The notes beneath the pieces are model-generated. The model was not told the origin of the DNA. It saw nothing but the letters and a program-made list of their open reading frames with translations, and did not search any database. 61,319 nt of DNA from Sciscionella marina DSM 45152 (GTDB lineage Bacteria; Actinomycetota; Actinomycetes; Mycobacteriales; Pseudonocardiaceae), in the NCBI RefSeq assembly GCF_000379465.1, contig NZ_KB905405.1, positions 1 to 61,319 on the forward strand, in the 5' to 3' direction. The translations under genes and the position numbers were made by a program. Positions 1 through 61,319 of this stretch are shown here, in pieces. Positions within the stretch are counted from its first letter, which is position 1; each line of letters starts with the position of its first letter.

Positions 1-15
1 TCTGCGAGGTAGCGC

Positions 16-801
16 TTAGGTCAGTGTCTGTTGGAGGTGGTCACGATGGTGGTCGAGCCATAGCAGGGAGCGGGCGATGTTGACGGTGAACCGCCCGCTG
101 TCCCAGTGCCGCGCGGTATCAGCCCGCGGGCCGAGCGCGCCCGCAGCGACCCGGGCGGCTTGGTTGATCTGGACTCGAGCCACCTCGTCGAGCAACCGGC
201 AGCGTTGTTGGCTGTCCAGGCCGCAGGCATCGGCAAAGATCCGCAATCGCCGAGGACGCTCGGCCAGAGCCGGTGGGGCAGCACCGTCGCCCATCAGCTC
301 GTCATGCAACGGGGTCATGTGCCAGGCCGCATAGGCCACGTCCTCGATCGCCCGGCCCGGCCGGGCCGAGTCGAAGTCGACCAGCCCGCACAGTCGCTGG
401 TCGCGCTCCAGCATGTTCCACGGCGCGATATCGTTGTGGATCACCGTGTCGCCGTGCAGCGGCCAGTCCTCCGGATTGCGCCACAGCGCTCCCGGCGGGG
501 CACGGAAATCGCGCACCGCTTCGGCGAAGGTGGCGATCGCGCCGCCGACCTCGCGAAGCTGGTCGTCGCCGCGCAAGGTCGGCACCGGCACGCCAGGCAA
601 GCGAGTCAGCACATCTCGGCCCTGCTCGTCGATACCGCGGTAGCGCGGCGAGTACGGATACCCTCGTCGCTCCAAGTGGGTCAACAGCGTCGCGACGGTA
701 TCGCTATGCGCACCGCGCTCGCGGCGCACCGTCTCGCCTACGATCCACAGCCGGTCCATCGACCCGCGGCCGACGATCTCGTGCTCCTCCATGGCCAGCA
801 T
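16..801 (-). CDS. APH-fold (aminoglycoside phosphotransferase family) kinase-like protein
   Basis: About 261 residues. The catalytic loop reads HNDIAPWNML, a Brenner-type H-x-D-x4-N motif, followed by the metal-binding loop LVDFDSARPG. These are hallmarks of the APH/choline-kinase fold, so it probably transfers phosphate to a small hydroxylated molecule in the cytoplasm; the substrate is unknown. The frame is open further upstream, but homologous proteins usually begin a few residues before an EEHEIVGRGS-like segment, so I place the start at ATG 801 (ATG 792 also possible). It is the last of three co-directional genes behind an alpha/beta hydrolase and a luciferase-like oxidoreductase, 92 nt after the latter. 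A resistance function is possible but not shown. Confidence 0.8.
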   Translation of the reverse strand: MLAMEEHEIVGRGSMDRLWIVGETVRRERGAHSDTVATLLTHLERRGYPYSPRYRGIDEQGRDVLTRLPGVPVPTLRGDDQLREVGGAIATFAEAVRDFRAPPGALWRNPEDWPLHGDTVIHNDIAPWNMLERDQRLCGLVDFDSARPGRAIEDVAYAAWHMTPLHDELMGDGAAPPALAERPRRLRIFADACGLDSQQRCRLLDEVARVQINQAARVAAGALGPRADTARHWDSGRFTVNIARSLLWLDHHRDHLQQTLT

Positions 802-893
802 TGTGGTGCAGTCGCCGATCCGTTTGCGTACATACCGCAGGGTCTTCGTCTCCCGGCTTGTGGTTGTTGGGGGTTGGCTGGGACAGGAGTTGA

Positions 894-1688
894 TCAGATG
901 GGTGATTGCTGGAGTGCTGTGCCCAGCGTGGCGATGCGTTCGGCGGCGTGGGGGAGCTCGCCGATCCAGATCGCAAGATGCGCGGGTTCGACCCGGCGCC
1001 ATCGGTCGATTTCGGTGAGAAGTGCGGGGAGTCCTCCATTTTTGGGCCAGGCGATCCGGGCTCCCGCTGACACGTCTCGGTCGGTGAGCCCGCGAAGCCG
1101 GTCGCGGTCGGCGCGGAACTGATCGGGAGTGCGAGCGACGGCTTGCCAGGTGTCACCGAAGCGAGCGGCGCGTCGCAGTGCGGGGAGCGACGTGCCGCCG
1201 ACCACCAGGGGTATGGGTCGCGCGGGTGTCGGCGCAAAGACTCCGCCGCCCAGACCGCGCCCGGTGGCGTGGAGAGCGCGCACGGTTTCGAGGATCTCGT
1301 CGGTACGACTGCCGCGACCGGTGAACTCGGCCCCCACGGCGTCGAACTCGGAACGTTCCCAGCCGGTACCGACCCCGAGCAGAACCCGACAAGGTGCTAA
1401 CGCGTCGAGAGTGGCGGTCTGTTTGGCCAGCAGGATCGGCTCGCGCAGCGGGGTGATCAGCACCGAAGTGCCCAGTAGCAGCCGGCGTGTGCGGGCGGCG
1501 ACGAAGGCGAGGGTCATCAGGGGTTCATGTACTCCGCCATAGGTGTGGTTGTAGCCGCCTGGGGGCAGGAGATGGTCGGGTAACCACACCGCGCCGAACC
1601 CGTGGTTCTCGGCGGTCACGCCGAGGTCGGCCACCGTCCGAGTGTCGGCGGTGGCCGATTCGCTGGGTAGGACCAGGTCTATGCGCAT
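894..1688 (-). CDS. LLM-class (luciferase-like) flavin/F420-dependent oxidoreductase
   Basis: 264 residues forming a bacterial-luciferase-like TIM barrel. Seen in the sequence: N-terminal MRIDLVLPSE, then GFGAVWLPDHLLPP near residue 33, the RLLLGTSVLITPLREP strand-loop, and the GVGTGWERSEFDAVG segment typical of the actinobacterial subfamily that uses F420 or FMN. It probably oxidises or reduces a small organic compound. The ATG at 1688 overlaps the end of the upstream alpha/beta hydrolase by 10 nt, so the two are translationally coupled. Substrate and cofactor cannot be read from the sequence. Confidence 0.88.
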   Translation of the reverse strand: MRIDLVLPSESATADTRTVADLGVTAENHGFGAVWLPDHLLPPGGYNHTYGGVHEPLMTLAFVAARTRRLLLGTSVLITPLREPILLAKQTATLDALAPCRVLLGVGTGWERSEFDAVGAEFTGRGSRTDEILETVRALHATGRGLGGGVFAPTPARPIPLVVGGTSLPALRRAARFGDTWQAVARTPDQFRADRDRLRGLTDRDVSAGARIAWPKNGGLPALLTEIDRWRRVEPAHLAIWIGELPHAAERIATLGTALQQSPI

Positions 1689-2473
1689 GTCGGGGCTCCT
1701 TCGACGAGGTCAAAATGGTCGAAGACCGCCCGGGGCCACTCGTCGGCGGCCGGGCCCACGATCACGTGTCCACCACCGATCTCGAGGAGTCGGGCCCCGG
1801 GAATCCTGTGGGCCAGCTCCGCGGAGTGCGCCGGGTCGACGAGTCGGTCGTCGCGGGGGACCACGACGAGTGTCGGGGCCCGGACTTGAGAGAGATCAGC
1901 GCGCACGTCCAGTCGTCGGGCGAGGTCGGCCTGGGCGGCCGAGCCATCAGGGGCGTTGGCCGCGATCTCGAGAGCGATCGCGTCCGGATCGTCGCTGCGG
2001 TGGCGCCATTCCGATTCCGAGCTCGATGCCCAGACCAGGAACCGGCCCAGGGTCAGCGAGTCGCCGGCCTTGAGCAGGGCGATCCACACCCCGCACGCCA
2101 GACGCAGCGACGTGCTCGCATGCGCTAGCCCGGCAGTCAACACGATTCGGCTAATCCGGTCTGGATGGCGGGCAGCGATCCGCACCGCCACCGCCGAACC
2201 CAGCGAGTATCCCAACAGATTAAACCGTTCCACGCCGGCGGCGTCGGCGGCGGACACCGTGCGGTCTGCCAGCTCGTCGAGCTGTAGAGCGTCTGCCGCC
2301 CGTGGGGACGGCCCTGTCCCGGGGTAGTAGGGGCAGATGACACGACCACTGCGGGTCAGGTCGTCCAGGAAGGGGACGTTGAATTCCGGGGTGCCGCCGG
2401 CACCGTGCAGCACCACGGTGCCGGTAACCGAAGCGGGGCCGCGGACGAGCGCATCCAGAGGGGTGACAGTCAT
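1679..2473 (-). CDS. Alpha/beta hydrolase
   Basis: 264 residues. Oxyanion-hole region VVLHGAGGTPEF, nucleophile elbow LLGYSLGSAV (catalytic Ser), acid in DDRLVDPAHS and catalytic His in GGGHVIVG complete the triad. No signal peptide, so it is cytoplasmic; it could be an esterase or C-C bond hydrolase. The longer open frame begins at 2590, but ATG 2473 matches family N-termini and leaves room for the operator at 2486-2509. It heads the operon hydrolase - luciferase-like oxidoreductase - APH-like kinase and is divergent from a MerR regulator that probably controls it. Confidence 0.87.
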   Translation of the reverse strand: MTVTPLDALVRGPASVTGTVVLHGAGGTPEFNVPFLDDLTRSGRVICPYYPGTGPSPRAADALQLDELADRTVSAADAAGVERFNLLGYSLGSAVAVRIAARHPDRISRIVLTAGLAHASTSLRLACGVWIALLKAGDSLTLGRFLVWASSSESEWRHRSDDPDAIALEIAANAPDGSAAQADLARRLDVRADLSQVRAPTLVVVPRDDRLVDPAHSAELAHRIPGARLLEIGGGHVIVGPAADEWPRAVFDHFDLVEGAPTCA

Positions 2474-2485
2474 GGCAGGATCATC

Positions 2486-2509
2486 GACGTTCACACTGAT
2501 ATGAAGGTC
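2486..2509. promoter_or_regulatory. Palindromic MerR-type operator between divergent genes
   Basis: Half-sites GACGTTCA (2486-2493) and TGAAGGTC (2502-2509) are inverted repeats matching at 7 of 8 positions around an 8 nt spacer. On the minus strand TTGACC overlaps the site as a candidate -35 box for the hydrolase operon, the usual layout for MerR-activated promoters with a long spacer. The site covers the first possible MerR ATG (2501), which argues for the GTG at 2522 as the real start. Confidence 0.6.
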
Positions 2510-2521
2510 AAGGGAGCACGG

Positions 2522-2887
2522 GTGCGGATCGGGGAACTTAGTCAGCGGACCGGGGTCGGCGCGCACTTGCTGCGCTACTACGAGGCCCAAGGTTTGCTCG
2601 CGCCGGGCCGCGGGCCGAACGGCTACCGCGAGTACACCGCCGACGACGTCCTGACTGTGGTCCAGATCCGCAAACTGCTGGAGGCCGGACTGTCGACCGA
2701 GGACATCAGGCTCCTGCTGCCGTGTGCCGCCGGTGCGGCACCTGATCTCGAACCGTGCCCCGATCTGCTCGCCACGCTACAGTCACGCCTGCGCGGGCTC
2801 GATGAGCGCATCGACACGCTCGCTCGGTCGCGCGAGGCACTCCGCCGCTACCTCAACACGACCGTCTCGCAGTTCCTGTCCTCGTGA
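2522..2887 (+). CDS. MerR family transcriptional regulator
   Basis: 121 residues from GTG 2522, which has AGGGAG 5 nt upstream. The N-terminal winged helix reads RIGELSQRTGVGAHLLRYYE-type, the MerR DNA-binding signature, followed by the second wing with GYREYTADDV, and then a coiled-coil dimerisation helix after residue 75 (LLATLQSRLRGLDERIDTLA). The C-terminal effector region is short. Two cysteines (LPCAA, EPCPD) lie just before the coiled coil, so metal or thiol sensing is possible but not proved. Divergent from the hydrolase operon, with a palindromic operator between them. Confidence 0.88.
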   Translation: MRIGELSQRTGVGAHLLRYYEAQGLLAPGRGPNGYREYTADDVLTVVQIRKLLEAGLSTEDIRLLLPCAAGAAPDLEPCPDLLATLQSRLRGLDERIDTLARSREALRRYLNTTVSQFLSS

Positions 2888-3165
2888 GCGGTTCCAACGT
2901 CACTCGATCGCGTCTGTCCCGCTGCGGGGAACCTCATGAGACGGGGGCGTACGGTGAGGTCTCGGGACGCCTCTTCGATGCTGCGGGAGAGCCGGTGTAC
3001 GCCGATGTCGGCGATCGCGTCATCGGGATCAGCGCGGAGCGATCGCGCGCCGTGCCGAGGACCATCACCTCCAGCTTCGGCCCTGAATGCGAGACCGCGA
3101 CCCGTGCCGCGGTCGCCGTCGGTTTCGTGCACCCCCTGGTTACCGACGACGAGTTGGCGCGCTGA
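2884..3165 (+). pseudogene. Relic of a SorC-family sugar-binding regulator (C-terminal part)
   Basis: From about 2957 the frame reads GRLFDAAGEPVYADVGD, RVIGISAERSRAVPR and later HPLVTDDELAR. This order matches the C-terminal end of the SorC/DeoR sugar-binding domain (usually GrxxDxxG, DRVIGIs, AIPRVV, VLVTDExtA). The helix-turn-helix and most of the effector domain are missing and the last segment is altered. It immediately follows the MerR gene, overlapping its stop. I read it as a decayed fragment, not a working gene. Confidence 0.55.
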
Positions 3166-3250
3166 AGCCTGGGGCGTGGTCGGCCGGAATGCGGCACACC
3201 AGGTCGGGGTTGTCTCTGTCGTCGGCGAAGGTCCTGGCAGGAGGTGTGGG

Positions 3251-3808
3251 GTGTTGAAGCAGGCGCTGTTGGTGATGGACGTGCAGCAGACGGTGGTCGG
3301 CTGGATCAACGAGGGGCAACGGTACGCGGCGCGGCTGGCCGGTGCCGTCTCCGCGGCGCGGGAGGCCACTGTTCCGGTGATCCACGTGGTCGTGCGGCAC
3401 CGGGACGGCCATCCCGAGGTGGACCCGGGTGGCAGGTTCTTCGCTTCGGTGATCGGCACGGACACGCTCACGGAGTCGAATCCTGGTAGCGAGATCCATC
3501 CTGCGGTGGCGCCGCGAGACGCGGAACCGGTTGTGGCGAAACGGTTTATCAGCGCGTTCTACAACTCCGATCTGGAGACCCTGCTTCGCGCGTGGCACAT
3601 CGATACCTTGGTGCTCACCGGGCTCGGCACCAGCGGGGTGGTGTTGGGCACTCTGCGCGATGCTACCGAGCGGCAGTACGAGCAGATCGTGCTTTCCGAT
3701 GGATGCGATGACACCGACGCGGAGGTGCACCGCGTGCTGACCGAGAAGGTCTTCCCACGCGAGGCGGAGGTGATCACGATCGCGGACTGGGTTTCCCGCC
3801 TTGGCTAG
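3251..3808 (+). CDS. Isochorismatase-fold (cysteine hydrolase family) protein lacking the catalytic Cys
   Basis: 185 residues from GTG 3251, with AGGAGG 7 nt upstream deciding the start. Family landmarks: Asp in LLVMDVQQTVVG, Lys in VVAKRFISAFYNS and the cis-peptide region in VLTGLGTSGVVLGTLRDA. In true hydrolases the last motif carries a Cys (G-x2-T-x2-C); here that position is Val. A subgroup with the same T-S-G-V-V motif is known, so this is a stable variant and not a mutation artefact. Hydrolase activity by the usual thiol mechanism is unlikely; ligand binding or another reaction is possible. It converges on the PaiB relic. Confidence 0.85.
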   Translation: MLKQALLVMDVQQTVVGWINEGQRYAARLAGAVSAAREATVPVIHVVVRHRDGHPEVDPGGRFFASVIGTDTLTESNPGSEIHPAVAPRDAEPVVAKRFISAFYNSDLETLLRAWHIDTLVLTGLGTSGVVLGTLRDATERQYEQIVLSDGCDDTDAEVHRVLTEKVFPREAEVITIADWVSRLG

Positions 3809-4179
3809 GCGCTCCAGCGTCCGCAGGTTCTGTTCCGGGGTCATGATCTCGGGCACGCCGTAGCAGTGGGCGACAGTGAAAAGTTCCAAGTTGGGGCCGG
3901 TGTTTCCTTCGGCCCATACCGGCTCGGCGACACAGAGCCGGGCGGGCCGGCAACGATCAGCAGGACTTCGCGCTCGCCGAAGCCGTGAACCTGCTCGTCG
4001 GGCCGGCCCACGTGTGTGACGATAGCCAGTTCCCCGGAGCCCTCGTCGAGCAGCACGGGATAGCGCGAAGCGATCAGCTCGCCGTCGTTATCGCTGACCA
4101 ACGTCGCTCACGGATTCTCCACGATCAGGCGCCGCACCGCCTGTTCATCGGTAACCGCGTGCGTGGGATTGTGCCGCAT
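3790..4179 (-). pseudogene. PaiB/FMN-binding negative regulator family, broken
   Basis: Reading from ATG 4179, the frame gives MRHNPTHAVTDEQ and RRLIVENP, then TGA (4110-4108), then ATLVSDNDGELIASRYP, LAIVTHVGRPDEQ and TPAPTWNF. The frame shifts near 3881 and continues as FTVAHCYGVPEIMTPEQNL. This is the order of a PaiB-type flavin-binding protein, in which the stop sits where a Trp (NPW-A) is normal. One nonsense codon plus one frameshift and an early 3' end make it a pseudogene. Confidence 0.65.
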
Positions 4180-4209
4180 CTGTTCATCATCACCCCTCGC
4201 GTACCCGCC

Positions 4210-4634
4210 GATCGCGGGACAACGACGGCTTCGATCTCGTCGTCTCATCGAGGATCCTGCACTACAGCGACACCGAGGCGGCGCGACGTTTCCTGGTCGA
4301 CGGGCTCGGGCTGCGCGAGACGCTGACGGTGCGCGATGACGACGGAGACGTCGTGCACGGTGAGCTGCGCTGGCCTGGTGGCGGCGCCCTGGTGTTCGGC
4401 GGCACGAAGCACACCGGTGGGGTGCCACGAGGGCCTCAAGGCCGCAGCGCTGTACCTGATCACTCAGGACGTCGACGCGGTTCATCGGCGTGTCCAAGAG
4501 GCGGGCGGGGAAATCGTGACGTCTCCCGGACGTAGCGAGTTCGGCGAGGGGGGCTGCCAGCGCCTACGCCTTCACGACCCGCGATCCCGAGGGCAACCTA
4601 TGGACGATTGGCGACTACCTGGGGCGGCAGTAGC
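4210..4634 (+). pseudogene. VOC/glyoxalase-fold protein, frameshifted
   Basis: Three frames have to be joined: RILHYSDTEAARRFLVDGLG then DGDVVHGELRWPGGGALVFG (about 4240-4420); HEGLKAAALYLITQDVDAV with RVQEAGGEIVTSP (about 4425-4555); and AYAFTTRDPEGNLWTIGDYL ending at TAG 4634. Together they follow one bleomycin-resistance/glyoxalase (VOC) domain. No proper start codon is visible. The gene looks decayed, unless the reads contain indels. Confidence 0.6.
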
Positions 4635-5060
4635 GGCACCACAAGGCCCGCAGCACGCCGGCAACCCCGGGTGCAGAAGGCGATACTCGGGCGATACCCA
4701 GCGGACGGGACTGTCATTCTGGACTTCGGTGCCTTGGTGGAACAGTGCTTTCCAGCCGTCAGGGGTGTACTGCCACAACGTTGACCGTCGGGTGACGCGA
4801 GCGCTCTGCTGCAACGTGTAGGTCAACAAGAAGATCTCGGGGGCAATCTGTTGGCAGTGAAAGCCGGCGGTTGACCACGGGTCTTCGTGGGGTTGCTGGT
4901 GGCGCTGTTCAAGCATATCGAGTACGTAGGCACGGCTATAGCGCTGGCCTGAGGCGCCAATCTCCCAGAACCCCTCGGCGATCATCGCGTCGAAATCGTC
5001 TCTGGTGGTGCCGAACTCCGGACGGTGGAACAGCGGCTCGCGGCGGACTAGACCGAACCC
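4572..5060 (-). pseudogene. DUF4440 (NTF2-like) protein, 5' end missing
   Basis: The readable core EPLFHRPEFGTTRDDFDAM, GFWEIGASGQRYSRAYVLD, DPWSTAGFHCQQIAPEIFLL and WQYTPDGWKALFHQGTEVQ (about 5050-4708) matches the single DUF4440 domain of the NTF2-like fold. Upstream of the core the frame holds no plausible start codon close by, and the expected N-terminal helix is absent. Downstream, the frame runs on into unrelated residues overlapping the VOC relic. Probably a 5'-truncated copy. Confidence 0.55.
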
Positions 5061-5088
5061 GCCGCACCATCTCGACCGCCTGCACCGG

Positions 5089-5391
5089 ATGGTCGGCGAC
5101 GGCCCGTCCCTGCGCGCTCGGATGCGGCTTATGTGGGAGCTTCGAGGGCGCGCCGACCGCGAATTCGCCGAGGAGACCGGCGAAATCCCCGCAAGCGCCC
5201 GCCCGGCACGCGGTGCCGCTCGGCTTGGTCCTGCACTGCCGACTGCCACATCCTCCGATGTGCCCGACCACATTTGGGCTCAGCCGCAGCGCAAACGCCC
5301 CGCCGCGTACCGGGAATGGCTGAGTCAGTACACCGAACTCGCCGGAGCCGATGTCGGCAACTACACTTGTCGACCAGTCGCAGAGCGGTGA
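5089..5391 (+). CDS. Hypothetical protein, about 100 residues
   Basis: Open frame from ATG 5089 with actinobacterial-like G/C-ending codons. Composition is protein-like (RLMWELRGRADREFAEETGE, PAAYREWLSQYTELAGADV), but I recognise no family. It overlaps the 5' side of the DUF4440 relic on the other strand, so it may be a fragment of an older gene. Low certainty. Confidence 0.3.
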   Translation: MVGDGPSLRARMRLMWELRGRADREFAEETGEIPASARPARGAARLGPALPTATSSDVPDHIWAQPQRKRPAAYREWLSQYTELAGADVGNYTCRPVAER

Positions 5392-5784
5392 ACCGGGGCG
5401 GAACTGGAAGCCGATAGCGGCGTAACGTCCGGCGTCTCAGCTTGACCCGAGCACGGTCGACACCGGACCGGGGCAGCAACCTACAGTGCTCTATGTGCGA
5501 CCAGGACGTGGCGGACACGTCGAGCGGGTCTGTAGAGTTTTCGGCTCTGTCACGAGTGGCGGTGGGGTCGCGGCGTGCGGTTAGAGCGCACAGGTGCCCA
5601 TTCACCCCAAGGTGATGGCCCGGTTTCGGCCACAGCCCCAGCCGCTCCACGGGCGATCGGTGTCTCGGCGATTCGTCCTGCAGGGCGGATCCCCGGGTCT
5701 CCGGTAATGCCCTCAAGGCGGCTTGCCCTCAAAGGGCTGGGTTGGCTGTAAGTATCTCAGCTCTGAACAGCTCGGGGCAAGCGA
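5392..5784. other. Gene-free stretch
   Basis: No frame here has convincing codon usage or recognisable residues. It separates the relic zone from the GntR-controlled operon. Confidence 0.5.
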
Positions 5785-6450
5785 TCAGCCGGTGCGTTCG
5801 GTGGCGCGCGACTGGTCGAGGTAGGTGTGCACGTGGTTGGTCAGCGCGGCGTCCACGCGTTCCGGCTCTTCGGTGCGGAGCTCGTCGAGCAGATGCCGGT
5901 GCTGGCGGGCGATCTCGCCGGGTTCGCCGTGTTGTGGGGCATCGCGTAGGAAGTAGGCGCGCACTCGCGGTTGAAGGGTGCGCCAGATCTGTAGCGATTG
6001 GGTATGGCCTGCGGCGGTGATCACCGCTTCGTGGAATTCAACGTCGAGGTCAGCGAGCTGTTCGGCGTCCAGTGCGGAGCTGGATCGGCGCTCCATCCGG
6101 GCGACAATCCCGCTGAGGTGTTCGACAAGACCGTCTGGTGGTGTCTCGGCAACCGCGCGGAACGCCGCACGCTCGATGACCAGGCGGATTGGCACCAGGA
6201 TCTCGGTGATCTCCGCTTGGCTGATCTCGGCGACCACAGCGCCGCGATAGGGATGTGTGACCACGAGTCCTTCGTGTTCGAGGACCATGATCGCCTCGCG
6301 GACAGGGCCGCGACTGAGGTTGTAGGCCGCGGAAAGATCCCGCTCGACGAGCCGATCGCCCGCAGTGAATTCGCCAGTGGCGATGCGGTGCCGGAGATGG
6401 CGCAGGATCCAGTTCCGCCGCGACTCGGGTGGGGCGGGAGCCGGAAGCAT
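5785..6450 (-). CDS. GntR family regulator, FCD (FadR-like) effector domain
   Basis: 221 residues from ATG 6450. N-terminal winged helix with GEFTAGDRLVERDLSAAYNL, SRGPVREAIMVLEHEGLV, then an all-helical FCD domain with metal-binding residues D-x3-H (DVEFHEAV) and two later His (QHRHLL, NHVHTYL). Such proteins bind organic or sugar acids and repress divergent catabolic genes. Another ATG in frame at 6486 lies inside the palindromic operator (6474-6487), so the shorter start is preferred. Divergent from the MHS transporter at the head of the 6.5-13.3 kb operon, which it probably controls. Confidence 0.88.
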   Translation of the reverse strand: MLPAPAPPESRRNWILRHLRHRIATGEFTAGDRLVERDLSAAYNLSRGPVREAIMVLEHEGLVVTHPYRGAVVAEISQAEITEILVPIRLVIERAAFRAVAETPPDGLVEHLSGIVARMERRSSSALDAEQLADLDVEFHEAVITAAGHTQSLQIWRTLQPRVRAYFLRDAPQHGEPGEIARQHRHLLDELRTEEPERVDAALTNHVHTYLDQSRATERTG

Positions 6451-6473
6451 GCTGCAAACCTTAACAGATGGGC

Positions 6474-6487
6474 GATGGTTGACCATC
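6474..6487. promoter_or_regulatory. GntR/FCD operator, perfect palindrome
   Basis: GATGGT-TG-ACCATC is a perfect inverted repeat. Its core TGGTNNACCA has the same form and spacing as operators of the UxuR/ExuR branch of the FadR subfamily. It lies between the divergent GntR gene and the MHS transporter, so one site could repress both. Confidence 0.65.
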
Positions 6488-6541
6488 TGCCATCGAGCGG
6501 TTTACTGTTCCGTCCATTCACTGGGTTGTGAAGGAGAACGG

Positions 6542-7867
6542 ATGAGCACGGACGATGCTGCGGGGATGGTCGGGCAGGCCGCCGATGCGCAGGCCGGTGA
6601 GGAAATGGGGCCGTCGGGTGTGCCGAGGCGAGTGACCGTGGCCGCGGTGCTCGGGACGGTGCTGGAGTGGTATGACTTCGCGATCTACGCGGCCCTGGCT
6701 ACGGTGATCGCCCGGTTGTTCTTCCCTGCCGCCGATCCCACGGTCGCGTTGCTGGTGGCGCTTGCGTCGTACGCGGTGGGGTTCGTCTGCCGCCCGGTGG
6801 GTGCGGTGGTCTTCGGTCGGATGGGTGACCGGGTGGGTCGGCGTACGACTCTGGCGGTCACGATCCTGGTGGTCGGTTCGGCGAGCCTGCTGATCGGTCT
6901 GTTGCCCACCTATCCGAGCGCGGGTCTGCTCTCCCCGTTGTTGCTGGTCATTCTGCGGATGGCGCAGGGGTTCGCGGTCGGTGCCGAGTGGACGGGGGGC
7001 GCGACTTACCTGATCGAGCATGCCGCCACCGGACGCCGTGGACGGTATTCGGGGATCGTGCAGGCGGCGACGGTTGTCGGTTTCCTGCTCGGTGTCGGGG
7101 TGGTGACGTTACTGACGTCGACCCTCGGCGAGGCCGCTGTGGCTCATGGCGTCTGGCGGGTGCCGTTCCTGCTCGGTGGGGCCGTCGCGATTGTCGGCTT
7201 GTTCGTCCGGCTCGGGCTCGCGGACTCGCCGGAGTTCCGTCGGGCGCGAGGCGCCGCGCTCACGGTCGACACCGGTCCCGCCGAGTCGATGCGGCGGAAT
7301 TGGTTGCTGGTGTTCGGCAGCGTGTTCGGGCTCGCGGTCTTGGGGTACACGGCGACTGGTTTCCCGTCCTACGTCGCGGGGGTGACCGGTCTGCCGCTGA
7401 CTAGTGCACTGGCGACGAACGCGGCGGCGCTGGTAGTCGAGGTCCCGCTGATCATGGTTGCCGGGGCGTTGTCCGACCGGGTGGGCAGGACCAGGGTGAT
7501 GACAGTGGCGATGGTCGGGTTCGTGGTGACGGTGTATCCGGTGTTCCTGCTGGTCGGCAGTGGGTCGGTGCCGCTTGTGCTGTTGGGGCAGGTGCTGTTC
7601 GTCGTGTTGTACGCGGGGGCGTCCGGGCCGATGGCGGCGCTGTTCATGGAGCTCTTCCCGACCAGGCTGCGGTCGACGGGATTCGGCACGTCGTACAACA
7701 TCGGGGTCGCACTGTTCGGGGGCACGGCGCCGCTGGTGAACACCGCGCTGGCCAGCTGGACTGGGTCCACCATGGCACCCGCGCACTACCTGGTGTTCGG
7801 TGCACTGGTTGCGCTGGCCTGCCTGTGGCGGATGCCTCGCGGCCACGACCGGGAGCTGCCCCGATGA
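6542..7867 (+). CDS. MHS-family MFS transporter (metabolite:H+ symporter)
   Basis: 441 residues, 12 predicted membrane helices. Family signatures: GTVLEWYDFAIYAALATV in helix 1, FGRMGDRVGRRTTL in the helix 2-3 loop, and RMAQGFAVGAEWTGGATYL in helix 4-5. These mark the metabolite:H+ symporters related to proline/betaine, shikimate and dicarboxylate carriers. It likely imports an organic or sugar acid used by the enzymes downstream. Start ATG 6542 with AAGGAG before it. Its stop overlaps the start of the next gene (ATGA), showing tight coupling. Confidence 0.9.
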   Translation: MSTDDAAGMVGQAADAQAGEEMGPSGVPRRVTVAAVLGTVLEWYDFAIYAALATVIARLFFPAADPTVALLVALASYAVGFVCRPVGAVVFGRMGDRVGRRTTLAVTILVVGSASLLIGLLPTYPSAGLLSPLLLVILRMAQGFAVGAEWTGGATYLIEHAATGRRGRYSGIVQAATVVGFLLGVGVVTLLTSTLGEAAVAHGVWRVPFLLGGAVAIVGLFVRLGLADSPEFRRARGAALTVDTGPAESMRRNWLLVFGSVFGLAVLGYTATGFPSYVAGVTGLPLTSALATNAAALVVEVPLIMVAGALSDRVGRTRVMTVAMVGFVVTVYPVFLLVGSGSVPLVLLGQVLFVVLYAGASGPMAALFMELFPTRLRSTGFGTSYNIGVALFGGTAPLVNTALASWTGSTMAPAHYLVFGALVALACLWRMPRGHDRELPR

Positions 7868-9513
7868 TCGCGGCCCGCACCAGGCATCCCCTGGACCTCG
7901 CCCTCATCGGGGGGTACGTCGTGGATGGCACCGGAGCTCCGGCGGTGCGCGCCGACGTGGGAGTACGCGGCGACCGAATCGCGGTCGTCGGCACTGGCGG
8001 GTGGGCTGCCGCAATGACCCTGGACATCACTGGCAGGATGGTGACCCCCGGGTTCGTGGACCCGCACAGCCACAGCGACTGGTCGGTGTTGGGTAACCGA
8101 GACGCCCAGAGCACCATCCGCCAGGGGGTGACGACCGAGGTGGTCGGCAACTGCGGGGTCACCTACGCACCACTGACTGATGCCGGGGTGCCTGCGGCAC
8201 GGCGTGCGCTGCGCGGCTACGGGTACGACGGCGATATCGGTTGGCGCTCGTTTCCCGAACTGCTCGAGATCGTGCACGACCGCGACGGTGGGACCGCGCA
8301 GAACCTCGCCTGGCTGGTCGGCCACACCGCGCTCCGAGAAGCTGCGGGCCTGTCCGGACCGCAAGCGTCCACCGAGGCGGTGCGACGAATGTCAGCTCTG
8401 CTGAGCGAAGCCTTGGAGGCGGGAGCGCTGGGCCTGTCGACCGGGCTGGAGTACGGCGCGGGCAGGGAAGCGCGAATAGCGGAGCTCATCGCGGTGACGA
8501 GTGCACTGCGTGACTACGACGGCATTTACGCCAGTCACATCCGAAACCGCGACGCTCGATTGAGCGAGTCCGTCGCGGAGTTCCTCACCGTCGCGCGAGC
8601 CCACGAGGTGCGCGCCCAGCTCTCACACCTCAATGTTCGTTACGACACCGGGGCGCCCGCTGGTGCGTGGCGCGAGGCGGTGGACGCGCTGACCCGGGCG
8701 CGGGAGGCCGGGCTGGACGTGGCTGCGGACATCACTCCGCTGTGCCACGGAATCGGGCTCGCCATTGGACTGCTGCCGTCGTGGGTGCTCGACGGAGGCT
8801 ACGAGGCCGCCGCGAAACAGCTCGCCCACTCTGCTGTCCGGGCCCGGCTACGCCGGGACTGCGATCGATACTGGCGGTTCGTGCACCACGGTCAGTGGGA
8901 CCGGGTCGGTCTGTTGCGCAGCCCCGGGCTGCCGGAGCTGGAGGGCCTGCCCTTCGTCGAAATCGCCGCGCGTCGTGGGCAGGACTGCTGGGACGCGTTG
9001 TTCGACGTACTCGCTGCCGCCGGTCCGCAGATGGCGGATGTACAGCTGCTCGGGCGACTGTTCACCCCCGGACACGTCGCTGAGGCCGTGGCACACCCAC
9101 TGTTCTGTCTCGGTGTCGATGGCTTCACCACCCGTCTCGACGGCCCCCTCGCCGCCCGCACCCGCCACCCGCTGTTCGTCAGCGGGCACACGCATTACCT
9201 CGCCCATCACGCACTGCGCAGCGGAACCCTGTCCGTCGAGGAAACGGTGCGAAAGATGACCTCGATGGTCGCTGACCGGTTCGGCCTCGTGCGGCGCGGC
9301 CGCGTGGTTCCCGGCTGGTACGCCGACCTCGCGGTGATCGACACCGCCGTACTGGCCGGTGCCGACACGGCGACATTCCACGGCGCGTACGCCGACGGCG
9401 TGCCGCACGTGTTCGTCAACGGCGTCGCCGTGGTACGCGGCGGAGTCCACCTGGGAACGCGGTCCGGCCGGTTCCTGCGTCGATCCCCCGAAAGAAACGG
9501 AGCATGTGCATGA
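7864..9513 (+). CDS. N-acyl-D-amino-acid deacylase-like amidohydrolase
   Basis: 549 residues, amidohydrolase superfamily. N-terminal beta-sandwich with IGGYVVDGTGAPAVRADV, then metal-binding DPHSHSD (His68, His70), VVGNCG with Cys97 (the unusual metal-ligand Cys of D-aminoacylases), SHLNVR, and SGHTHYLAHH near residue 440. It should remove an acyl or formyl group from nitrogen of a D-amino acid or amino-sugar derivative in the cytoplasm. Together with the following enolase-superfamily dehydratase and SDR it suggests degradation of an N-acylated sugar-acid-like compound; this is inference. Coupled by ATGA at both ends. Confidence 0.85.
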   Translation: MIAARTRHPLDLALIGGYVVDGTGAPAVRADVGVRGDRIAVVGTGGWAAAMTLDITGRMVTPGFVDPHSHSDWSVLGNRDAQSTIRQGVTTEVVGNCGVTYAPLTDAGVPAARRALRGYGYDGDIGWRSFPELLEIVHDRDGGTAQNLAWLVGHTALREAAGLSGPQASTEAVRRMSALLSEALEAGALGLSTGLEYGAGREARIAELIAVTSALRDYDGIYASHIRNRDARLSESVAEFLTVARAHEVRAQLSHLNVRYDTGAPAGAWREAVDALTRAREAGLDVAADITPLCHGIGLAIGLLPSWVLDGGYEAAAKQLAHSAVRARLRRDCDRYWRFVHHGQWDRVGLLRSPGLPELEGLPFVEIAARRGQDCWDALFDVLAAAGPQMADVQLLGRLFTPGHVAEAVAHPLFCLGVDGFTTRLDGPLAARTRHPLFVSGHTHYLAHHALRSGTLSVEETVRKMTSMVADRFGLVRRGRVVPGWYADLAVIDTAVLAGADTATFHGAYADGVPHVFVNGVAVVRGGVHLGTRSGRFLRRSPERNGACA

Positions 9514-10682
9514 AGATCACCGACGTGCGGGCGGCCGGTCTGCGCGGGGCAACCCCACAGGGTGGCTGGACCGAAGAGCTCGCGCCCGATGACGTGGTCC
9601 ATACTCTCGTCGCGGTGCACACCGATGCCGGCACTGTCGGCATCGGCAGCGTGTTCACCAGCGAGGCCCTGGTGCATGCCGCCCTCGACCTGCTGCGACC
9701 GCTGCTGATCGGGGAGCATGCTCTCGAACCCGAGCGGGTCACCGAACGCCTACACCGCACCACATTCTGGCTCGGCCGCGGTGGATCGGTCACCCACACC
9801 ATCAGCGGCGTCGATACCGCCCTGTGGGACTTGTTGGGCCAGGCGACCGGTCAGCCGGTCGGAAGGCTGCTCGGCGGCCGCTATCGCGATCGTGTCCGGC
9901 CGTATGCCTCACTACTGATGGAGCGGCCCGAACGGTTGTGCGCCCACTTGCGCGTTCTGGTCGAGGCTGGCTGGACCGCTTTCAAGATCGGCTGGGGACC
10001 GTTCGGACGCGAGAGCCACCGTCTCGACGAGCAAATCGTCGCCGCCGCGCGGGAGACCATCGGTGCGGACGCGCTGCTGATGGTCGATGCCGGGGGAAGC
10101 GACAGCGCCTGGCACCAAGGGTACAAGTGGGCACTCCGTACCGCGCAGATGCTCGCCGAGCACGACGTCGCGTGGTTTGAGGAACCACTGCCGCCGGACG
10201 CTCTTGACGATTACGTTCGGCTGCGCGAACGCGCTCCTGTCGCCATCGCGGGCGGCGAGGTACTCACCCGCCGCCAGAGTTTCTGGCCGTGGTTGCAGCG
10301 CGGCGCGCTCGACATAGTGCAGCCGGACGTAACCAAGGTCGGCGGACCCAGCGAGCTGCGCCGTATCGGATGGGTCGCGCACGATAACGGCATCCGGCTC
10401 ATCGCGCACGGCTGGAACACCGCCATTGGACTGGCCACCGACCTACAGCTGGCTTCGGCTTTACCGGAGACCGACCTGGTCGAATACGTCACTGGCTCGC
10501 CGTACATCGACGACCTCCTCACCACTGCATGGTCGCTGGACACCGATGGGATGCTCACCATCCCTGAAGGCCCCGGTCTGGGCGTCGAACTGGACCCCGA
10601 AGCGCTGGCCCGCTACGCCGACCCCAGTGTCCTCCTCGATCCGGACCGGCCTGGGAGGGACCGGTTGGGGGCAGACCGATGA
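9510..10682 (+). CDS. Mandelate racemase/muconate lactonizing enzyme (enolase superfamily), likely sugar-acid dehydratase
   Basis: 390 residues. Start is ATG 9510, not 9504, because GGAG at 9499-9502 is then 7 nt away and the ATGA overlap with the preceding gene is kept. Metal ligands: Asp in LMVDAGGSD, Glu in AWFEEPLP, Glu in IAGGEVLT; acid/base residues: Lys in AFKIGWG and His in LIAHGWNT. The normal K-x-K pair is K-x-G here, so only one lysine is available, pointing to dehydration rather than racemisation. Substrate is probably an aldonate or uronate. The stop overlaps the SDR start (ATGA). Confidence 0.87.
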   Translation: MKITDVRAAGLRGATPQGGWTEELAPDDVVHTLVAVHTDAGTVGIGSVFTSEALVHAALDLLRPLLIGEHALEPERVTERLHRTTFWLGRGGSVTHTISGVDTALWDLLGQATGQPVGRLLGGRYRDRVRPYASLLMERPERLCAHLRVLVEAGWTAFKIGWGPFGRESHRLDEQIVAAARETIGADALLMVDAGGSDSAWHQGYKWALRTAQMLAEHDVAWFEEPLPPDALDDYVRLRERAPVAIAGGEVLTRRQSFWPWLQRGALDIVQPDVTKVGGPSELRRIGWVAHDNGIRLIAHGWNTAIGLATDLQLASALPETDLVEYVTGSPYIDDLLTTAWSLDTDGMLTIPEGPGLGVELDPEALARYADPSVLLDPDRPGRDRLGADR

Positions 10683-11446
10683 CCGCCACGGCGATCCTGG
10701 TCAGCGGTGCCGCGTCCGGCATCGGGCGCGCGACCTGCGTGCTCGCTGTCCGCGACGGCCACCACGTACACGCCGTGGACCTCGACCCCGACGGGCTCTG
10801 CGAGACGGTCGAGCTGATCGGCGCCGCGGGTGGTCAGGCCACCGCACACCGAGTCGACGTCACCGCGGCCGACCAGGTGCAGACGCTGTTCGCCACGATC
10901 GGAGACGGGCCCCGGCTGGCGGGAGTATTCACGGCCGCCGGGATCGACCGCGGTGGCCCGGCCGATGAGCTCGACCCTACGACCTTCCGGCAGGTGCTGG
11001 AGATCAACACCACCGGTACCTTCCTGATCGTGCAGCAGGCGCTGCGGGCGATGAAGGCCACCGGCGGCAGCGTGGTGCTGTGCTGCTCCCCCGCCGCCCA
11101 GGTCGGCTTCGCCGCCGGCGGCGCCACCGCATACGGCGCGTCCAAGGGCGCGATCGCGTCGATGACCCGCACCATCGCCGTCGACTACGCCCGCTACGGA
11201 ATCCGCGTCAACGCCGTCCTGCCTGGGCCGACCGAGACACCGCTGATGTGGGCCAACGTCACCTCGGCCCAGTCGGCCGCGCTGCGCGGCCAGATCGCCG
11301 GCGAGGTCCCGCTCGGGCGGCTGGCCCGTCCCGACGAGATCGCCGAGTGCGTGCTATGGCTGCTCTCCGACCGTTCGTCCTTCACCACCGGATCGCTGGT
11401 CGGCTGCGACGGCGGCGTCCTGGCCAAGTCCTCGATCAGCGCCTGA
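10679..11446 (+). CDS. Short-chain dehydrogenase/reductase
   Basis: 255 residues, classical SDR. Nucleotide loop LVSGAASGIGRATCV (with SGA instead of the usual TGG/TGA), Asp in HAVDLDPDG suggesting NAD preference, catalytic Ser region VVLCCSPAAQVGF and YGASKG with the Tyr/Lys pair. The serine position is less canonical (CCSPA). Likely oxidises or reduces a sugar-acid intermediate made by its neighbours. Fourth gene of the coupled operon. Confidence 0.88.
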   Translation: MTATAILVSGAASGIGRATCVLAVRDGHHVHAVDLDPDGLCETVELIGAAGGQATAHRVDVTAADQVQTLFATIGDGPRLAGVFTAAGIDRGGPADELDPTTFRQVLEINTTGTFLIVQQALRAMKATGGSVVLCCSPAAQVGFAAGGATAYGASKGAIASMTRTIAVDYARYGIRVNAVLPGPTETPLMWANVTSAQSAALRGQIAGEVPLGRLARPDEIAECVLWLLSDRSSFTTGSLVGCDGGVLAKSSISA

Positions 11447-11465
11447 GCCCTACCTGGGAGCAATC

Positions 11466-11867
11466 ATGAACACAGAGACACCCATGCCCTGTGTCGGCGT
11501 CGGCACCACCTGCTGGGCGATCGGCGATGGCTGGATCCCGCCCTACAGCACCGGTGACGACCCGGCCCTGCGCAGCCACGAAAGCCTGTGCCTGCTCAAC
11601 ACGGGAGAACGGGCCGCGTACGTGCAGCTGCACCTGTTCTTCGCCGACCGCGAGCCGGCGGGCCCCTACCTTGTGACCGTGCCCGCCCGCCGGGTCCGCC
11701 ACGTCACCCTCAACAACCTTACAGAACCCGAACCAGTCCCCACAGCGACGGACTTCTCCGCCCTGATCACCTCCTCGGCTCCGATCATCGCGCAACACAC
11801 CCGTCTCGACTCGCGCCAGCCGGCTAACGCGTTGCTGAGCACGATCGCGTTCCCGGTGCGGGGTTGA
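11466..11867 (+). CDS. Anabaena sensory rhodopsin transducer (ASRT) family protein
   Basis: 133 residues that line up along their whole length with the ASRT family: GTTCWAIGDGWIPPYS, RSHESLCLLNTGERAAYV, EPAGPYLVTVPARRVRHVT, TDFSALITSSAPIIAQHTR and LDSRQPANALLSTIAF. In Anabaena the soluble tetramer couples to a rhodopsin, but the fold was proposed to be a small-molecule (possibly carbohydrate) binding domain found near sugar-metabolism genes. No rhodopsin gene is in this window, and the gene is inside a catabolic operon, so a ligand-binding or chaperone-like metabolic role is favoured. Confidence 0.88.
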   Translation: MNTETPMPCVGVGTTCWAIGDGWIPPYSTGDDPALRSHESLCLLNTGERAAYVQLHLFFADREPAGPYLVTVPARRVRHVTLNNLTEPEPVPTATDFSALITSSAPIIAQHTRLDSRQPANALLSTIAFPVRG

Positions 11868-11872
11868 GCTTC

Positions 11873-13315
11873 ATGAGTGCCGTCGATCGGCGCCGCGCCA
11901 CCACAGCAGTGATCCTGGCGACCTGTGGCGCCTCGCTGGGTGGGTTCATGTTCGGGTTCGATACCGCCGTCGTCAATGGCACCGTCGACGCGGTGGAACG
12001 GGAGTTCGCGATCGGGCCAGCGCTGCTCGGGACCATCGTGGCCGCCGCATTGTTCGGCGCCGCAGTGGGCGCCTTCACCGCAGGTCGGGTGACCAACCGG
12101 CTGGGAAGGCGCACCACTATGTTCCTCGCCGGTGCGCTGTTCCTCGCCACGTCGGTGCTCAGCGCGCTTGCACACACCGGCACAGAGCTGGCCGTGTGGC
12201 GATTACTCGGCGGCGTCGGGGTCGGCACCGCCTCGGTCGTCGGCCCGCTCTACATCGCCGAGATCGCCCCCGCCCAGCTACGTGGGCGGCTCGCGTCGGC
12301 TCAGCAGATGTCCATCGTGCTCGGCATCTTCGCCGCGCTAGTGTGCAACGCGAGCCTGGTCGGCGCCGCAGGCGGCGCCGACCAGGTACTCGGCGCCGGT
12401 CTGCCTGCGTGGCGGTGGATGTTCCTGGTCGGCGCGGTCCCATCGCTGGCCTACGCACTCGCTGCGGTGGCGCTCCCCGAATCGCCCCGTTACCTCGTCG
12501 CCCTCGGCCGCGACTACGCCGCGCGGCGAGTCCTGCAACGCCTGCATCGAATCCCCGAACCACAGGCCGAACACGACATCGCAGCCATCGCCGCGGCACT
12601 CAACCCACCGAACCCGGCGAGTCCGCCGGACCTGGCGAACCCGGCATCCGGCGGGCTGTCTCCCGAGCGCACCATGCTGCGGCGTTTGCCGCGGATCATC
12701 TGGATCGGCATGGCGATCGCCGCGCTGCAGGCACTGGTCGGCATCGACGTGATCTTCTACTACTCCACGTCGCTATGGGCGCAGGTAGGGTTCGGTGACG
12801 AGTTCTCGTTCTGGCTGTCCGCGTTCACCTCCCTCGTCAATGTCGTGGCGACAACAGTGGCGATTGCGCTGATCGACCGGATCGGACGGCGCAGACTGTT
12901 GCTCGGCGGTTCGATCGGCATGACCGGCGCTCTAACCGTCATGGCAGTCGGCCTCTCCCAAGCCCACGAGGTCGGCGACGCGGTCAGCTTCACCGACGGA
13001 TGGGGCGTGGTCACACTGCTGGCCGCGAACGTGTTTGTAGTGGCGTTCGCGGTATCCTGGGGCCCGGTGGTGTGGGTACTGCTCGGGGAGATGTTTCCAA
13101 CCCGGCTGCGCGCGCAGGGCGCTTCGCTGGCCGCATGCGCCAACTGGGTTGCCGGGATCCTTGTCAACCTAACCTTCCCCACACTGCGCGAGCTATCCGT
13201 GCCAGGCAGCTACAGTCTCTATGCCTGCTTCGCCGCCGCCTCATTTGCCCTCGTGTTCATCGCCCTCCCGGAAACTGGGAACCGTCCCCTAGAGGAAATC
13301 ACCGATAACCACTGA
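11873..13315 (+). CDS. Sugar porter family MFS transporter
   Basis: 480 residues, 12 membrane helices. Signatures of the sugar porter family: FGFDTAVVNGTVDAV in helix 1, GRVTNRLGRRTTM, PLYIAEIAPAQLRGRLASAQQ, DRIGRRRLLLGG, PVVWVLLGEMFPTRLRAQG and the C-terminal PETGNRPLEE. Likely a proton-coupled sugar importer and the second transporter of the operon. ATG 11873 is chosen; a TTG at 11864 that would overlap the ASRT stop is possible. Confidence 0.9.
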   Translation: MSAVDRRRATTAVILATCGASLGGFMFGFDTAVVNGTVDAVEREFAIGPALLGTIVAAALFGAAVGAFTAGRVTNRLGRRTTMFLAGALFLATSVLSALAHTGTELAVWRLLGGVGVGTASVVGPLYIAEIAPAQLRGRLASAQQMSIVLGIFAALVCNASLVGAAGGADQVLGAGLPAWRWMFLVGAVPSLAYALAAVALPESPRYLVALGRDYAARRVLQRLHRIPEPQAEHDIAAIAAALNPPNPASPPDLANPASGGLSPERTMLRRLPRIIWIGMAIAALQALVGIDVIFYYSTSLWAQVGFGDEFSFWLSAFTSLVNVVATTVAIALIDRIGRRRLLLGGSIGMTGALTVMAVGLSQAHEVGDAVSFTDGWGVVTLLAANVFVVAFAVSWGPVVWVLLGEMFPTRLRAQGASLAACANWVAGILVNLTFPTLRELSVPGSYSLYACFAAASFALVFIALPETGNRPLEEITDNH

Positions 13316-13632
13316 CCCGCCCACCGAGTGAAACCTTGCGTCACACCCGGCAGACACTTTACTGTCGCGCCGACATGTCCGACGGATTTTCGCCACCGGC
13401 ATGTGACCTGACCTACGGGAAAGGTTCCAGTTTCGGTGGCTAACTGGCAGCCGATCCGAAAGGCTGTGTCGTATGCCCCGTGCCTATCCTGTCGAGTATC
13501 GACCGCACCTTGTCTTCCTCGTCGAGTAGGATGCCGTACATCGCAGACGCGACGCGGGATCGGGTTGCAGACACCGCCCCATCGCTTCGCGCCGAGGTGA
13601 GCCGTGTTGATCGACCGCGGGTTGCTTCGCGG
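13316..13632. other. Gene-free stretch at the end of the operon
   Basis: Frames across this stretch are shadows of, or unrelated to, the PPOX-like gene on the minus strand. No clear hairpin terminator was seen. Confidence 0.4.
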
Positions 13633-14169
13633 CTAGCCTTGGCCCAGGTCGGCGGAGACCCAGTGTTCTGGCTGCATGTACAGGGTGACGTGTTCGCCGA
13701 GTTGGGTCTGTTCGTATTCCACGAAGTCCTCGACCCTGTCCGCAGGGAGGTACCGCGCAGCCATCTGCACAGCTTGGTCGCGGCTATCTGCGGTGATCCT
13801 GGATACCGGCCCCTCCACCGACACGTAGCGCACGGTCGGCTCGGTCCGTTGCACCATCAGACTGAAACGCCCTACAGCCCGAATTGCTCGCGCCTTTCGA
13901 GAATCGGGCCCGGTACGTACCCACAGCTCGCCGCCCGGCGCGTAGTCGTACCAAATGGGTATCGTCAGCGGTGCGCGGTCGGGCCATTCGACCACCGACA
14001 GGGTACCGATACCGGGTTCGGCCAGGAACTGCTCTCGTTCTCGTCTCGATAGTCCATGTCGTCGACCGTAGCGGCGACCACCGACAACTCTCGGCTGGCG
14101 GACATCCCGCCCCTTGCCACCTACACGCTCGGCCCAGCACGACGTATCACTGCAACATGACACAGCCAC
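13633..14169 (-). CDS. Pyridoxamine 5'-phosphate oxidase-like (PPOX) flavin/F420-binding protein
   Basis: The domain starts at GLSRREREQFLAEPGIGTLS and continues with PLTIPIWYDYAPGGELWV, RAIRAVGRFSLMVQRTEP and RYVSVEGPVSRITA, the split-barrel pattern of small PPOX-family proteins that bind FMN or F420. The open frame begins at GTG 14169, but family members start just before the GLSRR segment, where this frame has no start codon; an ATG at that point lies one frame over. Either the protein has an extra 40 residues or a small indel has moved the start. Function probably an F420- or FMN-dependent reductase of a small molecule. Confidence 0.7.
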   Translation of the reverse strand: MAVSCCSDTSCWAERVGGKGRDVRQPRVVGGRRYGRRHGLSRREREQFLAEPGIGTLSVVEWPDRAPLTIPIWYDYAPGGELWVRTGPDSRKARAIRAVGRFSLMVQRTEPTVRYVSVEGPVSRITADSRDQAVQMAARYLPADRVEDFVEYEQTQLGEHVTLYMQPEHWVSADLGQG

Positions 14170-14308
14170 ATAGCCGGTGTCTCAAGAGAAACCCCTGTCA
14201 AACGTTCGCAAGCGGATCCTCGGGTGAGATGCGCTCGGTCTCGGCGGGATCAACAGCCAGCGCTGAAATGCTGGGAGCATCCGGTGCTGTTTCGATTGGA
14301 GAACATCG

Positions 14309-14716
14309 ATGCCTCGTGCTGTCAGCCTGATCCGCTCCAGCGCCCTGTCCGGCGTGGCCGAATATGCCTACGCGGCAACCGCCCCGGCTGACGCTCGACT
14401 CATCTTCCTTGCGGGTGCCTGCCCTTTGAACGAGGACGGCTCCACTGCTGCCGTGGGCGATGTCGCCGGGCAAGCTGCTCACGCCGTCGAGAACATGAGT
14501 ATCGCTCTGGCCGAGGCCGGCGCGTCGATTGACGACGTCATCAGCACTCGCGTGCTCGTCGCGTCAACGTCGCGAGCCGATCTTGTAGCAGCCTGGCAGG
14601 TCGTGCGCGACGCGTTCGGAGAGCACGACGTGCCCAGCACCCTCATGGGCGTCACCGCGCTCGGCTACGACAATCAGCTCGTAGAGATCGAGGCGATCGC
14701 TGCCGTCACCGACTGA
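14309..14716 (+). CDS. RidA (YjgF/YER057c/UK114) family protein
   Basis: 135 residues with the RidA order: RLIFLAGACPLNEDG, GQAAHAVENMSIALAEAGAS, DDVISTRVLVAS and C-terminal NQLVEIEAIAAV. RidA proteins hydrolyse reactive enamines/imines using an Arg in a P-A-R-S motif; here that motif reads P-S-T-L, so the catalytic arginine is missing. It is therefore likely a divergent Rid subgroup with another role. ATG 14309 is preceded by GGAG. Confidence 0.87.
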   Translation: MPRAVSLIRSSALSGVAEYAYAATAPADARLIFLAGACPLNEDGSTAAVGDVAGQAAHAVENMSIALAEAGASIDDVISTRVLVASTSRADLVAAWQVVRDAFGEHDVPSTLMGVTALGYDNQLVEIEAIAAVTD

Positions 14717-14943
14717 CGATCACCAGCAGTGCAGTTGAGCCGACGACGTAAGGGGATCGACAACCGGCACAATAGCTGGCAACGAGCTTTCCGTAGCTGC
14801 TGTTGGCCGGCATGGGCAAAGAATCGCAGGGTAGGTGGCGCATTCGAACGGCGGCAGTCGCCCCCAGTCCGACACGAGCACGCCGTCGTCCAGAAGATCC
14901 TGAACGCGCCTCAGCCGCTGAAAGGTGCGAAGAACGAGGGAGG

Positions 14944-15279
14944 TCAGAGGGGCTCACCCTCAAGGAGCGGGTCGAGGACGCGGTAGGAGTCGAGGTCGCG
15001 GAAATGTCGCGCGTACAGGTCGACGGCGTCCTCGTCGAGGTCCTCGTCCAGGGCCGTCGCCACGTCCACGATCTGCATCAGCCGGGTCGAGATCGTGTCG
15101 CCATCGGCATTGCGGTGGGTGCACTCCTGAGCGCGCCCGTGAGCGTCGGCCAGACGCCGCACCGTCTCATCAGAAGAAGCACGGAGCAGGACGACATCTT
15201 CTCGGTACAGCGCAGGGCGGTTCCGGTCGCTGCTGATCGACTCGAAGAGCAGGAGTGCGACGTAACGGTTCGCAATCAT
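14944..15279 (-). CDS. DUF4288 family protein
   Basis: 111 residues from ATG 15279: ANRYVALLLFES, then a charged middle part and AVDLYARHFRDLDSYRVLDPLL at the C-terminus, which matches the DUF4288 family as I know it. No catalytic residues are assigned to the family. A longer frame up to 15327 exists, but the family starts with this short hydrophobic strand. Confidence 0.65.
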   Translation of the reverse strand: MIANRYVALLLFESISSDRNRPALYREDVVLLRASSDETVRRLADAHGRAQECTHRNADGDTISTRLMQIVDVATALDEDLDEDAVDLYARHFRDLDSYRVLDPLLEGEPL

Positions 15280-15559
15280 GACGATCACCCTAAGCATCGC
15301 CGAAAGCAACCGCCTCAGGGATTTCACTGAGAACTCGGCCGGCTTCTCCGCCCGAACATCGGGGCATCAGCAGAGTTTCCGCAACCTACGGCGTGACGGT
15401 TTCACCTTCGAACTCCACCCGACGAAACAGCATTCCAGCCAAGCCCAACGGCTTGGGCCCGTCCCCTCAATGTCCTAGGCGAAGTGTCAACCAGGCTTTC
15501 GTCATCCGCACCGGATCCGGCACCGTGACTTGGCTTCCTACTCGCGCCTCGATTGTGGG

Positions 15560-15729
15560 GTGCGGGCTACGCCACCGAACTTGCTCGCGCCCTGGCCTGC
15601 TGGTACGACACGCACTCCGAAGCCGGGGTCGCCCCTTCCCTTCGTGTCTACGTCTTTCCCGATAATCAGGCAAGTCGAAAGGTCCCCGAACGGACAGGCT
15701 TCCACCCCATCGGGGTCCGACCAAACTGA
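15560..15729 (+). pseudogene. GNAT acetyltransferase, C-terminal fragment
   Basis: Frame ending at TGA 15729 reads AGYATELARALACWYD, then VYVFPDNQASRKVPERTGFH. This corresponds to the acetyl-CoA-binding helix and the last strand of a GNAT fold (usually GYATEA, DNxAS, GF). The N-terminal two thirds are not found upstream in any frame, so it is a relic. Confidence 0.6.
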
Positions 15730-15827
15730 CGAACGGCAACTTATCTACGAGACTCCACTGCGGTAGGCAGAGTTCGACCCTGTACGAAAAGGATCCTTGG
15801 ATTCTAGCGGGACAGCGCAGGGACTCG

Positions 15828-16085
15828 GTGTACATGAGCGGTGAGCTGCCGGACGAGTCGGTGCCGGATGGCCCTGCAGCCGAGGTGCCGGATGCCGTGG
15901 GCTTCGACGCCGCAGACGCCTGCGAGACGGTGCGCACCGCCAGACTGGTTCCCTACGGTCGGGACTACACGGCCGCACCGGCCGTCGGAGTGGTCCTGAA
16001 GCAGACACTGGCGGCGGGAACCGACGTCACCGTGGGGCAGGCAGTGTCCCTACACACCGAAGCGGGAAACCTGGCTCCCGAATAG
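15828..16085 (+). CDS. Small single-PASTA-domain protein
   Basis: 85 residues (GTG 15828) or 83 (ATG 15834). Residues from about 20 give VPDAVGFDAADACETVRTAR, then PAVGVVLKQTLAAGTDV and VGQAVSLHTEAG, the pattern of one PASTA domain. There is no membrane segment, kinase or transglycosylase part, so this is a free-standing domain. PASTA domains bind cell-wall muropeptides or beta-lactams in other proteins, but without a signal peptide the location here is probably cytoplasmic. Confidence 0.65.
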   Translation: MYMSGELPDESVPDGPAAEVPDAVGFDAADACETVRTARLVPYGRDYTAAPAVGVVLKQTLAAGTDVTVGQAVSLHTEAGNLAPE

Positions 16086-16335
16086 ACCCGACCAAGCACG
16101 GCGCGTCGGCGGCACAGGTCGAGTTCGTGAACACGGCAGATCGACGGCCAACGCACGGATGACCAGCGTCCACGACGCCACCAGGTCATCGTCCGACCAC
16201 TTCACCCGCACGACTTCGAACCTAGCCCGACGGTGGACGGGTCTTCAGCGGACCGTCCACTTTCTCGAAGATTCCCTCGCCAGAGGCGCGCTGTATGGGT
16301 GCGAGCATGGCGGCTTGTTCGGCACACTGGCCACC

Positions 16336-16806
16336 ATGACGGTATCGAGGGCCTTCGCCAACGTGCTCACCGACGACGTCGCCGGGACGCGCGACTTCTA
16401 TGTCAACCTGCTCGGGTTCACGGTCGCGTTCGACAGTGATTGGTTCGTCAACCTCACCTCAGGCACGCTCGACCTCGACGACGGGCACGGGACGCCAGCC
16501 GGCGAGCTCGGTATCTGGCGTCGGGATCATGAGCTGCTCCCGGATGGGTTCCGGCAGCAGCCGGGCGGGGTGGTGCTCTCGTTTGTCGTGGACGACGTCG
16601 ACGCAGTCCACGTCCGCGCCCAGCAGCAGGGCCTGGCGATCGTGGCCGGGCCGCAGGACCTGTTCTACGGGCAGCGCCGACTCTTACTCACCGACCCGAA
16701 CGGGGCACTGGTCGACGTCTCCACCCCGACCGCGATGTCCGAGGCTTTCACCGCCAGCCTCGTCCAAGACGGCAACACCATCCGCCAGAAACCTGAACAC
16801 CCGTAA
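16336..16806 (+). CDS. VOC (glyoxalase/bleomycin resistance) family protein
   Basis: 156 residues from ATG 16336. It begins ANVLTDDVAGTRDFYVNLLG and continues GVVLSFVVDDVDAVHVRAQ and LLTDPNGALVDVSTP, the paired beta-alpha-beta-beta-beta modules of one VOC domain. These proteins are dioxygenases, isomerases or drug-binding proteins; the substrate is not indicated. An upstream extension to 16159 in frame lacks protein-like character. Confidence 0.85.
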   Translation: MTVSRAFANVLTDDVAGTRDFYVNLLGFTVAFDSDWFVNLTSGTLDLDDGHGTPAGELGIWRRDHELLPDGFRQQPGGVVLSFVVDDVDAVHVRAQQQGLAIVAGPQDLFYGQRRLLLTDPNGALVDVSTPTAMSEAFTASLVQDGNTIRQKPEHP

Positions 16807-17206
16807 CGCAGACGGATCCGCTGTCCGAATCACCGCATCAACGCCCAGTAACTAGTAGGCGATCACCGGGCCGCCCACAAACATCCGGACAGTCCCCGAC
16901 ACCAGCGTAAGGCGGATTTGTCGAGTGGGGTCGGGGGCTCGTCGTCTCCTCGCTGGGACTGTGCTGGTAGCGGCGTTTCGGTCTTGCTATGCCGATTCTC
17001 ATATAACAATATGAGGGACTGTCCGATGAGTGGCGCCGCTGTTCCTGGCACAGTCCGGCCTCGTGAGGGTTTTCAGCTCCACTTGCCCGGCGAGGTGACG
17101 ATGCGTTGGGAACTCTGTCAGAGTTTGGGCTGGTGGCGTTGGCCGCGACCTGGGAGGACGAAGAACCTTGATGTGACGTCGCGCCCCGCAGGTGTCGAGG
17201 ATGAGA
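16807..17206. other. Gene-free convergent region
   Basis: About 400 nt between the VOC gene and the 3' end of the FMN reductase. The short frames here lack coherent codon bias and I see no recognisable residues. Confidence 0.45.
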
Positions 17207-17872
17207 CTATGTGTCCTGACTCGGGCTGTTGTGCTGTTTTGGGGCTGCCCACACCGATCCTGGGCGGGTGCTCGCGGCGGTGTAATCGGAGTGGTGCCGT
17301 GTGAGTAGTTCACTGCCGAGCCGTCGTGCGCGGCCGAGTGGATCGTCGGGGTCGAGTTCCACGTCTCCTCGCCGGTTGCCGATGCCTCGCTCGACACCGA
17401 CGAAATGTTGGCGCAGGTAGCGGGAGGCCTCGTGGACTTGTGAGACGACGGCGTTTGTCGCCGCGGGAAAGGTCTCCTCAGAGGAAATGAGCAGCGCGAT
17501 TCGTTTTCCGGCCAAGGCGTCGACGACTCGCTCCGAATCGGGATAGCTTGCTGCGGTGTAGCAGAAGAGGCGATCGAAGAAGTTCTTCAGCGATGCCGCC
17601 ATCCCGTACCAGTACAGTGGCGTGGCATAGACGATCGCTTCTGCGGGGATGAGCTCTTCTTGTAGTAGTTTGGCGTAACCGTCGGCTATTCCACAGTCGC
17701 CGTCGGGCTGTCTGCAGATTCGGCAGTCTCTCAGAAATCCCGTCACCGCTTCGGGCAATGAGAGGAGGGTGGCCGTCGTTCCGGATTCACGTATGCCGTA
17801 GGCACACGCCTGCGCCATCAGTGTGGAGTTGCCATCTCGACGCGGGCTGGCGGTCATCACCAAGACGGTCAT
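17207..17872 (-). CDS. NADPH-dependent FMN reductase / flavodoxin-like oxidoreductase
   Basis: 221 residues from ATG 17872. Flavodoxin fold: first strand with FMN phosphate loop TVLVMTASPRRDGNSTLM, then DCRICRQPDGDCG (a C-x2-C motif common in iron-sulfur-flavoprotein-like reductases), AIVYATPLYWYGMAASLKNF contacting the isoalloxazine, and KRIALLISSEE. Probably a cytoplasmic flavin or quinone reductase. Divergent from an HxlR regulator, a common pairing in which the regulator senses oxidants or electrophiles. Confidence 0.87.
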   Translation of the reverse strand: MTVLVMTASPRRDGNSTLMAQACAYGIRESGTTATLLSLPEAVTGFLRDCRICRQPDGDCGIADGYAKLLQEELIPAEAIVYATPLYWYGMAASLKNFFDRLFCYTAASYPDSERVVDALAGKRIALLISSEETFPAATNAVVSQVHEASRYLRQHFVGVERGIGNRRGDVELDPDDPLGRARRLGSELLTRHHSDYTAASTRPGSVWAAPKQHNSPSQDT

Positions 17873-17941
17873 GTCAGCAGCGTGGTCCAAGCCGCGTGCC
17901 GTGTGAAGTACGAACATTATTGTCCCGCACTAACCTTCTGG

Positions 17942-17956
17942 ATACCGTGCAGGTAT
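17942..17956. promoter_or_regulatory. Short inverted repeat upstream of HxlR
   Basis: ATACC-gtgca-GGTAT is a perfect 5 bp inverted repeat with a 5 nt spacer, just overlapping the HxlR start codon. It could be an autoregulatory operator, but half-sites this short may occur by chance. Confidence 0.35.
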
Positions 17957-18305
17957 GAAGCCTGCGGAGGTGGAGCCCGAGCACTGTAGGGTCGAGGTGG
18001 CGATGCGCGTCGTCGGGGGACGCTGGAAGTTGGCGATCCTGCTCAAGCTCTACGACCGAACTCACCGTTTCGCCGAGCTCCAGCGTGCGCTGCCCGGCGT
18101 CACCGCCCGAGTGCTCACCCGTCAGCTTCGAGAGCTCGAGTCCGACGGCCTGATCAGTCGGCGGGTGTACCCGGAAATTCCTCCTCGCGTGGAATACTCA
18201 CCATCACGCGTCGGCAAGACCCTCGAGAGTCTGGTCCGCGAACTCGAGCGATGGGGAAACTGGTACGTCGAGAACTCGACGCGAGAGGTCCAACAACCCG
18301 GCTAG
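17955..18305 (+). CDS. HxlR family transcriptional regulator
   Basis: 116 residues. Cys11 (PEHCRVEVAM) sits where HxlR-type redox sensors have their reactive Cys, followed by VVGGRWKLAILLKLYD, FAELQRALPGVTARVLT, the recognition helix RQLRELESDGLISRR and wing RVEYSPSRVGKTL. It probably represses the divergent FMN reductase until its Cys is modified by an oxidant or aldehyde. Its 3' end lies a few bases from the IS21-type element. Confidence 0.9.
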   Translation: MKPAEVEPEHCRVEVAMRVVGGRWKLAILLKLYDRTHRFAELQRALPGVTARVLTRQLRELESDGLISRRVYPEIPPRVEYSPSRVGKTLESLVRELERWGNWYVENSTREVQQPG

Positions 18306-18429
18306 CGGCGGCTGAGTGTGGTCACCTGAGCTGGCCCCGGTTGGTGGGTGGTTCGGACCGAATGTTGGCCCCACCCGGTTTGTGATCTTCGCGTCGTTGT
18401 TGTCGGCGTGGAGGTCGAAGGCGGCGTAC

Positions 18430-19949
18430 TCGAGGGTGGAACTGTTCGAGCAGATCAGGCGTGATCGGCGGATCGAGGGGTGCTCGATCCGGGAGTTGGC
18501 GGAGCGGCATCGGGTGCATCGCCGGACGGTGCGGCAGGCGCTGTTGAACGCAGTTCCGCCACCGCGCAAGCAGTACCCGGCTCGCACGAGACCGGCGCTG
18601 GACCCCTACACCGAGATCATCGACGGTTGCTACAGGCTGATCGAGACGTGTCGAAACGACAGCGCCATACCGCTCGGCGGGTTTGGCAGCGGCTGGTGGC
18701 TGAACACGGGGCGGAGTTGTCGGCGTCGACGGTGTCGCGGTATGTGGGTCGCCGTCGGGGTGAGCTTGAGCTGGATCGAATCGAGGTCACGGTGCCGCAG
18801 ACCCACCTACCGGGGGCCGAGGCGGAGGTGGATTTCGGCGAGTTCTATGCCTATGTCGCGGGTGTGTTGGTGAAGTTGTGGATGTTCGTGCTGCGCCTGT
18901 CCTACTCGGGCCGCGCCTTCCATATCGCGTTCGCGACCCAGGCTCAAGAGGCGTTCCTAGAGGTGCATGTGGCGGCGTTCGTTCACTTTCAAGCGGTTCC
19001 GGCCAGGATCCGTTACGACAACCTCAAACCTGCGGTCGTGCGGGTGCTCAAAGGCCGCGATCGCGCCGAATCGGAGCGGTTCATCGCGCTGAGTACGGTT
19101 ACGACTCGTTCTTCTGCCAGCCCGGCAAGGAAGGCGCGCACGAAAAGGGCGGCGTCGAAGGCGAGATCGGCCGGTTCCGCCGACGCTACCTCGTGCCGCT
19201 ACCCGAGGTGGCCTACCTGGCCGCGCTGAATCAGCGCATCGCGGCCGGCGACCAGCTCGACGACGACCGGGTGATCACCGGCTGGGCCAGCACCGTGGCC
19301 ACCACGTCCGCCACCGAACTGCCCGAGTTGTGCCCGCTGCCGGCCGAGCCGTTCGACTCGGCCCGGTTGCTGCACGCGCGGGTGGATGCTCGGGCACGGG
19401 TGGCAGTGCTGCTACTCGGCGCCGGCACGGCTGGTTGGGCACCGGTTGCCGGTGCGCCTGTCTGCGGCCACGGTCGAAGTGCTCGACGGCGCGACCGTGG
19501 TGGCCAGTCACGTACGCGCCGTCGAGCGTTACAGCGAGGTGCTTTGCCTGGACCATTACCTCGAAGTCCTGCAGCGCAAACCCGGACCCCTGCCGGGCGC
19601 GACCGCGTTAGCCCAGGCCAAAGCCGCGGGCGTGTTCACCGATACCCACCAACGCTACTGGGACGCCGCCCGCTCTGCCCGAGGTGACGCTGCCGGCACC
19701 CGCGCGCTGATCGAACTGTTATTGGCCCACCGCAGCCTTCTCACCGACGCCCTGCTGGCCGCGATGCGTACCGCGGTCAAGACTGGGGTGCTGGATCCGC
19801 AGATCGTGCTCATCGACGCCCGACGACACGCCGCCAGCGAGATGGCTGCGGTGGTCCCGATCGGCGTGCTGGTCCGGCTACGACCGCGCCTGCCCTGGGC
19901 GCCTGTGACCACCTACCGGCTGGGAGTAACTGATGCCGACCGATTCTGA
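18430..19949 (+). pseudogene. istA: istA-type transposase (IS21), multiple frameshifts
   Basis: Successive frames supply the IstA order: an N-terminal helix-turn-helix (CSIRELAERHRVHRRTVRQA), RVWQRLVAEHGAELSASTVS and GAEAEVDFGEFYAYV (first DDE Asp), RIRYDNLKPAVV (second Asp), then EYGYDSFFCQPGKEGAHEKG (with the Glu region) and the C-terminal beta domain ending at 19949. Shifts occur near 18660, 19095 and 19415. A single intact protein cannot be made, so the transposase is dead, unless the shifts are base-calling errors. Confidence 0.8.
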
Positions 19950-20710
19950 TGCCGCCGCTCAGGCCGCGATCGACGCCGCCGCCCGTGATCTGCACCTGCC
20001 CACCATTCGGACCGAAGCAGCCCGGCTGGCCGAGATCGCCGGTCGGGAACGACAAACTTACCTGGCGTTCCTGGCCGAAGTGCTCGCTGCCGAAGTCGAC
20101 GAGCGCGGCGAACGCCGCCGCACCCGCTGGATCGCCGAGGCGAAATTTCCACGCTTGAAACGGCTTTCCGAGTTCAACACCGACGCCGTGCCCAGCATCG
20201 AACCGGCACACCTGGCCACTTTGGCTTCCGGCGCCTATCTGGAGGCCGGCGAACCAGTCGTGCTGCTCGGTGATTCCGGCACTGGCAAGACGCACGTACT
20301 CATCGGGCTCGGCTTGGCCGCCTGCGAACAAGGCAAACGGGTCCGGTATGTCACCTGCGCCCAACTGGTTAACGAACTCGTCGAAGCCGCCGACGAACGA
20401 TGCCTATCCCGGCTGGTCGCCCGCTACGGACGTCTCGATCTATTGCTGTTGGACGAACTCGGCTACGTCCAAATCGACGCCCGCGGCGCCGAACTCCTGT
20501 TCCAGATCATCACCGAACGCGAAGAATGCGCCTCGATCAGGCTGGCCACAAACTTGCCATTCAGCGAATGGGGCACCGTGTTCGGGACCCCTGCCTCGTC
20601 GCGGCCCTGGTCGACCGGATCACGTTCAACGCACACACCTCGAGACCGGCACCGAATCCTACCGGCTACGCACCAGAAAAACCCACAACTGCGCCAAGAA
20701 AATTAACTGA
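19933..20710 (+). pseudogene. istB: istB-type ATPase (IS21), frameshifted near the 3' end
   Basis: AAA+ helper of IS21 transposition. Walker A GDSGTGKTH near residue 117, Walker B LLLLDELGYVQID near residue 175 and AELLFQIITEREECA are intact. At about 20592 one base appears missing (FGTP where FGDPRL is normal), and after a short stretch a second shift restores the C-terminal LETGTESYRLRTRK ending at 20710. Start ATG 19933 overlaps the end of istA. Confidence 0.8.
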
Positions 20711-20739
20711 CCGAAAACCAGCTCCGCTCACCTGAATCA

Positions 20740-21180
20740 CTAGCGAGCGGGACTCGAAACGAGGATGCGGCACAGTTTCCCGTCAGGCACACCCAGCATC
20801 TCGCTCTGTCCCCAGTTCGGCCTATCCGCCGGGATTTGCTGGTCACAGTTGGCTCCACCGTAAGCCTGACCATAGGTGTCCTGGGTTATGATCCCGTCGA
20901 CACTGGTCTGATTCACATCCCACCACTCCGGACCGCCGAGACCATCGAAACAAATGGTTACGAGTTGACCGGTCGGGTTTTCATACTGGACACGCGCCTG
21001 CAGACGGCTGCTGTGATTACACGCAACCTGCTGCGTCAGCGGCGACACATCATGTTTCCCATACATACTCGGCTGCGCCGAAACCGTGCCCCCACTTGCC
21101 GCCAAAAGCGCCAAGGCACCAACTGTAACGGCAAGGACGGATTTGGTTCTTTCGCACCTGATTCTTCGAAACACGTTCAT
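20740..21180 (-). CDS. Secreted small protein with four cysteines, unknown function
   Basis: 146 residues. N-terminal RRIRCERTKSV then a hydrophobic core (VLAVTVGALALLAAS) and a probable signal peptidase site after VSAQP, so it is exported. The mature part has four Cys (VACNH, TICFD, ANCDQ, KLCRI), which could make two disulfides, plus aromatic-rich GGPEWWDVNQTS. I do not recognise the family. AAAGGGGA lies just before ATG 21180. Confidence 0.7.
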   Translation of the reverse strand: MNVFRRIRCERTKSVLAVTVGALALLAASGGTVSAQPSMYGKHDVSPLTQQVACNHSSRLQARVQYENPTGQLVTICFDGLGGPEWWDVNQTSVDGIITQDTYGQAYGGANCDQQIPADRPNWGQSEMLGVPDGKLCRILVSSPAR

Positions 21181-21320
21181 TCCCCTTTTTTACTGAACAC
21201 AAGAATAGATTGGTACCCCAGTGCTAAAATGGGTTTACTCCCCAGACGCTGCGGCGTCCATCCGCCAGAGGTCAACTACCGCTGCTACAGCGATCCGCTG
21301 ACCACGGCAGCGGACACCGA

Positions 21321-21893
21321 TCAGTCCGGCCGCATCGCGTCCTCAAGGGCACTGACGCGCCGCTGCCGGTCATCAACCCGTTCCTCGATCGCGACCAGAA
21401 GCGCCACAATCGGATCCGGGGAATACCCACGCACCGCGCTGCCGGCCGCATCGGCCGGGTACGCGACCGCCAGCTCAAGAACTTCTTGCCGGACCCGGTT
21501 AAGGTCCGCACCCACCGACACAAGCACCTCAGCGGCCACGCCACCCTCCTGCGCGATCAATCCGAGCAGCAGATGCTCGGTATCCACCTGCACCTGCTGC
21601 AGTCGCTCCACCTCGCGCTGGCTCAACTCGAAAACCCGCACAGCAGCCTGGCTCCAGCCGGGCCCTTCCGTGTCCGTAGGTTGACCAGCCGCGATGGCCC
21701 CATACAGCTGCTCGCGGACCCCTTCGATCCGCGCGTGCAACGACACCAGGGTGGTCACCGCCAGGCTGTCAGGCCGCCTCAGCAGTCCGAGCAACAAGTG
21801 CTCGGTATCGACCAAATCGCAACCCGAACGGGCGGCTTCATCCCGCGCCAACGCCACCACCAGCAACGCACGATCGGTGAACCGCTCGAACAT
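21321..21893 (-). CDS. Stand-alone Clp N-terminal (ClpN) double-repeat protein
   Basis: 190 residues with the two repeats of a Clp N-domain: ALLVVALARDEAARSG with DLVDTEHLLLGLLRRPD, and AAVRVFELSQREVERLQQ with VDTEHLLLGLIAQEGGVA. The remaining residues (after 145) form a helix with EERVDDRQRRVSALED. There is no AAA+ module, so it cannot unfold proteins itself; it may act as an adaptor or decoy for ClpC, or as a regulator's sensory part. The nearest genes do not explain it. Confidence 0.83.
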   Translation of the reverse strand: MFERFTDRALLVVALARDEAARSGCDLVDTEHLLLGLLRRPDSLAVTTLVSLHARIEGVREQLYGAIAAGQPTDTEGPGWSQAAVRVFELSQREVERLQQVQVDTEHLLLGLIAQEGGVAAEVLVSVGADLNRVRQEVLELAVAYPADAAGSAVRGYSPDPIVALLVAIEERVDDRQRRVSALEDAMRPD

Positions 21894-22039
21894 ACCTCAC
21901 AGTATGCGCCAGCCCGCCGACCAACGAAAAGCCACAAGCCCACTCGAACTACAGCGTTACCCCGCAGCGCAACAACAGCACGAACCGCCGACAGGACCGG
22001 TTCGTCAACACGATCCACCAAACCCGCCAACCTCCGGAG

Positions 22040-22252
22040 CCAAAATCCATGCCGGCCGGCGGGGCCAGGTCACTTGACGAGACGCACTACGACCGCCGTC
22101 GTCAAACCGGAGACCGCCACGCAGCCGCCCAACGCAACCTCTTCAACCGCCTGCTCGGCTGTCTCCACCACTGCCTCACCGCACGCCAGCACTTCAACGA
22201 GAACACCGCGTTCCCATTACCCATCGCCCCGCTAGATCAAGCAACCGCTTGA
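22040..22252 (+). pseudogene. IS110-family transposase, C-terminal remnant
   Basis: LDETHYDRRRQTGDRHAAAQ and RNLFNRLLGCLHHCLTARQH, FNENTAFP reproduce the end of IS110/IS116-type transposases. The DEDD half is absent. A relic of a third, older IS110 insertion. Confidence 0.6.
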
Positions 22253-22349
22253 CAACTAAACGCGTGAGAAGTCTGCCACCGACGGACTCCAACAACTCAT
22301 TCTGCAATAAGTTCTTAGTGAGTGTGATCTGTCTCCTGTGGCTTTGCGT

Positions 22350-22730
22350 ATCTGTAGGCGGGCGGGATCCACGTCAATGTCCGCGTGGAGGCAAACAAAC
22401 TGTGTCTGCTGGCGCTGATCGAGGTGCGCGCAGACCGCAGGGAGCTTGTCGCTCTAGCTGACGGCTACCGCGAGTCCACCGAGTCTTGGGCGGACCTGCG
22501 TGACTGCGGGCGCAGTGGATGCGTGCCTCGGTCTTCGCCGCCGGCGACGGGGCCTGGGGTTTGGGGTGCGCTACGCGAGGTGTTCCTCGAGACTTGGGAG
22601 CAGCGATACTGAGGTTTACAAGATCGCCAGCGTCCTTGCCGTGCCCATGTCCGCACACCTGGGTGCAAAGAGGACCCTGGCGGAGATCTGGAACGGCGAA
22701 GACCGCTGGCGCGCGGTAAAGGGACTGGGT
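22350..22730 (+). pseudogene. IS256-family transposase fragment, decayed
   Basis: Frames join to give GIHVNVRVEANKLCLLALIE, RRELVALADGYRESTESWAD and AHLGAKRTLAEIWNGEDRW, residues around the second and third catalytic region of IS256/mutator-type transposases of another subgroup than the intact copy at 59.1-60.4 kb. Several shifts and both ends missing. Confidence 0.6.
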
Positions 22731-23123
22731 CCACCAGCGCCCCGACGGCGCCACAGGAGTCTTCCTTTTCGCCATCTATACCGCAGGCATACGCGTGCCG
22801 GACGACGCTCCGAAGACACCGGCGACCTGATCAACGGCGCCGGGCGCTGGTGGCCGCGCCAGAACATTCAGCGATAGCCACGCACCGCGCGCGACAGGCT
22901 CGTTGTAACGGTACTGCTGCCTACACTGCTGCGGATGGTGTCCACAGGATGGGAGCCTATTGTTAAGCCGGTAATCCCAGGTATCAGGACTTGCGGAATG
23001 AGAATTGGGACGGCATCGGCTGCGGGGTGGCTGGACATCTCGAAGTGTGAGGGTAGCTGCGCCTTTGTCTGGGAGACATCTGATCTTAGCAGGTCTCCGC
23101 ACTGGCGAGGTTGAACAACGAGC
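22731..23123. other. Gene-free stretch
   Basis: No recognisable coding signal; possibly further transposon debris between the IS256 relic and the binding-protein gene. Confidence 0.4.
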
Positions 23124-24236
23124 TCAGCCGGCGTGGAGGGTCCGAAAGCGATCGGGTTTCGCCGGGTCCCGATCAACGACTTGGATCGGTGCCCAAGCCC
23201 ATTGCCACACGCTGATACCCGGTGTGCAGGAGAACCCGATCGGCCCGCGGGTGCCCTCGACCGTCACGCGCGGCCATGACTCGGCGATGGCCGCACGGTC
23301 TGTGCCGTGGGAACGCAGCACCTCAGCGAGGACGGCGACGGTGTCCCAGCCCTCGAAGGCGACGAAGGAGGGCACTTCGCCCAGCCGCTCGCGGAGCTCC
23401 TTCCCGACGCGTTCGCCGAGCGGACCGAGGCGCTCGGGCAAGTAGCGCAGGAACGGAATCCCGGTGCCGTCCTCTCCCAGCACCGCGGCCCATTCGGCGA
23501 ACTCCGATTGTCCGGCCGGAGCGCCGATCAGGATCTCCGCGAGCCGCCGGTCGCCCCGGACGGCCCTGACGATCGGCACCGCCGGTTCCGGATGGCCGAC
23601 CAGGAGCAGGAGCGCCGTCGCACCGTGGTCGACGAGCGCGTCGCACAGCGCATCCGGGGTGAGCGCGTTCGTGTCGAGTTCGACGACGGTGCCGCCGCGG
23701 GGAGCGAGGTGGTCTCGCAGGACGCGGGTGCCGGACGCCCAGTAGATGCTCGGCTGGGTCGCTACGGCGACCCGACGACGGCCTGCGCTTAGGAGGAAGT
23801 CCGCGTAGATCCGCCAGCCGTGGGACTGGGCCGGGGCCAGGCGCGCGACCCACTCCGTCGGTTCCCCGGTGAGCGCGTCGAGCACCGCGGACGAACAGAG
23901 GAACGGCATGCCGAGGGCGTCGGCCCGGGCGGCGGCGTGGCGGGCGGCCACGCTGTGGTATTCGCCTGCCACGGCCGCCACGTCGAGGCCAGCCAGTTCG
24001 TCCACGGCCGCTGCGGCCCGCTCCGGATCGGCCGCGGTGTCCCGGACCACCAGCTCCAGTGGTCTGCCGTCGATCCCGCCGGCATCGTTGACGTCGCGAA
24101 CGGCCAGGTCGAGTCCCGCGAGCAAATGTCGCCCCGCCTCGACCCAGCCGGGCCGGGACAGCGGAACGAGAACGCCCAGCCGGACGGACGACCTGTCTGT
24201 GTGCTCCGCTCCGGACAGAGATGGTGGCGTGTTCAT
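23124..24236 (-). CDS. Type I periplasmic-binding-fold protein without signal peptide (Leu/Ile/Val- or AmiC-like)
   Basis: 370 residues from ATG 24236 (GGAG upstream). VRLGVLVPLSRPGWVEAGRH, GLDLAVRDVNDAGGIDGRPL and ELVVRDTAADPERAA give the first lobe of a Peripla_BP_6 domain as in branched-chain amino-acid or amide receptors; the second lobe follows with WASGTRVLRDHLAPRGGTV. Exported binding proteins start with a signal or lipobox; this one begins directly at the first strand after about 17 polar residues, so it is probably cytoplasmic, like the amide sensor AmiC. No ABC permease is nearby. A sensor role is inferred. Confidence 0.8.
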   Translation of the reverse strand: MNTPPSLSGAEHTDRSSVRLGVLVPLSRPGWVEAGRHLLAGLDLAVRDVNDAGGIDGRPLELVVRDTAADPERAAAAVDELAGLDVAAVAGEYHSVAARHAAARADALGMPFLCSSAVLDALTGEPTEWVARLAPAQSHGWRIYADFLLSAGRRRVAVATQPSIYWASGTRVLRDHLAPRGGTVVELDTNALTPDALCDALVDHGATALLLLVGHPEPAVPIVRAVRGDRRLAEILIGAPAGQSEFAEWAAVLGEDGTGIPFLRYLPERLGPLGERVGKELRERLGEVPSFVAFEGWDTVAVLAEVLRSHGTDRAAIAESWPRVTVEGTRGPIGFSCTPGISVWQWAWAPIQVVDRDPAKPDRFRTLHAG

Positions 24237-24540
24237 CGGGTGGCGTCTCCTCTGGGACGATGAGGCCGCGGTCCGTCCGGAACGCGCGCCGATCGGGGCC
24301 GACGGTTCGCGTTCATCACGCCTCGCTGCGGCGCACGAGCCTGGGTGATCATGCCGGTCATCGGACCCACCACCATCACCAATAGGCAACCGATTATTTG
24401 TGCGCTGGGCTGTCAGGCTACATCGTCATCGGCACCAACAAGGGTCTGCAACCCGGAAGATCTTTCCTAAACATGCTTTAGCCGTAGTAGGTGGCTTCGG
24501 CAGCCAGCGTCGATCCGGTCGATCACGTGGTGTCGGCGGG
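24237..24540. other. Gene-free stretch
   Basis: Upstream region of the binding-protein gene; no coding signal or clear operator seen. Confidence 0.4.
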
Positions 24541-24700
24541 GGAGCGTCTTCATAGCGACGTAGCCCGTAGCCTTGTTCGCGTGGCAGATGGATCAGCATC
24601 GTGAATCGGCTGGTGCGCTCGACCAGTGTCCCGATCGCTGAGCGCTGCAGCCCGATGAGCAGGTCACCCTCCTTACGGTTCGGGGGTGGGTGATGTCGGG
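24541..24700 (-). pseudogene. IS30-family transposase fragment
   Basis: KEGDLLIGLQRSAIGTLVER followed by TSRFTMLIHLPRE matches the catalytic-core start of IS30 transposases (G-D-L-I-G, GTLVER-x-SRF). The rest of the gene is missing on both sides. It abuts the left non-coding end of the intact IS110. Confidence 0.65.
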
Positions 24701-26200
24701 GCCGTCGTAGGGTCTTGATCGCTCTCCTTGGGGCAGCGGGTATGGCTGAGGTCTCCCTGCCGGGTCTGGTCACGGTTGTGGTCGGTGACGGCTTGCTGGG
24801 AATGGCCGCCCACTGCTCTGTTGGTGGCTCGACCGCTGATTGAGACTTGCGCGATCTGATCGTTGGGTAAGGACGTGCCGGCGTGGCTGCCGTTCAAGGA
24901 GACCCACGGTGTCGGTCGCGAGGTGAGCAGCCACATTGGCAGCGGTATGGGCAGGAATCGACTCGGGAAAGCGGAGGCACCACTGCGTGGTCATCGACGT
25001 TGCCGGCCGTGTGCTGCTGTCTCGACGTGTGGTCAATGACGAGGCCGCGTTGCTTGAGTTGATCGCGACCGTGTTGCGTGTGGCTGACGGAGCCGATGTG
25101 GTGTGGGCTACCGATCTCAACGGTGGTGGTGCGGCGCTGCTGATCGCGTTGCTTGCCGAACGCGGCCAACAGCTGCTCTACATCCCAGACCGGATCATCC
25201 ATCATGCGGCGGCGACTTACCGTGGTGATGGCAAGACCGATGCGAAGGACGCCCGGATCATCGCTGACCAGGCCCGGATGCGCACCGACCTGCAACCGGT
25301 GCGTGGTGGTGACCAGATCAGCACCGATCTGCGGCTGCTGACTGCCCGGCGCACGGATCTGATCTTCGATCGCGTCCGCGCGATCAACCGACTGCGGGCC
25401 ACGATGCTGGAATACTTTCCCGCGCTGGAAGCCGCGTTCGACTACTCCAAAAAGGCGCCGCTGATCCTCGTAGCCGGCTATCAGACTCCGGACGGGATCC
25501 GGCGGATCGGCGCCTCAAGGCTGGCGGCGTGGCTGAAGAAACGCGGCGCACGCAACCCCGCGGCGTTCGCGACCAAGGCCGTGGACGCGGCCAACGCTCA
25601 GCACACGACCCTGTTCACCCAGGCCATGGGTGCCCGGCTCGTGGCACGCCTGGCCGAACAGATCCAGGCGATCGACGCTGATATTGCCCAGCTCGACGAG
25701 GAGATCGCCACGCAGTTCGAGCAGCACCCCGACGCGCCGATCCTGCTGAGCATGCCCGGCTTCGGTGTCGTGTCAGCGGCGACGTCCCTTGCCAACACCG
25801 GTGGCGGGGACCTCAGCGCGTTCGAGACCGTCGACCGGCTCGCCAGCGTCGCCGGCCTCGCCCCGGCGCCACGGGACTCGGGTCGGACCAACGGTAACCA
25901 CCACCGCCCTCGCCGCTTCAACCGGCGTCTGATGCGAACCTGCTACCTTGCCGCGCTTTCCAGCCTGAAGAACAGCCCCGCCTCGCGAACGTTCTACGAC
26001 AGAAAGCGCGCCGAAGGCAAGTCCCACAAGCAAGCCGTTATCGCGCTCGCCAGACGGCGCATGAACACGCTCTGGGCCATGCTGCGCGACCGCACCAGCT
26101 ACCAAGAAGCCACTACGCCGCAATCCACATCAGCGCCGCCCATCGCTGCTTGACACGATCATTGAGATTCCTTAGAGTGCATGCCTCTACGATTCAAGTC
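24700..26200 (+). mobile_element. IS110-family insertion sequence (intact transposase), approximate limits
   Basis: An intact IS110 recombinase gene with a non-coding stretch of roughly 200 nt upstream, which is where IS110 elements carry their left end and bridge-RNA gene. IS110 elements lack terminal inverted repeats, so limits are approximate. It interrupts an IS30 relic on the left and is followed by a VapBC module. Confidence 0.55.
24936..26153 (+). CDS. IS110-family transposase (DEDD recombinase)
   Basis: 405 residues. N-terminal RuvC-like domain: Asp in VWAGIDSGKRRHHCV, Asp/Glu region in VWATDLNGGGAALL, paired Asp in GKTDAKDARIIADQARM. The C-terminal Tnp domain has LLSMPGFGVVSAATSLANTG and RDSGRTNGNHHRPRR with the conserved Ser. 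Length and motifs are complete, so it should be active; these enzymes use a bridge RNA made from the element. The start is TTG 24936, since an in-frame stop lies at 24924; no ATG precedes the first strand. Confidence 0.9.
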   Translation: MAAVWAGIDSGKRRHHCVVIDVAGRVLLSRRVVNDEAALLELIATVLRVADGADVVWATDLNGGGAALLIALLAERGQQLLYIPDRIIHHAAATYRGDGKTDAKDARIIADQARMRTDLQPVRGGDQISTDLRLLTARRTDLIFDRVRAINRLRATMLEYFPALEAAFDYSKKAPLILVAGYQTPDGIRRIGASRLAAWLKKRGARNPAAFATKAVDAANAQHTTLFTQAMGARLVARLAEQIQAIDADIAQLDEEIATQFEQHPDAPILLSMPGFGVVSAATSLANTGGGDLSAFETVDRLASVAGLAPAPRDSGRTNGNHHRPRRFNRRLMRTCYLAALSSLKNSPASRTFYDRKRAEGKSHKQAVIALARRRMNTLWAMLRDRTSYQEATTPQSTSAPPIAA

Positions 26201-26246
26201 GGAAGTTCACAGTCCCAAAACGATCGCTTTGCGCACGCGGAAGCGG

Positions 26247-26636
26247 CTAGCGCACTTGGATTTGCGCGGTATGTCCGCTTGATCTGGCCAGTCGGGCATC
26301 ACGTGTCAGCAAGGGACAATCCAGTGCTTCGGCCAGGGCCACGTAGGCGGCGTCATAGCCGGAGACGCTGTGGCGTAGCTGGAGTGCACGCCGCCGCAAG
26401 CCATCGGCGGAGGGCCAACGTTGCACCGCAAGCTCGTCGAAGTCGGTCAACAGATCTTCGGCCCTGGCTGCGCTGAGGTGACCACCGAGCGTAAGCCCGC
26501 GCAGGCCGGATACGATCTCGAAATCGAGCAACGTCGGTGCGTGTAACTCTTCACCGGCCAGGTAGGCCCGCAAATCCTCGGTGCCCGGGGCGATAGCAAG
26601 CGCGTCAATCGCAGCCGCACTGTCGATGACGATCAC
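26247..26636 (-). CDS. vapC: VapC-type PIN-domain toxin ribonuclease
   Basis: 129 residues. PIN-domain acids: Asp5 in VIDSAAAIDAL, Glu in LLDFEIVSGLR, Asp in SGYDAAYVALAEAL and Asp in LLTRDARLARSSG. VapC toxins cut tRNA or rRNA when not neutralised. GTG start overlaps the antitoxin stop (GTGA), the usual coupling for vapBC. Confidence 0.9.
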   Translation of the reverse strand: MIVIDSAAAIDALAIAPGTEDLRAYLAGEELHAPTLLDFEIVSGLRGLTLGGHLSAARAEDLLTDFDELAVQRWPSADGLRRRALQLRHSVSGYDAAYVALAEALDCPLLTRDARLARSSGHTAQIQVR

Positions 26637-26884
26637 GCGTTGCGGCCCAGCTTTAGCTCCCGCTCCGCGCGGGCCTCGTCGATGGTCTCGACTGCGGAGG
26701 CGTCGGCACTCTCGGCGCGCCGAGCGGCACGCTCCAACACCTCGCCGACCGTGGGCCGCTCCGTCTCCCGAGCGATGAGCTCAAGCATGTAGGCATTGAG
26801 CGACTCGCCCCGAGCCGCCGCCCGCGCCTTGAGCTTTCGGCGCGCCTCATCTGGAACATCTCTGACCTGCAATAACGAACCCAT
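26633..26884 (-). CDS. vapB: VapB/FitA-type ribbon-helix-helix antitoxin
   Basis: 83 residues from ATG 26884. The N-terminal ribbon-helix-helix (SLLQVRDVPDEARRKLKARA, GESLNAYMLELIARE) binds DNA; the C-terminal part (EVLERAARRAESADASAVET) should wrap VapC. Expected to repress its own promoter; an inverted repeat lies just upstream. Codons and GC agree with the neighbours. Confidence 0.88.
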   Translation of the reverse strand: MGSLLQVRDVPDEARRKLKARAAARGESLNAYMLELIARETERPTVGEVLERAARRAESADASAVETIDEARAERELKLGRNA

Positions 26885-26892
26885 AAATACAG

Positions 26893-26925
26893 TGTACATC
26901 AAAATTAATGCTTAATGCATACACC
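26893..26925. promoter_or_regulatory. AT-rich inverted repeats upstream of vapBC
   Basis: ATTAATGCTTAAT (26904-26916) contains ATTAA/TTAAT, and GTGTA (26893) is matched by TACAC (26921) on the other side, giving nested inverted repeats in an unusually AT-rich patch between vapB and the divergent ATPase fragment. A likely VapB operator/promoter. Confidence 0.5.
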
Positions 26926-26938
26926 GTGGAGGTGGCGA

Positions 26939-27118
26939 ATGCACGAGCTAAACCCCGCAGAGCGCTTCTTTGTGGTGACCGGTGGGCCCGGCTCCGGCAA
27001 GACGACCTTGCTGGACCGTCTTCGCCAAGGCGGCTTCGACACCACCATGGAAGCAGGTCGTGGCACCATCCAAGCCCAAGTCGCGATCGGTGGGCAGGTC
27101 AGCGAATACCTCGCCTGA
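26939..27118 (+). pseudogene. AAA-type P-loop ATPase, truncated after the Walker A region
   Basis: 59 residues from ATG 26939 with a good GGAGGT site. RFFVVTGGPGSGKTTLLDRL is a clear P-loop; EAGRGTIQAQVAIGG follows as in small AAA_28-type ATPases of about 180 residues. A stop at 27118 ends it after one third and the sequence beyond is istB debris, so the gene was probably cut by the IS21-type insertion. Confidence 0.65.
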
Positions 27119-27239
27119 CTCATCGATTCACGTGGAGAGTCGGATGCTTGGCCAACGGGCACGTCCGGTTCGACGGGCGGGGACGGGAAAACCGACACCC
27201 GAAAGGGTGCACGGCGTCCCGTCTCCGACGCAACACATG

Positions 27240-27336
27240 GAACTCGATCGCCGCCGGCGCGGAACTGCTGTTCCAAGTGCTCACCGAACGCGAAGAAACC
27301 AACAGCATCGCCATCGCCTCCAACCAGTCGTTCTCC
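27240..27336 (+). pseudogene. istB: istB relic, left half
   Basis: Frame reads AGAELLFQVLTEREETNSIA and IASNQSFS, the conserved stretch after Walker B of IstB. It stops being IstB-like after TTCTCC at 27336; the continuation (WGETFTDPR) is found at 30553, 3.2 kb away, on the other side of the recombinase element. Confidence 0.7.
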
Positions 27337-27344
27337 AAAGCGCA

Positions 27345-29002
27345 CATGTTTCGGCGAACGTGTGTGAGGCTGCGCCGAAATGTCGGGTTCGGCAGCCGTC
27401 CGGCATCGACATGGTCGGCGAGGTAGATCAGCGGCACTTGTGGGTCCATGCCGAACGCGGTCGCGACGAGTTTCGGGTCCATGGTGTTGACCAGGTCGAC
27501 CAGGCGGGTGCTGCGGATCATGCGAGGTGAGATTCCGCAGTCGTCGAGTACATGGCTGAGATAGGCCCTTGATGCGGGTCCGCGTCCGGCCTTGGTTCCT
27601 TTGGTGACCAGGACATGCGGGTTGGTGGTGCGCTGCTGGTCGCGGTGCGCCAGACAGCGTTGCAGCGCGGCCCAGCTGGCGGGATCGAGCGGGACCGGGT
27701 GCGGCCGGTTCCCGAGCAGGCAAGTTTGGGCGTGGTGATCGATGTCGTCGATCTGCAGCAGCCGGGCCTCCTGGCTGGAGGCTCCGTGCAGCAGGGCGAG
27801 CATCCCGACGAGGGCTTCGTGCGGGTGAACGTCGGTGTCGGTGGTCCAGCGACGAAACAGTTCGCGTTGTTGATCGAGGGTGAGGGTGCGGCCGCGGAAC
27901 GCGTTGGAACCGTTGGCGGATAAGTTCTTGCTGGGATCGATGAGCACTAAACGCTGGTTCTGGGCGAAGCGGAAGTACTGGCGCAGCACGGTCAACCGTC
28001 GTTCGCGGGACTTGGGTCCGGTGGCTAGGAACGCCTCGAGGTCGTGGATGTCGACGCGGCTCCACTGATTCTTTCCGCGATTCGTGATCAGGAACCGGGC
28101 GAGGTCCCGCATGATGGATAGTCCTGTCTCGAGCGTGGTGTCACTGCGAGGTCGGGTTCCTGCCCGGCGGGCGCGTTCCCGAGCCCGCAGCATCGAGGCA
28201 GCGAAACCAGCCACGGCCGGCCTCAATGATTCGGCAACCTCGTCGATGCGGCGTTGTCGTCGTCCGGCCGCGAGTCGTTCGGTCTGGTCGCTGGGCAGCG
28301 CCAGGCGTCGATTGGTGAAGAAGTCCTCCAGCGCTCGCGCTAACGGGCCCGTCGAGCGGCCCGGTTGACGCGCTCGTTCAAGCAGCGCGGCGGGGACGTT
28401 GGGATGCTCGTCTTGCAGCAGCCGGCCCAGCTCGGTGACCAGAGTCGCTGCTCGGCTCGAACAGAACCCAGCGGCCACATGCCCGGTGAACTCTCGCAGC
28501 CACCCTGGCGGTTCCGCGAGTTGAGCGATGAGACTGTCCGCGCGGATGAAGGGCCGATCCGGATGGCGCTGCCAGCACGGTGAGCGCAACCCAAGTCCGG
28601 CATGGCGCCGCAGCGGGCCGCATTGCCGGCAGATTCGGGGCGGTTGCTTGGATGACCGCGGCCGCGACATGGGCCGCACCAGCCGGTGTCGGCTCGGAGA
28701 TAGCCGGGCCGGGCGCAGCGTGGGCATGGTCGTTGTGCGGCGAGCAGCTCGGCTTTGCGGCGGCAGGGCCGACATATCGTGGCGCTGGATGACCGCACCG
28801 GGTGTCCACATTGGATGCAGCGCCGGGAACATAGGACACATCGGCCGGTGTCGGGTTGCAGGACGCGTTGCTTGCCACAGTCCGGGCATGGCGCCTTGAC
28901 TGCGGCCTCGCGGATACGGCGGACGCAGCGGCAGCAGTGCTCGCGCTCGAGGAACCCGACGGGAGCTCCGCAGTCGACACAGTCGCGCTGACGTTTCCCC
29001 AT
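27345..29002 (-). pseudogene. Zinc-ribbon-array protein with degenerate tyrosine-recombinase domain, frameshifted
   Basis: From ATG 29002 the N-terminal part has repeated C-x2-C knuckles (DCVDCG, CCRC, CPDCGK, CVLCSRRCIQCG, CRPC, CPRCARPGY, CGPC). Near 28680 the frame changes and continues ICRQCGPLRRHAGLG, then a core-binding domain (LRQYFRFAQNQRLVLIDPSK) and a catalytic-like domain ending LPNPTF. In the latter, the usual catalytic Arg (G-L-R) is G-A-S-S and the HxLR/GH motifs are not recognisable; a Tyr remains in LIYLADHVD. So even unbroken it may be a non-catalytic partner. Beyond about 27345 the frame runs out of the element into istB antisense. Confidence 0.65.
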
Positions 29003-29029
29003 CGTGTCAATACTTCTCGTCGTCGGAGA

Positions 29030-29344
29030 TCACAACGGCGGCATCGACCGGCCACGATCGCTCACGGCCTTCGGCTCCGCAGCGATCGACTGCGGTGACG
29101 CCGCGGACCGCTCGACGGGAGTCGTGTCCACCTCGAACAGGTCGTTGGGAGTGCAGTCCAACGCAGTGCACAACGCGATCAGGGTCGACATCTTGATTTG
29201 GCTGGGCTCCTTGGTGAACAACGCCGACACCGAGACCGCGGACATCTCCAGCCCAGCCTTTTCTGCCAGCAGTCGGCGCAGCTGAGTTCCGGTCCACACC
29301 TCGCGCTGCGCGGCCGCCATCCTCAGCCGCCACCGGATCTTCAC
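29030..29344 (-). CDS. XRE-type helix-turn-helix regulator of the recombinase element
   Basis: 104 residues from GTG 29344, which overlaps the recombinase stop as GTGA. TGTQLRRLLAEKAGLEMSAV, SALFTKEPSQIKMSTLIALC and ALDCTPNDLFEVD form a Cro/C1-type (XRE, YozG-like) five-helix domain. The frame is open further upstream to 29512, but that part is inside the recombinase gene. Probably regulates or helps the recombinases in excision. Confidence 0.8.
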   Translation of the reverse strand: MKIRWRLRMAAAQREVWTGTQLRRLLAEKAGLEMSAVSVSALFTKEPSQIKMSTLIALCTALDCTPNDLFEVDTTPVERSAASPQSIAAEPKAVSDRGRSMPPL

Positions 29345-30405
29345 GCCGGGTCCTCCTCCTCTTCGGTCAGCTCGGACAGGGTGCTGGAAACCGCGCGCCG
29401 ATAGGCGTCCTCGATGAACGTCGCCGACGGGAGGACATAACGCATCGTCGAGCTCACAGTCCAGTGGCCGAGAAGTTGTTGAATGGCAACGAGATCCACG
29501 CCTCGCTCGCAATTATGGGTGGCGCAGGCCCGCCGCAAGGCATGCGGGCTGAACCACTCGGTTTGCGGCCGACCCTCGAGTTTCATCAGGCGCCGGAGCC
29601 GGTTTCGGATCGTTCCCCGATGCAGGCTTCCACCGGATTCGTCCTCGAATAGCACTGGCGAGGCAGGGAATCGGCCGCGCACGTCGTTGAGGAACCAGCG
29701 CAGCACCAGGTCCAGGCCGTCGAGCATCGGCACCCACCGTGGCCGCGGGCCGGAGGTGTGAGCTGCTTTGCCGAACCGGACATGCAGCTTGCCGAACGGC
29801 CCACGAGTGAAATGCACATCCGGAACGTCCAATAAGGACACTTCCTCCGACCGCAGCCCGGCGTGATAGAGACTGCGGAACAGCGCGTAGTCCCGCGCGG
29901 CCGGCGCATACTTGCACGCGGTCGCGATCCTGCCCTTCAGGAAGTCGAAAAACTCGGTCACCCGCTCCGGTGTCGGCGGCGGGACTGAGTCCGGCGAGTC
30001 ATCCCCGACATGGCGGGACGCGTTGAACTCGTCCACCGGGCACACCAGCCGAACGCCGAACCCGGCTTCGATCTCGGCCGCCTTGCGCACCTGCAAGAAC
30101 CGGTGGAAGCCCTTGAAGGTCTGCACATAGTCCCGCCGCGTTGATGCCTTGCGGCCGGCAATGGCGAGATCTCCTACGACCCGGTCGACATCCTCTGGCG
30201 TCACGTCCCACGCGGGTCGACCCAGCGCGGCCAGCGTCCGCTCTAGCAGTCCGATGTCGTTCTCGATGGTCACAGGGCTGAAACCCCGCGCCTGCCACGA
30301 TGCCACGAACGCCTCGACACACTCGGCCTGGAACGTCCACGGATCCGTGGTCACCGGTTCGACCGGCACTCCACCACCCGGGATCACCCGCAGCTCGCCG
30401 ACCAT
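29341..30405 (-). CDS. Tyrosine recombinase/integrase
   Basis: 354 residues. N-terminal SAM-like core-binding domain (CVEAFVASWQARGFSPVTIE; TRRDYVQTFKGFHRFLQ) and catalytic domain with Arg in YHAGLRSEEVSLLD, HALR in FSPHALRRACATH, GHW in LLGHWTVSSTM and Tyr in RYVLP. All catalytic residues are present (R-H-R-H/W-Y), so it should be active. First gene of the three-gene element and the likely enzyme of its movement. Confidence 0.9.
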   Translation of the reverse strand: MVGELRVIPGGGVPVEPVTTDPWTFQAECVEAFVASWQARGFSPVTIENDIGLLERTLAALGRPAWDVTPEDVDRVVGDLAIAGRKASTRRDYVQTFKGFHRFLQVRKAAEIEAGFGVRLVCPVDEFNASRHVGDDSPDSVPPPTPERVTEFFDFLKGRIATACKYAPAARDYALFRSLYHAGLRSEEVSLLDVPDVHFTRGPFGKLHVRFGKAAHTSGPRPRWVPMLDGLDLVLRWFLNDVRGRFPASPVLFEDESGGSLHRGTIRNRLRRLMKLEGRPQTEWFSPHALRRACATHNCERGVDLVAIQQLLGHWTVSSTMRYVLPSATFIEDAYRRAVSSTLSELTEEEEDPA

Positions 30406-30552
30406 CCGGCCACCTTTTTCACACCTGACTGATTGAGGTGGCGCCTAACATAGCGGTTGATTACCTGAAAGATCAAGGATTGCCGCACGAGGTCATCATC
30501 GCAGGCACCAGGGCAGATGGCCGCCAACGAATAAGTGCCAGCCCCAGGTCGC

Positions 30553-30690
30553 TGGGGAGAAACCTTCACCGACCCCAGGTAGTGCGCTGCCATCGTCGAC
30601 CGGCTCACCTACCACGGCACCATCATCGAAGCCGGCACCCAGTCCTACCGTTTGGCGAACAACCGCTCACAAGCTGAGCTGACGATCAGA
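30553..30690 (+). pseudogene. istB: istB relic, right half
   Basis: Frame reads WGETFTDPR, stop, then CAAIVDRLTYHGTIIEAG and TQSYRLANN, the C-terminal end of IstB. It continues directly from the left half at 27336, with one nonsense codon in between. It runs into the 3' end of the LysE gene. Confidence 0.7.
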
Positions 30691-31333
30691 CCCGGGCCCG
30701 TGCGGGCACCTCTCGCGCGAGCAGGACCGCGACTGCACCGAGCAACGTTCCGGTAATCCTGCGCTGCCACGCCGCCCAACTGGGCCGGTTCTTGATGAAT
30801 CCAGCGATCGCTCCTGCCGCGACCACGATCAACGCGTTCACACTTAGGCTGACGACGATTTGCAGCGCACCGAGCGTGAAACCCTGCGCAGTCATGTGAC
30901 CCCGATGCGGATCGACGAACTGCGGAATCAACGAGAGATACATGATCGCGGCCTTCGGGTTCAACAGGTTGGTGATCAGCCCCATCCGGAACAGCTTCGC
31001 TGGCGAGTCCCGCTCAAGATCACGCGTTTCGAACAACCCGCGGCCGCCGGGCTTCAACGCCTGCCACGCCAAATACCCCAAGTACGCAGCACCAGCGGCC
31101 TTGAAGCCGATGAACAACCACGGAACCGCCACGAACACGATGGCGAGCCCCAGGTTGGCCATCGTCATGTACACCACGAATCCGACGCCTGTCCCAGCCA
31201 GCGAGATCAGCCCAGCAGTGCGTCCTTGGCTGATGCTGCGCGACACCAGATACATCATGTTCGGTCCCGGCGTCAGGACCATTCCCAACGCTGTCACCGT
31301 CATACCGACCGCTGCGGCCGTCGAAATCAGCAT
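30686..31333 (-). CDS. LysE/RhtB family amino-acid exporter
   Basis: 215 residues, six predicted membrane helices. Family marks: ALGMVLTPGPNMMYLVSRSI (GPN motif after helix 1), GTGVGFVVYMTMANLGLA, AAGAAYLGYLAWQALKP and LLNPKAAIMYLSLIPQFVDP. Likely exports an amino acid or homoserine-like compound. Stop codon adjoins an istB relic, so the natural downstream context is lost. Confidence 0.9.
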   Translation of the reverse strand: MLISTAAAVGMTVTALGMVLTPGPNMMYLVSRSISQGRTAGLISLAGTGVGFVVYMTMANLGLAIVFVAVPWLFIGFKAAGAAYLGYLAWQALKPGGRGLFETRDLERDSPAKLFRMGLITNLLNPKAAIMYLSLIPQFVDPHRGHMTAQGFTLGALQIVVSLSVNALIVVAAGAIAGFIKNRPSWAAWQRRITGTLLGAVAVLLAREVPARARV

Positions 31334-31632
31334 GCCGACAGCATCCCAGACCGGAGCCCGCTCAAGCCATCACGGTGGCGCCAAACACAGTTGACACATT
31401 TAAAGGGTTGCTGACCGTCAGCCGGTAGCGTCGAGCAATCCGGCTTCCGGGTTCCCCTTACGAGACAGAAGCTCACGGCTGTGGCTGGGTCGTCTTGCCA
31501 GGCTTGGTGGATCTCGAGGCGGAGTGCGCCCGGGTCAGTGAGGGTGCAGGGCGCGGAGTGCGGCGTCGAGGACGTGGTCGGGGTCGGCGGTGATCGTACT
31601 GTCCCGCACCCCGTCTCCGAGATGCGGGCCGC
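31334..31632. other. Gene-free stretch
   Basis: Between the LysE start and the PPOX-like gene; no coding signal or motif seen. Confidence 0.4.
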
Positions 31633-32319
31633 TCAGCCGGCGGCCAGGCGGGCACGCAACGCCTGGTTGTCCCGCTCGAGTAGGTGGTTTTCCCTGGTGA
31701 GAGTGGCCATGCGGTCGAGCGTTGGGGCCAGCCCCGCGTCGGAGTAGCGCGGGGTGATGTGCTGGCGGCAGTTCCAGTTCACGCCTTGCACGGTCACGAT
31801 CACCAGGCGCTCCACTCGCCCGTCGGTGCGAACCGAGCAGAGCCGTTCGGCGAGGGCCTCGTCAGTGTCCCGGACCTGCGCACGTCCGAGGATCTTCAGC
31901 CGAATGCGGTTCGGGTAGCCCATGAAGAACGCCGAGATGCAGTCGTCGCTGACGAGGTTGCCGGTGGTGATGTACTGTCGGTTCCCGCGGACGTCGGCGA
32001 AAGCGAACGTCTGCTCGTCGAGGACGTGCACGAACCCCTGCGGACCTCCGCGGTACTGAACGTAGGGCCAGCCGGTCTCCCCGACGGTCGCGAGGTAGAA
32101 GCCGTCGCGCGCGGCGAGGACCTCTGGGGCACGCCCGGCCTGATCCTCGACGACCGAGTCGTCAGTGTCGCCGACTCTCGGGGCGACATGGTCATCGGTC
32201 TCGAACAGGGCTCCCCTCTGTATCGCAAGCTCGGTCTGGCCTCGGTCGGTCACGGGCTGCTCGGGTGCGAGCAAGTCACCGACTCGATCATTACTGTCCG
32301 AGTCCGCTGGCTGTTCCAT
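31633..32319 (-). CDS. PPOX-family flavin-nucleotide-binding protein, altered N-terminus
   Basis: The conserved part begins at LAARDGFYLATVGETGWPYV and continues QYRGGPQGFVHVLDEQTFAF, ADVRGNRQYITTGNL, IRLKILGRAQVRDTDEA and VNWNCRQHITPRYS, ending in a leucine-rich coiled coil. This is a PPOX-type FMN-binding split barrel of about 205 residues. The first 65 or so residues of this frame do not fit the family, and the opposite strand there encodes an NTF2-like fragment, so the gene seems to have lost its true 5' end at a junction near 32150. Expression from a new start is possible. Confidence 0.65.
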   Translation of the reverse strand: MEQPADSDSNDRVGDLLAPEQPVTDRGQTELAIQRGALFETDDHVAPRVGDTDDSVVEDQAGRAPEVLAARDGFYLATVGETGWPYVQYRGGPQGFVHVLDEQTFAFADVRGNRQYITTGNLVSDDCISAFFMGYPNRIRLKILGRAQVRDTDEALAERLCSVRTDGRVERLVIVTVQGVNWNCRQHITPRYSDAGLAPTLDRMATLTRENHLLERDNQALRARLAAG

Positions 32320-32478
32320 GACGCTGACGGCCGTCAGCTCACCGACGGCACCAACATCTACATCCTGCGCCGCGACGACGACGGGCTACACGCCTACGTG
32401 TGCATTGCCACCGACGACGCGGAGAAGATCCAAGCCATCGCCGCCGTCCGAGGCGTCGACCTCAATCAGCCCAGCTGA
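32160..32478 (+). pseudogene. NTF2-like (SnoaL-type) protein, C-terminal fragment
   Basis: Frame reads VGHGLLGCEQVTDSIITVRV, RWLFHDADGRQLTDGTNIYI and DDDGLHAYVCIATDDAEKIQ, the strands of an NTF2-like cone fold. The 5' part is absent and the reading frame merges with the antisense of the PPOX gene. A relic formed at the same junction. Confidence 0.45.
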
Positions 32479-32792
32479 GCTTTACAGCGCGCTTGTTCAT
32501 AGGCGCCGGTGAGGCGACTCGAGCAGTGCATCGTCCACTAACCGGCAGCTCCATAGGGTGCATCCACGTCGAGCGGCGCGGGTGGCGTCACCGACTTGAA
32601 CCGCTCCGATATCCGCTGTTGCGGCGTTTGAGGAGTGATCCGGGAGCTTGGCAGCTCGGTTTCGATCTCGATCCGGTGGCGAGCGTCAGAATCTGTTCCA
32701 GGCTCTTGGGCAGCACGAAGATGGGAGTCGAGCACGTGTCAGACAGCACACGCCGCACGAAGAAGCGGCAAGATGTCGGCGGCGACCAGGTG
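32479..32792. other. Gene-free stretch
   Basis: No frame resembles a known protein; probably decayed sequence between two broken genes. Confidence 0.4.
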
Positions 32793-33949
32793 ATGGCGTT
32801 CCGGGCGCGGCCCATCACCTGAACCGACGGTTGAGCTCGGGATCGGTGCTGGAGGCTGTCGTCCGCTGTACGCTGCAGGACACCCCCGGGGGGCGTGGCT
32901 CGCCCTGCACGCGAGGGTGGATGGTGTCGGACCGGACGCACTCGACGAGCGTGTCGAGGAGCGGAGCCTGTTCTACACCTGGGCCATGCGCGGATCGCCG
33001 TTCTTCTTTCCGACGGCCGATCTCGAGGCCTTCACAACGGGGGTGCTCCCGCAGGGGGAAGAAGGCACGTCGGCGTTTCATTCTCGGGGTTGTGCCGGCT
33101 CGCGAGAGACTGGACATGAGCCTGGAAGAGGCCACCGACCGCACCCGCTCGGTCCTCAGTGACGTGCTGAAGTGCCGGCAGCTGGCCATCAACGAGCTCG
33201 GTGCCGAGCTGGCGCAGGCGGTCGCGGGCAACCTGCCGAGCGCGCCCCGGCGCGCCTGGGACTCGGAGGGCCCGTACGCGAAGGCGCAGTCGCTCGGCGA
33301 GGGGGTAACCCACTTTTGCCTGCGCATCCTCACGCTCGAGCGGGTAGTTTGCTTCGCCAACCGCGAGGGCAAGAAGCTGTCCTTCGTCCTGCTCAAGGAG
33401 TGGCTAGGCGGTAAACCCAGCCACGTAAACGCTGAGGTGGCGCGGGCGGAGCTCGCCCGCCGGTACTTGCGCTGCTACGGGCCATCATCACGGGCCGACC
33501 TCGCCGCATGGATGGGAATCGCGTCCGGTGACGCGACGTCATGGTGGCAGGAGATCGAAGATTAGGTCACCACGGTACAAGTGGACGGCCGCGAGCGCTG
33601 ATTGCTTGCCGATGACCTGGAGACACTGCGTTCACCGCCCGAGTCCTCGGGGGTCCGGATGCTCCCGCCACGCGATCCGCTGCTACAGCTGCGCGACCGA
33701 GAATCACTGGTGCCAGACAAGACGTTGCACCGCCGGATCTGGAAGACGGTCGGGGAGCCCGGCACCGTGCTCGTCGATGGCCGATTGGCCGCCACCTGGC
33801 ACCCGCGCAAGAGCGGGCGCACGCTGTCGCTCACGGTGGAAGCGTTCGACGTCCTCACTTCCAGAGCGCGGAAGACAATTGCGACGGAATCGGAGGCCTT
33901 GGGCACTCTACGCGGCTGCACGTTGGTGCAAGTCGAGTTCACTTCATAA
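32793..33949 (+). pseudogene. Winged-helix DNA-binding (HTH_42/DUF1006-like) protein, heavily broken
   Basis: Frames that must be joined: start at ATG 32793 (AFRAR), HHLNRRLSSGSVLEAVVRC, WLALHARVDGVGPDALDERV with ERSLFYTWAMRGSPFFFPTA, then RRFILGVVPARERLDMSLEE, RYLRCYGPSSRADLAAWMGI, and PRDPLLQLRDRESLVPDK with TVLVDGRLAATWHPR. The order is that of the winged-helix family also called HTH_42 (about 360 residues). Three frameshifts (near 32812, 32886, 33062) and two in-frame stops (TAG 33563, TGA about 33598) are needed. The second stop replaces a Trp expected in DGRxRW. Confidence 0.7.
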
Positions 33950-34028
33950 CCATGGCATCTACTGGCGCCAGTTGAGGAACCGTGCACAGTACTTCGGGCA
34001 CTCCTGCAGTCGACTTCGGACACTGACA

Positions 34029-34247
34029 TCAGAGCTTGCGGACGCGGGACGCGACGAAGCAGAAGCTGTCCTGCTGCGCTGCATGGTAGTCGAACTCGAC
34101 CTCGTCGCCGGTCTCCAGGACACGGAAGCCGTCCATCTCGATCGCGCTGAAATGCACGAAGGCATCGTGGCCGCCCGACAGGTCGGGCGAAGTGATCGCT
34201 CCCCAGCCCTTCTCGGCCTTGAAGAACTTCACAGTGCCGTGCGCCAT
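34029..34247 (-). CDS. Cold-shock domain protein (CspA-like)
   Basis: 72 residues from ATG 34247. [19 protein letters not shown] carries RNP1 (KGWGAI in place of KGFGFI), [18 protein letters not shown] carries RNP2, and TGDEVEFDY closes the barrel. A single-stranded nucleic acid-binding RNA chaperone. A longer open frame upstream is not part of the family. Confidence 0.9.
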
Positions 34248-34459
34248 GCAACCAGCATCGCTGACTCTCGCCCTACGGGCAAGCGAGGGCGTGTGGGAGC
34301 TTGCCCATCCAGGTACGTTTGGCTGAAGCAGGTACTCCGGGCCGTCAACGATCAAGTCGGCACGGGGCAGACCATGGTGACGCGGCGCCGCCAAGAGTCC
34401 AGGGCGTACGCGTTGGACTTACAAGCGGGTGTTCCCTAAGCCGAAAGATCTTTAAGTGT

Positions 34460-35476
34460 TCAGCCCTGGCCGATGGTGCTTTGCCGCCGGATGAGTGTGT
34501 GGTCGGCGACCACAAGTTGTGGTTTGTGTGTTTCGCCGTGCTCGATGCTGAGTGCAAGACGCCGCACGGTGAGTTCGGCGATTCGTCGCTTGTTGGGCCG
34601 GATACTGGTCAGGGTGGGGGTGAGGAAGCTCGCCTCCTCGATGTCGTCGAAGCCGACGATGGCGAGGTCCTCCGGGATGCGCACGCCTGACGACAGCGCG
34701 GCATGCATGGCCCCGGCCGCCAGCAGATCGGAGAAGCAGAAGACCGCGTCTGGCAGTTCGGGGCCGGTCAGTAGCCTCCGCATCGCCTCCGCACCGTCGC
34801 GCCGGTGGTACGCGGGAGCGTGTGCGATGAGCTCATCGCGCCAGTCGAGTCCGGCCGCCGTGATCGCCTGCCGGTATCCGCCCAGGCGGGGGCTCTCGGC
34901 GTCCACTCTCGGTTCGGTGAGCGGACCGATCACCGCGATCCTGGTGCGGCCCAATGAGATCAGGTGTTCAGTGGCGGTGCGGCCCGCGGCGAGGTTGTCG
35001 ATCACGACATGGTCGGTGCTCTTGTCTGCCGCTGGTCCGCCGAAGAGCACGAGCGGGGTGGCGTCGGCTCGTTCGGCGATCTCGGCTGGACTGAGCACGG
35101 AGGGGTAGAGGATGAGTCCGTCCACCAGGCGGGGCCGGATCCCGTTGAGTACCTCGGATTCCCGCTCGGGGCGGGAGTCGGTCTGCTCGATCAACAGCGT
35201 CCATCCTCGACGTTCGGCCTCCTCGATCACCATGCTCGCGATCTCGGCGAAATACGGGATGGCGATCTCCGGCACACCGAGAGCGATGACACCCGAACGC
35301 CCGCCCGCGAGGTTACGGGCGGACAGGTTCGGCCGGTAGTTCAACTCGGCGAGCGCCCGCTCGACCTTGGCGCGCGTTCTCGGGGCGACCGTGGCGCGGT
35401 CGTTGATCACGTTGGAGACCGTCATGGCCGAGACCCCGGCCAGTGCCGCGACATCCCGGAGGCTGCTGACCATCAT
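34460..35476 (-). CDS. LacI family transcriptional repressor
   Basis: 338 residues from ATG 35476 (or 35473), with GAAGGG upstream. N-terminal helix-turn-helix RDVAALAGVSAMTVSNVIND and hinge NYRPNLSARNLAG, then a type I binding-protein core (IALGVPEIAIPYFAEIASMV; DHVVIDNLAAGRTATEHL; LAIVGFDDIEEASFLTPTLT). The core binds a sugar effector. Divergent from the alcohol dehydrogenase and its operon, with a central-CG palindrome over the promoter. Confidence 0.92.
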   Translation of the reverse strand: MMVSSLRDVAALAGVSAMTVSNVINDRATVAPRTRAKVERALAELNYRPNLSARNLAGGRSGVIALGVPEIAIPYFAEIASMVIEEAERRGWTLLIEQTDSRPERESEVLNGIRPRLVDGLILYPSVLSPAEIAERADATPLVLFGGPAADKSTDHVVIDNLAAGRTATEHLISLGRTRIAVIGPLTEPRVDAESPRLGGYRQAITAAGLDWRDELIAHAPAYHRRDGAEAMRRLLTGPELPDAVFCFSDLLAAGAMHAALSSGVRIPEDLAIVGFDDIEEASFLTPTLTSIRPNKRRIAELTVRRLALSIEHGETHKPQLVVADHTLIRRQSTIGQG

Positions 35477-35570
35477 CGTTCCCTTCGCCGGAGGCATCGG
35501 ATGCTATGTCGGGCACTGTAACGATACGACGATGCAGGATTATTTTCCTCAACGGCAAATCCATCTTCTC

Positions 35571-35598
35571 TTGACTTCCTTCATTTTAGCGTTAAAAA
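35571..35598 (+). promoter_or_regulatory. Promoter with LacI-type operator
   Basis: TTGACT (35571-35576) and TAAAAA (35593-35598) are spaced by 16 nt as -35/-10 boxes for the catabolic operon. TTTTAGC-GTTAAAA (35584-35597) is a palindrome with one mismatch and a central CG, the classic LacI-family operator form, lying over the -10. Binding there would block the polymerase. Confidence 0.7.
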
Positions 35599-35643
35599 TC
35601 GGCGCCACCGCTCGAGCGTCGAGTGGGGGAGGGAGCAGCGGTC

Positions 35644-36669
35644 ATGCGCGGAGTCGTACTTCCCGGTCGCCGGACTGTCGCGTTCCGGGACGTGCCCGAC
35701 CCGGTGCCAGGGCCTGGGCAGGTGGTGCTCGGCGTGCGGGCCTCCGGGCTGTGTGGCTCGGAGCTGCGGATCATCTACCGCAGGGAACCCGGACAGGACA
35801 CGCCCTATCGTGATGGTGTGATCGCCGGGCACGAGCCGGCCGGCGAGGTGCTCACCGTCGGAGCGGGGGTGCGCTCGGTACGAGAGGGTGATCGGGTCGC
35901 TGTCTATCACATCGCCGGGTGCGGGCAGTGTGTCGAATGCCGGGCCGGCTGGCAGGTCGCGTGCGAGTCACCGAATCGTTCGGCCTACGGCTACCACCGC
36001 GACGGTGGTCACGCGCCGTATCTGCTCGCCGAGGAAAGCAGCCTGGTGCCGATCCCGGAGCCGCTGAGCTACGCCGACGGCGCACTCGCTTCCTGTGGCC
36101 TCGGTACTGCCTACCAGGGGGTACTCCGCACCGGACTGTCCGCGCGGGACCGGGTGCTGGTGGTAGGGCTCGGCCCGCTCGGGCTCGGGGTCGCGCTGCT
36201 TGCCTGCGCGCTCGATGCGCAGGTCGTCGCGGTGGACACCAACCCCGGCCGTCGGGACCTGGCCGCCACCGCGCTCGAGTGCCGGGCGTATGCGGCGGGT
36301 GAGGGCATCGCGGAATTGCTTGACGAGGAGACCGGCGGACACGGGTTCGAGGTCGCCTTCGACTGCACCGGTTCCGCCGAGGGACGGTCGCTGACCCTGT
36401 ACGCGGCACGCAGGCGGGCCCGGGTGGTGTTCCTCGGCGAGGGTGGAGAGTTCAGCTTCGCGCCGAGTCCCCTGCTGATTCACAAGGAGATCAGCCTGCT
36501 GGGTTCCTGGGTCTGCAACATCGCCAGTCTCAACGGGCTGTTCGAGTTCCTCGCGCGCAGCGGCGTGGCGGCCGAGAAGATCGTGACGCACTCCTTCGCC
36601 CAAGAGGACGCGGAGCGGGCCTACCGCATGTTCGACGAAGGCAGGACGGGCAAGGTGATCCTGAAATGA
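35644..36669 (+). CDS. Zinc-dependent alcohol/polyol dehydrogenase (MDR family)
   Basis: 341 residues from ATG 35644 (GGAGGGAG upstream). Catalytic zinc ligands in ASGLCGSE and VIAGHEPAGE; structural zinc Cys quartet in CGQCVECRAGWQVAC; Rossmann loop VVGLGPLGLGVALL followed by VAVDTNPGRR (Asp, NAD preference). Similar to sorbitol, threonine or sugar-acid dehydrogenases. First gene of the LacI-controlled operon; its stop overlaps the SDR start by ATGA. Confidence 0.92.
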   Translation: MRGVVLPGRRTVAFRDVPDPVPGPGQVVLGVRASGLCGSELRIIYRREPGQDTPYRDGVIAGHEPAGEVLTVGAGVRSVREGDRVAVYHIAGCGQCVECRAGWQVACESPNRSAYGYHRDGGHAPYLLAEESSLVPIPEPLSYADGALASCGLGTAYQGVLRTGLSARDRVLVVGLGPLGLGVALLACALDAQVVAVDTNPGRRDLAATALECRAYAAGEGIAELLDEETGGHGFEVAFDCTGSAEGRSLTLYAARRRARVVFLGEGGEFSFAPSPLLIHKEISLLGSWVCNIASLNGLFEFLARSGVAAEKIVTHSFAQEDAERAYRMFDEGRTGKVILK

Positions 36670-37430
36670 CTCCGGTATGGGACTGGACAGGCAAGGTCGC
36701 GCTGGTGACCGGTGGCGCTTCGGGTATCGGCGCGGCGACGGCGCTGGCCTTCGCAGAGAGGGGTGGCGATGTGATCGTGGCCGATGTGGACGGTGACGGC
36801 GGTGGGGCCGTCGCGGCGCGAGCACGCGAGCACGGTGTGCGAGCGGAGTTCGTCGAGTGTTCGGTGGCGGCGGAGGATTCGGTACGCCAGCTGCTCGAGG
36901 TGGTCCGCGAGCGGTTCGGGAGGCTCGATTTCGCGGTCAACAACGCGGGTGTCGAGCAGCGCAGGGCGGGCGTCACCGAGTGCACGGAGGACAACTGGGA
37001 TCGCACGATCGACACCAACCTCAAGGGAGTCTGGCTGTCGATGAAGTACGAGATCCCGCTGTTCGGACCGGATGGCGGTGGGATCGTGAACATGTCCTCG
37101 ATGGTCGGCCTGGTCGGCGTTCCCGGTGCGCCCGCGTATGTGGCGAGTAAGCACGGGATCATCGGGCTGACCAAAAGCGCCGCGCTCGAGGTCGCTGACA
37201 GCGGGATCCGGGTCAACGCGGTGTGCCCGGGCAACATCCGCACGCCGATGGTGGAAAGGGTGTTGGCGCGGGAACCGGCCAAGGAAACCGAATACACCGC
37301 GAACACTCCGCTCCGGCGGATCGGGACCCCGGAAGAGGTCGCGAATGCGGTGCTGTGGCTGTGTGCGCCGGAAGCCGGTTTCGTCACCGGACACGCGCTG
37401 AGTGTCGACGGGGGCGTGGTCGCGAAATGA
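36666..37430 (+). CDS. Short-chain dehydrogenase/reductase
   Basis: 254 residues, classical SDR: nucleotide loop LVTGGASGIGAATALAF, Asp in VIVADVDGDGG (NAD), NNAGVEQRRAG, catalytic Ser in VNMSSMVGLVG and Tyr/Lys in YVASKHGIIGL, followed by AVCPGNIRTPM. Probably oxidises a sugar or sugar lactone precursor in the same pathway as the flanking enzymes. Coupled by ATGA on both sides. Confidence 0.92.
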   Translation: MTPVWDWTGKVALVTGGASGIGAATALAFAERGGDVIVADVDGDGGGAVAARAREHGVRAEFVECSVAAEDSVRQLLEVVRERFGRLDFAVNNAGVEQRRAGVTECTEDNWDRTIDTNLKGVWLSMKYEIPLFGPDGGGIVNMSSMVGLVGVPGAPAYVASKHGIIGLTKSAALEVADSGIRVNAVCPGNIRTPMVERVLAREPAKETEYTANTPLRRIGTPEEVANAVLWLCAPEAGFVTGHALSVDGGVVAK

Positions 37431-38104
37431 GGATCATCGACATCTCATCACCGATCTCCGAAGACAGTGTCTCCTGGCATGATCGGTTCCCTACCGAGGT
37501 CACCTGGCATTCCAGGACGAGCGCCGGTGAGCGCACTACCAACAGCACCTGGCGCTTGCACGTGCACACCGGGACGCATGTCGACGCGCCAGTGCACCAC
37601 CTTGCCGGTGGGCAGACGGTCGACGAACTGGAGCTCACGGATTTCCTCGGACCTTGTCGGGTGCTGGATCTGCGTGATGCCCGCGGGCAGATCGGGCCGA
37701 CCGAGCTCGCCACGCACGGCCCGCGGGCCGGAGAGCGATTGTTGTTGCGTACCGCCAACTCCGAACGTGGGCTGCTGGCCGAGAGCCGGTTCACCGAAGA
37801 CTACATTGGAATCTCCGCCGAGGGTGCGCGGTATCTCGCGCAGGCCGGTGTCCGGCTGGTGGGCGTCGACTTCCTCTCGGTGGAGGCGGCAGGAGCACCG
37901 GGCGCGGAAACCCATCACATCCTGTTGGGTGGCGGAATCCGTGTGCTGGAAGGGCTCGCGCTCAGTGGGGCGGTCGGAGGCGAGTACGAGCTGCTGTTCC
38001 TGCCGTTGCCTCTCGTCGGCGCCGATGCCGCACCGGGCAGGGCGGTACTGCTCGAACCAGGTTGCTCACCCACTCCACAGACGACAGAAAGCACGAAACC
38101 GTGA
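37427..38104 (+). CDS. Cyclase-family (PF04199, kynurenine formamidase-like) metal hydrolase
   Basis: 225 residues from ATG 37427. The family motif H-x-G-T-H-x-D-x-P-x-H is present as HVHTGTHVDAPVHH and binds two metals; RVLDLRDARG and GVDFLSVEA follow, then late His in ETHHILLGGGIRVLEGL. Enzymes of this fold open cyclic amides or hydrolyse formamides, and some act on lactone-like products. In this operon a sugar lactonase role is plausible but inferred. GTGA overlap with the next gene. Confidence 0.88.
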   Translation: MRIIDISSPISEDSVSWHDRFPTEVTWHSRTSAGERTTNSTWRLHVHTGTHVDAPVHHLAGGQTVDELELTDFLGPCRVLDLRDARGQIGPTELATHGPRAGERLLLRTANSERGLLAESRFTEDYIGISAEGARYLAQAGVRLVGVDFLSVEAAGAPGAETHHILLGGGIRVLEGLALSGAVGGEYELLFLPLPLVGADAAPGRAVLLEPGCSPTPQTTESTKP

Positions 38105-38970
38105 ACCTCAGTCAACTGCGACGGGCCATGCGCGAGACCGATCCGGCTATGAGCGCCTTCGATCCGTTGTCACGCATCCTTTTCCACGACGATTTCGACG
38201 CCGGCCTGAATGGCTGGACACTGATGACCGGCAACTACGAGCGTTCACTTGGCACGCTGCTGCCGCAGCAGCGTGACTTCCGGCCGCCGATGCTGTCGAA
38301 CCTGACGATGTGGGACACCGGCTCCGCCGGATCCCTGCACGGCAGCTACGCGATGAAACTGGCGACAAGGCCGGTGCCGGGCAGTATCTCGGTGGGCATC
38401 AAGCGGATGACTTTCACCGAACCGGTGCCGATCAGGCTGGAGGCCTGGTTCACCGTCAAACCGGAGGCGTCCAGGATGCGGCTGGCCGAACACGATGTGC
38501 GCTCGTTCGGCGTGTTCCTCGACCTGCAGGACAATGCCGAACGCGTGATGCCGCACCTGCGCTACGCCAACGCGACCGGCGGTGCGGGGGAACGCAAGTG
38601 GCAGTACAAGCGGGACCGGCCCGCCACGACCGAGCTCAGCGGGGAGACCCGAACGCATTTCCATCTCGGTCCGGACGGCTGGTTGGACGTGCCGGGCGGC
38701 GGGCAACGGCTGTGCTACAACGAGTTGCCGACGAAGCAGAACTGGCACTACCTGCGGGTGGGCTTCGACCTGGTTACCCGGCGGTTCACCGAGCTGCGCT
38801 GCAATGACCGAGTGCTCCCGCACGGTGAGCTGGCGCCGATCAGGATGCCGGCCTGGCCCAACCTCTGGCAAATGCTCAATGTGGGCTTCTGGGTTGAGTC
38901 CGATGTGGACAACCGGTCCTTTTTGTATCTGGATTCGGTGCTGCTGTCGGTGGAACGGGAGACATCGTGA
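38101..38970 (+). CDS. Uncharacterised beta-rich protein (possibly DUF6772-type)
   Basis: 289 residues from GTG 38101. RILFHDDFDAGLNGWTLMTG at the N-terminus is typical of concanavalin/laminin-G-like jelly rolls that start with D-D-F-D, followed by LHGSYAMKLATRPVPGSISV, SFGVFLDLQDNAERVMPH and NWHYLRVGFDLVTRRFTELR. No signal peptide, so cytoplasmic. It may bind or process the arabinosyl substrate of the GH51 enzyme. The family name is from memory and unverified; function unknown. GTGA overlap with the next gene. Confidence 0.7.
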   Translation: MNLSQLRRAMRETDPAMSAFDPLSRILFHDDFDAGLNGWTLMTGNYERSLGTLLPQQRDFRPPMLSNLTMWDTGSAGSLHGSYAMKLATRPVPGSISVGIKRMTFTEPVPIRLEAWFTVKPEASRMRLAEHDVRSFGVFLDLQDNAERVMPHLRYANATGGAGERKWQYKRDRPATTELSGETRTHFHLGPDGWLDVPGGGQRLCYNELPTKQNWHYLRVGFDLVTRRFTELRCNDRVLPHGELAPIRMPAWPNLWQMLNVGFWVESDVDNRSFLYLDSVLLSVERETS

Positions 38971-39296
38971 TCGAGAGTCATACCGCGATCTTGGAGCGGC
39001 AGAGCCCACTGTGTGGTGCGTATGCCACCGAACCGTACGAGACCGCGTGGGCGAAGGAGGCGATCTTCTTCGCGCTGGCGCATGGCGAAAGCGGGGATCC
39101 CGGCTCGCATTCGGCCAGGGTTCAGATCTCGCCGGACGGGATGCGATGGTGCGACGAGGGAAGTGTGCTCGAGATCCGGCAGGGCCAGCTGACCAGCGTC
39201 AAGGTCGGCCATTTCGGTGGTTGGCTGCGCATCGTCGGGAATCCGGGGGGCAACGTGGAGCTGGTGCTCAGCGTGCGGCTGGTACTTAAGGGGTGA
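38967..39296 (+). CDS. Uncharacterised 109-residue beta-rich protein
   Basis: Starts at GTG 38967 overlapping the previous stop. Residues AKEAIFFALAHGESGDPGSH, RVQISPDGMRWCDEGSVLEI and VGHFGGWLRIVGNPGGNVEL look like alternating strands of a small beta sandwich. No catalytic motif or signal peptide. Its tight coupling suggests it works with the 289-residue protein before it. Not recognised. Confidence 0.65.
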   Translation: MIESHTAILERQSPLCGAYATEPYETAWAKEAIFFALAHGESGDPGSHSARVQISPDGMRWCDEGSVLEIRQGQLTSVKVGHFGGWLRIVGNPGGNVELVLSVRLVLKG

Positions 39297-39398
39297 CCTG
39301 GCCGGGCACGAATCGTGTGGCGCACGCCCCTGGGCTACTGGCCAGAGGCGGAGTGTCGCACGTTCGACAATGTCGTCGACGAAAGAGGGACCAACCGG

Positions 39399-40712
39399 AT
39401 GAACAAGAGAGTTCTCTCCGCCGGCACCATCGGCACGGTGCTGGAATGGTACGACTTCAACCTCTATAGCACCGCCTCGGCCTTGGTGTTCGCCCGGCTG
39501 TTCTTCCCCGGCGATGATTCGGTGCTCGGCACGCTCGCCTCGTTCGCCACCTTCGCCGTCGGTTTCTTCTTTCGGCCGCTCGGAGGTGTGCTGCTGGGCA
39601 ACCTGGGGGACCGGATCGGGCGTCGCACGGTGTTGATGATCAGCCTGGTGCTGATGGGTACCGCGACCACACTGATCGGAGTGCTGCCGACCTACGGGTC
39701 GATCGGCTTCTGGGCGCCGGTGCTGCTTGTGATACTGCGCGCGGTGCAGGGGATGGGTGCCGGCGCGGAGTACGCCGGGGCGATCGCGTTGACCACCGAA
39801 CATTCCGTGGAGCGAAGAAGAGGCTTGTTCGGCAGCATTCCCGCGATGGGCATCGGCCTCGGAAATATCGCGGCGACCGGTATATTAGCCTTGGTCTCTT
39901 CCCTTTCGGAAGAGGATTTCCTGTATTGGGGATGGCGGTTGCCGTTCCTCGCCAGCCTGGTGGTCGTCGGTTTCGGATTGATCATCAGGTTGCGAGTACC
40001 CGAAAGCGAGGTATTCGAGGCAACGAGGAAACGTGGCGGGATCGCAAAGGTCCCCATGCTGAAATTGGTGCGTACTGCGCCGAAGCCACTGTTCCTGTCG
40101 TTTCTCGCCAATATCGGGCCGAATGTCGCAGGATACGTGCCCTCGGTGTTCTCGCTGACCTACCTGACCCAGCAGGTGCACGCGGACAAGAGCATCGGGC
40201 TGAATGCCTTGCTGGTAGCCAATACCACCGGACTGGTGGTCACACCGATCTTCGGCGCGTTGTGTGACCGGGTGAATCGACGCGCGGTGTACCTGTCCGG
40301 GGCGTTGTTCTGCGCGCTCACCTCGTTCCCGTTTTTCTGGTTGTTGGACACCGGTACCGCGCTCGGTGTCACGATGGCGATCCTGCTGATGTTGACGGTC
40401 GGGGACGGCGCGATGCTCGGCTCCCAGCCCGCCTTGCTGGCCGAGGCGTTCCCGACCCAACTACGCTACAGCGGGGTAGCGTTGAGCCGCGAACTGTCCG
40501 CTGCGCTGATCGGTGGCACCGCCCCACTGGTGGCGACTGCGCTCTATCAGGCCGGCGGGAAGAGTCCATGGCTGGTAGCCATTTACATGTTGGTGCTGTA
40601 CGCGGTCAGCGGCCTCGGCGCCGCACTGCTCGGCGCCCAGCGACGATACCGGATCGGTGACGAAGTGGGCGGCTCGCCGAATACCACGGTGACCGAGGAC
40701 GTACGGAGGTGA
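39399..40712 (+). CDS. MHS-family MFS transporter
   Basis: 437 residues from ATG 39399, 12 membrane helices. GTIGTVLEWYDFNLYSTASA, GNLGDRIGRRTVLM and RAVQGMGAGAEYAGAIALTT are the MHS signatures, as in the transporter at 6.5 kb. Likely imports an acidic sugar or oligomer for the operon. Its stop overlaps the GH51 start (GTGA). An upstream in-frame extension to 39315 is not supported. Confidence 0.9.
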   Translation: MNKRVLSAGTIGTVLEWYDFNLYSTASALVFARLFFPGDDSVLGTLASFATFAVGFFFRPLGGVLLGNLGDRIGRRTVLMISLVLMGTATTLIGVLPTYGSIGFWAPVLLVILRAVQGMGAGAEYAGAIALTTEHSVERRRGLFGSIPAMGIGLGNIAATGILALVSSLSEEDFLYWGWRLPFLASLVVVGFGLIIRLRVPESEVFEATRKRGGIAKVPMLKLVRTAPKPLFLSFLANIGPNVAGYVPSVFSLTYLTQQVHADKSIGLNALLVANTTGLVVTPIFGALCDRVNRRAVYLSGALFCALTSFPFFWLLDTGTALGVTMAILLMLTVGDGAMLGSQPALLAEAFPTQLRYSGVALSRELSAALIGGTAPLVATALYQAGGKSPWLVAIYMLVLYAVSGLGAALLGAQRRYRIGDEVGGSPNTTVTEDVRR

Positions 40713-42238
40713 GTGTGACCGGCCAGGAACCGTTCGCCGCCGAGGTGGTCCTCGGCGATCCGAAGGCCGAGATCAGCCCGCTTATCTACGGCCAGTATCT
40801 GGAACATCTCGAGGACTGTATCTACCCGGCGATCTGGGACGAGCAGTCACCGCAGGCCGACGAGCACGGGTTGCGGCGGGATGTGATTGCGGCGGCGGTA
40901 GAACTCGGCGTGCCGGTGGTGCGTTGGCCCGGCGGGTGTTTCGCGGATGTCTATCACTGGCAGGACGGAATCGGTGCGCGAGCCGAACGGCCGGTGCGGC
41001 GGAACTGGCACTGGGGTGGGCTCGAACCGAACCAGTTCGGCACCGACGAGTTCCTGACCTGGTGCGAGGAGATCGGCGCCTCGTCCTACCTCAACGTGAA
41101 TCTCGGTACCGGCACCCTGGACGAGGCGTTGCGCTGGATGGACTACTGTACCGGGACCGAGGACACCGCGGATGTCTTGAGACGCAAGGCGAACGGGCGT
41201 TTCGCGCCGTACCGAACCGGATTGTGGGGGATCGGCAACGAGACCTGGGGTGCCTGGGAAGCCGGCACCATGGGGGCCCAGGCGTACGGGCTGAAGCTGG
41301 CCAACTGGTCGGACTTCGCGCTCCGTCACCACCCCTCGGTCGAGCTGCTCGGTATCGGTTCCTCGGAGGGCGGGGAACCGGGATGGGACCGGACGGTGCT
41401 CGATGCGGCGGGCGCCAAGCTCTGTTACCTGACCAACCATGTCTACGGCTATTCGACCGATCGGGTCAGTGGTGCGGAGTACCTCAACGTCGCGTTCACC
41501 CCAGTGTATTTCGAAGCAAGGCTCCGCGCGATGGCTGCGGTGCTGGACGACTTTCATCGGACCAGCGGTGCCGAACCAGTGCGGATCGCTGTGGACGAAT
41601 GGAACATCCGGCATTTCGAGACGGACGGGGCGGGCGGTTATCGGCTCAACCGGGCGAGCCCACGCAACGTACAGGACGCGGTGTTCGTCGCCGGGGCGCT
41701 AAACTCCATGATCCGGCTCTCCCCGGTGGTTGGCATGGCGAACTACGTGTTCTTGGTCAACGGCAACGGTGTGCTCAATGTGCGCGGTAGCGAGCTGGTG
41801 CGAACCACGCTCTACCACGTTTTCCGGCAGTACCGCTCGTGGCTGCGAGGGCGCGTGATCGAGCTGGACGTCCGCTCGCCGAGTACCGAGCTGCCCGAGC
41901 CACGGCCGGGTGAACCGGGACATGTCCCGGTTTCGGCCGGCTTGCCCGCACGGGCCTCGTACCTGGACGCGGTCGCCGCCGTCGACGAGGGGCGGTGCGC
42001 CGTGTCACTGGTGAACCGACATCGATACACGCCGATCAGGGTGCGGCTCCACGGCGCCGTGCGCTGGCGGGAAAGCTGGACATTGACCGATGACGACCTG
42101 TACGCCGTCAACGATTTCGACCATCCGGAGCGGGTACTGCCAAACCGCGAGCCGATCGATCCCGCGACGACCGAATGGGTCTGCCCGCCGCATTCGGTCA
42201 CTTTGCTCAGGGGTGAGATATCAAGAGGTGCGGCATGA
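40709..42238 (+). CDS. GH51 alpha-L-arabinofuranosidase
   Basis: 509 residues from GTG 40709. Acid/base Glu178 in [13 protein letters not shown] and nucleophile Glu297 in [13 protein letters not shown] stand at the ends of TIM-barrel strands 4 and 7; [20 protein letters not shown] is the other GH51 hallmark. C-terminal beta-sandwich from about residue 400. No signal peptide, so it cleaves imported arabinofuranosides inside the cell and releases L-arabinose. It gives the best clue to the operon substrate. Confidence 0.92.
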
Positions 42239-43093
42239 GGATCACCGGACTGCGGACCTATCTGGTGCCCCCGCGGTGGCTGTTCCTGCGGATCGACACC
42301 GACGACGGCGTGACCGGCTGGGGTGAGCCTGTAGTGGAAGGCCGGGCGGAGACGGTGGCGGCCGCCGTCGCTGAGCTGGCCGATTACCTCGCCGGGACCG
42401 AGCCACTGCGGATCGAGGATCACTGGCAGGTGCTGACCAAGGGCGGTTTCTATGGTGGCGGCCCGGTGCTGTCCTCGACCGTCGCCGGCATCGACCAGAT
42501 GCTGTGGGATATCGCGGGCAAGGTCCGCGGTGCCGGGGTGCACGAGCTGCTTGGCGGTCCGGTACGTGAGCGGGTACGGTCTATTCCTGGATCGGTGGCG
42601 ATAAACCCGATTCGGTGCATGAAGCGGCGGCCGCACAAGTGGTGGCCGGTTTCACCGCAGTGAAGATGAACGCCTCATCCGACCTCGAACACATCGACAC
42701 GGTGTCCGCGGTCACCGCTGTGGTGGGTCGGGTGGCCGCCGTACGGGATACACTCGGCCCCGGATCGGGACGTGGCGATCGATTTCCACGGCCGGGTCTC
42801 GCTGGCGATGGCACGCAGGTTGTTGCCCCGGCTCGAGACGTTCAACCCGCTCTTCGTCGAGGAACCGGTGGTTCCTGAGCTCGGAGCCCGCCTGCCGGAA
42901 CTCGTGCGATGCTCACCGGTACCGATCGCCACCGGTGAGCGGTTGTACTCGCGTTGAGATTTCCGGCACGCGCTCGAAGCCGGTGTCGCCGTGGTACAGC
43001 AGGATGTGTCGCATGCCGACGGGATCTCCGCGACTCGCCGGATCGCGGCGATGGCAGACACCTACGGTACCGCGTTGGCACCGCACTGCCCGC
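42235..43093 (+). pseudogene. Galactonate-dehydratase-like enolase-superfamily gene, frameshifted and cut by IS630
   Basis: ATG 42235 overlaps the GH51 stop (ATGA). [20 protein letters not shown] and [19 protein letters not shown] start an MR/MLE protein; a shift near 42578 leads to [19 protein letters not shown], another near 42752 to DVAIDFHGRVSLAMA (metal Asp), FVEEPVVPE (Glu) and IATGERLYSR (Glu), then TGA at 42955-42957 where RWDF is normal, then HALEAGVAVVQQDVSHADGI and APHCPL. The IS630 follows. DFHGR and YSWIGGD resemble D-galactonate dehydratase (DgoD). Beyond the IS the rest of the gene is not present. Confidence 0.8.
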
Positions 43094-44240
43094 TAGTGGT
43101 CTGTCTGGGTTTTGATTTGGTGGAGGGTCGTGCGACCGCGTTGGGTCTTGGTGATGATCTCTTCGGCGGGTGTTTTCCAGACGAAGGGTTTCGGGGAGGT
43201 GTTCCAGTGCTCGGCCCAGACGGTGATGGCCTGCTTGAGGTCGGAGACGCTGGTGAACACGCCCCGGCGCAGGCGCTTGTCGGTGAGTTCTTTGAACCAG
43301 CGCTCGATGAGGTTCAGCCACGAACTCGATGTGGGGGTGAAGTGCAGGTGCCAGCGGCGACGGTCCTTGTGTGCCAACCATTTCTGGATCTCCGGCGTGG
43401 AGTGCGCGGAGAGGTTGTCGAGTGCCACATGTACCCCGAGTCCGCGCGGAACGCTGCGGTCGATCCGTTTGAAGAACCGCAACACGTCCGCGCCGGTGTG
43501 CCCCCTGACGCAGGTCGGTGAGCACCTCGCCGGTGCCAATGTTCATCGCGGCGAACAGATCGATCGTGCCGTGGCGCTTGTAGTCATGCGTCATCGTCGT
43601 CGCCCGGCCGGGCTTGAGCGGCAACGACGGCTGGGTCCGATCCAGGGCTTGACATTGCGTCTTCTCATCGAAGCTAAACACCACCGCCCGGGCTGGCGGG
43701 TTCAGATACACCCCAACCACGTCGACCAGCTTGTCCTCGAACTGCGGATCATTGCTGATCTTGAAGGTATCCACCTTCCAGGGCTTCAGCCCGTGATCGG
43801 CCCAGATACGAGCCACCGAGTCCTTCCCGATACCAACCCAGGCCGCCATCGAGCGGGTGGTCCAGTGCGTCGCCCCGCCAGGGGGAGTTTCGTGCGCTGT
43901 GGTGTGCAAGACGCGCTCGACCGTGCGCTCCGGCAGACTGGGCTTACGTCCTCGCCCCTTAGCGACACGCCCGACGCCCGCGACACCGGACTCGGCGAAC
44001 CGGTAACGCCAGCGCCGCACCGTATCCGAGTCCACACCCGACCGTCGCGCGATCACCTCGTTGGCTACGCCGTCGCCCGCCCACAGCAGCGCCCGCGCCC
44101 CCACCACCTGCCGATGCGGCAACCTCGACGACCCCGCCATCCGCCCCAACGCCACACGCTGCTCGTCCGCCATCGACAACGCCGCAGCGACCATACCGAC
44201 ATCCTACAAACCACCAAGCCAAATCACAGACGCACCACTA
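43094..44240 (-). mobile_element. IS630-family element with TA target duplication
   Basis: The element occupies 43096-44238. Its ends are inverted repeats: GTGGTCTGTCTG on the left and GTGGTGCGTCTG (read inward) on the right, with further matches inside. Both are flanked by TA (43094-43095 and 44239-44240), the IS630/Tc1 target duplication. Length 1,143 bp. Inserted in the DgoD-like pseudogene. Confidence 0.85.
43096..44194 (-). pseudogene. IS630 transposase, one frameshift
   Basis: From ATG 44194: helix-turn-helix region (VANEVIARRSGVDSDTVRRW, SMAAWVGIGKDSVARIWADH), then DDE domain with VVFSFDEKTQCQALDR (Asp) and, after a shift at a run of five G near 43505, HVALDNLSAHSTPEI (Asp) and SSWLNLIERWFKEL (Glu). 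One extra G separates the frames (DLRQGAHRR versus RGHTGADVLRFF). All catalytic residues survive, so this may be a sequencing error, a programmed shift or a recent inactivation. Confidence 0.8.
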
Positions 44241-44807
44241 GGCTCGCGACGTGTTCGCCGAGCACTTGGTCGACGCGGTCCGGGGTATCCGCTCGCTCGG
44301 TATTCGCAAACCGCCAAGCCTCTCCGAGATCATGGACCGACCGGGACTGGAGCACCCGCCGATTCGCACGTGATGCAGTGGCGGTCCTCGACACGCCCGG
44401 GCTCGGGACCGCGCACGTGTACGACGCGTCGATGGGTGGGCGGGTCGCACAGTGGCTCGCCGTGGACCGCCCTGGTCGGGTCGCTCAACTTCCGGCTGCG
44501 CAAGGTGGTCCGCAACAGGGCCGGTTCCGTTCGAACAGGCCATGGTCACGGTGCTCTACCTCGCGGTCGGCAACCTCAAGAATTGCCGTCGGCCGAACGC
44601 GGCTCAGGTTGGAAGCGAGCGCTGCAAGCATTCCTCATATACTTCGAGGGGCGGATCCGCATCCTCTGAGACCGCCACGGTCATTTACATAGACGGCCAG
44701 GCACGCCTTGATACCGCGCGCGGTACAGTCGTTTGCGGTGCCCAGGATGATGCTGGCCCAGGCTGGGATCTGCCCGGCTGACGCAGAGACGGCCTGTGGA
44801 GGTGTCG
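44241..44807 (+). pseudogene. Patchwork of gene fragments (MoxR-like ATPase end, alpha/beta hydrolase)
   Basis: 44250-44340 reads VFAEHLVDAVRGIRSLGIRK then PPSLSEIMD, like the C-terminal end of MoxR-type AAA ATPases. 44364-44490 in another frame reads AVAVLDTPGLGTAHVYDASM then GGRVAQWLAVDRPGRVAQ, a nucleophile-elbow segment of an alpha/beta hydrolase. Neither has the rest of its gene. From 44490 to 44790 no family is recognised. The junction with IS630 shows that a rearrangement has removed flanking genes. Confidence 0.45.
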
Positions 44808-45596
44808 ATGACGGTTTCGTCGTGCTACGCGTTGAGCAATCATTGGGATGACGCGCGTGCTCGGTTGTCTTCGCTTGAGCAGTGGCTCGATCCGGCCACC
44901 CGGGATTGTCTTGCCGCGCGTGGGGTGGGTCCCGGGTGGTCGTGTCTCGAGGCCGGTGGCGGTGGTGGTTCGGTGGCGATGTGGCTCACCGAGCAGGTCG
45001 GCGATTCCGGCGCTGTGCTGGCCACTGACATGGACACGCGGTTCCTCGAGCCGTTGGCGGGGCCGAATCTGGAGGTACGTCGCCACGATTTGGCGACCGA
45101 GTCACTGCCGCGCGAGCGCTTTGATCTGGCGCATTGTCGGCTGGTTTTGGCGCATCTGCCCGAGAGGGGCCGGGCGCTTGGCGAGATGGTGGCGGCCGTG
45201 CGCCCTGGTGGCTGGGTGGTGGTCGAGGAGATGGATTTCGTGTCGGTGGCCGCGGACCCGGCGCATGAGCATGCGGGCGCGTTTATGCGGACGATGGCGG
45301 CGCATGACGAAGTGCTGCAGGGCCATGGGATGGATCTCCACTATGGACGGAGTCTGTTCAGCGAGCTGCGCTCCTGCGGGCTCGGCGAGGTGACCGCCCA
45401 GGGGCATTCGCGGATTTGTTCCGGCGCGACGACTGCGGCACGTACCTGGCAGTTGACGTTTGATCAGCTGGGCGCGGAGATGCTCGAGGCTGGGCTGGCG
45501 CGCGCTGATTTCGATGTGGCGCGTCGGATGTGCGACGAGCCGGAGTTCAGCTTTCTGAGCCAGACTGTGGTGGCTGCCTGTGGGCGCAGGCCATGA
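44808..45596 (+). CDS. Class I SAM-dependent methyltransferase
   Basis: 262 residues from ATG 44808, GGAGG upstream. SAM loop WSCLEAGGGGGSVAMWL, acidic residue end VLATDMDTRFLEPL, FDLAHCRLVLAHLPERGRAL and VRPGGWVVVEEMDF match small-molecule methyltransferases of the UbiE/COQ5-like type. Substrate unknown. It converges on the conservon operon with only 36 nt between stops. Confidence 0.88.
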   Translation: MTVSSCYALSNHWDDARARLSSLEQWLDPATRDCLAARGVGPGWSCLEAGGGGGSVAMWLTEQVGDSGAVLATDMDTRFLEPLAGPNLEVRRHDLATESLPRERFDLAHCRLVLAHLPERGRALGEMVAAVRPGGWVVVEEMDFVSVAADPAHEHAGAFMRTMAAHDEVLQGHGMDLHYGRSLFSELRSCGLGEVTAQGHSRICSGATTAARTWQLTFDQLGAEMLEAGLARADFDVARRMCDEPEFSFLSQTVVAACGRRP

Positions 45597-45632
45597 TGCT
45601 GCAGTCGTTGTACTGAGATCGCCGTGTCGCGG

Positions 45633-46628
45633 TCACCTCGCGGTGAGTTGGGCCGCCTCAAGCCGGTGGTAGATGGCGTGCTCGCGGTACATCAGGTCCA
45701 GCAATCGTTGCAGGCGCCGCGGCTGCAACGTGGTGGGGTAGTTCGGCAACGTGATCAGTGACGCGATCGAGCGTGGGATTTTGACGTAGTTGGTGAGCGT
45801 ATCGACCACGAGTTCGCGGCTCGAGGCGAGTCCGGCGGCTTGCTGGATGGCGCGGCGGAACGCGGCGACGGTGTGTGGGTTGTGTTTGGTGTAGCTGGCT
45901 GTGGCGTAGTAGCCGTCCAGTGGGAAGTTCGCGGTCGGGCCGCTGCACGGGCTCAGCACGGTGCGTGCGCCTTGTTGTTCGGCGAGGGTGACGAACGGTT
46001 CGGGGAACCAGGCGGCGTCGATCTGGTGGTTGTGCAGTTTTGTCAGCGCGTCTTCGAACGGCATGCCGATGTATCGGGTCCCGGACGGGTCGATGTTCAT
46101 GCTGCGCAGGACGCGGTCAAGGGTGACGCTTTGGATGTTGGGGGCGGGGTTGTTGATGGCGACGGTCGCGTTGGCGAGTTTGGCGGGCGTGTCGATGGGT
46201 GAGTCTGGCGGTACGACCACGCCGGTTTGATTGGTCGCGGCGAGCCCGGCTTCGGCCACGACCCGCAGGTCGATCTGGCCGCGGTCGGCGGCCTGGAAGT
46301 AGGTGCCGAGATTCCCGCCCGCCTGGATATCGGCCTTGCCCTGGTTGAGTTCGGGGATGGCGAGGTTGGACTGTGACACCGTGTCGATGGTGACGTGCAA
46401 GCCCTGGGCGGTGAACAGGCCGCGTTGCTGCGCGATGTAGAGCGGCGCATCGTCGGCGGTAGACAAAGCAGACACGTGCACGTCGGTGTCCTCGCCGCTG
46501 GGTATCACCGCGCGGTGACTGTGGCTGCCGCAAGCGACGGTCGCGCCGGCAAGCAGTAGGCAGGCCAGCAGCGCCAGGGTGGGTTTGGCGGCGCGTGAGC
46601 GGTAGTGGGGCCGGGAGGTGCTGCTCAT
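45633..46628 (-). CDS. NMT1/SsuA-type substrate-binding lipoprotein, orphan
   Basis: 331 residues from ATG 46628, which overlaps the stop of the 63-residue gene (ATGA). N-terminal KPTLALLACLLLAGATVAC is a lipoprotein signal with the lipobox Cys, then VSALSTADDAPLYIAQQRGL, FTAQGLHVTIDTVSQSNLAI and NQGKADIQAGGNLGTYFQ as in the nitrate/sulfonate/thiamine-precursor (NrtA, SsuA, ThiY, RibY) family. No permease or ATPase gene is adjacent. As the last gene of a coupled signalling operon it may present an extracellular ligand to the kinase rather than to a transporter; that role is inferred. Confidence 0.88.
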   Translation of the reverse strand: MSSTSRPHYRSRAAKPTLALLACLLLAGATVACGSHSHRAVIPSGEDTDVHVSALSTADDAPLYIAQQRGLFTAQGLHVTIDTVSQSNLAIPELNQGKADIQAGGNLGTYFQAADRGQIDLRVVAEAGLAATNQTGVVVPPDSPIDTPAKLANATVAINNPAPNIQSVTLDRVLRSMNIDPSGTRYIGMPFEDALTKLHNHQIDAAWFPEPFVTLAEQQGARTVLSPCSGPTANFPLDGYYATASYTKHNPHTVAAFRRAIQQAAGLASSRELVVDTLTNYVKIPRSIASLITLPNYPTTLQPRRLQRLLDLMYREHAIYHRLEAAQLTAR

Positions 46629-46816
46629 TCGGTTCCTTGCTGAAAGTAGTGCGCGGGCGGGGTGAACCACCAGCCTGGGGGCGCCGGGTCGTTGTCCAGC
46701 CCGCTGATGCGGGCATTGAGCGCCTGGATCAGTAGCAGGATCGTGTCCCGGTGTTCGGCACCCGCGTCGGGTTGTTCGCCTTGCGCGACGGCGTCGTGTC
46801 GGTGCATGGGGATCAT
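46625..46816 (-). CDS. 63-residue protein of the conservon-like operon, unknown
   Basis: ATG 46816 overlaps the GTPase stop (ATGA) and its own stop overlaps the lipoprotein start (ATGA), so its place in the operon is fixed by coupling on both sides. Residues TILLLIQALNARISGLDND suggest one amphipathic helix, followed by PAPPGWWFTPPAHYFQQ, rich in Pro and aromatic residues. No signal peptide or known motif. Candidate small adaptor between the GTPase and the lipoprotein gene products; function unknown. Confidence 0.7.
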   Translation of the reverse strand: MIPMHRHDAVAQGEQPDAGAEHRDTILLLIQALNARISGLDNDPAPPGWWFTPPAHYFQQGTE

Positions 46817-47445
46817 CCGTTCCTACCGGGTGCCGGGACCGGGGCCGCGGTGTGCCGGTTGGCCAGCGCATGTTCGACCACGGCGATCAGCGTCCGTGTG
46901 GCCGAGGTGGTGTCTCGCGCGTCGCAGTCCACCATCGGGCGGCGCGCGTCGAGCGCGAGCGCTTCGCGCAGATGTTCGTGCGCGTAAGGGAAATCGCCGT
47001 CGAAACCGTTGACGGCGATGACGAACGGGATATTGGTGCGTTCGAAGTAGTCGATCACCGGGAACGAGTCGATCAGGCGCCTGGTGTCCACGAGAATGAC
47101 CGCGCCGATCGCGCCGCGCACCAGGTCGTCCCACATGAACCAGAATCGTTGCTGTCCGGGTGTGCCGAACAGGTACAGGACCAGTTGCTCGCGCAGCGAG
47201 ATCCGGCCGAAATCCATCGCGACGGTCGTGGTGGCCTTGTCGACGGTGCCGGATAGGTCATCGACACCGACGCTGCGGTCGGTGAGCACTTCCTCGGTGC
47301 GCACCGGCGCGATCTCGGACGCAGCGCCCACGAACGTCGTCTTACCGACACCGAACCCGCCGGAGACCACGATCTTGACCGGTGTCGGCTCACCGTCATC
47401 GTGCGGTCGCCCGCGCATCGGCTCAAACTCGCTTGCGGAGTTCAT
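46813..47445 (-). CDS. Conservon GTP/ATP-binding protein (MglA-like small GTPase)
   Basis: 210 residues from ATG 47445, preceded by GGGAGAGG; ATG 47418 is an alternative 4 nt after the DUF742 stop. P-loop VVSGGFGVGKTTFVGA, switch region TEEVLTDRSVGVDD, G3 YLFGTPGQQRFWFMWDDL, and VIAVNGFDG in the place of NKxD. It is the fourth subunit of Streptomyces Cvn-type operons, thought to be a membrane-peripheral G-protein switch with the histidine kinase, Roadblock and DUF742 partners. Confidence 0.92.
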   Translation of the reverse strand: MNSASEFEPMRGRPHDDGEPTPVKIVVSGGFGVGKTTFVGAASEIAPVRTEEVLTDRSVGVDDLSGTVDKATTTVAMDFGRISLREQLVLYLFGTPGQQRFWFMWDDLVRGAIGAVILVDTRRLIDSFPVIDYFERTNIPFVIAVNGFDGDFPYAHEHLREALALDARRPMVDCDARDTTSATRTLIAVVEHALANRHTAAPVPAPGRNG

Positions 47446-49159
47446 CGAGCACCTCTCCCAACAGCTGCGTGTCTGCGGCTCGTTCGGGGTCGAACCGGTA
47501 TGTGTTGACCATTCCCGCTTCGACGAGGTCGGCGAGCAGTACGCGCACCACGCCAAGCGGCAGCCCGAGGCTGGCGGCGAGTTCGGCCACCGAGGTCGCC
47601 TCCTGACATCGGCGCAGTAGCTCGGCGGCTTCGGGAGACACCTGGCGGGGCGGCGCGATCAGCGGGTAGCCGAAGCGGAACATGTTGTCCGGGTCCCAGG
47701 CTTGTTTGATGCCGATCAGCCGATGGTGAGTGTCGGCATCCCACGCTCGCGCCACGTCAGCGGGGGCGTTGGCCGAACCGAGGAAGTTCACCGGTACCCC
47801 ACCGGCGGCCCACGGTGCGATGGCCTCGAGCAAGCGTGTGCTGCCGCTGACGCTGCTACCGGCGTCGATCGGGGCGCTGACCACATAGACGGAGTAAGCG
47901 GCGTCACGATGCCCGACGCTGCCGATATCCGACCCGTAGCGGTGGAACGCGCCACCGAGTTGACGTAGTTCGACGAACAACACCGGTTTTGCGCTCGTAT
48001 TCATGGTCGTCAGCAGCGCAGAGACCGTATCGTCGGTCAGCTCAGTCAAAACTCCGCCGCGCTTGTCGGCGGCGATCGGCGTCGTCGGGTCCTCGTGGAC
48101 CTCGGCGATCGAGGTGAACGGTCGCTGGGCCACGGTGTCGAGCAGTGGGGTCGCCACCGAACGCATCGGTGTCAGCAGTGCGGATCCTTGTTCGACCGTG
48201 CCGATGTGTGCGATGCGCAGATGCACGAGCGGACACGCGGCCGAGGCGCCAGGCAGTTGCAAACCGGCCGTACTGCCCAGCAACGCGATCGAGGTGGTCA
48301 TGGTCGCCGGCAGAAGCGGTGCCCAGCGAACGTAGCTGCGCAGCACCGCTTCGGCGTCCTTGCCGTCGTAGTACAACCCGCCACCGTAGAGTTCGGGTTC
48401 GTCGACCAGCCCGAACTCCATCGCGGTGACCACGCCGAAGTTGCCTTTCCCACCGCGCATCGCCCAGAACAGATCCGGCTCGTGGTCACCGTCGACGAGC
48501 CGCCGGTAGCCGTCGGCCGTGACCACCTCGATCTTGCGCACGTAGTCGGCGCTGAACCCGTAGGTACGCCCGAGGGGGCTGAGCCCGCCGCCGAGCGTGT
48601 AGCCGATCACGCCGACACTCGGCGCCGAACCGCAGACCGGTGCCAGCCGGTACGGTGCCGCCTCGTCGATAACATCCCGCCAGATGACACCCGCTGCCAC
48701 CTTGACGCTGCGTTGCCGCCGGTCGATCTCCAACCGGCGCATCCGACGGGTGCTGATCAGCAACGCGCCATCGGTATTGCTCAGGTTGCCGTGCCCGGTG
48801 GACTGGACCGCGACCGGAAGGCCGTGTTCCGCGGCGAACTCGACCGCCGAACGCACATCGTCGCTCGTGCGCGCCCCGACCACAGCCAGTGGCCGGTGTG
48901 CCGGTGCGCCGAACGAGCCCGCTTGCTCGACCGCGAAGCCCTCGTCACCTGGCTCGAAGACCGGCCCGCTGATGCCTTCACGCAAGGCGGACAAGGCTGC
49001 CGCAGACGGCGCCGAAAACGAGGCGGCCGGACTGCGTCCGGTGGCGCGCACGAGCGTCTCCGGTGGCATGACGACCTCATCGGCGGTGCGACCGCCGGTG
49101 AGCACGTAGGGCCGCACCAGCGGGCTGGCCCGGTTCGATGACGGCTCACCTGGTGTCAT
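47423..49159 (-). CDS. DUF742 protein with an FAD-linked oxidase domain inserted inside
   Basis: 578 residues from ATG 49159, overlapping the Roadblock stop by one base. Residues 1-40 (SPLVRPYVLTGGRT, MPPETLVRATG) are the first half of DUF742; residues about 485-578 (VSPEAAELLRRCQEATSVAE, LAASLGLPLGVVRVLLADLV, then EVLDELRKRV) are its second, winged-helix half. Between them sits a whole PCMH/BBE-type FAD oxidase: RPLAVVGARTSDDVRSAVEF, VAVQSTGHGNLSNTDGALLI, SVGVIGYTLGGGLSPLGR, WAMRGGKGNFGVVTAMEFG, and a C-terminal BBE-like end IGIKQAWDPDNMFRFGY. A normal conservon DUF742 protein has about 120 residues. GHG may bear the flavin-linking His. The fusion suggests redox input to the signalling complex. 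Confidence 0.9.
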   Translation of the reverse strand: MTPGEPSSNRASPLVRPYVLTGGRTADEVVMPPETLVRATGRSPAASFSAPSAAALSALREGISGPVFEPGDEGFAVEQAGSFGAPAHRPLAVVGARTSDDVRSAVEFAAEHGLPVAVQSTGHGNLSNTDGALLISTRRMRRLEIDRRQRSVKVAAGVIWRDVIDEAAPYRLAPVCGSAPSVGVIGYTLGGGLSPLGRTYGFSADYVRKIEVVTADGYRRLVDGDHEPDLFWAMRGGKGNFGVVTAMEFGLVDEPELYGGGLYYDGKDAEAVLRSYVRWAPLLPATMTTSIALLGSTAGLQLPGASAACPLVHLRIAHIGTVEQGSALLTPMRSVATPLLDTVAQRPFTSIAEVHEDPTTPIAADKRGGVLTELTDDTVSALLTTMNTSAKPVLFVELRQLGGAFHRYGSDIGSVGHRDAAYSVYVVSAPIDAGSSVSGSTRLLEAIAPWAAGGVPVNFLGSANAPADVARAWDADTHHRLIGIKQAWDPDNMFRFGYPLIAPPRQVSPEAAELLRRCQEATSVAELAASLGLPLGVVRVLLADLVEAGMVNTYRFDPERAADTQLLGEVLDELRKRV

Positions 49160-49572
49160 CACGTGTCGGGCAGCTCGGCACGATGGGACGGGTTCACCGC
49201 CCGACCGACGCGTTCGACCAGTACTGCCATCTCGTAGGAGACCAGCCCGAGGTCGCACGATGGGGCGGCCAGCACAGCCAACGACGACCCATCCCCGACG
49301 GCCATGAGCAACAGCGTGCCGCGGCGCATTTCGACCACCGTCTGAGTCACCCCGTCCCCGTCGAACACCTGCGACGCGCCCGCGGTGAGGCTGGCCAGGC
49401 CCGAAGCGATGGCCGCGAGCTGGTCGGCCCGGTCACCGGGCACCTCCACCGAGACCGCGACCGGTAACCCGTCCGAGGAGACCACCACGGCGTGCGCGAC
49501 GCCCGGGACCCGCTCGACGAAGTCGGTGACCAGCCAGTTCAAGTCCGCAGGCGCGGTTCTAGCTTCCTGCAC
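49159..49572 (-). CDS. Roadblock/LC7 domain protein of the conservon
   Basis: 137 residues from GTG 49572 with AGGAG 7 nt upstream; an in-frame TTG at 49614 gives a poorer N-terminus. [59 protein letters not shown] and [20 protein letters not shown] form the Roadblock fold of GTPase-activating or scaffold subunits (MglB-like). Lies 57 nt behind the histidine kinase. Confidence 0.92.
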
Positions 49573-49629
49573 AGGGTTCTCCTCTCCACACCGGCACGTT
49601 GCCGAACCGGACAACTCGCTCCTGGTCGC

Positions 49630-52419
49630 TCAACTACTCCCCGTTTCCTCATCACGCCGCAAACCCGGCGGCGTGGTTGGCGCAGCCGCCGCCCGATAGC
49701 CGCGCCGCGAGCCGGATTGCAACGCCGCGAAACGCTCCCGCAACGCCTCCGGACTTTGTTCCCAGCTCGGTCGGTCTTGCGCCCGCGGTCGCGCGCGCTC
49801 GTTCAGGGCCACGTGATCGGATCCCGCCGATCCGGGAATGTAGTTGGCGCCCGGATCACGGCGCGGCAGCCCCATCGAAGTCCGTCCTGCCGCGCTCGGA
49901 TGATTCATGGGAGCGCCCATTACCGGTAACGGCCGCGACACCGGCTGCGCCGACCCGGCGCGGTGTGCTTCCGCGTGTCCACGGCGCGCGCCAGCCTGGT
50001 AGGCAGCGAACCGGTTTCGCAACGCGTCCGGGCCCTGCTCCCAAGACTCGCGCTGCTCGTGTCGAGACGTCGGTTCCCCGTGGCCGGCCTGCCCTGGTCG
50101 GCTTACCTGCTCGGATGATGGTCCGACCATCGAGCCGGGCACGTAGTTGCTGCCCGGCTCGCGGCGCGGTAACCCCATCGAGGTTCGCCCCCTCGAGGTC
50201 GGTGCCCGCCATGCGTGCTGCGACGCGCTGGCGCGCGGTCCTGCCTCGCCGCTGGCGCTGCTGGGATGATCGATCGCAGGCAATGGCTCGTCACCGAACC
50301 AGCTGCCCGCGGCCGCGCCGGTTGCCGACATCGCCTGCACCCAGCGCTGGCCCGGCCACCCGGGGGCCGGTTGCCCGGGCCAAGCCTGCGATGGTGGTTC
50401 CGTGAGCGGCACCGGTTGCCGCGAGGTGACCAGCGTGGCAGGCAGTATGGCCAGCGCTATCAGCCCGCGCTGCTGGCCAGGCACCAACCGCACGTCGACG
50501 CCGTGCTTGTGCGCCAATCGCCCCACCACGAACAGCCCCATGTGCCGCGAGACGCCGGGCTGGATGACCGGTGGGTCCACCAGATCCGCGTTGCGCTGCG
50601 CCCGCTCATCCTCAGCGATGCCGATGCCGTAGTCGAGGATTTCCACCGCGACACCGCCCTGCGCATCCGCCGGGTATGCGCGGACCTGCACCGGTTGGTC
50701 CGGTGGGGAAAAAGTCGTCGCATTATCCAGTAACTCGGCAAGCAAATGCACCACATCGGTCACCGCCGACTCGCTGATCAACACGTCCGGCAGCCCGGGC
50801 TCGACCTCGACTCGTTCGTAGCGCTCGACTTCGGAGGCGGCCGCACGCACCACATCCAGTAACGGCATCGCCTCGGTGAACCGCCGGCTCGGTTCCTCGC
50901 CGCCGAGCACGAGCAGGTTCTCGCCGTTACGCCGCATCCGGGTAGCCAAGTGATCGAGCCGGAACAGACTCCGCAACCGGTTCGCGTCCTGCTCCTGCTT
51001 CTCGAGACCATCGATCACCTCGAGTTGGCGCTCCACCAGGGTCTGGCTGCGCCGCGAAAGGCTGACGAACAACGCGTTGATCTGGTTGCGCAGCTGCGCC
51101 TGTTCACCCGCGAGCCTCGCCGCGACCCGATGCACCTCGTCGAAGGCACGTGCCACCTGGCCCACCTCATCGACCGAGTCGACCTCGATCGGTGCCACAT
51201 GCTCGGCCACATCACCGGGCTGGTCCGAATACAGGCGGGCCACCAACGCGGGCAGCCGCTGGTCGGCGACCGCCATGGCACCGCCTCGCAGGCTCCGCAA
51301 CGGTCGAACCAGCGACCGTGCCACCATGATCGTCGCGAACAGCACGACCAACAACACCGCCAACGCGACCACCCCGGCGATGATCGCGTTGCGCACAGCG
51401 GTCCCGGCGAGCTCCGCCGCCCGATCGCTGACCGACCCGATCAAGCCCCGCTCCACCACACGGACCTTGTCAAGTGTGCCGGACACCGCGCCCGCCCACG
51501 TTTGCGCAGCGTTGCCCGGCGCACCGGCGATCCACCGGCCATCAGAGCTGGTGACCTGATTGAGCATCGCCTGTGTCTCGTCGATATCCTGCCCGGTCAC
51601 GACGTAGGCGTACCGCTGCTGCTCTGCCCCGGTCGCAGCGACCTGGAACTGCTGGTAAGCGCTTTGCTGCGCCGAAACGGCCGCGTTCAACTCGGCCAGC
51701 CCGCCGAGCTCGAACCCTTTCGCGCGCAACGCCGAGCCCACCAGGCTGCGTTGGATCCCCACCTGCAGCTTCAGCCTGGAAATATCCCCGAGTGCCCGCA
51801 CCGAGGACAACAATCCCGGATCGGCGGTCTCCGCGGCGATCTCGTCATCCACCGCCAGCAAATCGGCGATGATGTCGGTGTATTTCTGAATCACCACATT
51901 GACTGGCAGTCGACTTTGCTCCACAGTGCTGCGCAAACTGGGTAACTCACCGATGCGAAACGCCGCCGTGCCTGCCCGCGCCCGCACCGGCGCCGGGTAG
52001 CGCCCACCCACCCCGAGGTCAGCACGACGCAGCTCGCCGGTCAACGCATCGTCCACACCCCGATACGCCGACCGCAGTGCCCCCTTCCCGTTCGCCGGTC
52101 GACCGGTCGCCGCGAAGGCAGCGGCAGCAGTCTGTTCGGCCTCGAGTTGCGCCGCGGCAGCGGTCAGTGAGCCGCCAAGGCGAGCCAGCGCCTCGGTATG
52201 CCGATCGCCGAGCGCGTTGCCAACCGCACCGACGACCCCGAACACACCAAAACCCAGAGCCACCAAGGTGGGCACCAGGATCAGCGCAACCAGCCGCCGA
52301 CGAACCGGCCAGTCCCGTAACCGCCGCCAACCACCCTGTGCACCACCGACACCCCTGCCCCCGTCGGTGAGCACAGTTTGCCCAGTGCTCTTGCCCCTTG
52401 CCGCGCCGCGGTCAGCCAA
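49630..52419 (-). CDS. Conservon sensor histidine kinase with nitrate/nitrite-sensing-type domain and C-terminal tandem repeat
   Basis: Up to 929 residues (TTG 52419; an internal GTG at 52374 is possible). Two membrane helices: LVALILVPTLVALGFGVFG (about 43-62) and IIAGVVALAVLLVVLFATIM (about 345-364). The extracellular part between them is the helical NIT-type nitrate/nitrite sensor. HAMP follows, then phospho-acceptor His in LFRLDHLATRMRRNGENLLV, N box LAELLDNATTFSPP, G1 ILDYGIGI and G2 SRHMGLFVVGRLAHKHG. The C-terminal 270 residues are Pro/Gly-rich and hold two copies of a module (742-815, 843-908) starting RTSMGLPRR and ending in W-E-Q-x-P-x-A-L-R-x-R-F-A-A. First gene of the operon. Confidence 0.9.
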   Translation of the reverse strand: MADRGAARGKSTGQTVLTDGGRGVGGAQGGWRRLRDWPVRRRLVALILVPTLVALGFGVFGVVGAVGNALGDRHTEALARLGGSLTAAAAQLEAEQTAAAAFAATGRPANGKGALRSAYRGVDDALTGELRRADLGVGGRYPAPVRARAGTAAFRIGELPSLRSTVEQSRLPVNVVIQKYTDIIADLLAVDDEIAAETADPGLLSSVRALGDISRLKLQVGIQRSLVGSALRAKGFELGGLAELNAAVSAQQSAYQQFQVAATGAEQQRYAYVVTGQDIDETQAMLNQVTSSDGRWIAGAPGNAAQTWAGAVSGTLDKVRVVERGLIGSVSDRAAELAGTAVRNAIIAGVVALAVLLVVLFATIMVARSLVRPLRSLRGGAMAVADQRLPALVARLYSDQPGDVAEHVAPIEVDSVDEVGQVARAFDEVHRVAARLAGEQAQLRNQINALFVSLSRRSQTLVERQLEVIDGLEKQEQDANRLRSLFRLDHLATRMRRNGENLLVLGGEEPSRRFTEAMPLLDVVRAAASEVERYERVEVEPGLPDVLISESAVTDVVHLLAELLDNATTFSPPDQPVQVRAYPADAQGGVAVEILDYGIGIAEDERAQRNADLVDPPVIQPGVSRHMGLFVVGRLAHKHGVDVRLVPGQQRGLIALAILPATLVTSRQPVPLTEPPSQAWPGQPAPGWPGQRWVQAMSATGAAAGSWFGDEPLPAIDHPSSASGEAGPRASASQHAWRAPTSRGRTSMGLPRREPGSNYVPGSMVGPSSEQVSRPGQAGHGEPTSRHEQRESWEQGPDALRNRFAAYQAGARRGHAEAHRAGSAQPVSRPLPVMGAPMNHPSAAGRTSMGLPRRDPGANYIPGSAGSDHVALNERARPRAQDRPSWEQSPEALRERFAALQSGSRRGYRAAAAPTTPPGLRRDEETGSS

Positions 52420-52803
52420 TCCACACGCCGTTCCCGGAAGCGATGCTCATCGCCACCATCCTCACATCGGCCCTGGTTCCTACAACACCGATTCCTACCA
52501 GCATTTCAGAGCGTACCTACACCGACGACCACAGGTAGTTAGCCTAGCTCAACAACAAGGTCTTCCACGACCCCGAATACGGTGAACAAACCGACACCGC
52601 TCCAACCGGCCATGTTTCCGTGGCGACCGTAACGCGGCCGGTGGTGATCGCCTTGTCAGTGCCGGATCGAGTCGCCCTGCCGGTCGGCGTGCGTATCGGC
52701 GCACACCCGGCCGTCCGGCGTCCCGGCGGGTGCGGCCCCGCCATCCACGCAAGTATGAGGCGCTGCCGTCGGTGGCGCCCTGGCCGACCACCACAATGCA
52801 AAA
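52420..52803. other. Upstream region of the conservon operon, no gene seen
   Basis: Should contain the promoter of the histidine kinase gene. Short frames on both strands do not resemble proteins. No clear operator found. Confidence 0.4.
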
Positions 52804-52989
52804 TTACGTCTCCACGAGCACGGTTTCATTCGCCAATGCGCGCAATACCGGGGTGAAAGCTCCTACGCCGGGCACCCCGACGATACGGCCGAACAGCGTC
52901 GCGGTCGCCGCGATCCACCGGATGGAGGTGCTCGGCTGGTCGCGACCGATACGCACCTTGGCCAGTTCCTCCACAGCGGTCGCCAGCAC
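52804..52989 (-). pseudogene. Unrecognised C-terminal protein fragment
   Basis: 61 residues in a frame with strongly G/C-ending codons: AVEELAKVRIGRDQPSTSIR, WIAATATLFGRIVGVPGVG, then AFTPVLRALANETVLVE and a stop. Protein-like and possibly the end of a larger enzyme, but an in-frame stop lies 12 codons upstream of its GTG and I do not recognise the family. Confidence 0.35.
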
Positions 52990-53019
52990 ACGGCGCGCGG
53001 CGGCGGACCCTGCTACCGT

Positions 53020-55125
53020 TCAGGATTCCTGGTGCGGGACATCCACCGAGCCTTTTGGAGTGTTGTTTGTGCGGTGCAGCCTGTGTTGCAGGATTATGTC
53101 GAGTTGATTCGTGTCGTTGGCACGAACGGCCAGCGATCTTCTCACCGGCGGATACCCTGAGGCGATCAAGGTGTAGTTCCCCTCGTCGACTTCGGGAAAG
53201 TGGTATGCGCCGCTGTCATTGCTGATGACACTGTTGTGGATATTGCCTGTGTCATCGACCAAAGTCACCAGCGCCTCGGCGACCGGGGCTGCATCGGTGG
53301 CGCGGCGGACGAAGCCCGTGACCGAGGTGCGGACCTGCAGGGGTATATCGACCGTGACAGTACCTGCCTCGGGCACCGTCACGGTCTGTACGGCTGGTGG
53401 TTTGTCGACAGGGGCTGCGGTGACGATGTAATCACCGCCGAGCACGCCTTGAAAATGATAACGGCCGTCTCGATCGGTTCGGTCGGTATCGGTGACCATT
53501 CCCTGCGTGTCCACCAAGGTGACGGTCACGGAGTCCCATTTCTTGCCTGCAGCGACGACAGTTCCCTGCAGCACACTTGCACCGTCGAGTTCGAGTTCGA
53601 GCGCGACGGGTTCGCCTCGCAACTGGACGGCTTTCGCTTCGGGACGCATGCCGTGTGCGTACGCGATGAGTACGAAGGATCCGTCCGGGGCACCTACGAG
53701 GGCGTAACGGCCGTCCGAACCGGATACACCGAGCGCGTGCTGTCGACCATCGTGGTTGATCAGCGTAAGGGTAGCCCCGGTCAACGGTGTGAGTCGGGCA
53801 TCGCGCACATGGCCGTAGACGACGTTGCCTTCCGATGGCGACCGTGCTTCTCCCGCCCCGTAGACCCCCTGGGGCGCCACTCCCGGGCTGTGGGGTTCTT
53901 CGGGTTCACTTTGTTTCTCGTATCCGGCGGAATTGATCAGCCGGTGAGCGGTCGCGAGTACGACTGCCCCGAGTAGTACCGCGCCGGCTCCGATACCGAA
54001 GGGAAGATGGTCGCCGTAGGCTGCTGCCAGTATTCCGGCTACCCAGGGGGCCAAACCACCACCAAGAAAGCGCACGAAACTGTAGGCCGCGGAGGCGGTT
54101 GGCCGAGCGACGGGCGATACGCTCATGACGGTCGCGGTGACCAAAGTGTTGTTCATACCGATAAACGCGCCACTGATGACTACACAGACGATCACCACGA
54201 GCGGGCGCTCGACCCAGATGGCGATCGCGGCGACGTCGATCGCCATCAGCACCAAAGTCAAGTACAACGACCGCGCCGTACCGATCGCACGTTCGGCCCG
54301 CGGTGCGACGAATACCGCGAAGATCGCCACCAGTAGGCCCCAGCCGAAGAAGACGAAACCCAGCTGGTGCACACCGATGTGCATCGGGTACGGCGCATAC
54401 CCCAGGATGGTGAAGAATCCCCAGTTGTACAGCAGCGCCGTCAAGGAAACGGTTAACAGACCACGGTGGCGTAACGCCTTGACCGGTGCGGACAGAGGTG
54501 TCCGTTGCGCTGGTCTCGGCGTTGGCGACAGCAAGGTGACGACCATGATCAGGGCGATCGCCATCAACACCGCCACACCGAAGAATGGCCCACGCCAGCT
54601 GACCCCACCGAGCAAACCGCCGACCAGGGGGCCGAGCGCGATGCCGAAGCCGAGTGCGGCCTCGTAAAGCATGATCGCGCCTTCGAACCCGCCGCTGGCC
54701 GCGCCCACGATGACCGCCAGCGAGGTCGCGATGAACAGGGCATTGCCCAGTCCCCAGCCAGCGCGGAAGCCGATGATGCCGTCAACACCGCTCGACAACC
54801 CGGCCAGCGCTGCGAACACCACAATGATGATCAGCCCGGTGACCAGGGTTTTCTTCGCGCCAATTCGACTCGAAACCCAACCAGTGACCAGCATCGCTAC
54901 CGAGGTCACCAACAGGTAACTGGTGAACAGCAACGAGACCTGAGATGGTGAGGCATGCAACTGGGATGCCATCGTCGGCAGGATCGGGTCGACCAGCCCG
55001 ATCCCCATGAACGAAACGACACAAGCAAATGCGACCGCCCACACCGACCGTGGCTGCCGCAAGAAGCTGGGCCTTCGTCCAGTCGTCTGTTCCGTTGCAT
55101 TCGTCTCGACCGTCCGGCTGGTCAT
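53020..55125 (-). CDS. MFS transporter fused to three carboxypeptidase-regulatory-like (beta-sandwich) repeats
   Basis: 701 residues. Residues 25-405 are a 12-helix drug:H+ antiporter-type MFS (FMGIGLVDPILPTMASQLHA; GWVSSRIGAKKTLVTGLII; YEAALGFGIALGPLVGGLLG). After a polar linker three CarboxypepD_reg-type modules follow: NVVYGHVRDARLTPLTGATL with GSDGRYALVGAPDGSFVLI; LQGTVVAAGKKWDSVTVTLV with RDGRYHFQGVLGGDYIVT; VTGFVRRATDAAPVAEALVT with DSGAYHFPEVDEGNYTLI. The start overlaps the MarR stop (ATGA). With 12 helices the C-terminus should be cytoplasmic, odd for such extracellular-type modules. Confidence 0.9.
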   Translation of the reverse strand: MTSRTVETNATEQTTGRRPSFLRQPRSVWAVAFACVVSFMGIGLVDPILPTMASQLHASPSQVSLLFTSYLLVTSVAMLVTGWVSSRIGAKKTLVTGLIIIVVFAALAGLSSGVDGIIGFRAGWGLGNALFIATSLAVIVGAASGGFEGAIMLYEAALGFGIALGPLVGGLLGGVSWRGPFFGVAVLMAIALIMVVTLLSPTPRPAQRTPLSAPVKALRHRGLLTVSLTALLYNWGFFTILGYAPYPMHIGVHQLGFVFFGWGLLVAIFAVFVAPRAERAIGTARSLYLTLVLMAIDVAAIAIWVERPLVVIVCVVISGAFIGMNNTLVTATVMSVSPVARPTASAAYSFVRFLGGGLAPWVAGILAAAYGDHLPFGIGAGAVLLGAVVLATAHRLINSAGYEKQSEPEEPHSPGVAPQGVYGAGEARSPSEGNVVYGHVRDARLTPLTGATLTLINHDGRQHALGVSGSDGRYALVGAPDGSFVLIAYAHGMRPEAKAVQLRGEPVALELELDGASVLQGTVVAAGKKWDSVTVTLVDTQGMVTDTDRTDRDGRYHFQGVLGGDYIVTAAPVDKPPAVQTVTVPEAGTVTVDIPLQVRTSVTGFVRRATDAAPVAEALVTLVDDTGNIHNSVISNDSGAYHFPEVDEGNYTLIASGYPPVRRSLAVRANDTNQLDIILQHRLHRTNNTPKGSVDVPHQES

Positions 55126-55754
55126 TCGATACCACCGCTACCGGCACTGCCCCCGCATCGTCCAGCATCCCGCTCACGGCGACCGGGATGCCGCCGACGG
55201 AGCGATCCGGCATGATCTCGCCCGGCCGCACCCGACTCCCCGGACCTGTCCGCAACGGTGCCGCGGTCGATTCCGTGGTCGATGGATTCGGTCATCGCAG
55301 CCCTCGCAGCCGCGAGCGCCATCGGCACCGCTTCCGGATCAACCAGTTTCCGCAACGCGGCGGCCGCCGCCACCAGCGCACGCACCTCTGACTCATCCAG
55401 ATCCCCGATCAGACTGCACAAGAATGCTCGCCGACTCTGCTGGCGACGCGCCAGCAGCTCTCGCCCTTTCGGGGTGATCGCGATTAACACGCTCCGGCCG
55501 TCCATCGGATCGGTCTCGCGACACACCAGCCCTTGCCGTTGCAAACGCGCGATCATCGTCGTCATCGAGGGCTGACTGACACCCTGCTGTTGCGCGAGCT
55601 CGGTCAACCTATGACGCCCAGAGTTATCCAGCGTGGACAATGTGCTCACCGCCGTGAAACTCAGTTCACGCAGCGCTGCGGTCTGCCGGAGGACAAAGCG
55701 GGTGATCCCGTCCAGCGCCTCCGCCGCCTCGACCCGTTCGCTCGATGAAACCAC
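55122..55754 (-). CDS. MarR family transcriptional regulator
   Basis: 210 residues. Winged helix: LTELAQQQGVSQPSMTTMIA, RLQRQGLVCRETDPMDGRSV, LIAITPKGRELLARRQQSRR, flanked by dimerisation helices. The last 50 residues (Arg/Gly-rich) are longer than usual. Encoded with the MFS transporter, it probably represses both genes from the operator upstream and releases on ligand binding. Confidence 0.9.
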   Translation of the reverse strand: MVSSSERVEAAEALDGITRFVLRQTAALRELSFTAVSTLSTLDNSGRHRLTELAQQQGVSQPSMTTMIARLQRQGLVCRETDPMDGRSVLIAITPKGRELLARRQQSRRAFLCSLIGDLDESEVRALVAAAAALRKLVDPEAVPMALAAARAAMTESIDHGIDRGTVADRSGESGAAGRDHAGSLRRRHPGRRERDAGRCGGSAGSGGIE

Positions 55755-56140
55755 AAGAAAAATTATATAGCCACCCTATGTACCTAGTCTAGACCACGAA
55801 AGAAAACTGGAACCCTCGACAACAACGGATACGACATGGGCCTTGCCTCGGGACACAGAAGTCTTGGCGTATCACAGGCTTCGGGGATCGGATGCCTCTT
55901 GATTCAGAACGCGGCCAGGACCAGACGGGAGCGCAAACCTCTGACAACTCAGCCCGTCACAGGCAGCAGGAAGCCCGCGCGTGACCCCGATACGGCCCCC
56001 TGGGGCAGCTACGACCACTGATCATCCGGCCAATCAAACCGGTCATCCCATACATGTCGGAAGCTCAAACCTGTTTCCGGGTGCGGAGGTCCCGCAGAGA
56101 CACCGCTGCGGCTCGTGGCCGAGGCGGTTCCGAAACACTG
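55755..56140. other. Intergenic region between two MarR genes
   Basis: Holds the operator above; the rest shows no coding signal. Confidence 0.45.
55764..55782. promoter_or_regulatory. MarR operator upstream of marR-MFS operon
   Basis: TATATAG (55764-55770) and CTATGTA (55776-55782) form an inverted repeat matching at 6 of 7 positions around a 5 nt spacer, the usual size for MarR sites, in an AT-rich patch about 10 nt from the marR start. CTAG-T-CTAG at 55784-55792 adds a second small palindrome. Confidence 0.6.
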
Positions 56141-56599
56141 TTACCGGTCGTCGGCGATGAGTGCCTCGAGGGGCTCGAGCGCGCCGAGGATGGTCTCGCG
56201 TTCCTCCGGGGTGAGGCGGTTGAGGCGCCTGCGCAGTTCCTGCATGCGGGTGGAGCGCCTTTCCTGGATGACATCGCGGCCGAGTTCGGTCGGCGCGACG
56301 AGAGAAGCCCGCCCATCGGCGGGATCGGGTTCGCGCGCGACATAGCCCTTGGTCACGAGGGCGGCGATCATCCTGGACAAGGTCGGCGCCGCGACACGCT
56401 CACGATTGGCGAGGTCGCCGAGGCGCATGGCATCGGAGCTGACGAGGGTGGCGAGCGCGGAGACGGCGCCGTGACCGAGCCCGTATATATCACCGCATCT
56501 GCGCAGGGACCTGGACAATCGTCCGACGACGAGATACAACCGCGTGGTCACCTCGTCGGAGGCTTCGGCTTGTTCGATCGGCAATTGTTCAGTCGCCAT
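56141..56599 (-). CDS. MarR family transcriptional regulator (second)
   Basis: 152 residues from ATG 56599. VVGRLSRSLRRCGDIYGLGH, AVSALATLVSSDAMRLGDLA, RVAAPTLSRMIAALVTKGYV and REPDPADGRASLVAPTELGR make the winged helix; C-terminal coiled region EERETILGALEPLEAL. No partner gene is next to it, so it may control a distant target. The frame upstream to 56695 is not family-like. Confidence 0.9.
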   Translation of the reverse strand: MATEQLPIEQAEASDEVTTRLYLVVGRLSRSLRRCGDIYGLGHGAVSALATLVSSDAMRLGDLANRERVAAPTLSRMIAALVTKGYVAREPDPADGRASLVAPTELGRDVIQERRSTRMQELRRRLNRLTPEERETILGALEPLEALIADDR

Positions 56600-57222
56600 G
56601 TCCCGTGTCCTCTCCGGACTGTGCCGGCAACGATCAAACCATCCGTTATGTTCCGATTCTTTCACGTGTCTGCGCATCCGTACGTAATAGGACACGATGT
56701 CCGACGCTTCGGTTCGTCGGCATCAAAAGCCTGGTACACGCTGTCAAGCCGCGGGGTGCGGAGCGTCAGCAACGACTTAGCTGCGGAGCCACCTTCTTTG
56801 GGATGGTTGGTGTCCATCAGGCTGACCGGTTCATCTGAGCATCGCCTGCTCATCGAATGGCGGGCGCGAGTGCCTGTGTGGGCACTGGCGAACGGCGTGG
56901 TGGTCCTGAACGAGGGGAGGTGATCTCCTCGAGGGTGGGTGGCGAGATTTGCCAGTATCCGCCTTACCGACGCACGCGGCAAAACGGACCTGGAGGCCCC
57001 GCTTGAGGCTCGGCCGAGCTGGCGCTCCGTGTGCTGGGCTGTTGCTTCAAGCATGGGGCGCCTGCTTCGCGTCGGTCTTCGGGAATGTTCCACCCGATGA
57101 CCCGCGGACGCTGTTCGTAGCGGAACAGTCACTCGTCTGCAGGATGGTGGCCGATCACGAAAGGTCTAGGGTGATAGTTAGTTAACGTAAACAACATCTC
57201 GTGGTTATTTGGTGGTAACGAT
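56600..57222. other. Long gene-free stretch
   Basis: About 620 nt. Open frames exist on both strands (for example minus-strand residues AKSLLTLRTPRLDSVYQAFD) but none matches a family I know. The last 50 nt are AT-richer (TTAGTTAACGTAAACAAC) and should carry the asparagine synthetase promoter. Confidence 0.4.
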
Positions 57223-59058
57223 ATGTGCGGTATTACCGGATGGGTGTCGTTTCGTCGCGATCTGACAACGCAGCAGGCGGAGCTGGACACGATGACGGAA
57301 ACGATGTCCTGCCGCGGACCGGACGCGACAGGCACCTGGTACGCACGGCATGCCGCACTCGGGCACCGCAGGCTCGCGGTGATCGACCTGCCCGGTGGTG
57401 CTCAGCCGATGGCCATCGACACCGGGCAGGGCGCGGTGGCGATGGTCTACTCCGGTGAGGCCTACAACTTCACCGAACTGCGTGACGAGCTGCGGCGGCG
57501 CGGCGCCAGATTCGACACCGACTCGGACACCGAGGTGGTGCTGCGCGGGTATGTGGAGTGGGGCGAGGCGGTCGCCGAACGGTTGAACGGCATGTACGCC
57601 TTCGCCATCTGGGACACGCGCAACGAAAAGCTGGTCATGATCCGGGACCGGATGGGCATCAAGCCGTTCTACTACTACCAGACCGCGGACGGTGTGCTGT
57701 TCGGCTCCGAACCGAAGGCGATCCTGGCCAACCCGCTGGCCGAACACGTGGTCGGACTGGATGGGCTGCGGGAGATCTTCGCCTTCGCCAAGACACCCGG
57801 CCATGCGATCTGGGAGGGCATGCGCGAACTGCGACCCGGCCACGTTGCCACCGTGGACCACAACGGACTGCGCGAAACCCGCTACTGGCAGCTGGAAGTC
57901 GGTGAGCACGCCGACGACCAGCAGGCGACCGTGACGCATGTGCGCGAGCTGCTCGACGACATCGTGCGGCGTCAGTTGGTCGCCGACGTGCCGCGCTGCA
58001 CGTTGCTGTCCGGCGGGCTGGATTCCTCGGCGATGACAGCGCTGGCCGCCGGTCAACTGCAGGAACAGGGCGAGGTGGTACGCAGTTTCGCGGTGGACTT
58101 CCCCAACCAGGCAGAGCACTTCCGTGCCGAGGACGTCAGTCCAACCCAGGACACTCCGTACGTGCACGCGGTCGCCGAGCACATCGTCTGCGAGCACGAG
58201 GACATCGTCCTGGACGGTGCCGCCATGGCCGATCCGGCGGTGCGGGCCGCCGCCGTGGGCGCCCGGGACTTCCCGCTCGGAATGGGAGATCGGGACAACT
58301 CGCTGTACCTGCTGTTCAAGGCGATCCGGGGGAAATCGACCGTGGCGTTGTCCGGCGAGTCCGCGGACGAGGTCTTCGGCGGCTACCCCTGGTTCCACGA
58401 CGAGGCGCAACGCACCGCGGACACCTTCCCGTGGCTGGCCAACCCGCGCTCGCCGATCAACGCCACCGGTCTGATGAACGCCGAACTCGCCGGGAAGCTC
58501 GAACTGGATACCTACAAGGCCGACCGGTACCGGGAAGCGCTTCGCGAAGTCCCCCACAAGGACTCCGAGACCGGGCTGGAACGGCGGATGCGTGAGGTGT
58601 GCTATCTGCACCTGACCCGGATGGTGCAGAGCCTGCTCGACCGCAAGGACCGGATGTCCATGGCCGTTGGCCTGGAGGTCCGAGTGCCCTTCTGCGACCA
58701 CCGGCTCGTGCAGTACGTGTTCAACACACCCTGGTCACTGAAGACCTACGACGGGCGGGAGAAAAGCATCCTGCGCGGCGCCACCCGCGACCTGCTTCCC
58801 GAATCCGTGGCCGACCGGAAGAAAAGCGGTTACCCGGGCAGCTTCGACCCCGGTTACCTGACCGCCATCCAGGGACACGTCCAAGACCTGCTCGCCAGCG
58901 ACCACCAAGTCCTCGACTTCTACGACCAGGACGCCGTCAAAGCCGCCACCACCGCGACCATCACCGCGATCACCAACACACAGAGGTCCGGACTCGAACG
59001 TATCCTCGACTTCGCCACCTGGCTCGATCTCCGCAAGCCCATCCTGAAACTCGACTGA
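57223..59058 (+). CDS. asnB: Asparagine synthase (glutamine-hydrolysing)
   Basis: 611 residues, standard AsnB length. N-terminal Ntn glutaminase: MCGITGWVSF with Cys2 nucleophile, SCRGPDATGTWY, GHRRLAVIDLPGGAQPM; C-terminal ATP-PPase domain: TLLSGGLDSSAMTALAAGQL (PP loop), LSGESADEVFGGYPWF and DRMSMAVGLEVRVPFCDHRL. Converts aspartate, glutamine and ATP to asparagine. Monocistronic here; no cluster genes suggest a special amide-transfer role. Confidence 0.93.
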   Translation: MCGITGWVSFRRDLTTQQAELDTMTETMSCRGPDATGTWYARHAALGHRRLAVIDLPGGAQPMAIDTGQGAVAMVYSGEAYNFTELRDELRRRGARFDTDSDTEVVLRGYVEWGEAVAERLNGMYAFAIWDTRNEKLVMIRDRMGIKPFYYYQTADGVLFGSEPKAILANPLAEHVVGLDGLREIFAFAKTPGHAIWEGMRELRPGHVATVDHNGLRETRYWQLEVGEHADDQQATVTHVRELLDDIVRRQLVADVPRCTLLSGGLDSSAMTALAAGQLQEQGEVVRSFAVDFPNQAEHFRAEDVSPTQDTPYVHAVAEHIVCEHEDIVLDGAAMADPAVRAAAVGARDFPLGMGDRDNSLYLLFKAIRGKSTVALSGESADEVFGGYPWFHDEAQRTADTFPWLANPRSPINATGLMNAELAGKLELDTYKADRYREALREVPHKDSETGLERRMREVCYLHLTRMVQSLLDRKDRMSMAVGLEVRVPFCDHRLVQYVFNTPWSLKTYDGREKSILRGATRDLLPESVADRKKSGYPGSFDPGYLTAIQGHVQDLLASDHQVLDFYDQDAVKAATTATITAITNTQRSGLERILDFATWLDLRKPILKLD

Positions 59059-59140
59059 TCGCAGGACACGCCGCACAGGTTTCTGCGGAAATGGGTGATT
59101 CTTCGGGACTTTCGCTTGAGCGGTGTTTCCGGCTGTGTTG

Positions 59141-60427
59141 TTAGTAGTGTTCGGCCCCCGGCCAGCGGTTACCGAAGGTGATGGCGAATGCGTCGAGGAC
59201 TGGCTTCCAGCGCATGGTCCATCGTCGTGCCCCGGTCCCAGTTGGGTCGAGGCTACGAGTTACAAGGTACAAGCACTTCAGCGCGGCGTCTTCGTTGGGG
59301 AAATGCCCACGTGCTCGCACGGCTCGCCGGTAGCGGGAATTCAGGGATTCAATCGCATTGGTGGAGCAGATCATCTTCCTGATCTCGACGTCATATTCGA
59401 GGAACGGTGTGAATTCTTCCCACGCGTTACGCCAGACCCGGATCATCGCCCGATATTGACTACCCCATTTCTTTTCCAGCTCGTCCAATGCCGTGCTGGC
59501 GGCATCGACGGTCGCGGCAGTGTAGATTGGTTTGGTATCTTGTCGTAGCCCGTCCCAGTATTTCCGGGAAACTAGGCGGAACGTGTTCCGGATGAGATGC
59601 AAAATACAGGTTTGTACGATAGTTTCCGGCCACACGTTCGCGACGACCTCAGTGAGTCCTTTCAAACCGTCACACACGAGGAAAAACACGTCGCGAACAC
59701 CACGGTTTTTCAGGTCCACGAGCACGCTCATCCAAAACTTGGCTCCCTCACCACCCTGACCGGCCCACAAGCCGAGAACGTCCTTGTGGCCGTCCACAGT
59801 CACGCCGATAGCGGCGTAGAAGGCGCGGTTCGTGACCTGACCGTTTCGCACCTTGATGTGGATCGCGTCGATGAATACACAGGCGTAAATCGAATCAAGA
59901 GGACGAGCGCGCCAGTCCTCCATCTCAGCGACCACGGTGTCAGTGATCCGTGATACCGTGTCCTTACCGACCGAAGCGCCATAGATTTCATCAAAATGTG
60001 CGGAAATCTCGCCCGTCGTCAACCCTTTCGCATACAAAGAAAGGACCACTTCGTCCACATTCCTCAACCGGCGCTGCCGCTTCTTCACGATCTTCGGTTC
60101 AAAACTCGATTCCCGGTCGCGAGGAACATCGACCTCCACCTCGCCGGCCGAATCGGAAACCACCGTTTTAGACCGCGTACCATTACGAATATTAGTTGAC
60201 GACCGATCCGTCTCGGCGCGATTCTTCTCGTGCCCGAGATGCTCGGTCATCTCCTCGTTCAACGCAGTTTCCAACACCTGCTTGGTGAACAACTTCAACA
60301 GCCCATTCGGACCGGTCAACTCCAGCCCACGCGCCTGCGCGTCCGCGATCATCGCTGTGACCGCAGCCTGCTCCGCAGACAACCCCACCTGCTCACGTTT
60401 GCGTGCACTCATAGCATCAGATGACAT
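59141..60427 (-). CDS. IS256-family transposase (intact)
   Basis: 428 residues from ATG 60427 (ATG 60412 also possible). N-terminal KLFTKQVLETALNEEMTEHL, NIRNGTRSKTVVSDSAGEVE, DDE core with Asp in YACVFIDAIHIKVRNG, Asp in FFLVCDGLKGLTEVV and Glu in STNAIESLNSRYRRAVRARG. Full length and uninterrupted, so likely active. The element surrounds 59.1-60.45 kb; its terminal repeats could not be fixed by eye. Confidence 0.92.
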   Translation of the reverse strand: MSSDAMSARKREQVGLSAEQAAVTAMIADAQARGLELTGPNGLLKLFTKQVLETALNEEMTEHLGHEKNRAETDRSSTNIRNGTRSKTVVSDSAGEVEVDVPRDRESSFEPKIVKKRQRRLRNVDEVVLSLYAKGLTTGEISAHFDEIYGASVGKDTVSRITDTVVAEMEDWRARPLDSIYACVFIDAIHIKVRNGQVTNRAFYAAIGVTVDGHKDVLGLWAGQGGEGAKFWMSVLVDLKNRGVRDVFFLVCDGLKGLTEVVANVWPETIVQTCILHLIRNTFRLVSRKYWDGLRQDTKPIYTAATVDAASTALDELEKKWGSQYRAMIRVWRNAWEEFTPFLEYDVEIRKMICSTNAIESLNSRYRRAVRARGHFPNEDAALKCLYLVTRSLDPTGTGARRWTMRWKPVLDAFAITFGNRWPGAEHY

Positions 60428-60707
60428 CACTGTCCGTACCCATCCCACCGGACCTCAGCCCGGTGTGTCGGGCCTGAACCACCAACTTGTTCAATACCGG
60501 CAGGGAGTGTGGTCTGCAGCCATGATCTCCTCAGGTGGTGGTCGGGTCTGGCTCGTGAAACACCTGTCACCCTGCGGGGTTGACTCGCGAGCGGCTTGCT
60601 TCCCGGCCACCGCTGCTTGGCGTGGAGTGGCTGAAGAGAGGCCTGCAATGCCGAAAGTTGGTGTGCCCTCCTCGCCCCCATAATGGTTCGTTCGAGGAGG
60701 ATCTTCG
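60428..60707. other. Non-coding stretch between two insertion sequences
   Basis: Right flank of the IS256 and the left end of the IS110 that follows. IS110 elements carry their bridge-RNA gene here; no fold was computed. Confidence 0.4.
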
Positions 60708-61319
60708 TTGGCACAGCAGACTTTCCGGCCCGATCAGATCGTGATCGCGATCGATCCGCACAAGGCGTCGTGGACCGCAGCAGTGGTGGACGCGAAGCTG
60801 CATCCGTTGGCGACGCTGCGAGTTCCGGTCAGCCGAGACGGCTACCGACAGCTCCGTCGCTTCGCCCGCCGCTGGCCGGGGGTGTGGTGGGCCATCGAGG
60901 GAGTCACCGGCCTCGGGGCGCCGCTGAATGCTCGGCTCGACGCCGATGGCATCAAGGTTGTCGACGTGCCGGCGAAGCTCGCCGCTCGGGTGCGCATGCT
61001 CTCGACCGGACACGGCCGCAAAAACGACGACGCCGACGCGATCTCGGTGGGCATCGCCGCACTGACCGCGACCGACTTACAGTCGGTCGGCCTGGACGGA
61101 ACCATCACGGCGCTGCGCGCGCTGGTCGAACACCATGACGACATGATCCGGACCCGAACCCAGACCATCAACCGACTGCATGTGTTACTCACCAAGCTCA
61201 TTCCCGGCGGCGCACCCACAAACCTCAGTGCCGATGCTGCCGCAGGGCTGCTGCGCACCGTCCGATCCCGCGACATCGCCGCGGCAGTCGAGCACACGGG
61301 CACAACACTGACCAGCTTG
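60708..61319 (+). CDS. IS110-family transposase, cut by the window end
   Basis: At least 204 residues from TTG 60708 (GAGGAGG 8 nt upstream). Catalytic Asp in IVIAIDPHKASWTAAVVD, Glu in VWWAIEGVTGLGAPL, Asp pair in GHGRKNDDADAISVGIAAL; RTRTQTINRLHVLLTKLIPG follows. This is a different subgroup from the copy at 24.9 kb (IDPHK rather than IDSGK). The C-terminal Ser domain lies outside the window. Confidence 0.88.
   Translation, partial: MAQQTFRPDQIVIAIDPHKASWTAAVVDAKLHPLATLRVPVSRDGYRQLRRFARRWPGVWWAIEGVTGLGAPLNARLDADGIKVVDVPAKLAARVRMLSTGHGRKNDDADAISVGIAALTATDLQSVGLDGTITALRALVEHHDDMIRTRTQTINRLHVLLTKLIPGGAPTNLSADAAAGLLRTVRSRDIAAAVEHTGTTLTSL

Follow-up and report, generated by a model that had tools for sequence, protein, structure and literature searches.

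The window, by which we mean the whole stretch of 61,319 nucleotides from Sciscionella marina DSM 45152 analyzed here, contains a cvnC gene in which an FAD oxidase is nested inside the DUF742 domain (47423..49159, reverse strand). The frame runs from 49159 to 47423 over 578 residues with zero internal stops, and its homologues are found in five other genomes. An earlier note on this DNA had given these coordinates correctly and had described an oxidase inserted between two retained halves of DUF742, which is borne out below by the open frame, the profile matches and the motif spacing. The same architecture is present in six genomes (the window genome G000, and G225, G226, G117, G994 and G264) belonging to four genera of one family.

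The window locus is a conservon by its operon and domains, with four genes in the canonical order, all on the reverse strand. The cvnA gene (49630..52419) encodes a NIT-HAMP-HATPase sensor kinase-like protein, and the cvnB gene (49159..49614, exact start uncertain) encodes a roadblock/LC7 protein; both were identified with Pfam. The cvnD gene (46813..47445, with a start inferred from the G225 homologue) encodes a Ras-like GTPase, as assigned by Pfam and the GTPase tree. The ATG of cvnC overlaps the stop codon of cvnB upstream (TGATG), and the end of cvnC overlaps the start of cvnD. The same operon surrounds the nested cvnC in the five further genomes, which represent three other genera; the order cvnA, cvnB, cvnC, cvnD is kept in G225, G226, G117 and G994, and across the two pieces of G264. 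Gene order, overlapping genes and domains (NIT-HAMP-HATPase CvnA, roadblock CvnB, DUF742 CvnC and Ras-like CvnD) are shared with known conservons (cvnA-D) such as Cvn8, Cvn9 and Mfp. In contrast, the window CvnC, with its 578 residues and nested oxidase, departs from the small single-DUF742 protein that is the norm in known conservons. The nested systems further differ in the length of the CvnC insert (450–472 residues, derived from the motif spacings given below), in a binding protein gene that follows cvnD and, in two genomes, in a fusion of CvnA with a transporter.

DUF742 was detected by Pfam in two stretches of the window protein (E 1.2e-26, 93.2 bits in total). The N-terminal part (residues 10–44, VRPYVLTGGRT...ETLV; 49028..49132, reverse strand) matched profile positions 2–52, and the C-terminal part (residues 504–576; 47432..47650, reverse strand), a winged helix with the motif LPLGVVRVL, matched positions 38–113. 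The N-terminal match is clean in the G264 copy, where it covers positions 3–37 with 26.6 bits, slightly below the cut-off of 27. HMMER found a single DUF742 stretch in the G117 copy; the VRPYxxTGGRT segment is nonetheless present in the alignment. Because the pieces 3–37 and 38–113 are complementary, they represent one DUF742 domain split at its linker. Two separate DUF742 copies flanking the oxidase were also considered and were ruled out by this complementarity.

Solo CvnC proteins are composed of a VRPY/ETLV segment, a short linker, a helix and a winged helix with LPLG. A scan of 42 loci gave 21 solo rows with matches to both motif patterns (19 distinct genes, as L182/L214 and L187/L211 are each the same gene). 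In these rows, VRPY and LPLG are 59–62 residues apart, compared with 518 residues in the window protein and 511–533 across the five unbroken nested proteins. Judged by alignment, the insertion site is the linker that already connects the VRPY/ETLV segment to the winged helix in solo CvnC. A sequence search with one solo CvnC as the query found no solved DUF742 structure. In the AlphaFold model of the window protein, the pLDDT values are below 50 at residues 1–45 and 553–578, and 62–79 in the blocks that cover the winged helix.

The nested domain (residues 53–500; 47660..49003, reverse strand) was assigned as an FAD oxidase of the McrA/EncM/BagK type using Pfam, NCBIfam and structure matches. 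Pfam found FAD_binding_4 at residues 90–217 (E 3.2e-26) and BBE at residues 471–496 (E 1.4e-4, 22.2 bits with the cut-off at 20.6); BBE fell below the cut-off in the G225 copy. The closest NCBIfam model over residues 53–500 was BagK/FevA1, with 424.5 bits, far under its cut-off of 800. Among solved structures, the best relative by sequence was the mitomycin radical oxidase McrA (9r43, E 8.6e-91), and EncM was second. The AlphaFold model, based on 29 sequences, has a pLDDT of at least 90 at 300 residues, and McrA (9r43) was also its top PDB match in Foldseek (TM score of 0.93 by target length, 38% identity). Nearly all of McrA is matched by the predicted model; in this respect the oxidase domain is complete, as had been claimed earlier for the FAD_binding_4/BBE-type region between the two halves. 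It belongs with McrA, EncM and BagK by fold and sequence.

McrA, EncM and BagK/FevA1 are standalone enzymes. The nested domain shares their full-length fold and a flavin-site histidine aligned with His78 of EncM; it is 38% identical to McrA in the structural match, and among the rows compared the nested domains group apart from the standalone enzymes. McrA confers self-resistance by reoxidizing mitomycin hydroquinone, according to passages of one report (PMC9570651), and our search of the literature on mitomycin oxidase found no structural paper on McrA. Residues 2–210 and 419–461 of EncM are described as one FAD-binding domain in sections of another report (PMC7662398). Since both ends of an EncM-type enzyme would then lie in one subdomain, a nested insertion appears plausible.

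EncM binds its flavin via His78, according to the same sections (PMC7662398). The aligned residue of the window protein is His123 (codon 48791..48793, reverse strand), which is present in 5/5 nested and 77/77 standalone sequences; duplicates and L009, L010, L012 and L032 were left out of these and the following residue counts. His123 is therefore the predicted flavin-anchoring histidine for a single covalent FAD attachment. Residue 179, which we take to be the motif position of the second FAD-linking cysteine in berberine bridge enzymes, is Ala in 5/5 nested sequences, and the second, cysteine link to FAD of the bicovalent berberine-bridge enzymes is thus absent. The remaining flavin-site and glycine-rich positions that we checked are retained in the nested sequences. 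A clade-specific redox cysteine at position 176 was considered and rejected, because Cys occurs there in only four of the five nested sequences (Ser in G994) and also in 17 of the 77 standalone sequences.

The nested domains differ from the standalone enzymes at two other places. Standalone McrA-like oxidases share a conserved loop at 297–307 (Pro297 in 76/77, Pro303 in 75/77), which is degenerate in the nested clade; its loss possibly reflects a changed oligomer or substrate-entry surface. Because of this difference, the activity of the nested oxidase may be altered. Lys366 is found in 5/5 nested sequences, compared with Glu or Asp in 56/77 standalone sequences. Both changes favor an explanation in which the flavin domain binds a ligand or reads a redox state without meaningful catalysis and thereby gates CvnC. 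However, EncM is an active enzyme and likewise has Lys at the position aligned to Lys366, and the retention of the other flavin-site and glycine-rich positions also speaks for a working enzyme. We consider such a sensor without turnover quite unlikely.

Genus searches found the nested architecture in one of the two genomes of the window's own genus, in 2 of 18 genomes of g42, in 1 of 19 of g27 and in 2 of 62 of g5. The two positives in g5 are G994, which is complete, and G264, in which two contig ends interrupt the gene. Among 297 genomes drawn from the family, the matches listed included full-length proteins in G000, G225 (61% identity), G226 and G117 (49% each) and a G264 piece at a contig edge; these are at least the matches present, as further contig-edge fragments are possible. 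Full-length homologues share 47–62% identity with the window protein. Draws from the order (397 genomes) and the class (394 genomes), which overlap each other and leave room for rare cases elsewhere, gave no full architecture at E 1e-120 except the window's own. A contig scan with six peptide patterns taken from the window protein, which reaches close relatives only, yielded 62 relatives, none of them matching past residue 523, and no frame with both DUF742 motifs. The nested architecture is rare, with six genomes found. By keyword searches alone for DUF742 or conservon together with FAD, it was found nowhere in print, and the words flavin and FAD (as a whole word) do not occur in PMC13343842.

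This rarity and the draft state of the window genome (86 contigs, 3.83% contamination) could indicate a chance fusion, a misassembly or a decaying gene. However, the architecture recurs in six genomes of four genera, G225 carries it in a single-contig genome, and the five unbroken copies have open frames and form one clade. Synonymous sites are nearly saturated in all pairs except the closest one, G226/G117, for which dN/dS is 0.29 in the oxidase and 0.30 in the C-terminal half, values that speak against decay; it is 0.67 in the N-terminal part over 37 codons, linker included. Because five other genomes of the family share the architecture, it is not a sequencing artifact and goes well beyond chance. 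A chance fusion or misassembly was rejected on the basis of these homologues, and this whole group of explanations is extremely improbable. The argument of the earlier note, that an insertion that keeps the operon order is no accident, was thus confirmed in other genomes.

A quick tree built from 93 oxidase rows places the five nested domains together in a clade of their own (SH-aLRT 100). The six partner GTPases also group as a single clade (100/98) among 38 CvnD rows, with compatible branching inside it; this tree carries a long-branch warning where the outgroup G020 joins. The nested oxidases and their partner GTPases are each monophyletic; therefore, one old insertion fits best. We did not find the solo CvnC from which the nested form arose: in G020, which branches closest outside the GTPase clade, cvnB and cvnD are not separated by a DUF742 gene. 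In some conservons, seen at L213:6822-7843 (reverse strand), L246 and L247, cvnB and cvnD leave no room for an intervening DUF742 gene. CvnC is therefore either dispensable in some systems or encoded elsewhere.

An NMT1/SsuA-like binding protein is encoded downstream of cvnD in all six clusters. In the window, it comprises 331 residues counted from the Met at 46628 (45633..46628, reverse strand) and has a lipobox-like signal, judged by eye; the binding proteins of the other clusters are 50–78% identical to the G994 copy. Its gene adjoins cvnD in the window, G225 and G264, and a gene for a TPP enzyme lies between the two in G994, G226 and G117. The gene after cvnD thus encodes either a binding protein or a TPP enzyme in the six clusters. 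No ABC permease was found among the neighboring ORFs scanned, and the binding protein therefore looks like an orphan. For the TPP enzyme, present in three of the six clusters, the best NCBIfam model was benzoylformate decarboxylase, below the cut-off. Outside the six clusters, TPP homologues (E 1e-130) were found in 8 further genomes of 249, with 49–54% identity, and in one of the nine loci fetched for them (L220) a protein distantly related to the binding protein is encoded close by.

An MHS-type transporter accompanies CvnA in four of the six clusters, as an adjacent gene in two and as a fusion in two. The transporter gene precedes cvnA in G994 and G264; the best models for the G994 protein, metabolite/H+ symporter and shikimate transporter, were both below the cut-off. 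In G226 and G117, CvnA is N-terminally fused to an MFS/MHS-type transporter, which constitutes a transporter-sensor fusion within a conservon. The fusion frames, of 1505 and 1366 residues, contain Sugar_tr/MFS, NIT, HAMP and HATPase domains (L116:3928-8442, forward strand, and L117:11349-15446, reverse strand). Upstream of cvnA in the window lies a possibly associated gene for an MFS transporter (53020..55125, reverse strand) with three CarboxypepD_reg-type stretches at its C-terminus. In G994 and G264, a protein resembling this repeat part has a gene of its own, which follows that of the binding protein.

The binding protein in six of six clusters, the MHS transporter in four and the TPP enzyme in three point to a particular small molecule rather than a general redox state. 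The suggestion of the earlier note that the subunit senses or produces a redox signal stays hypothetical. They also resemble a pathway, and the active-site histidine is intact. The nested domain could accordingly be an ordinary catabolic or tailoring oxidase, docked by DUF742 onto the membrane-bound conservon where the substrate enters, without gating the GTPase. Separate P450 accessory proteins, known in other conservons from passages of PMC13343842, provide a precedent for this. On the other hand, the insert lies in the middle of DUF742, although a fusion at one end would suffice for tethering. Moreover, the flanks of 138 standalone-oxidase loci (roughly 1.5 or 5 kb, less where a contig ends, with a few genes occurring twice) contain no match to CvnA, CvnB, CvnD or the binding protein, so that the link with a conservon is particular to the nested form. 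Mere tethering seems rather unlikely.

The explanation that we favor over tethering and over a sensor without turnover, tentatively and at somewhat less than an even chance, is that the nested flavoenzyme gates CvnC by its substrate and so controls the step of CvnC on the GTPase. CvnC is probably a helper that switches the small Ras-like G protein. As cited in PMC13343842, MfpD (CvnB) is a GAP and MfpC, a CvnC homologue for which no insert is mentioned where it is cited, is a likely GEF for the GTPase; CvnC8 and CvnD8 act jointly, according to parts of PMC8510531. CvnC would have been rebuilt once, in the ancestor of the operon, by insertion of a complete McrA/EncM-type oxidase into the flexible DUF742 linker. 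A particular small molecule would enter via the binding lipoprotein, joined by the MHS-type transporter in the four clusters that have it, and the flavoenzyme would bind and oxidize this molecule or its product. Depending on whether the flavin domain is occupied or on its redox state, the two parts of DUF742 may then move against each other, and this shift may alter the action of CvnC on CvnD, either in nucleotide exchange, as with MfpC, or in the CvnC-CvnD complex. We infer in this way that the domain contains flavin and turns over, that it senses its substrate and that it is coupled to the GTPase with a definite direction of effect. The fuller version, an oxidase-gated Ras-like switch in which the nucleotide state of CvnD is determined by substrate oxidation or flavin redox state in a domain nested within the exchange subunit, is doubtful.

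Substrate gating of CvnC is supported by both DUF742 signatures and the predicted FAD-attachment histidine, which are retained despite only 47–62% identity, by the dN/dS of the oxidase and C-terminal half in G226/G117, by the single clades of nested oxidases and of partner GTPases, by an insert placed in a natural linker, by the recurrent neighborhood, and by the lack of CvnA, CvnB and CvnD matches in the flanks of the standalone loci. However, CvnA retains its own NIT sensor, and the published pattern needs no second input. The transporter and TPP genes are missing from some of the six clusters, and the architecture is rare. The changed loop 297–307, the higher dN/dS of the N-terminal part and the low pLDDT at residues 1–45 and 553–578 also count against it.

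Close published parallels are CvnE (P450) and CvnF (GAF), which likewise add a module, possibly sensory or redox, to a conservon. These accessory proteins are encoded by separate genes and accompany a CvnA without a sensor domain, as described in portions of PMC13343842. This pattern is absent here: CvnC itself contains the module, and NIT is retained in CvnA. The combination suggests a second input that acts at a later step.

SsuA/NMT1-like binding proteins also adjoin conservons without a nested oxidase (L230-L245; L246, L247, L248, L250 and L252). A CvnA-like match lies within 1.5 kb of a related binding protein in 9 of 16 other loci (L230-L245), an unselected count; therefore, the link is wider than the nested-oxidase systems. 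Full layouts of binding protein and conservon were seen at L246-L248, L250 and L252, within wider neighborhoods that were partly picked for coordinates already near a CvnD. Elsewhere in the window, at 42235-44194, a frame that encodes just the N-terminal domain of a mandelate racemase/muconate lactonizing enzyme is followed by one that resembles what we take to be a broken IS630-type transposase. The racemase-type gene was probably cut by an insertion element.

If the proposed gating of CvnC is true, the orphan-looking binding lipoprotein and the MHS transporter, which is fused to the kinase-like CvnA in two genomes, would complete a pathway from a metabolite to a G protein. A CvnC with a built-in enzyme provides a concrete handle on the input of conservons and on the role of their DUF742 subunit. 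The transporter-CvnA fusions and the recurrent neighborhood of binding protein and conservon hint at the input side of such systems.
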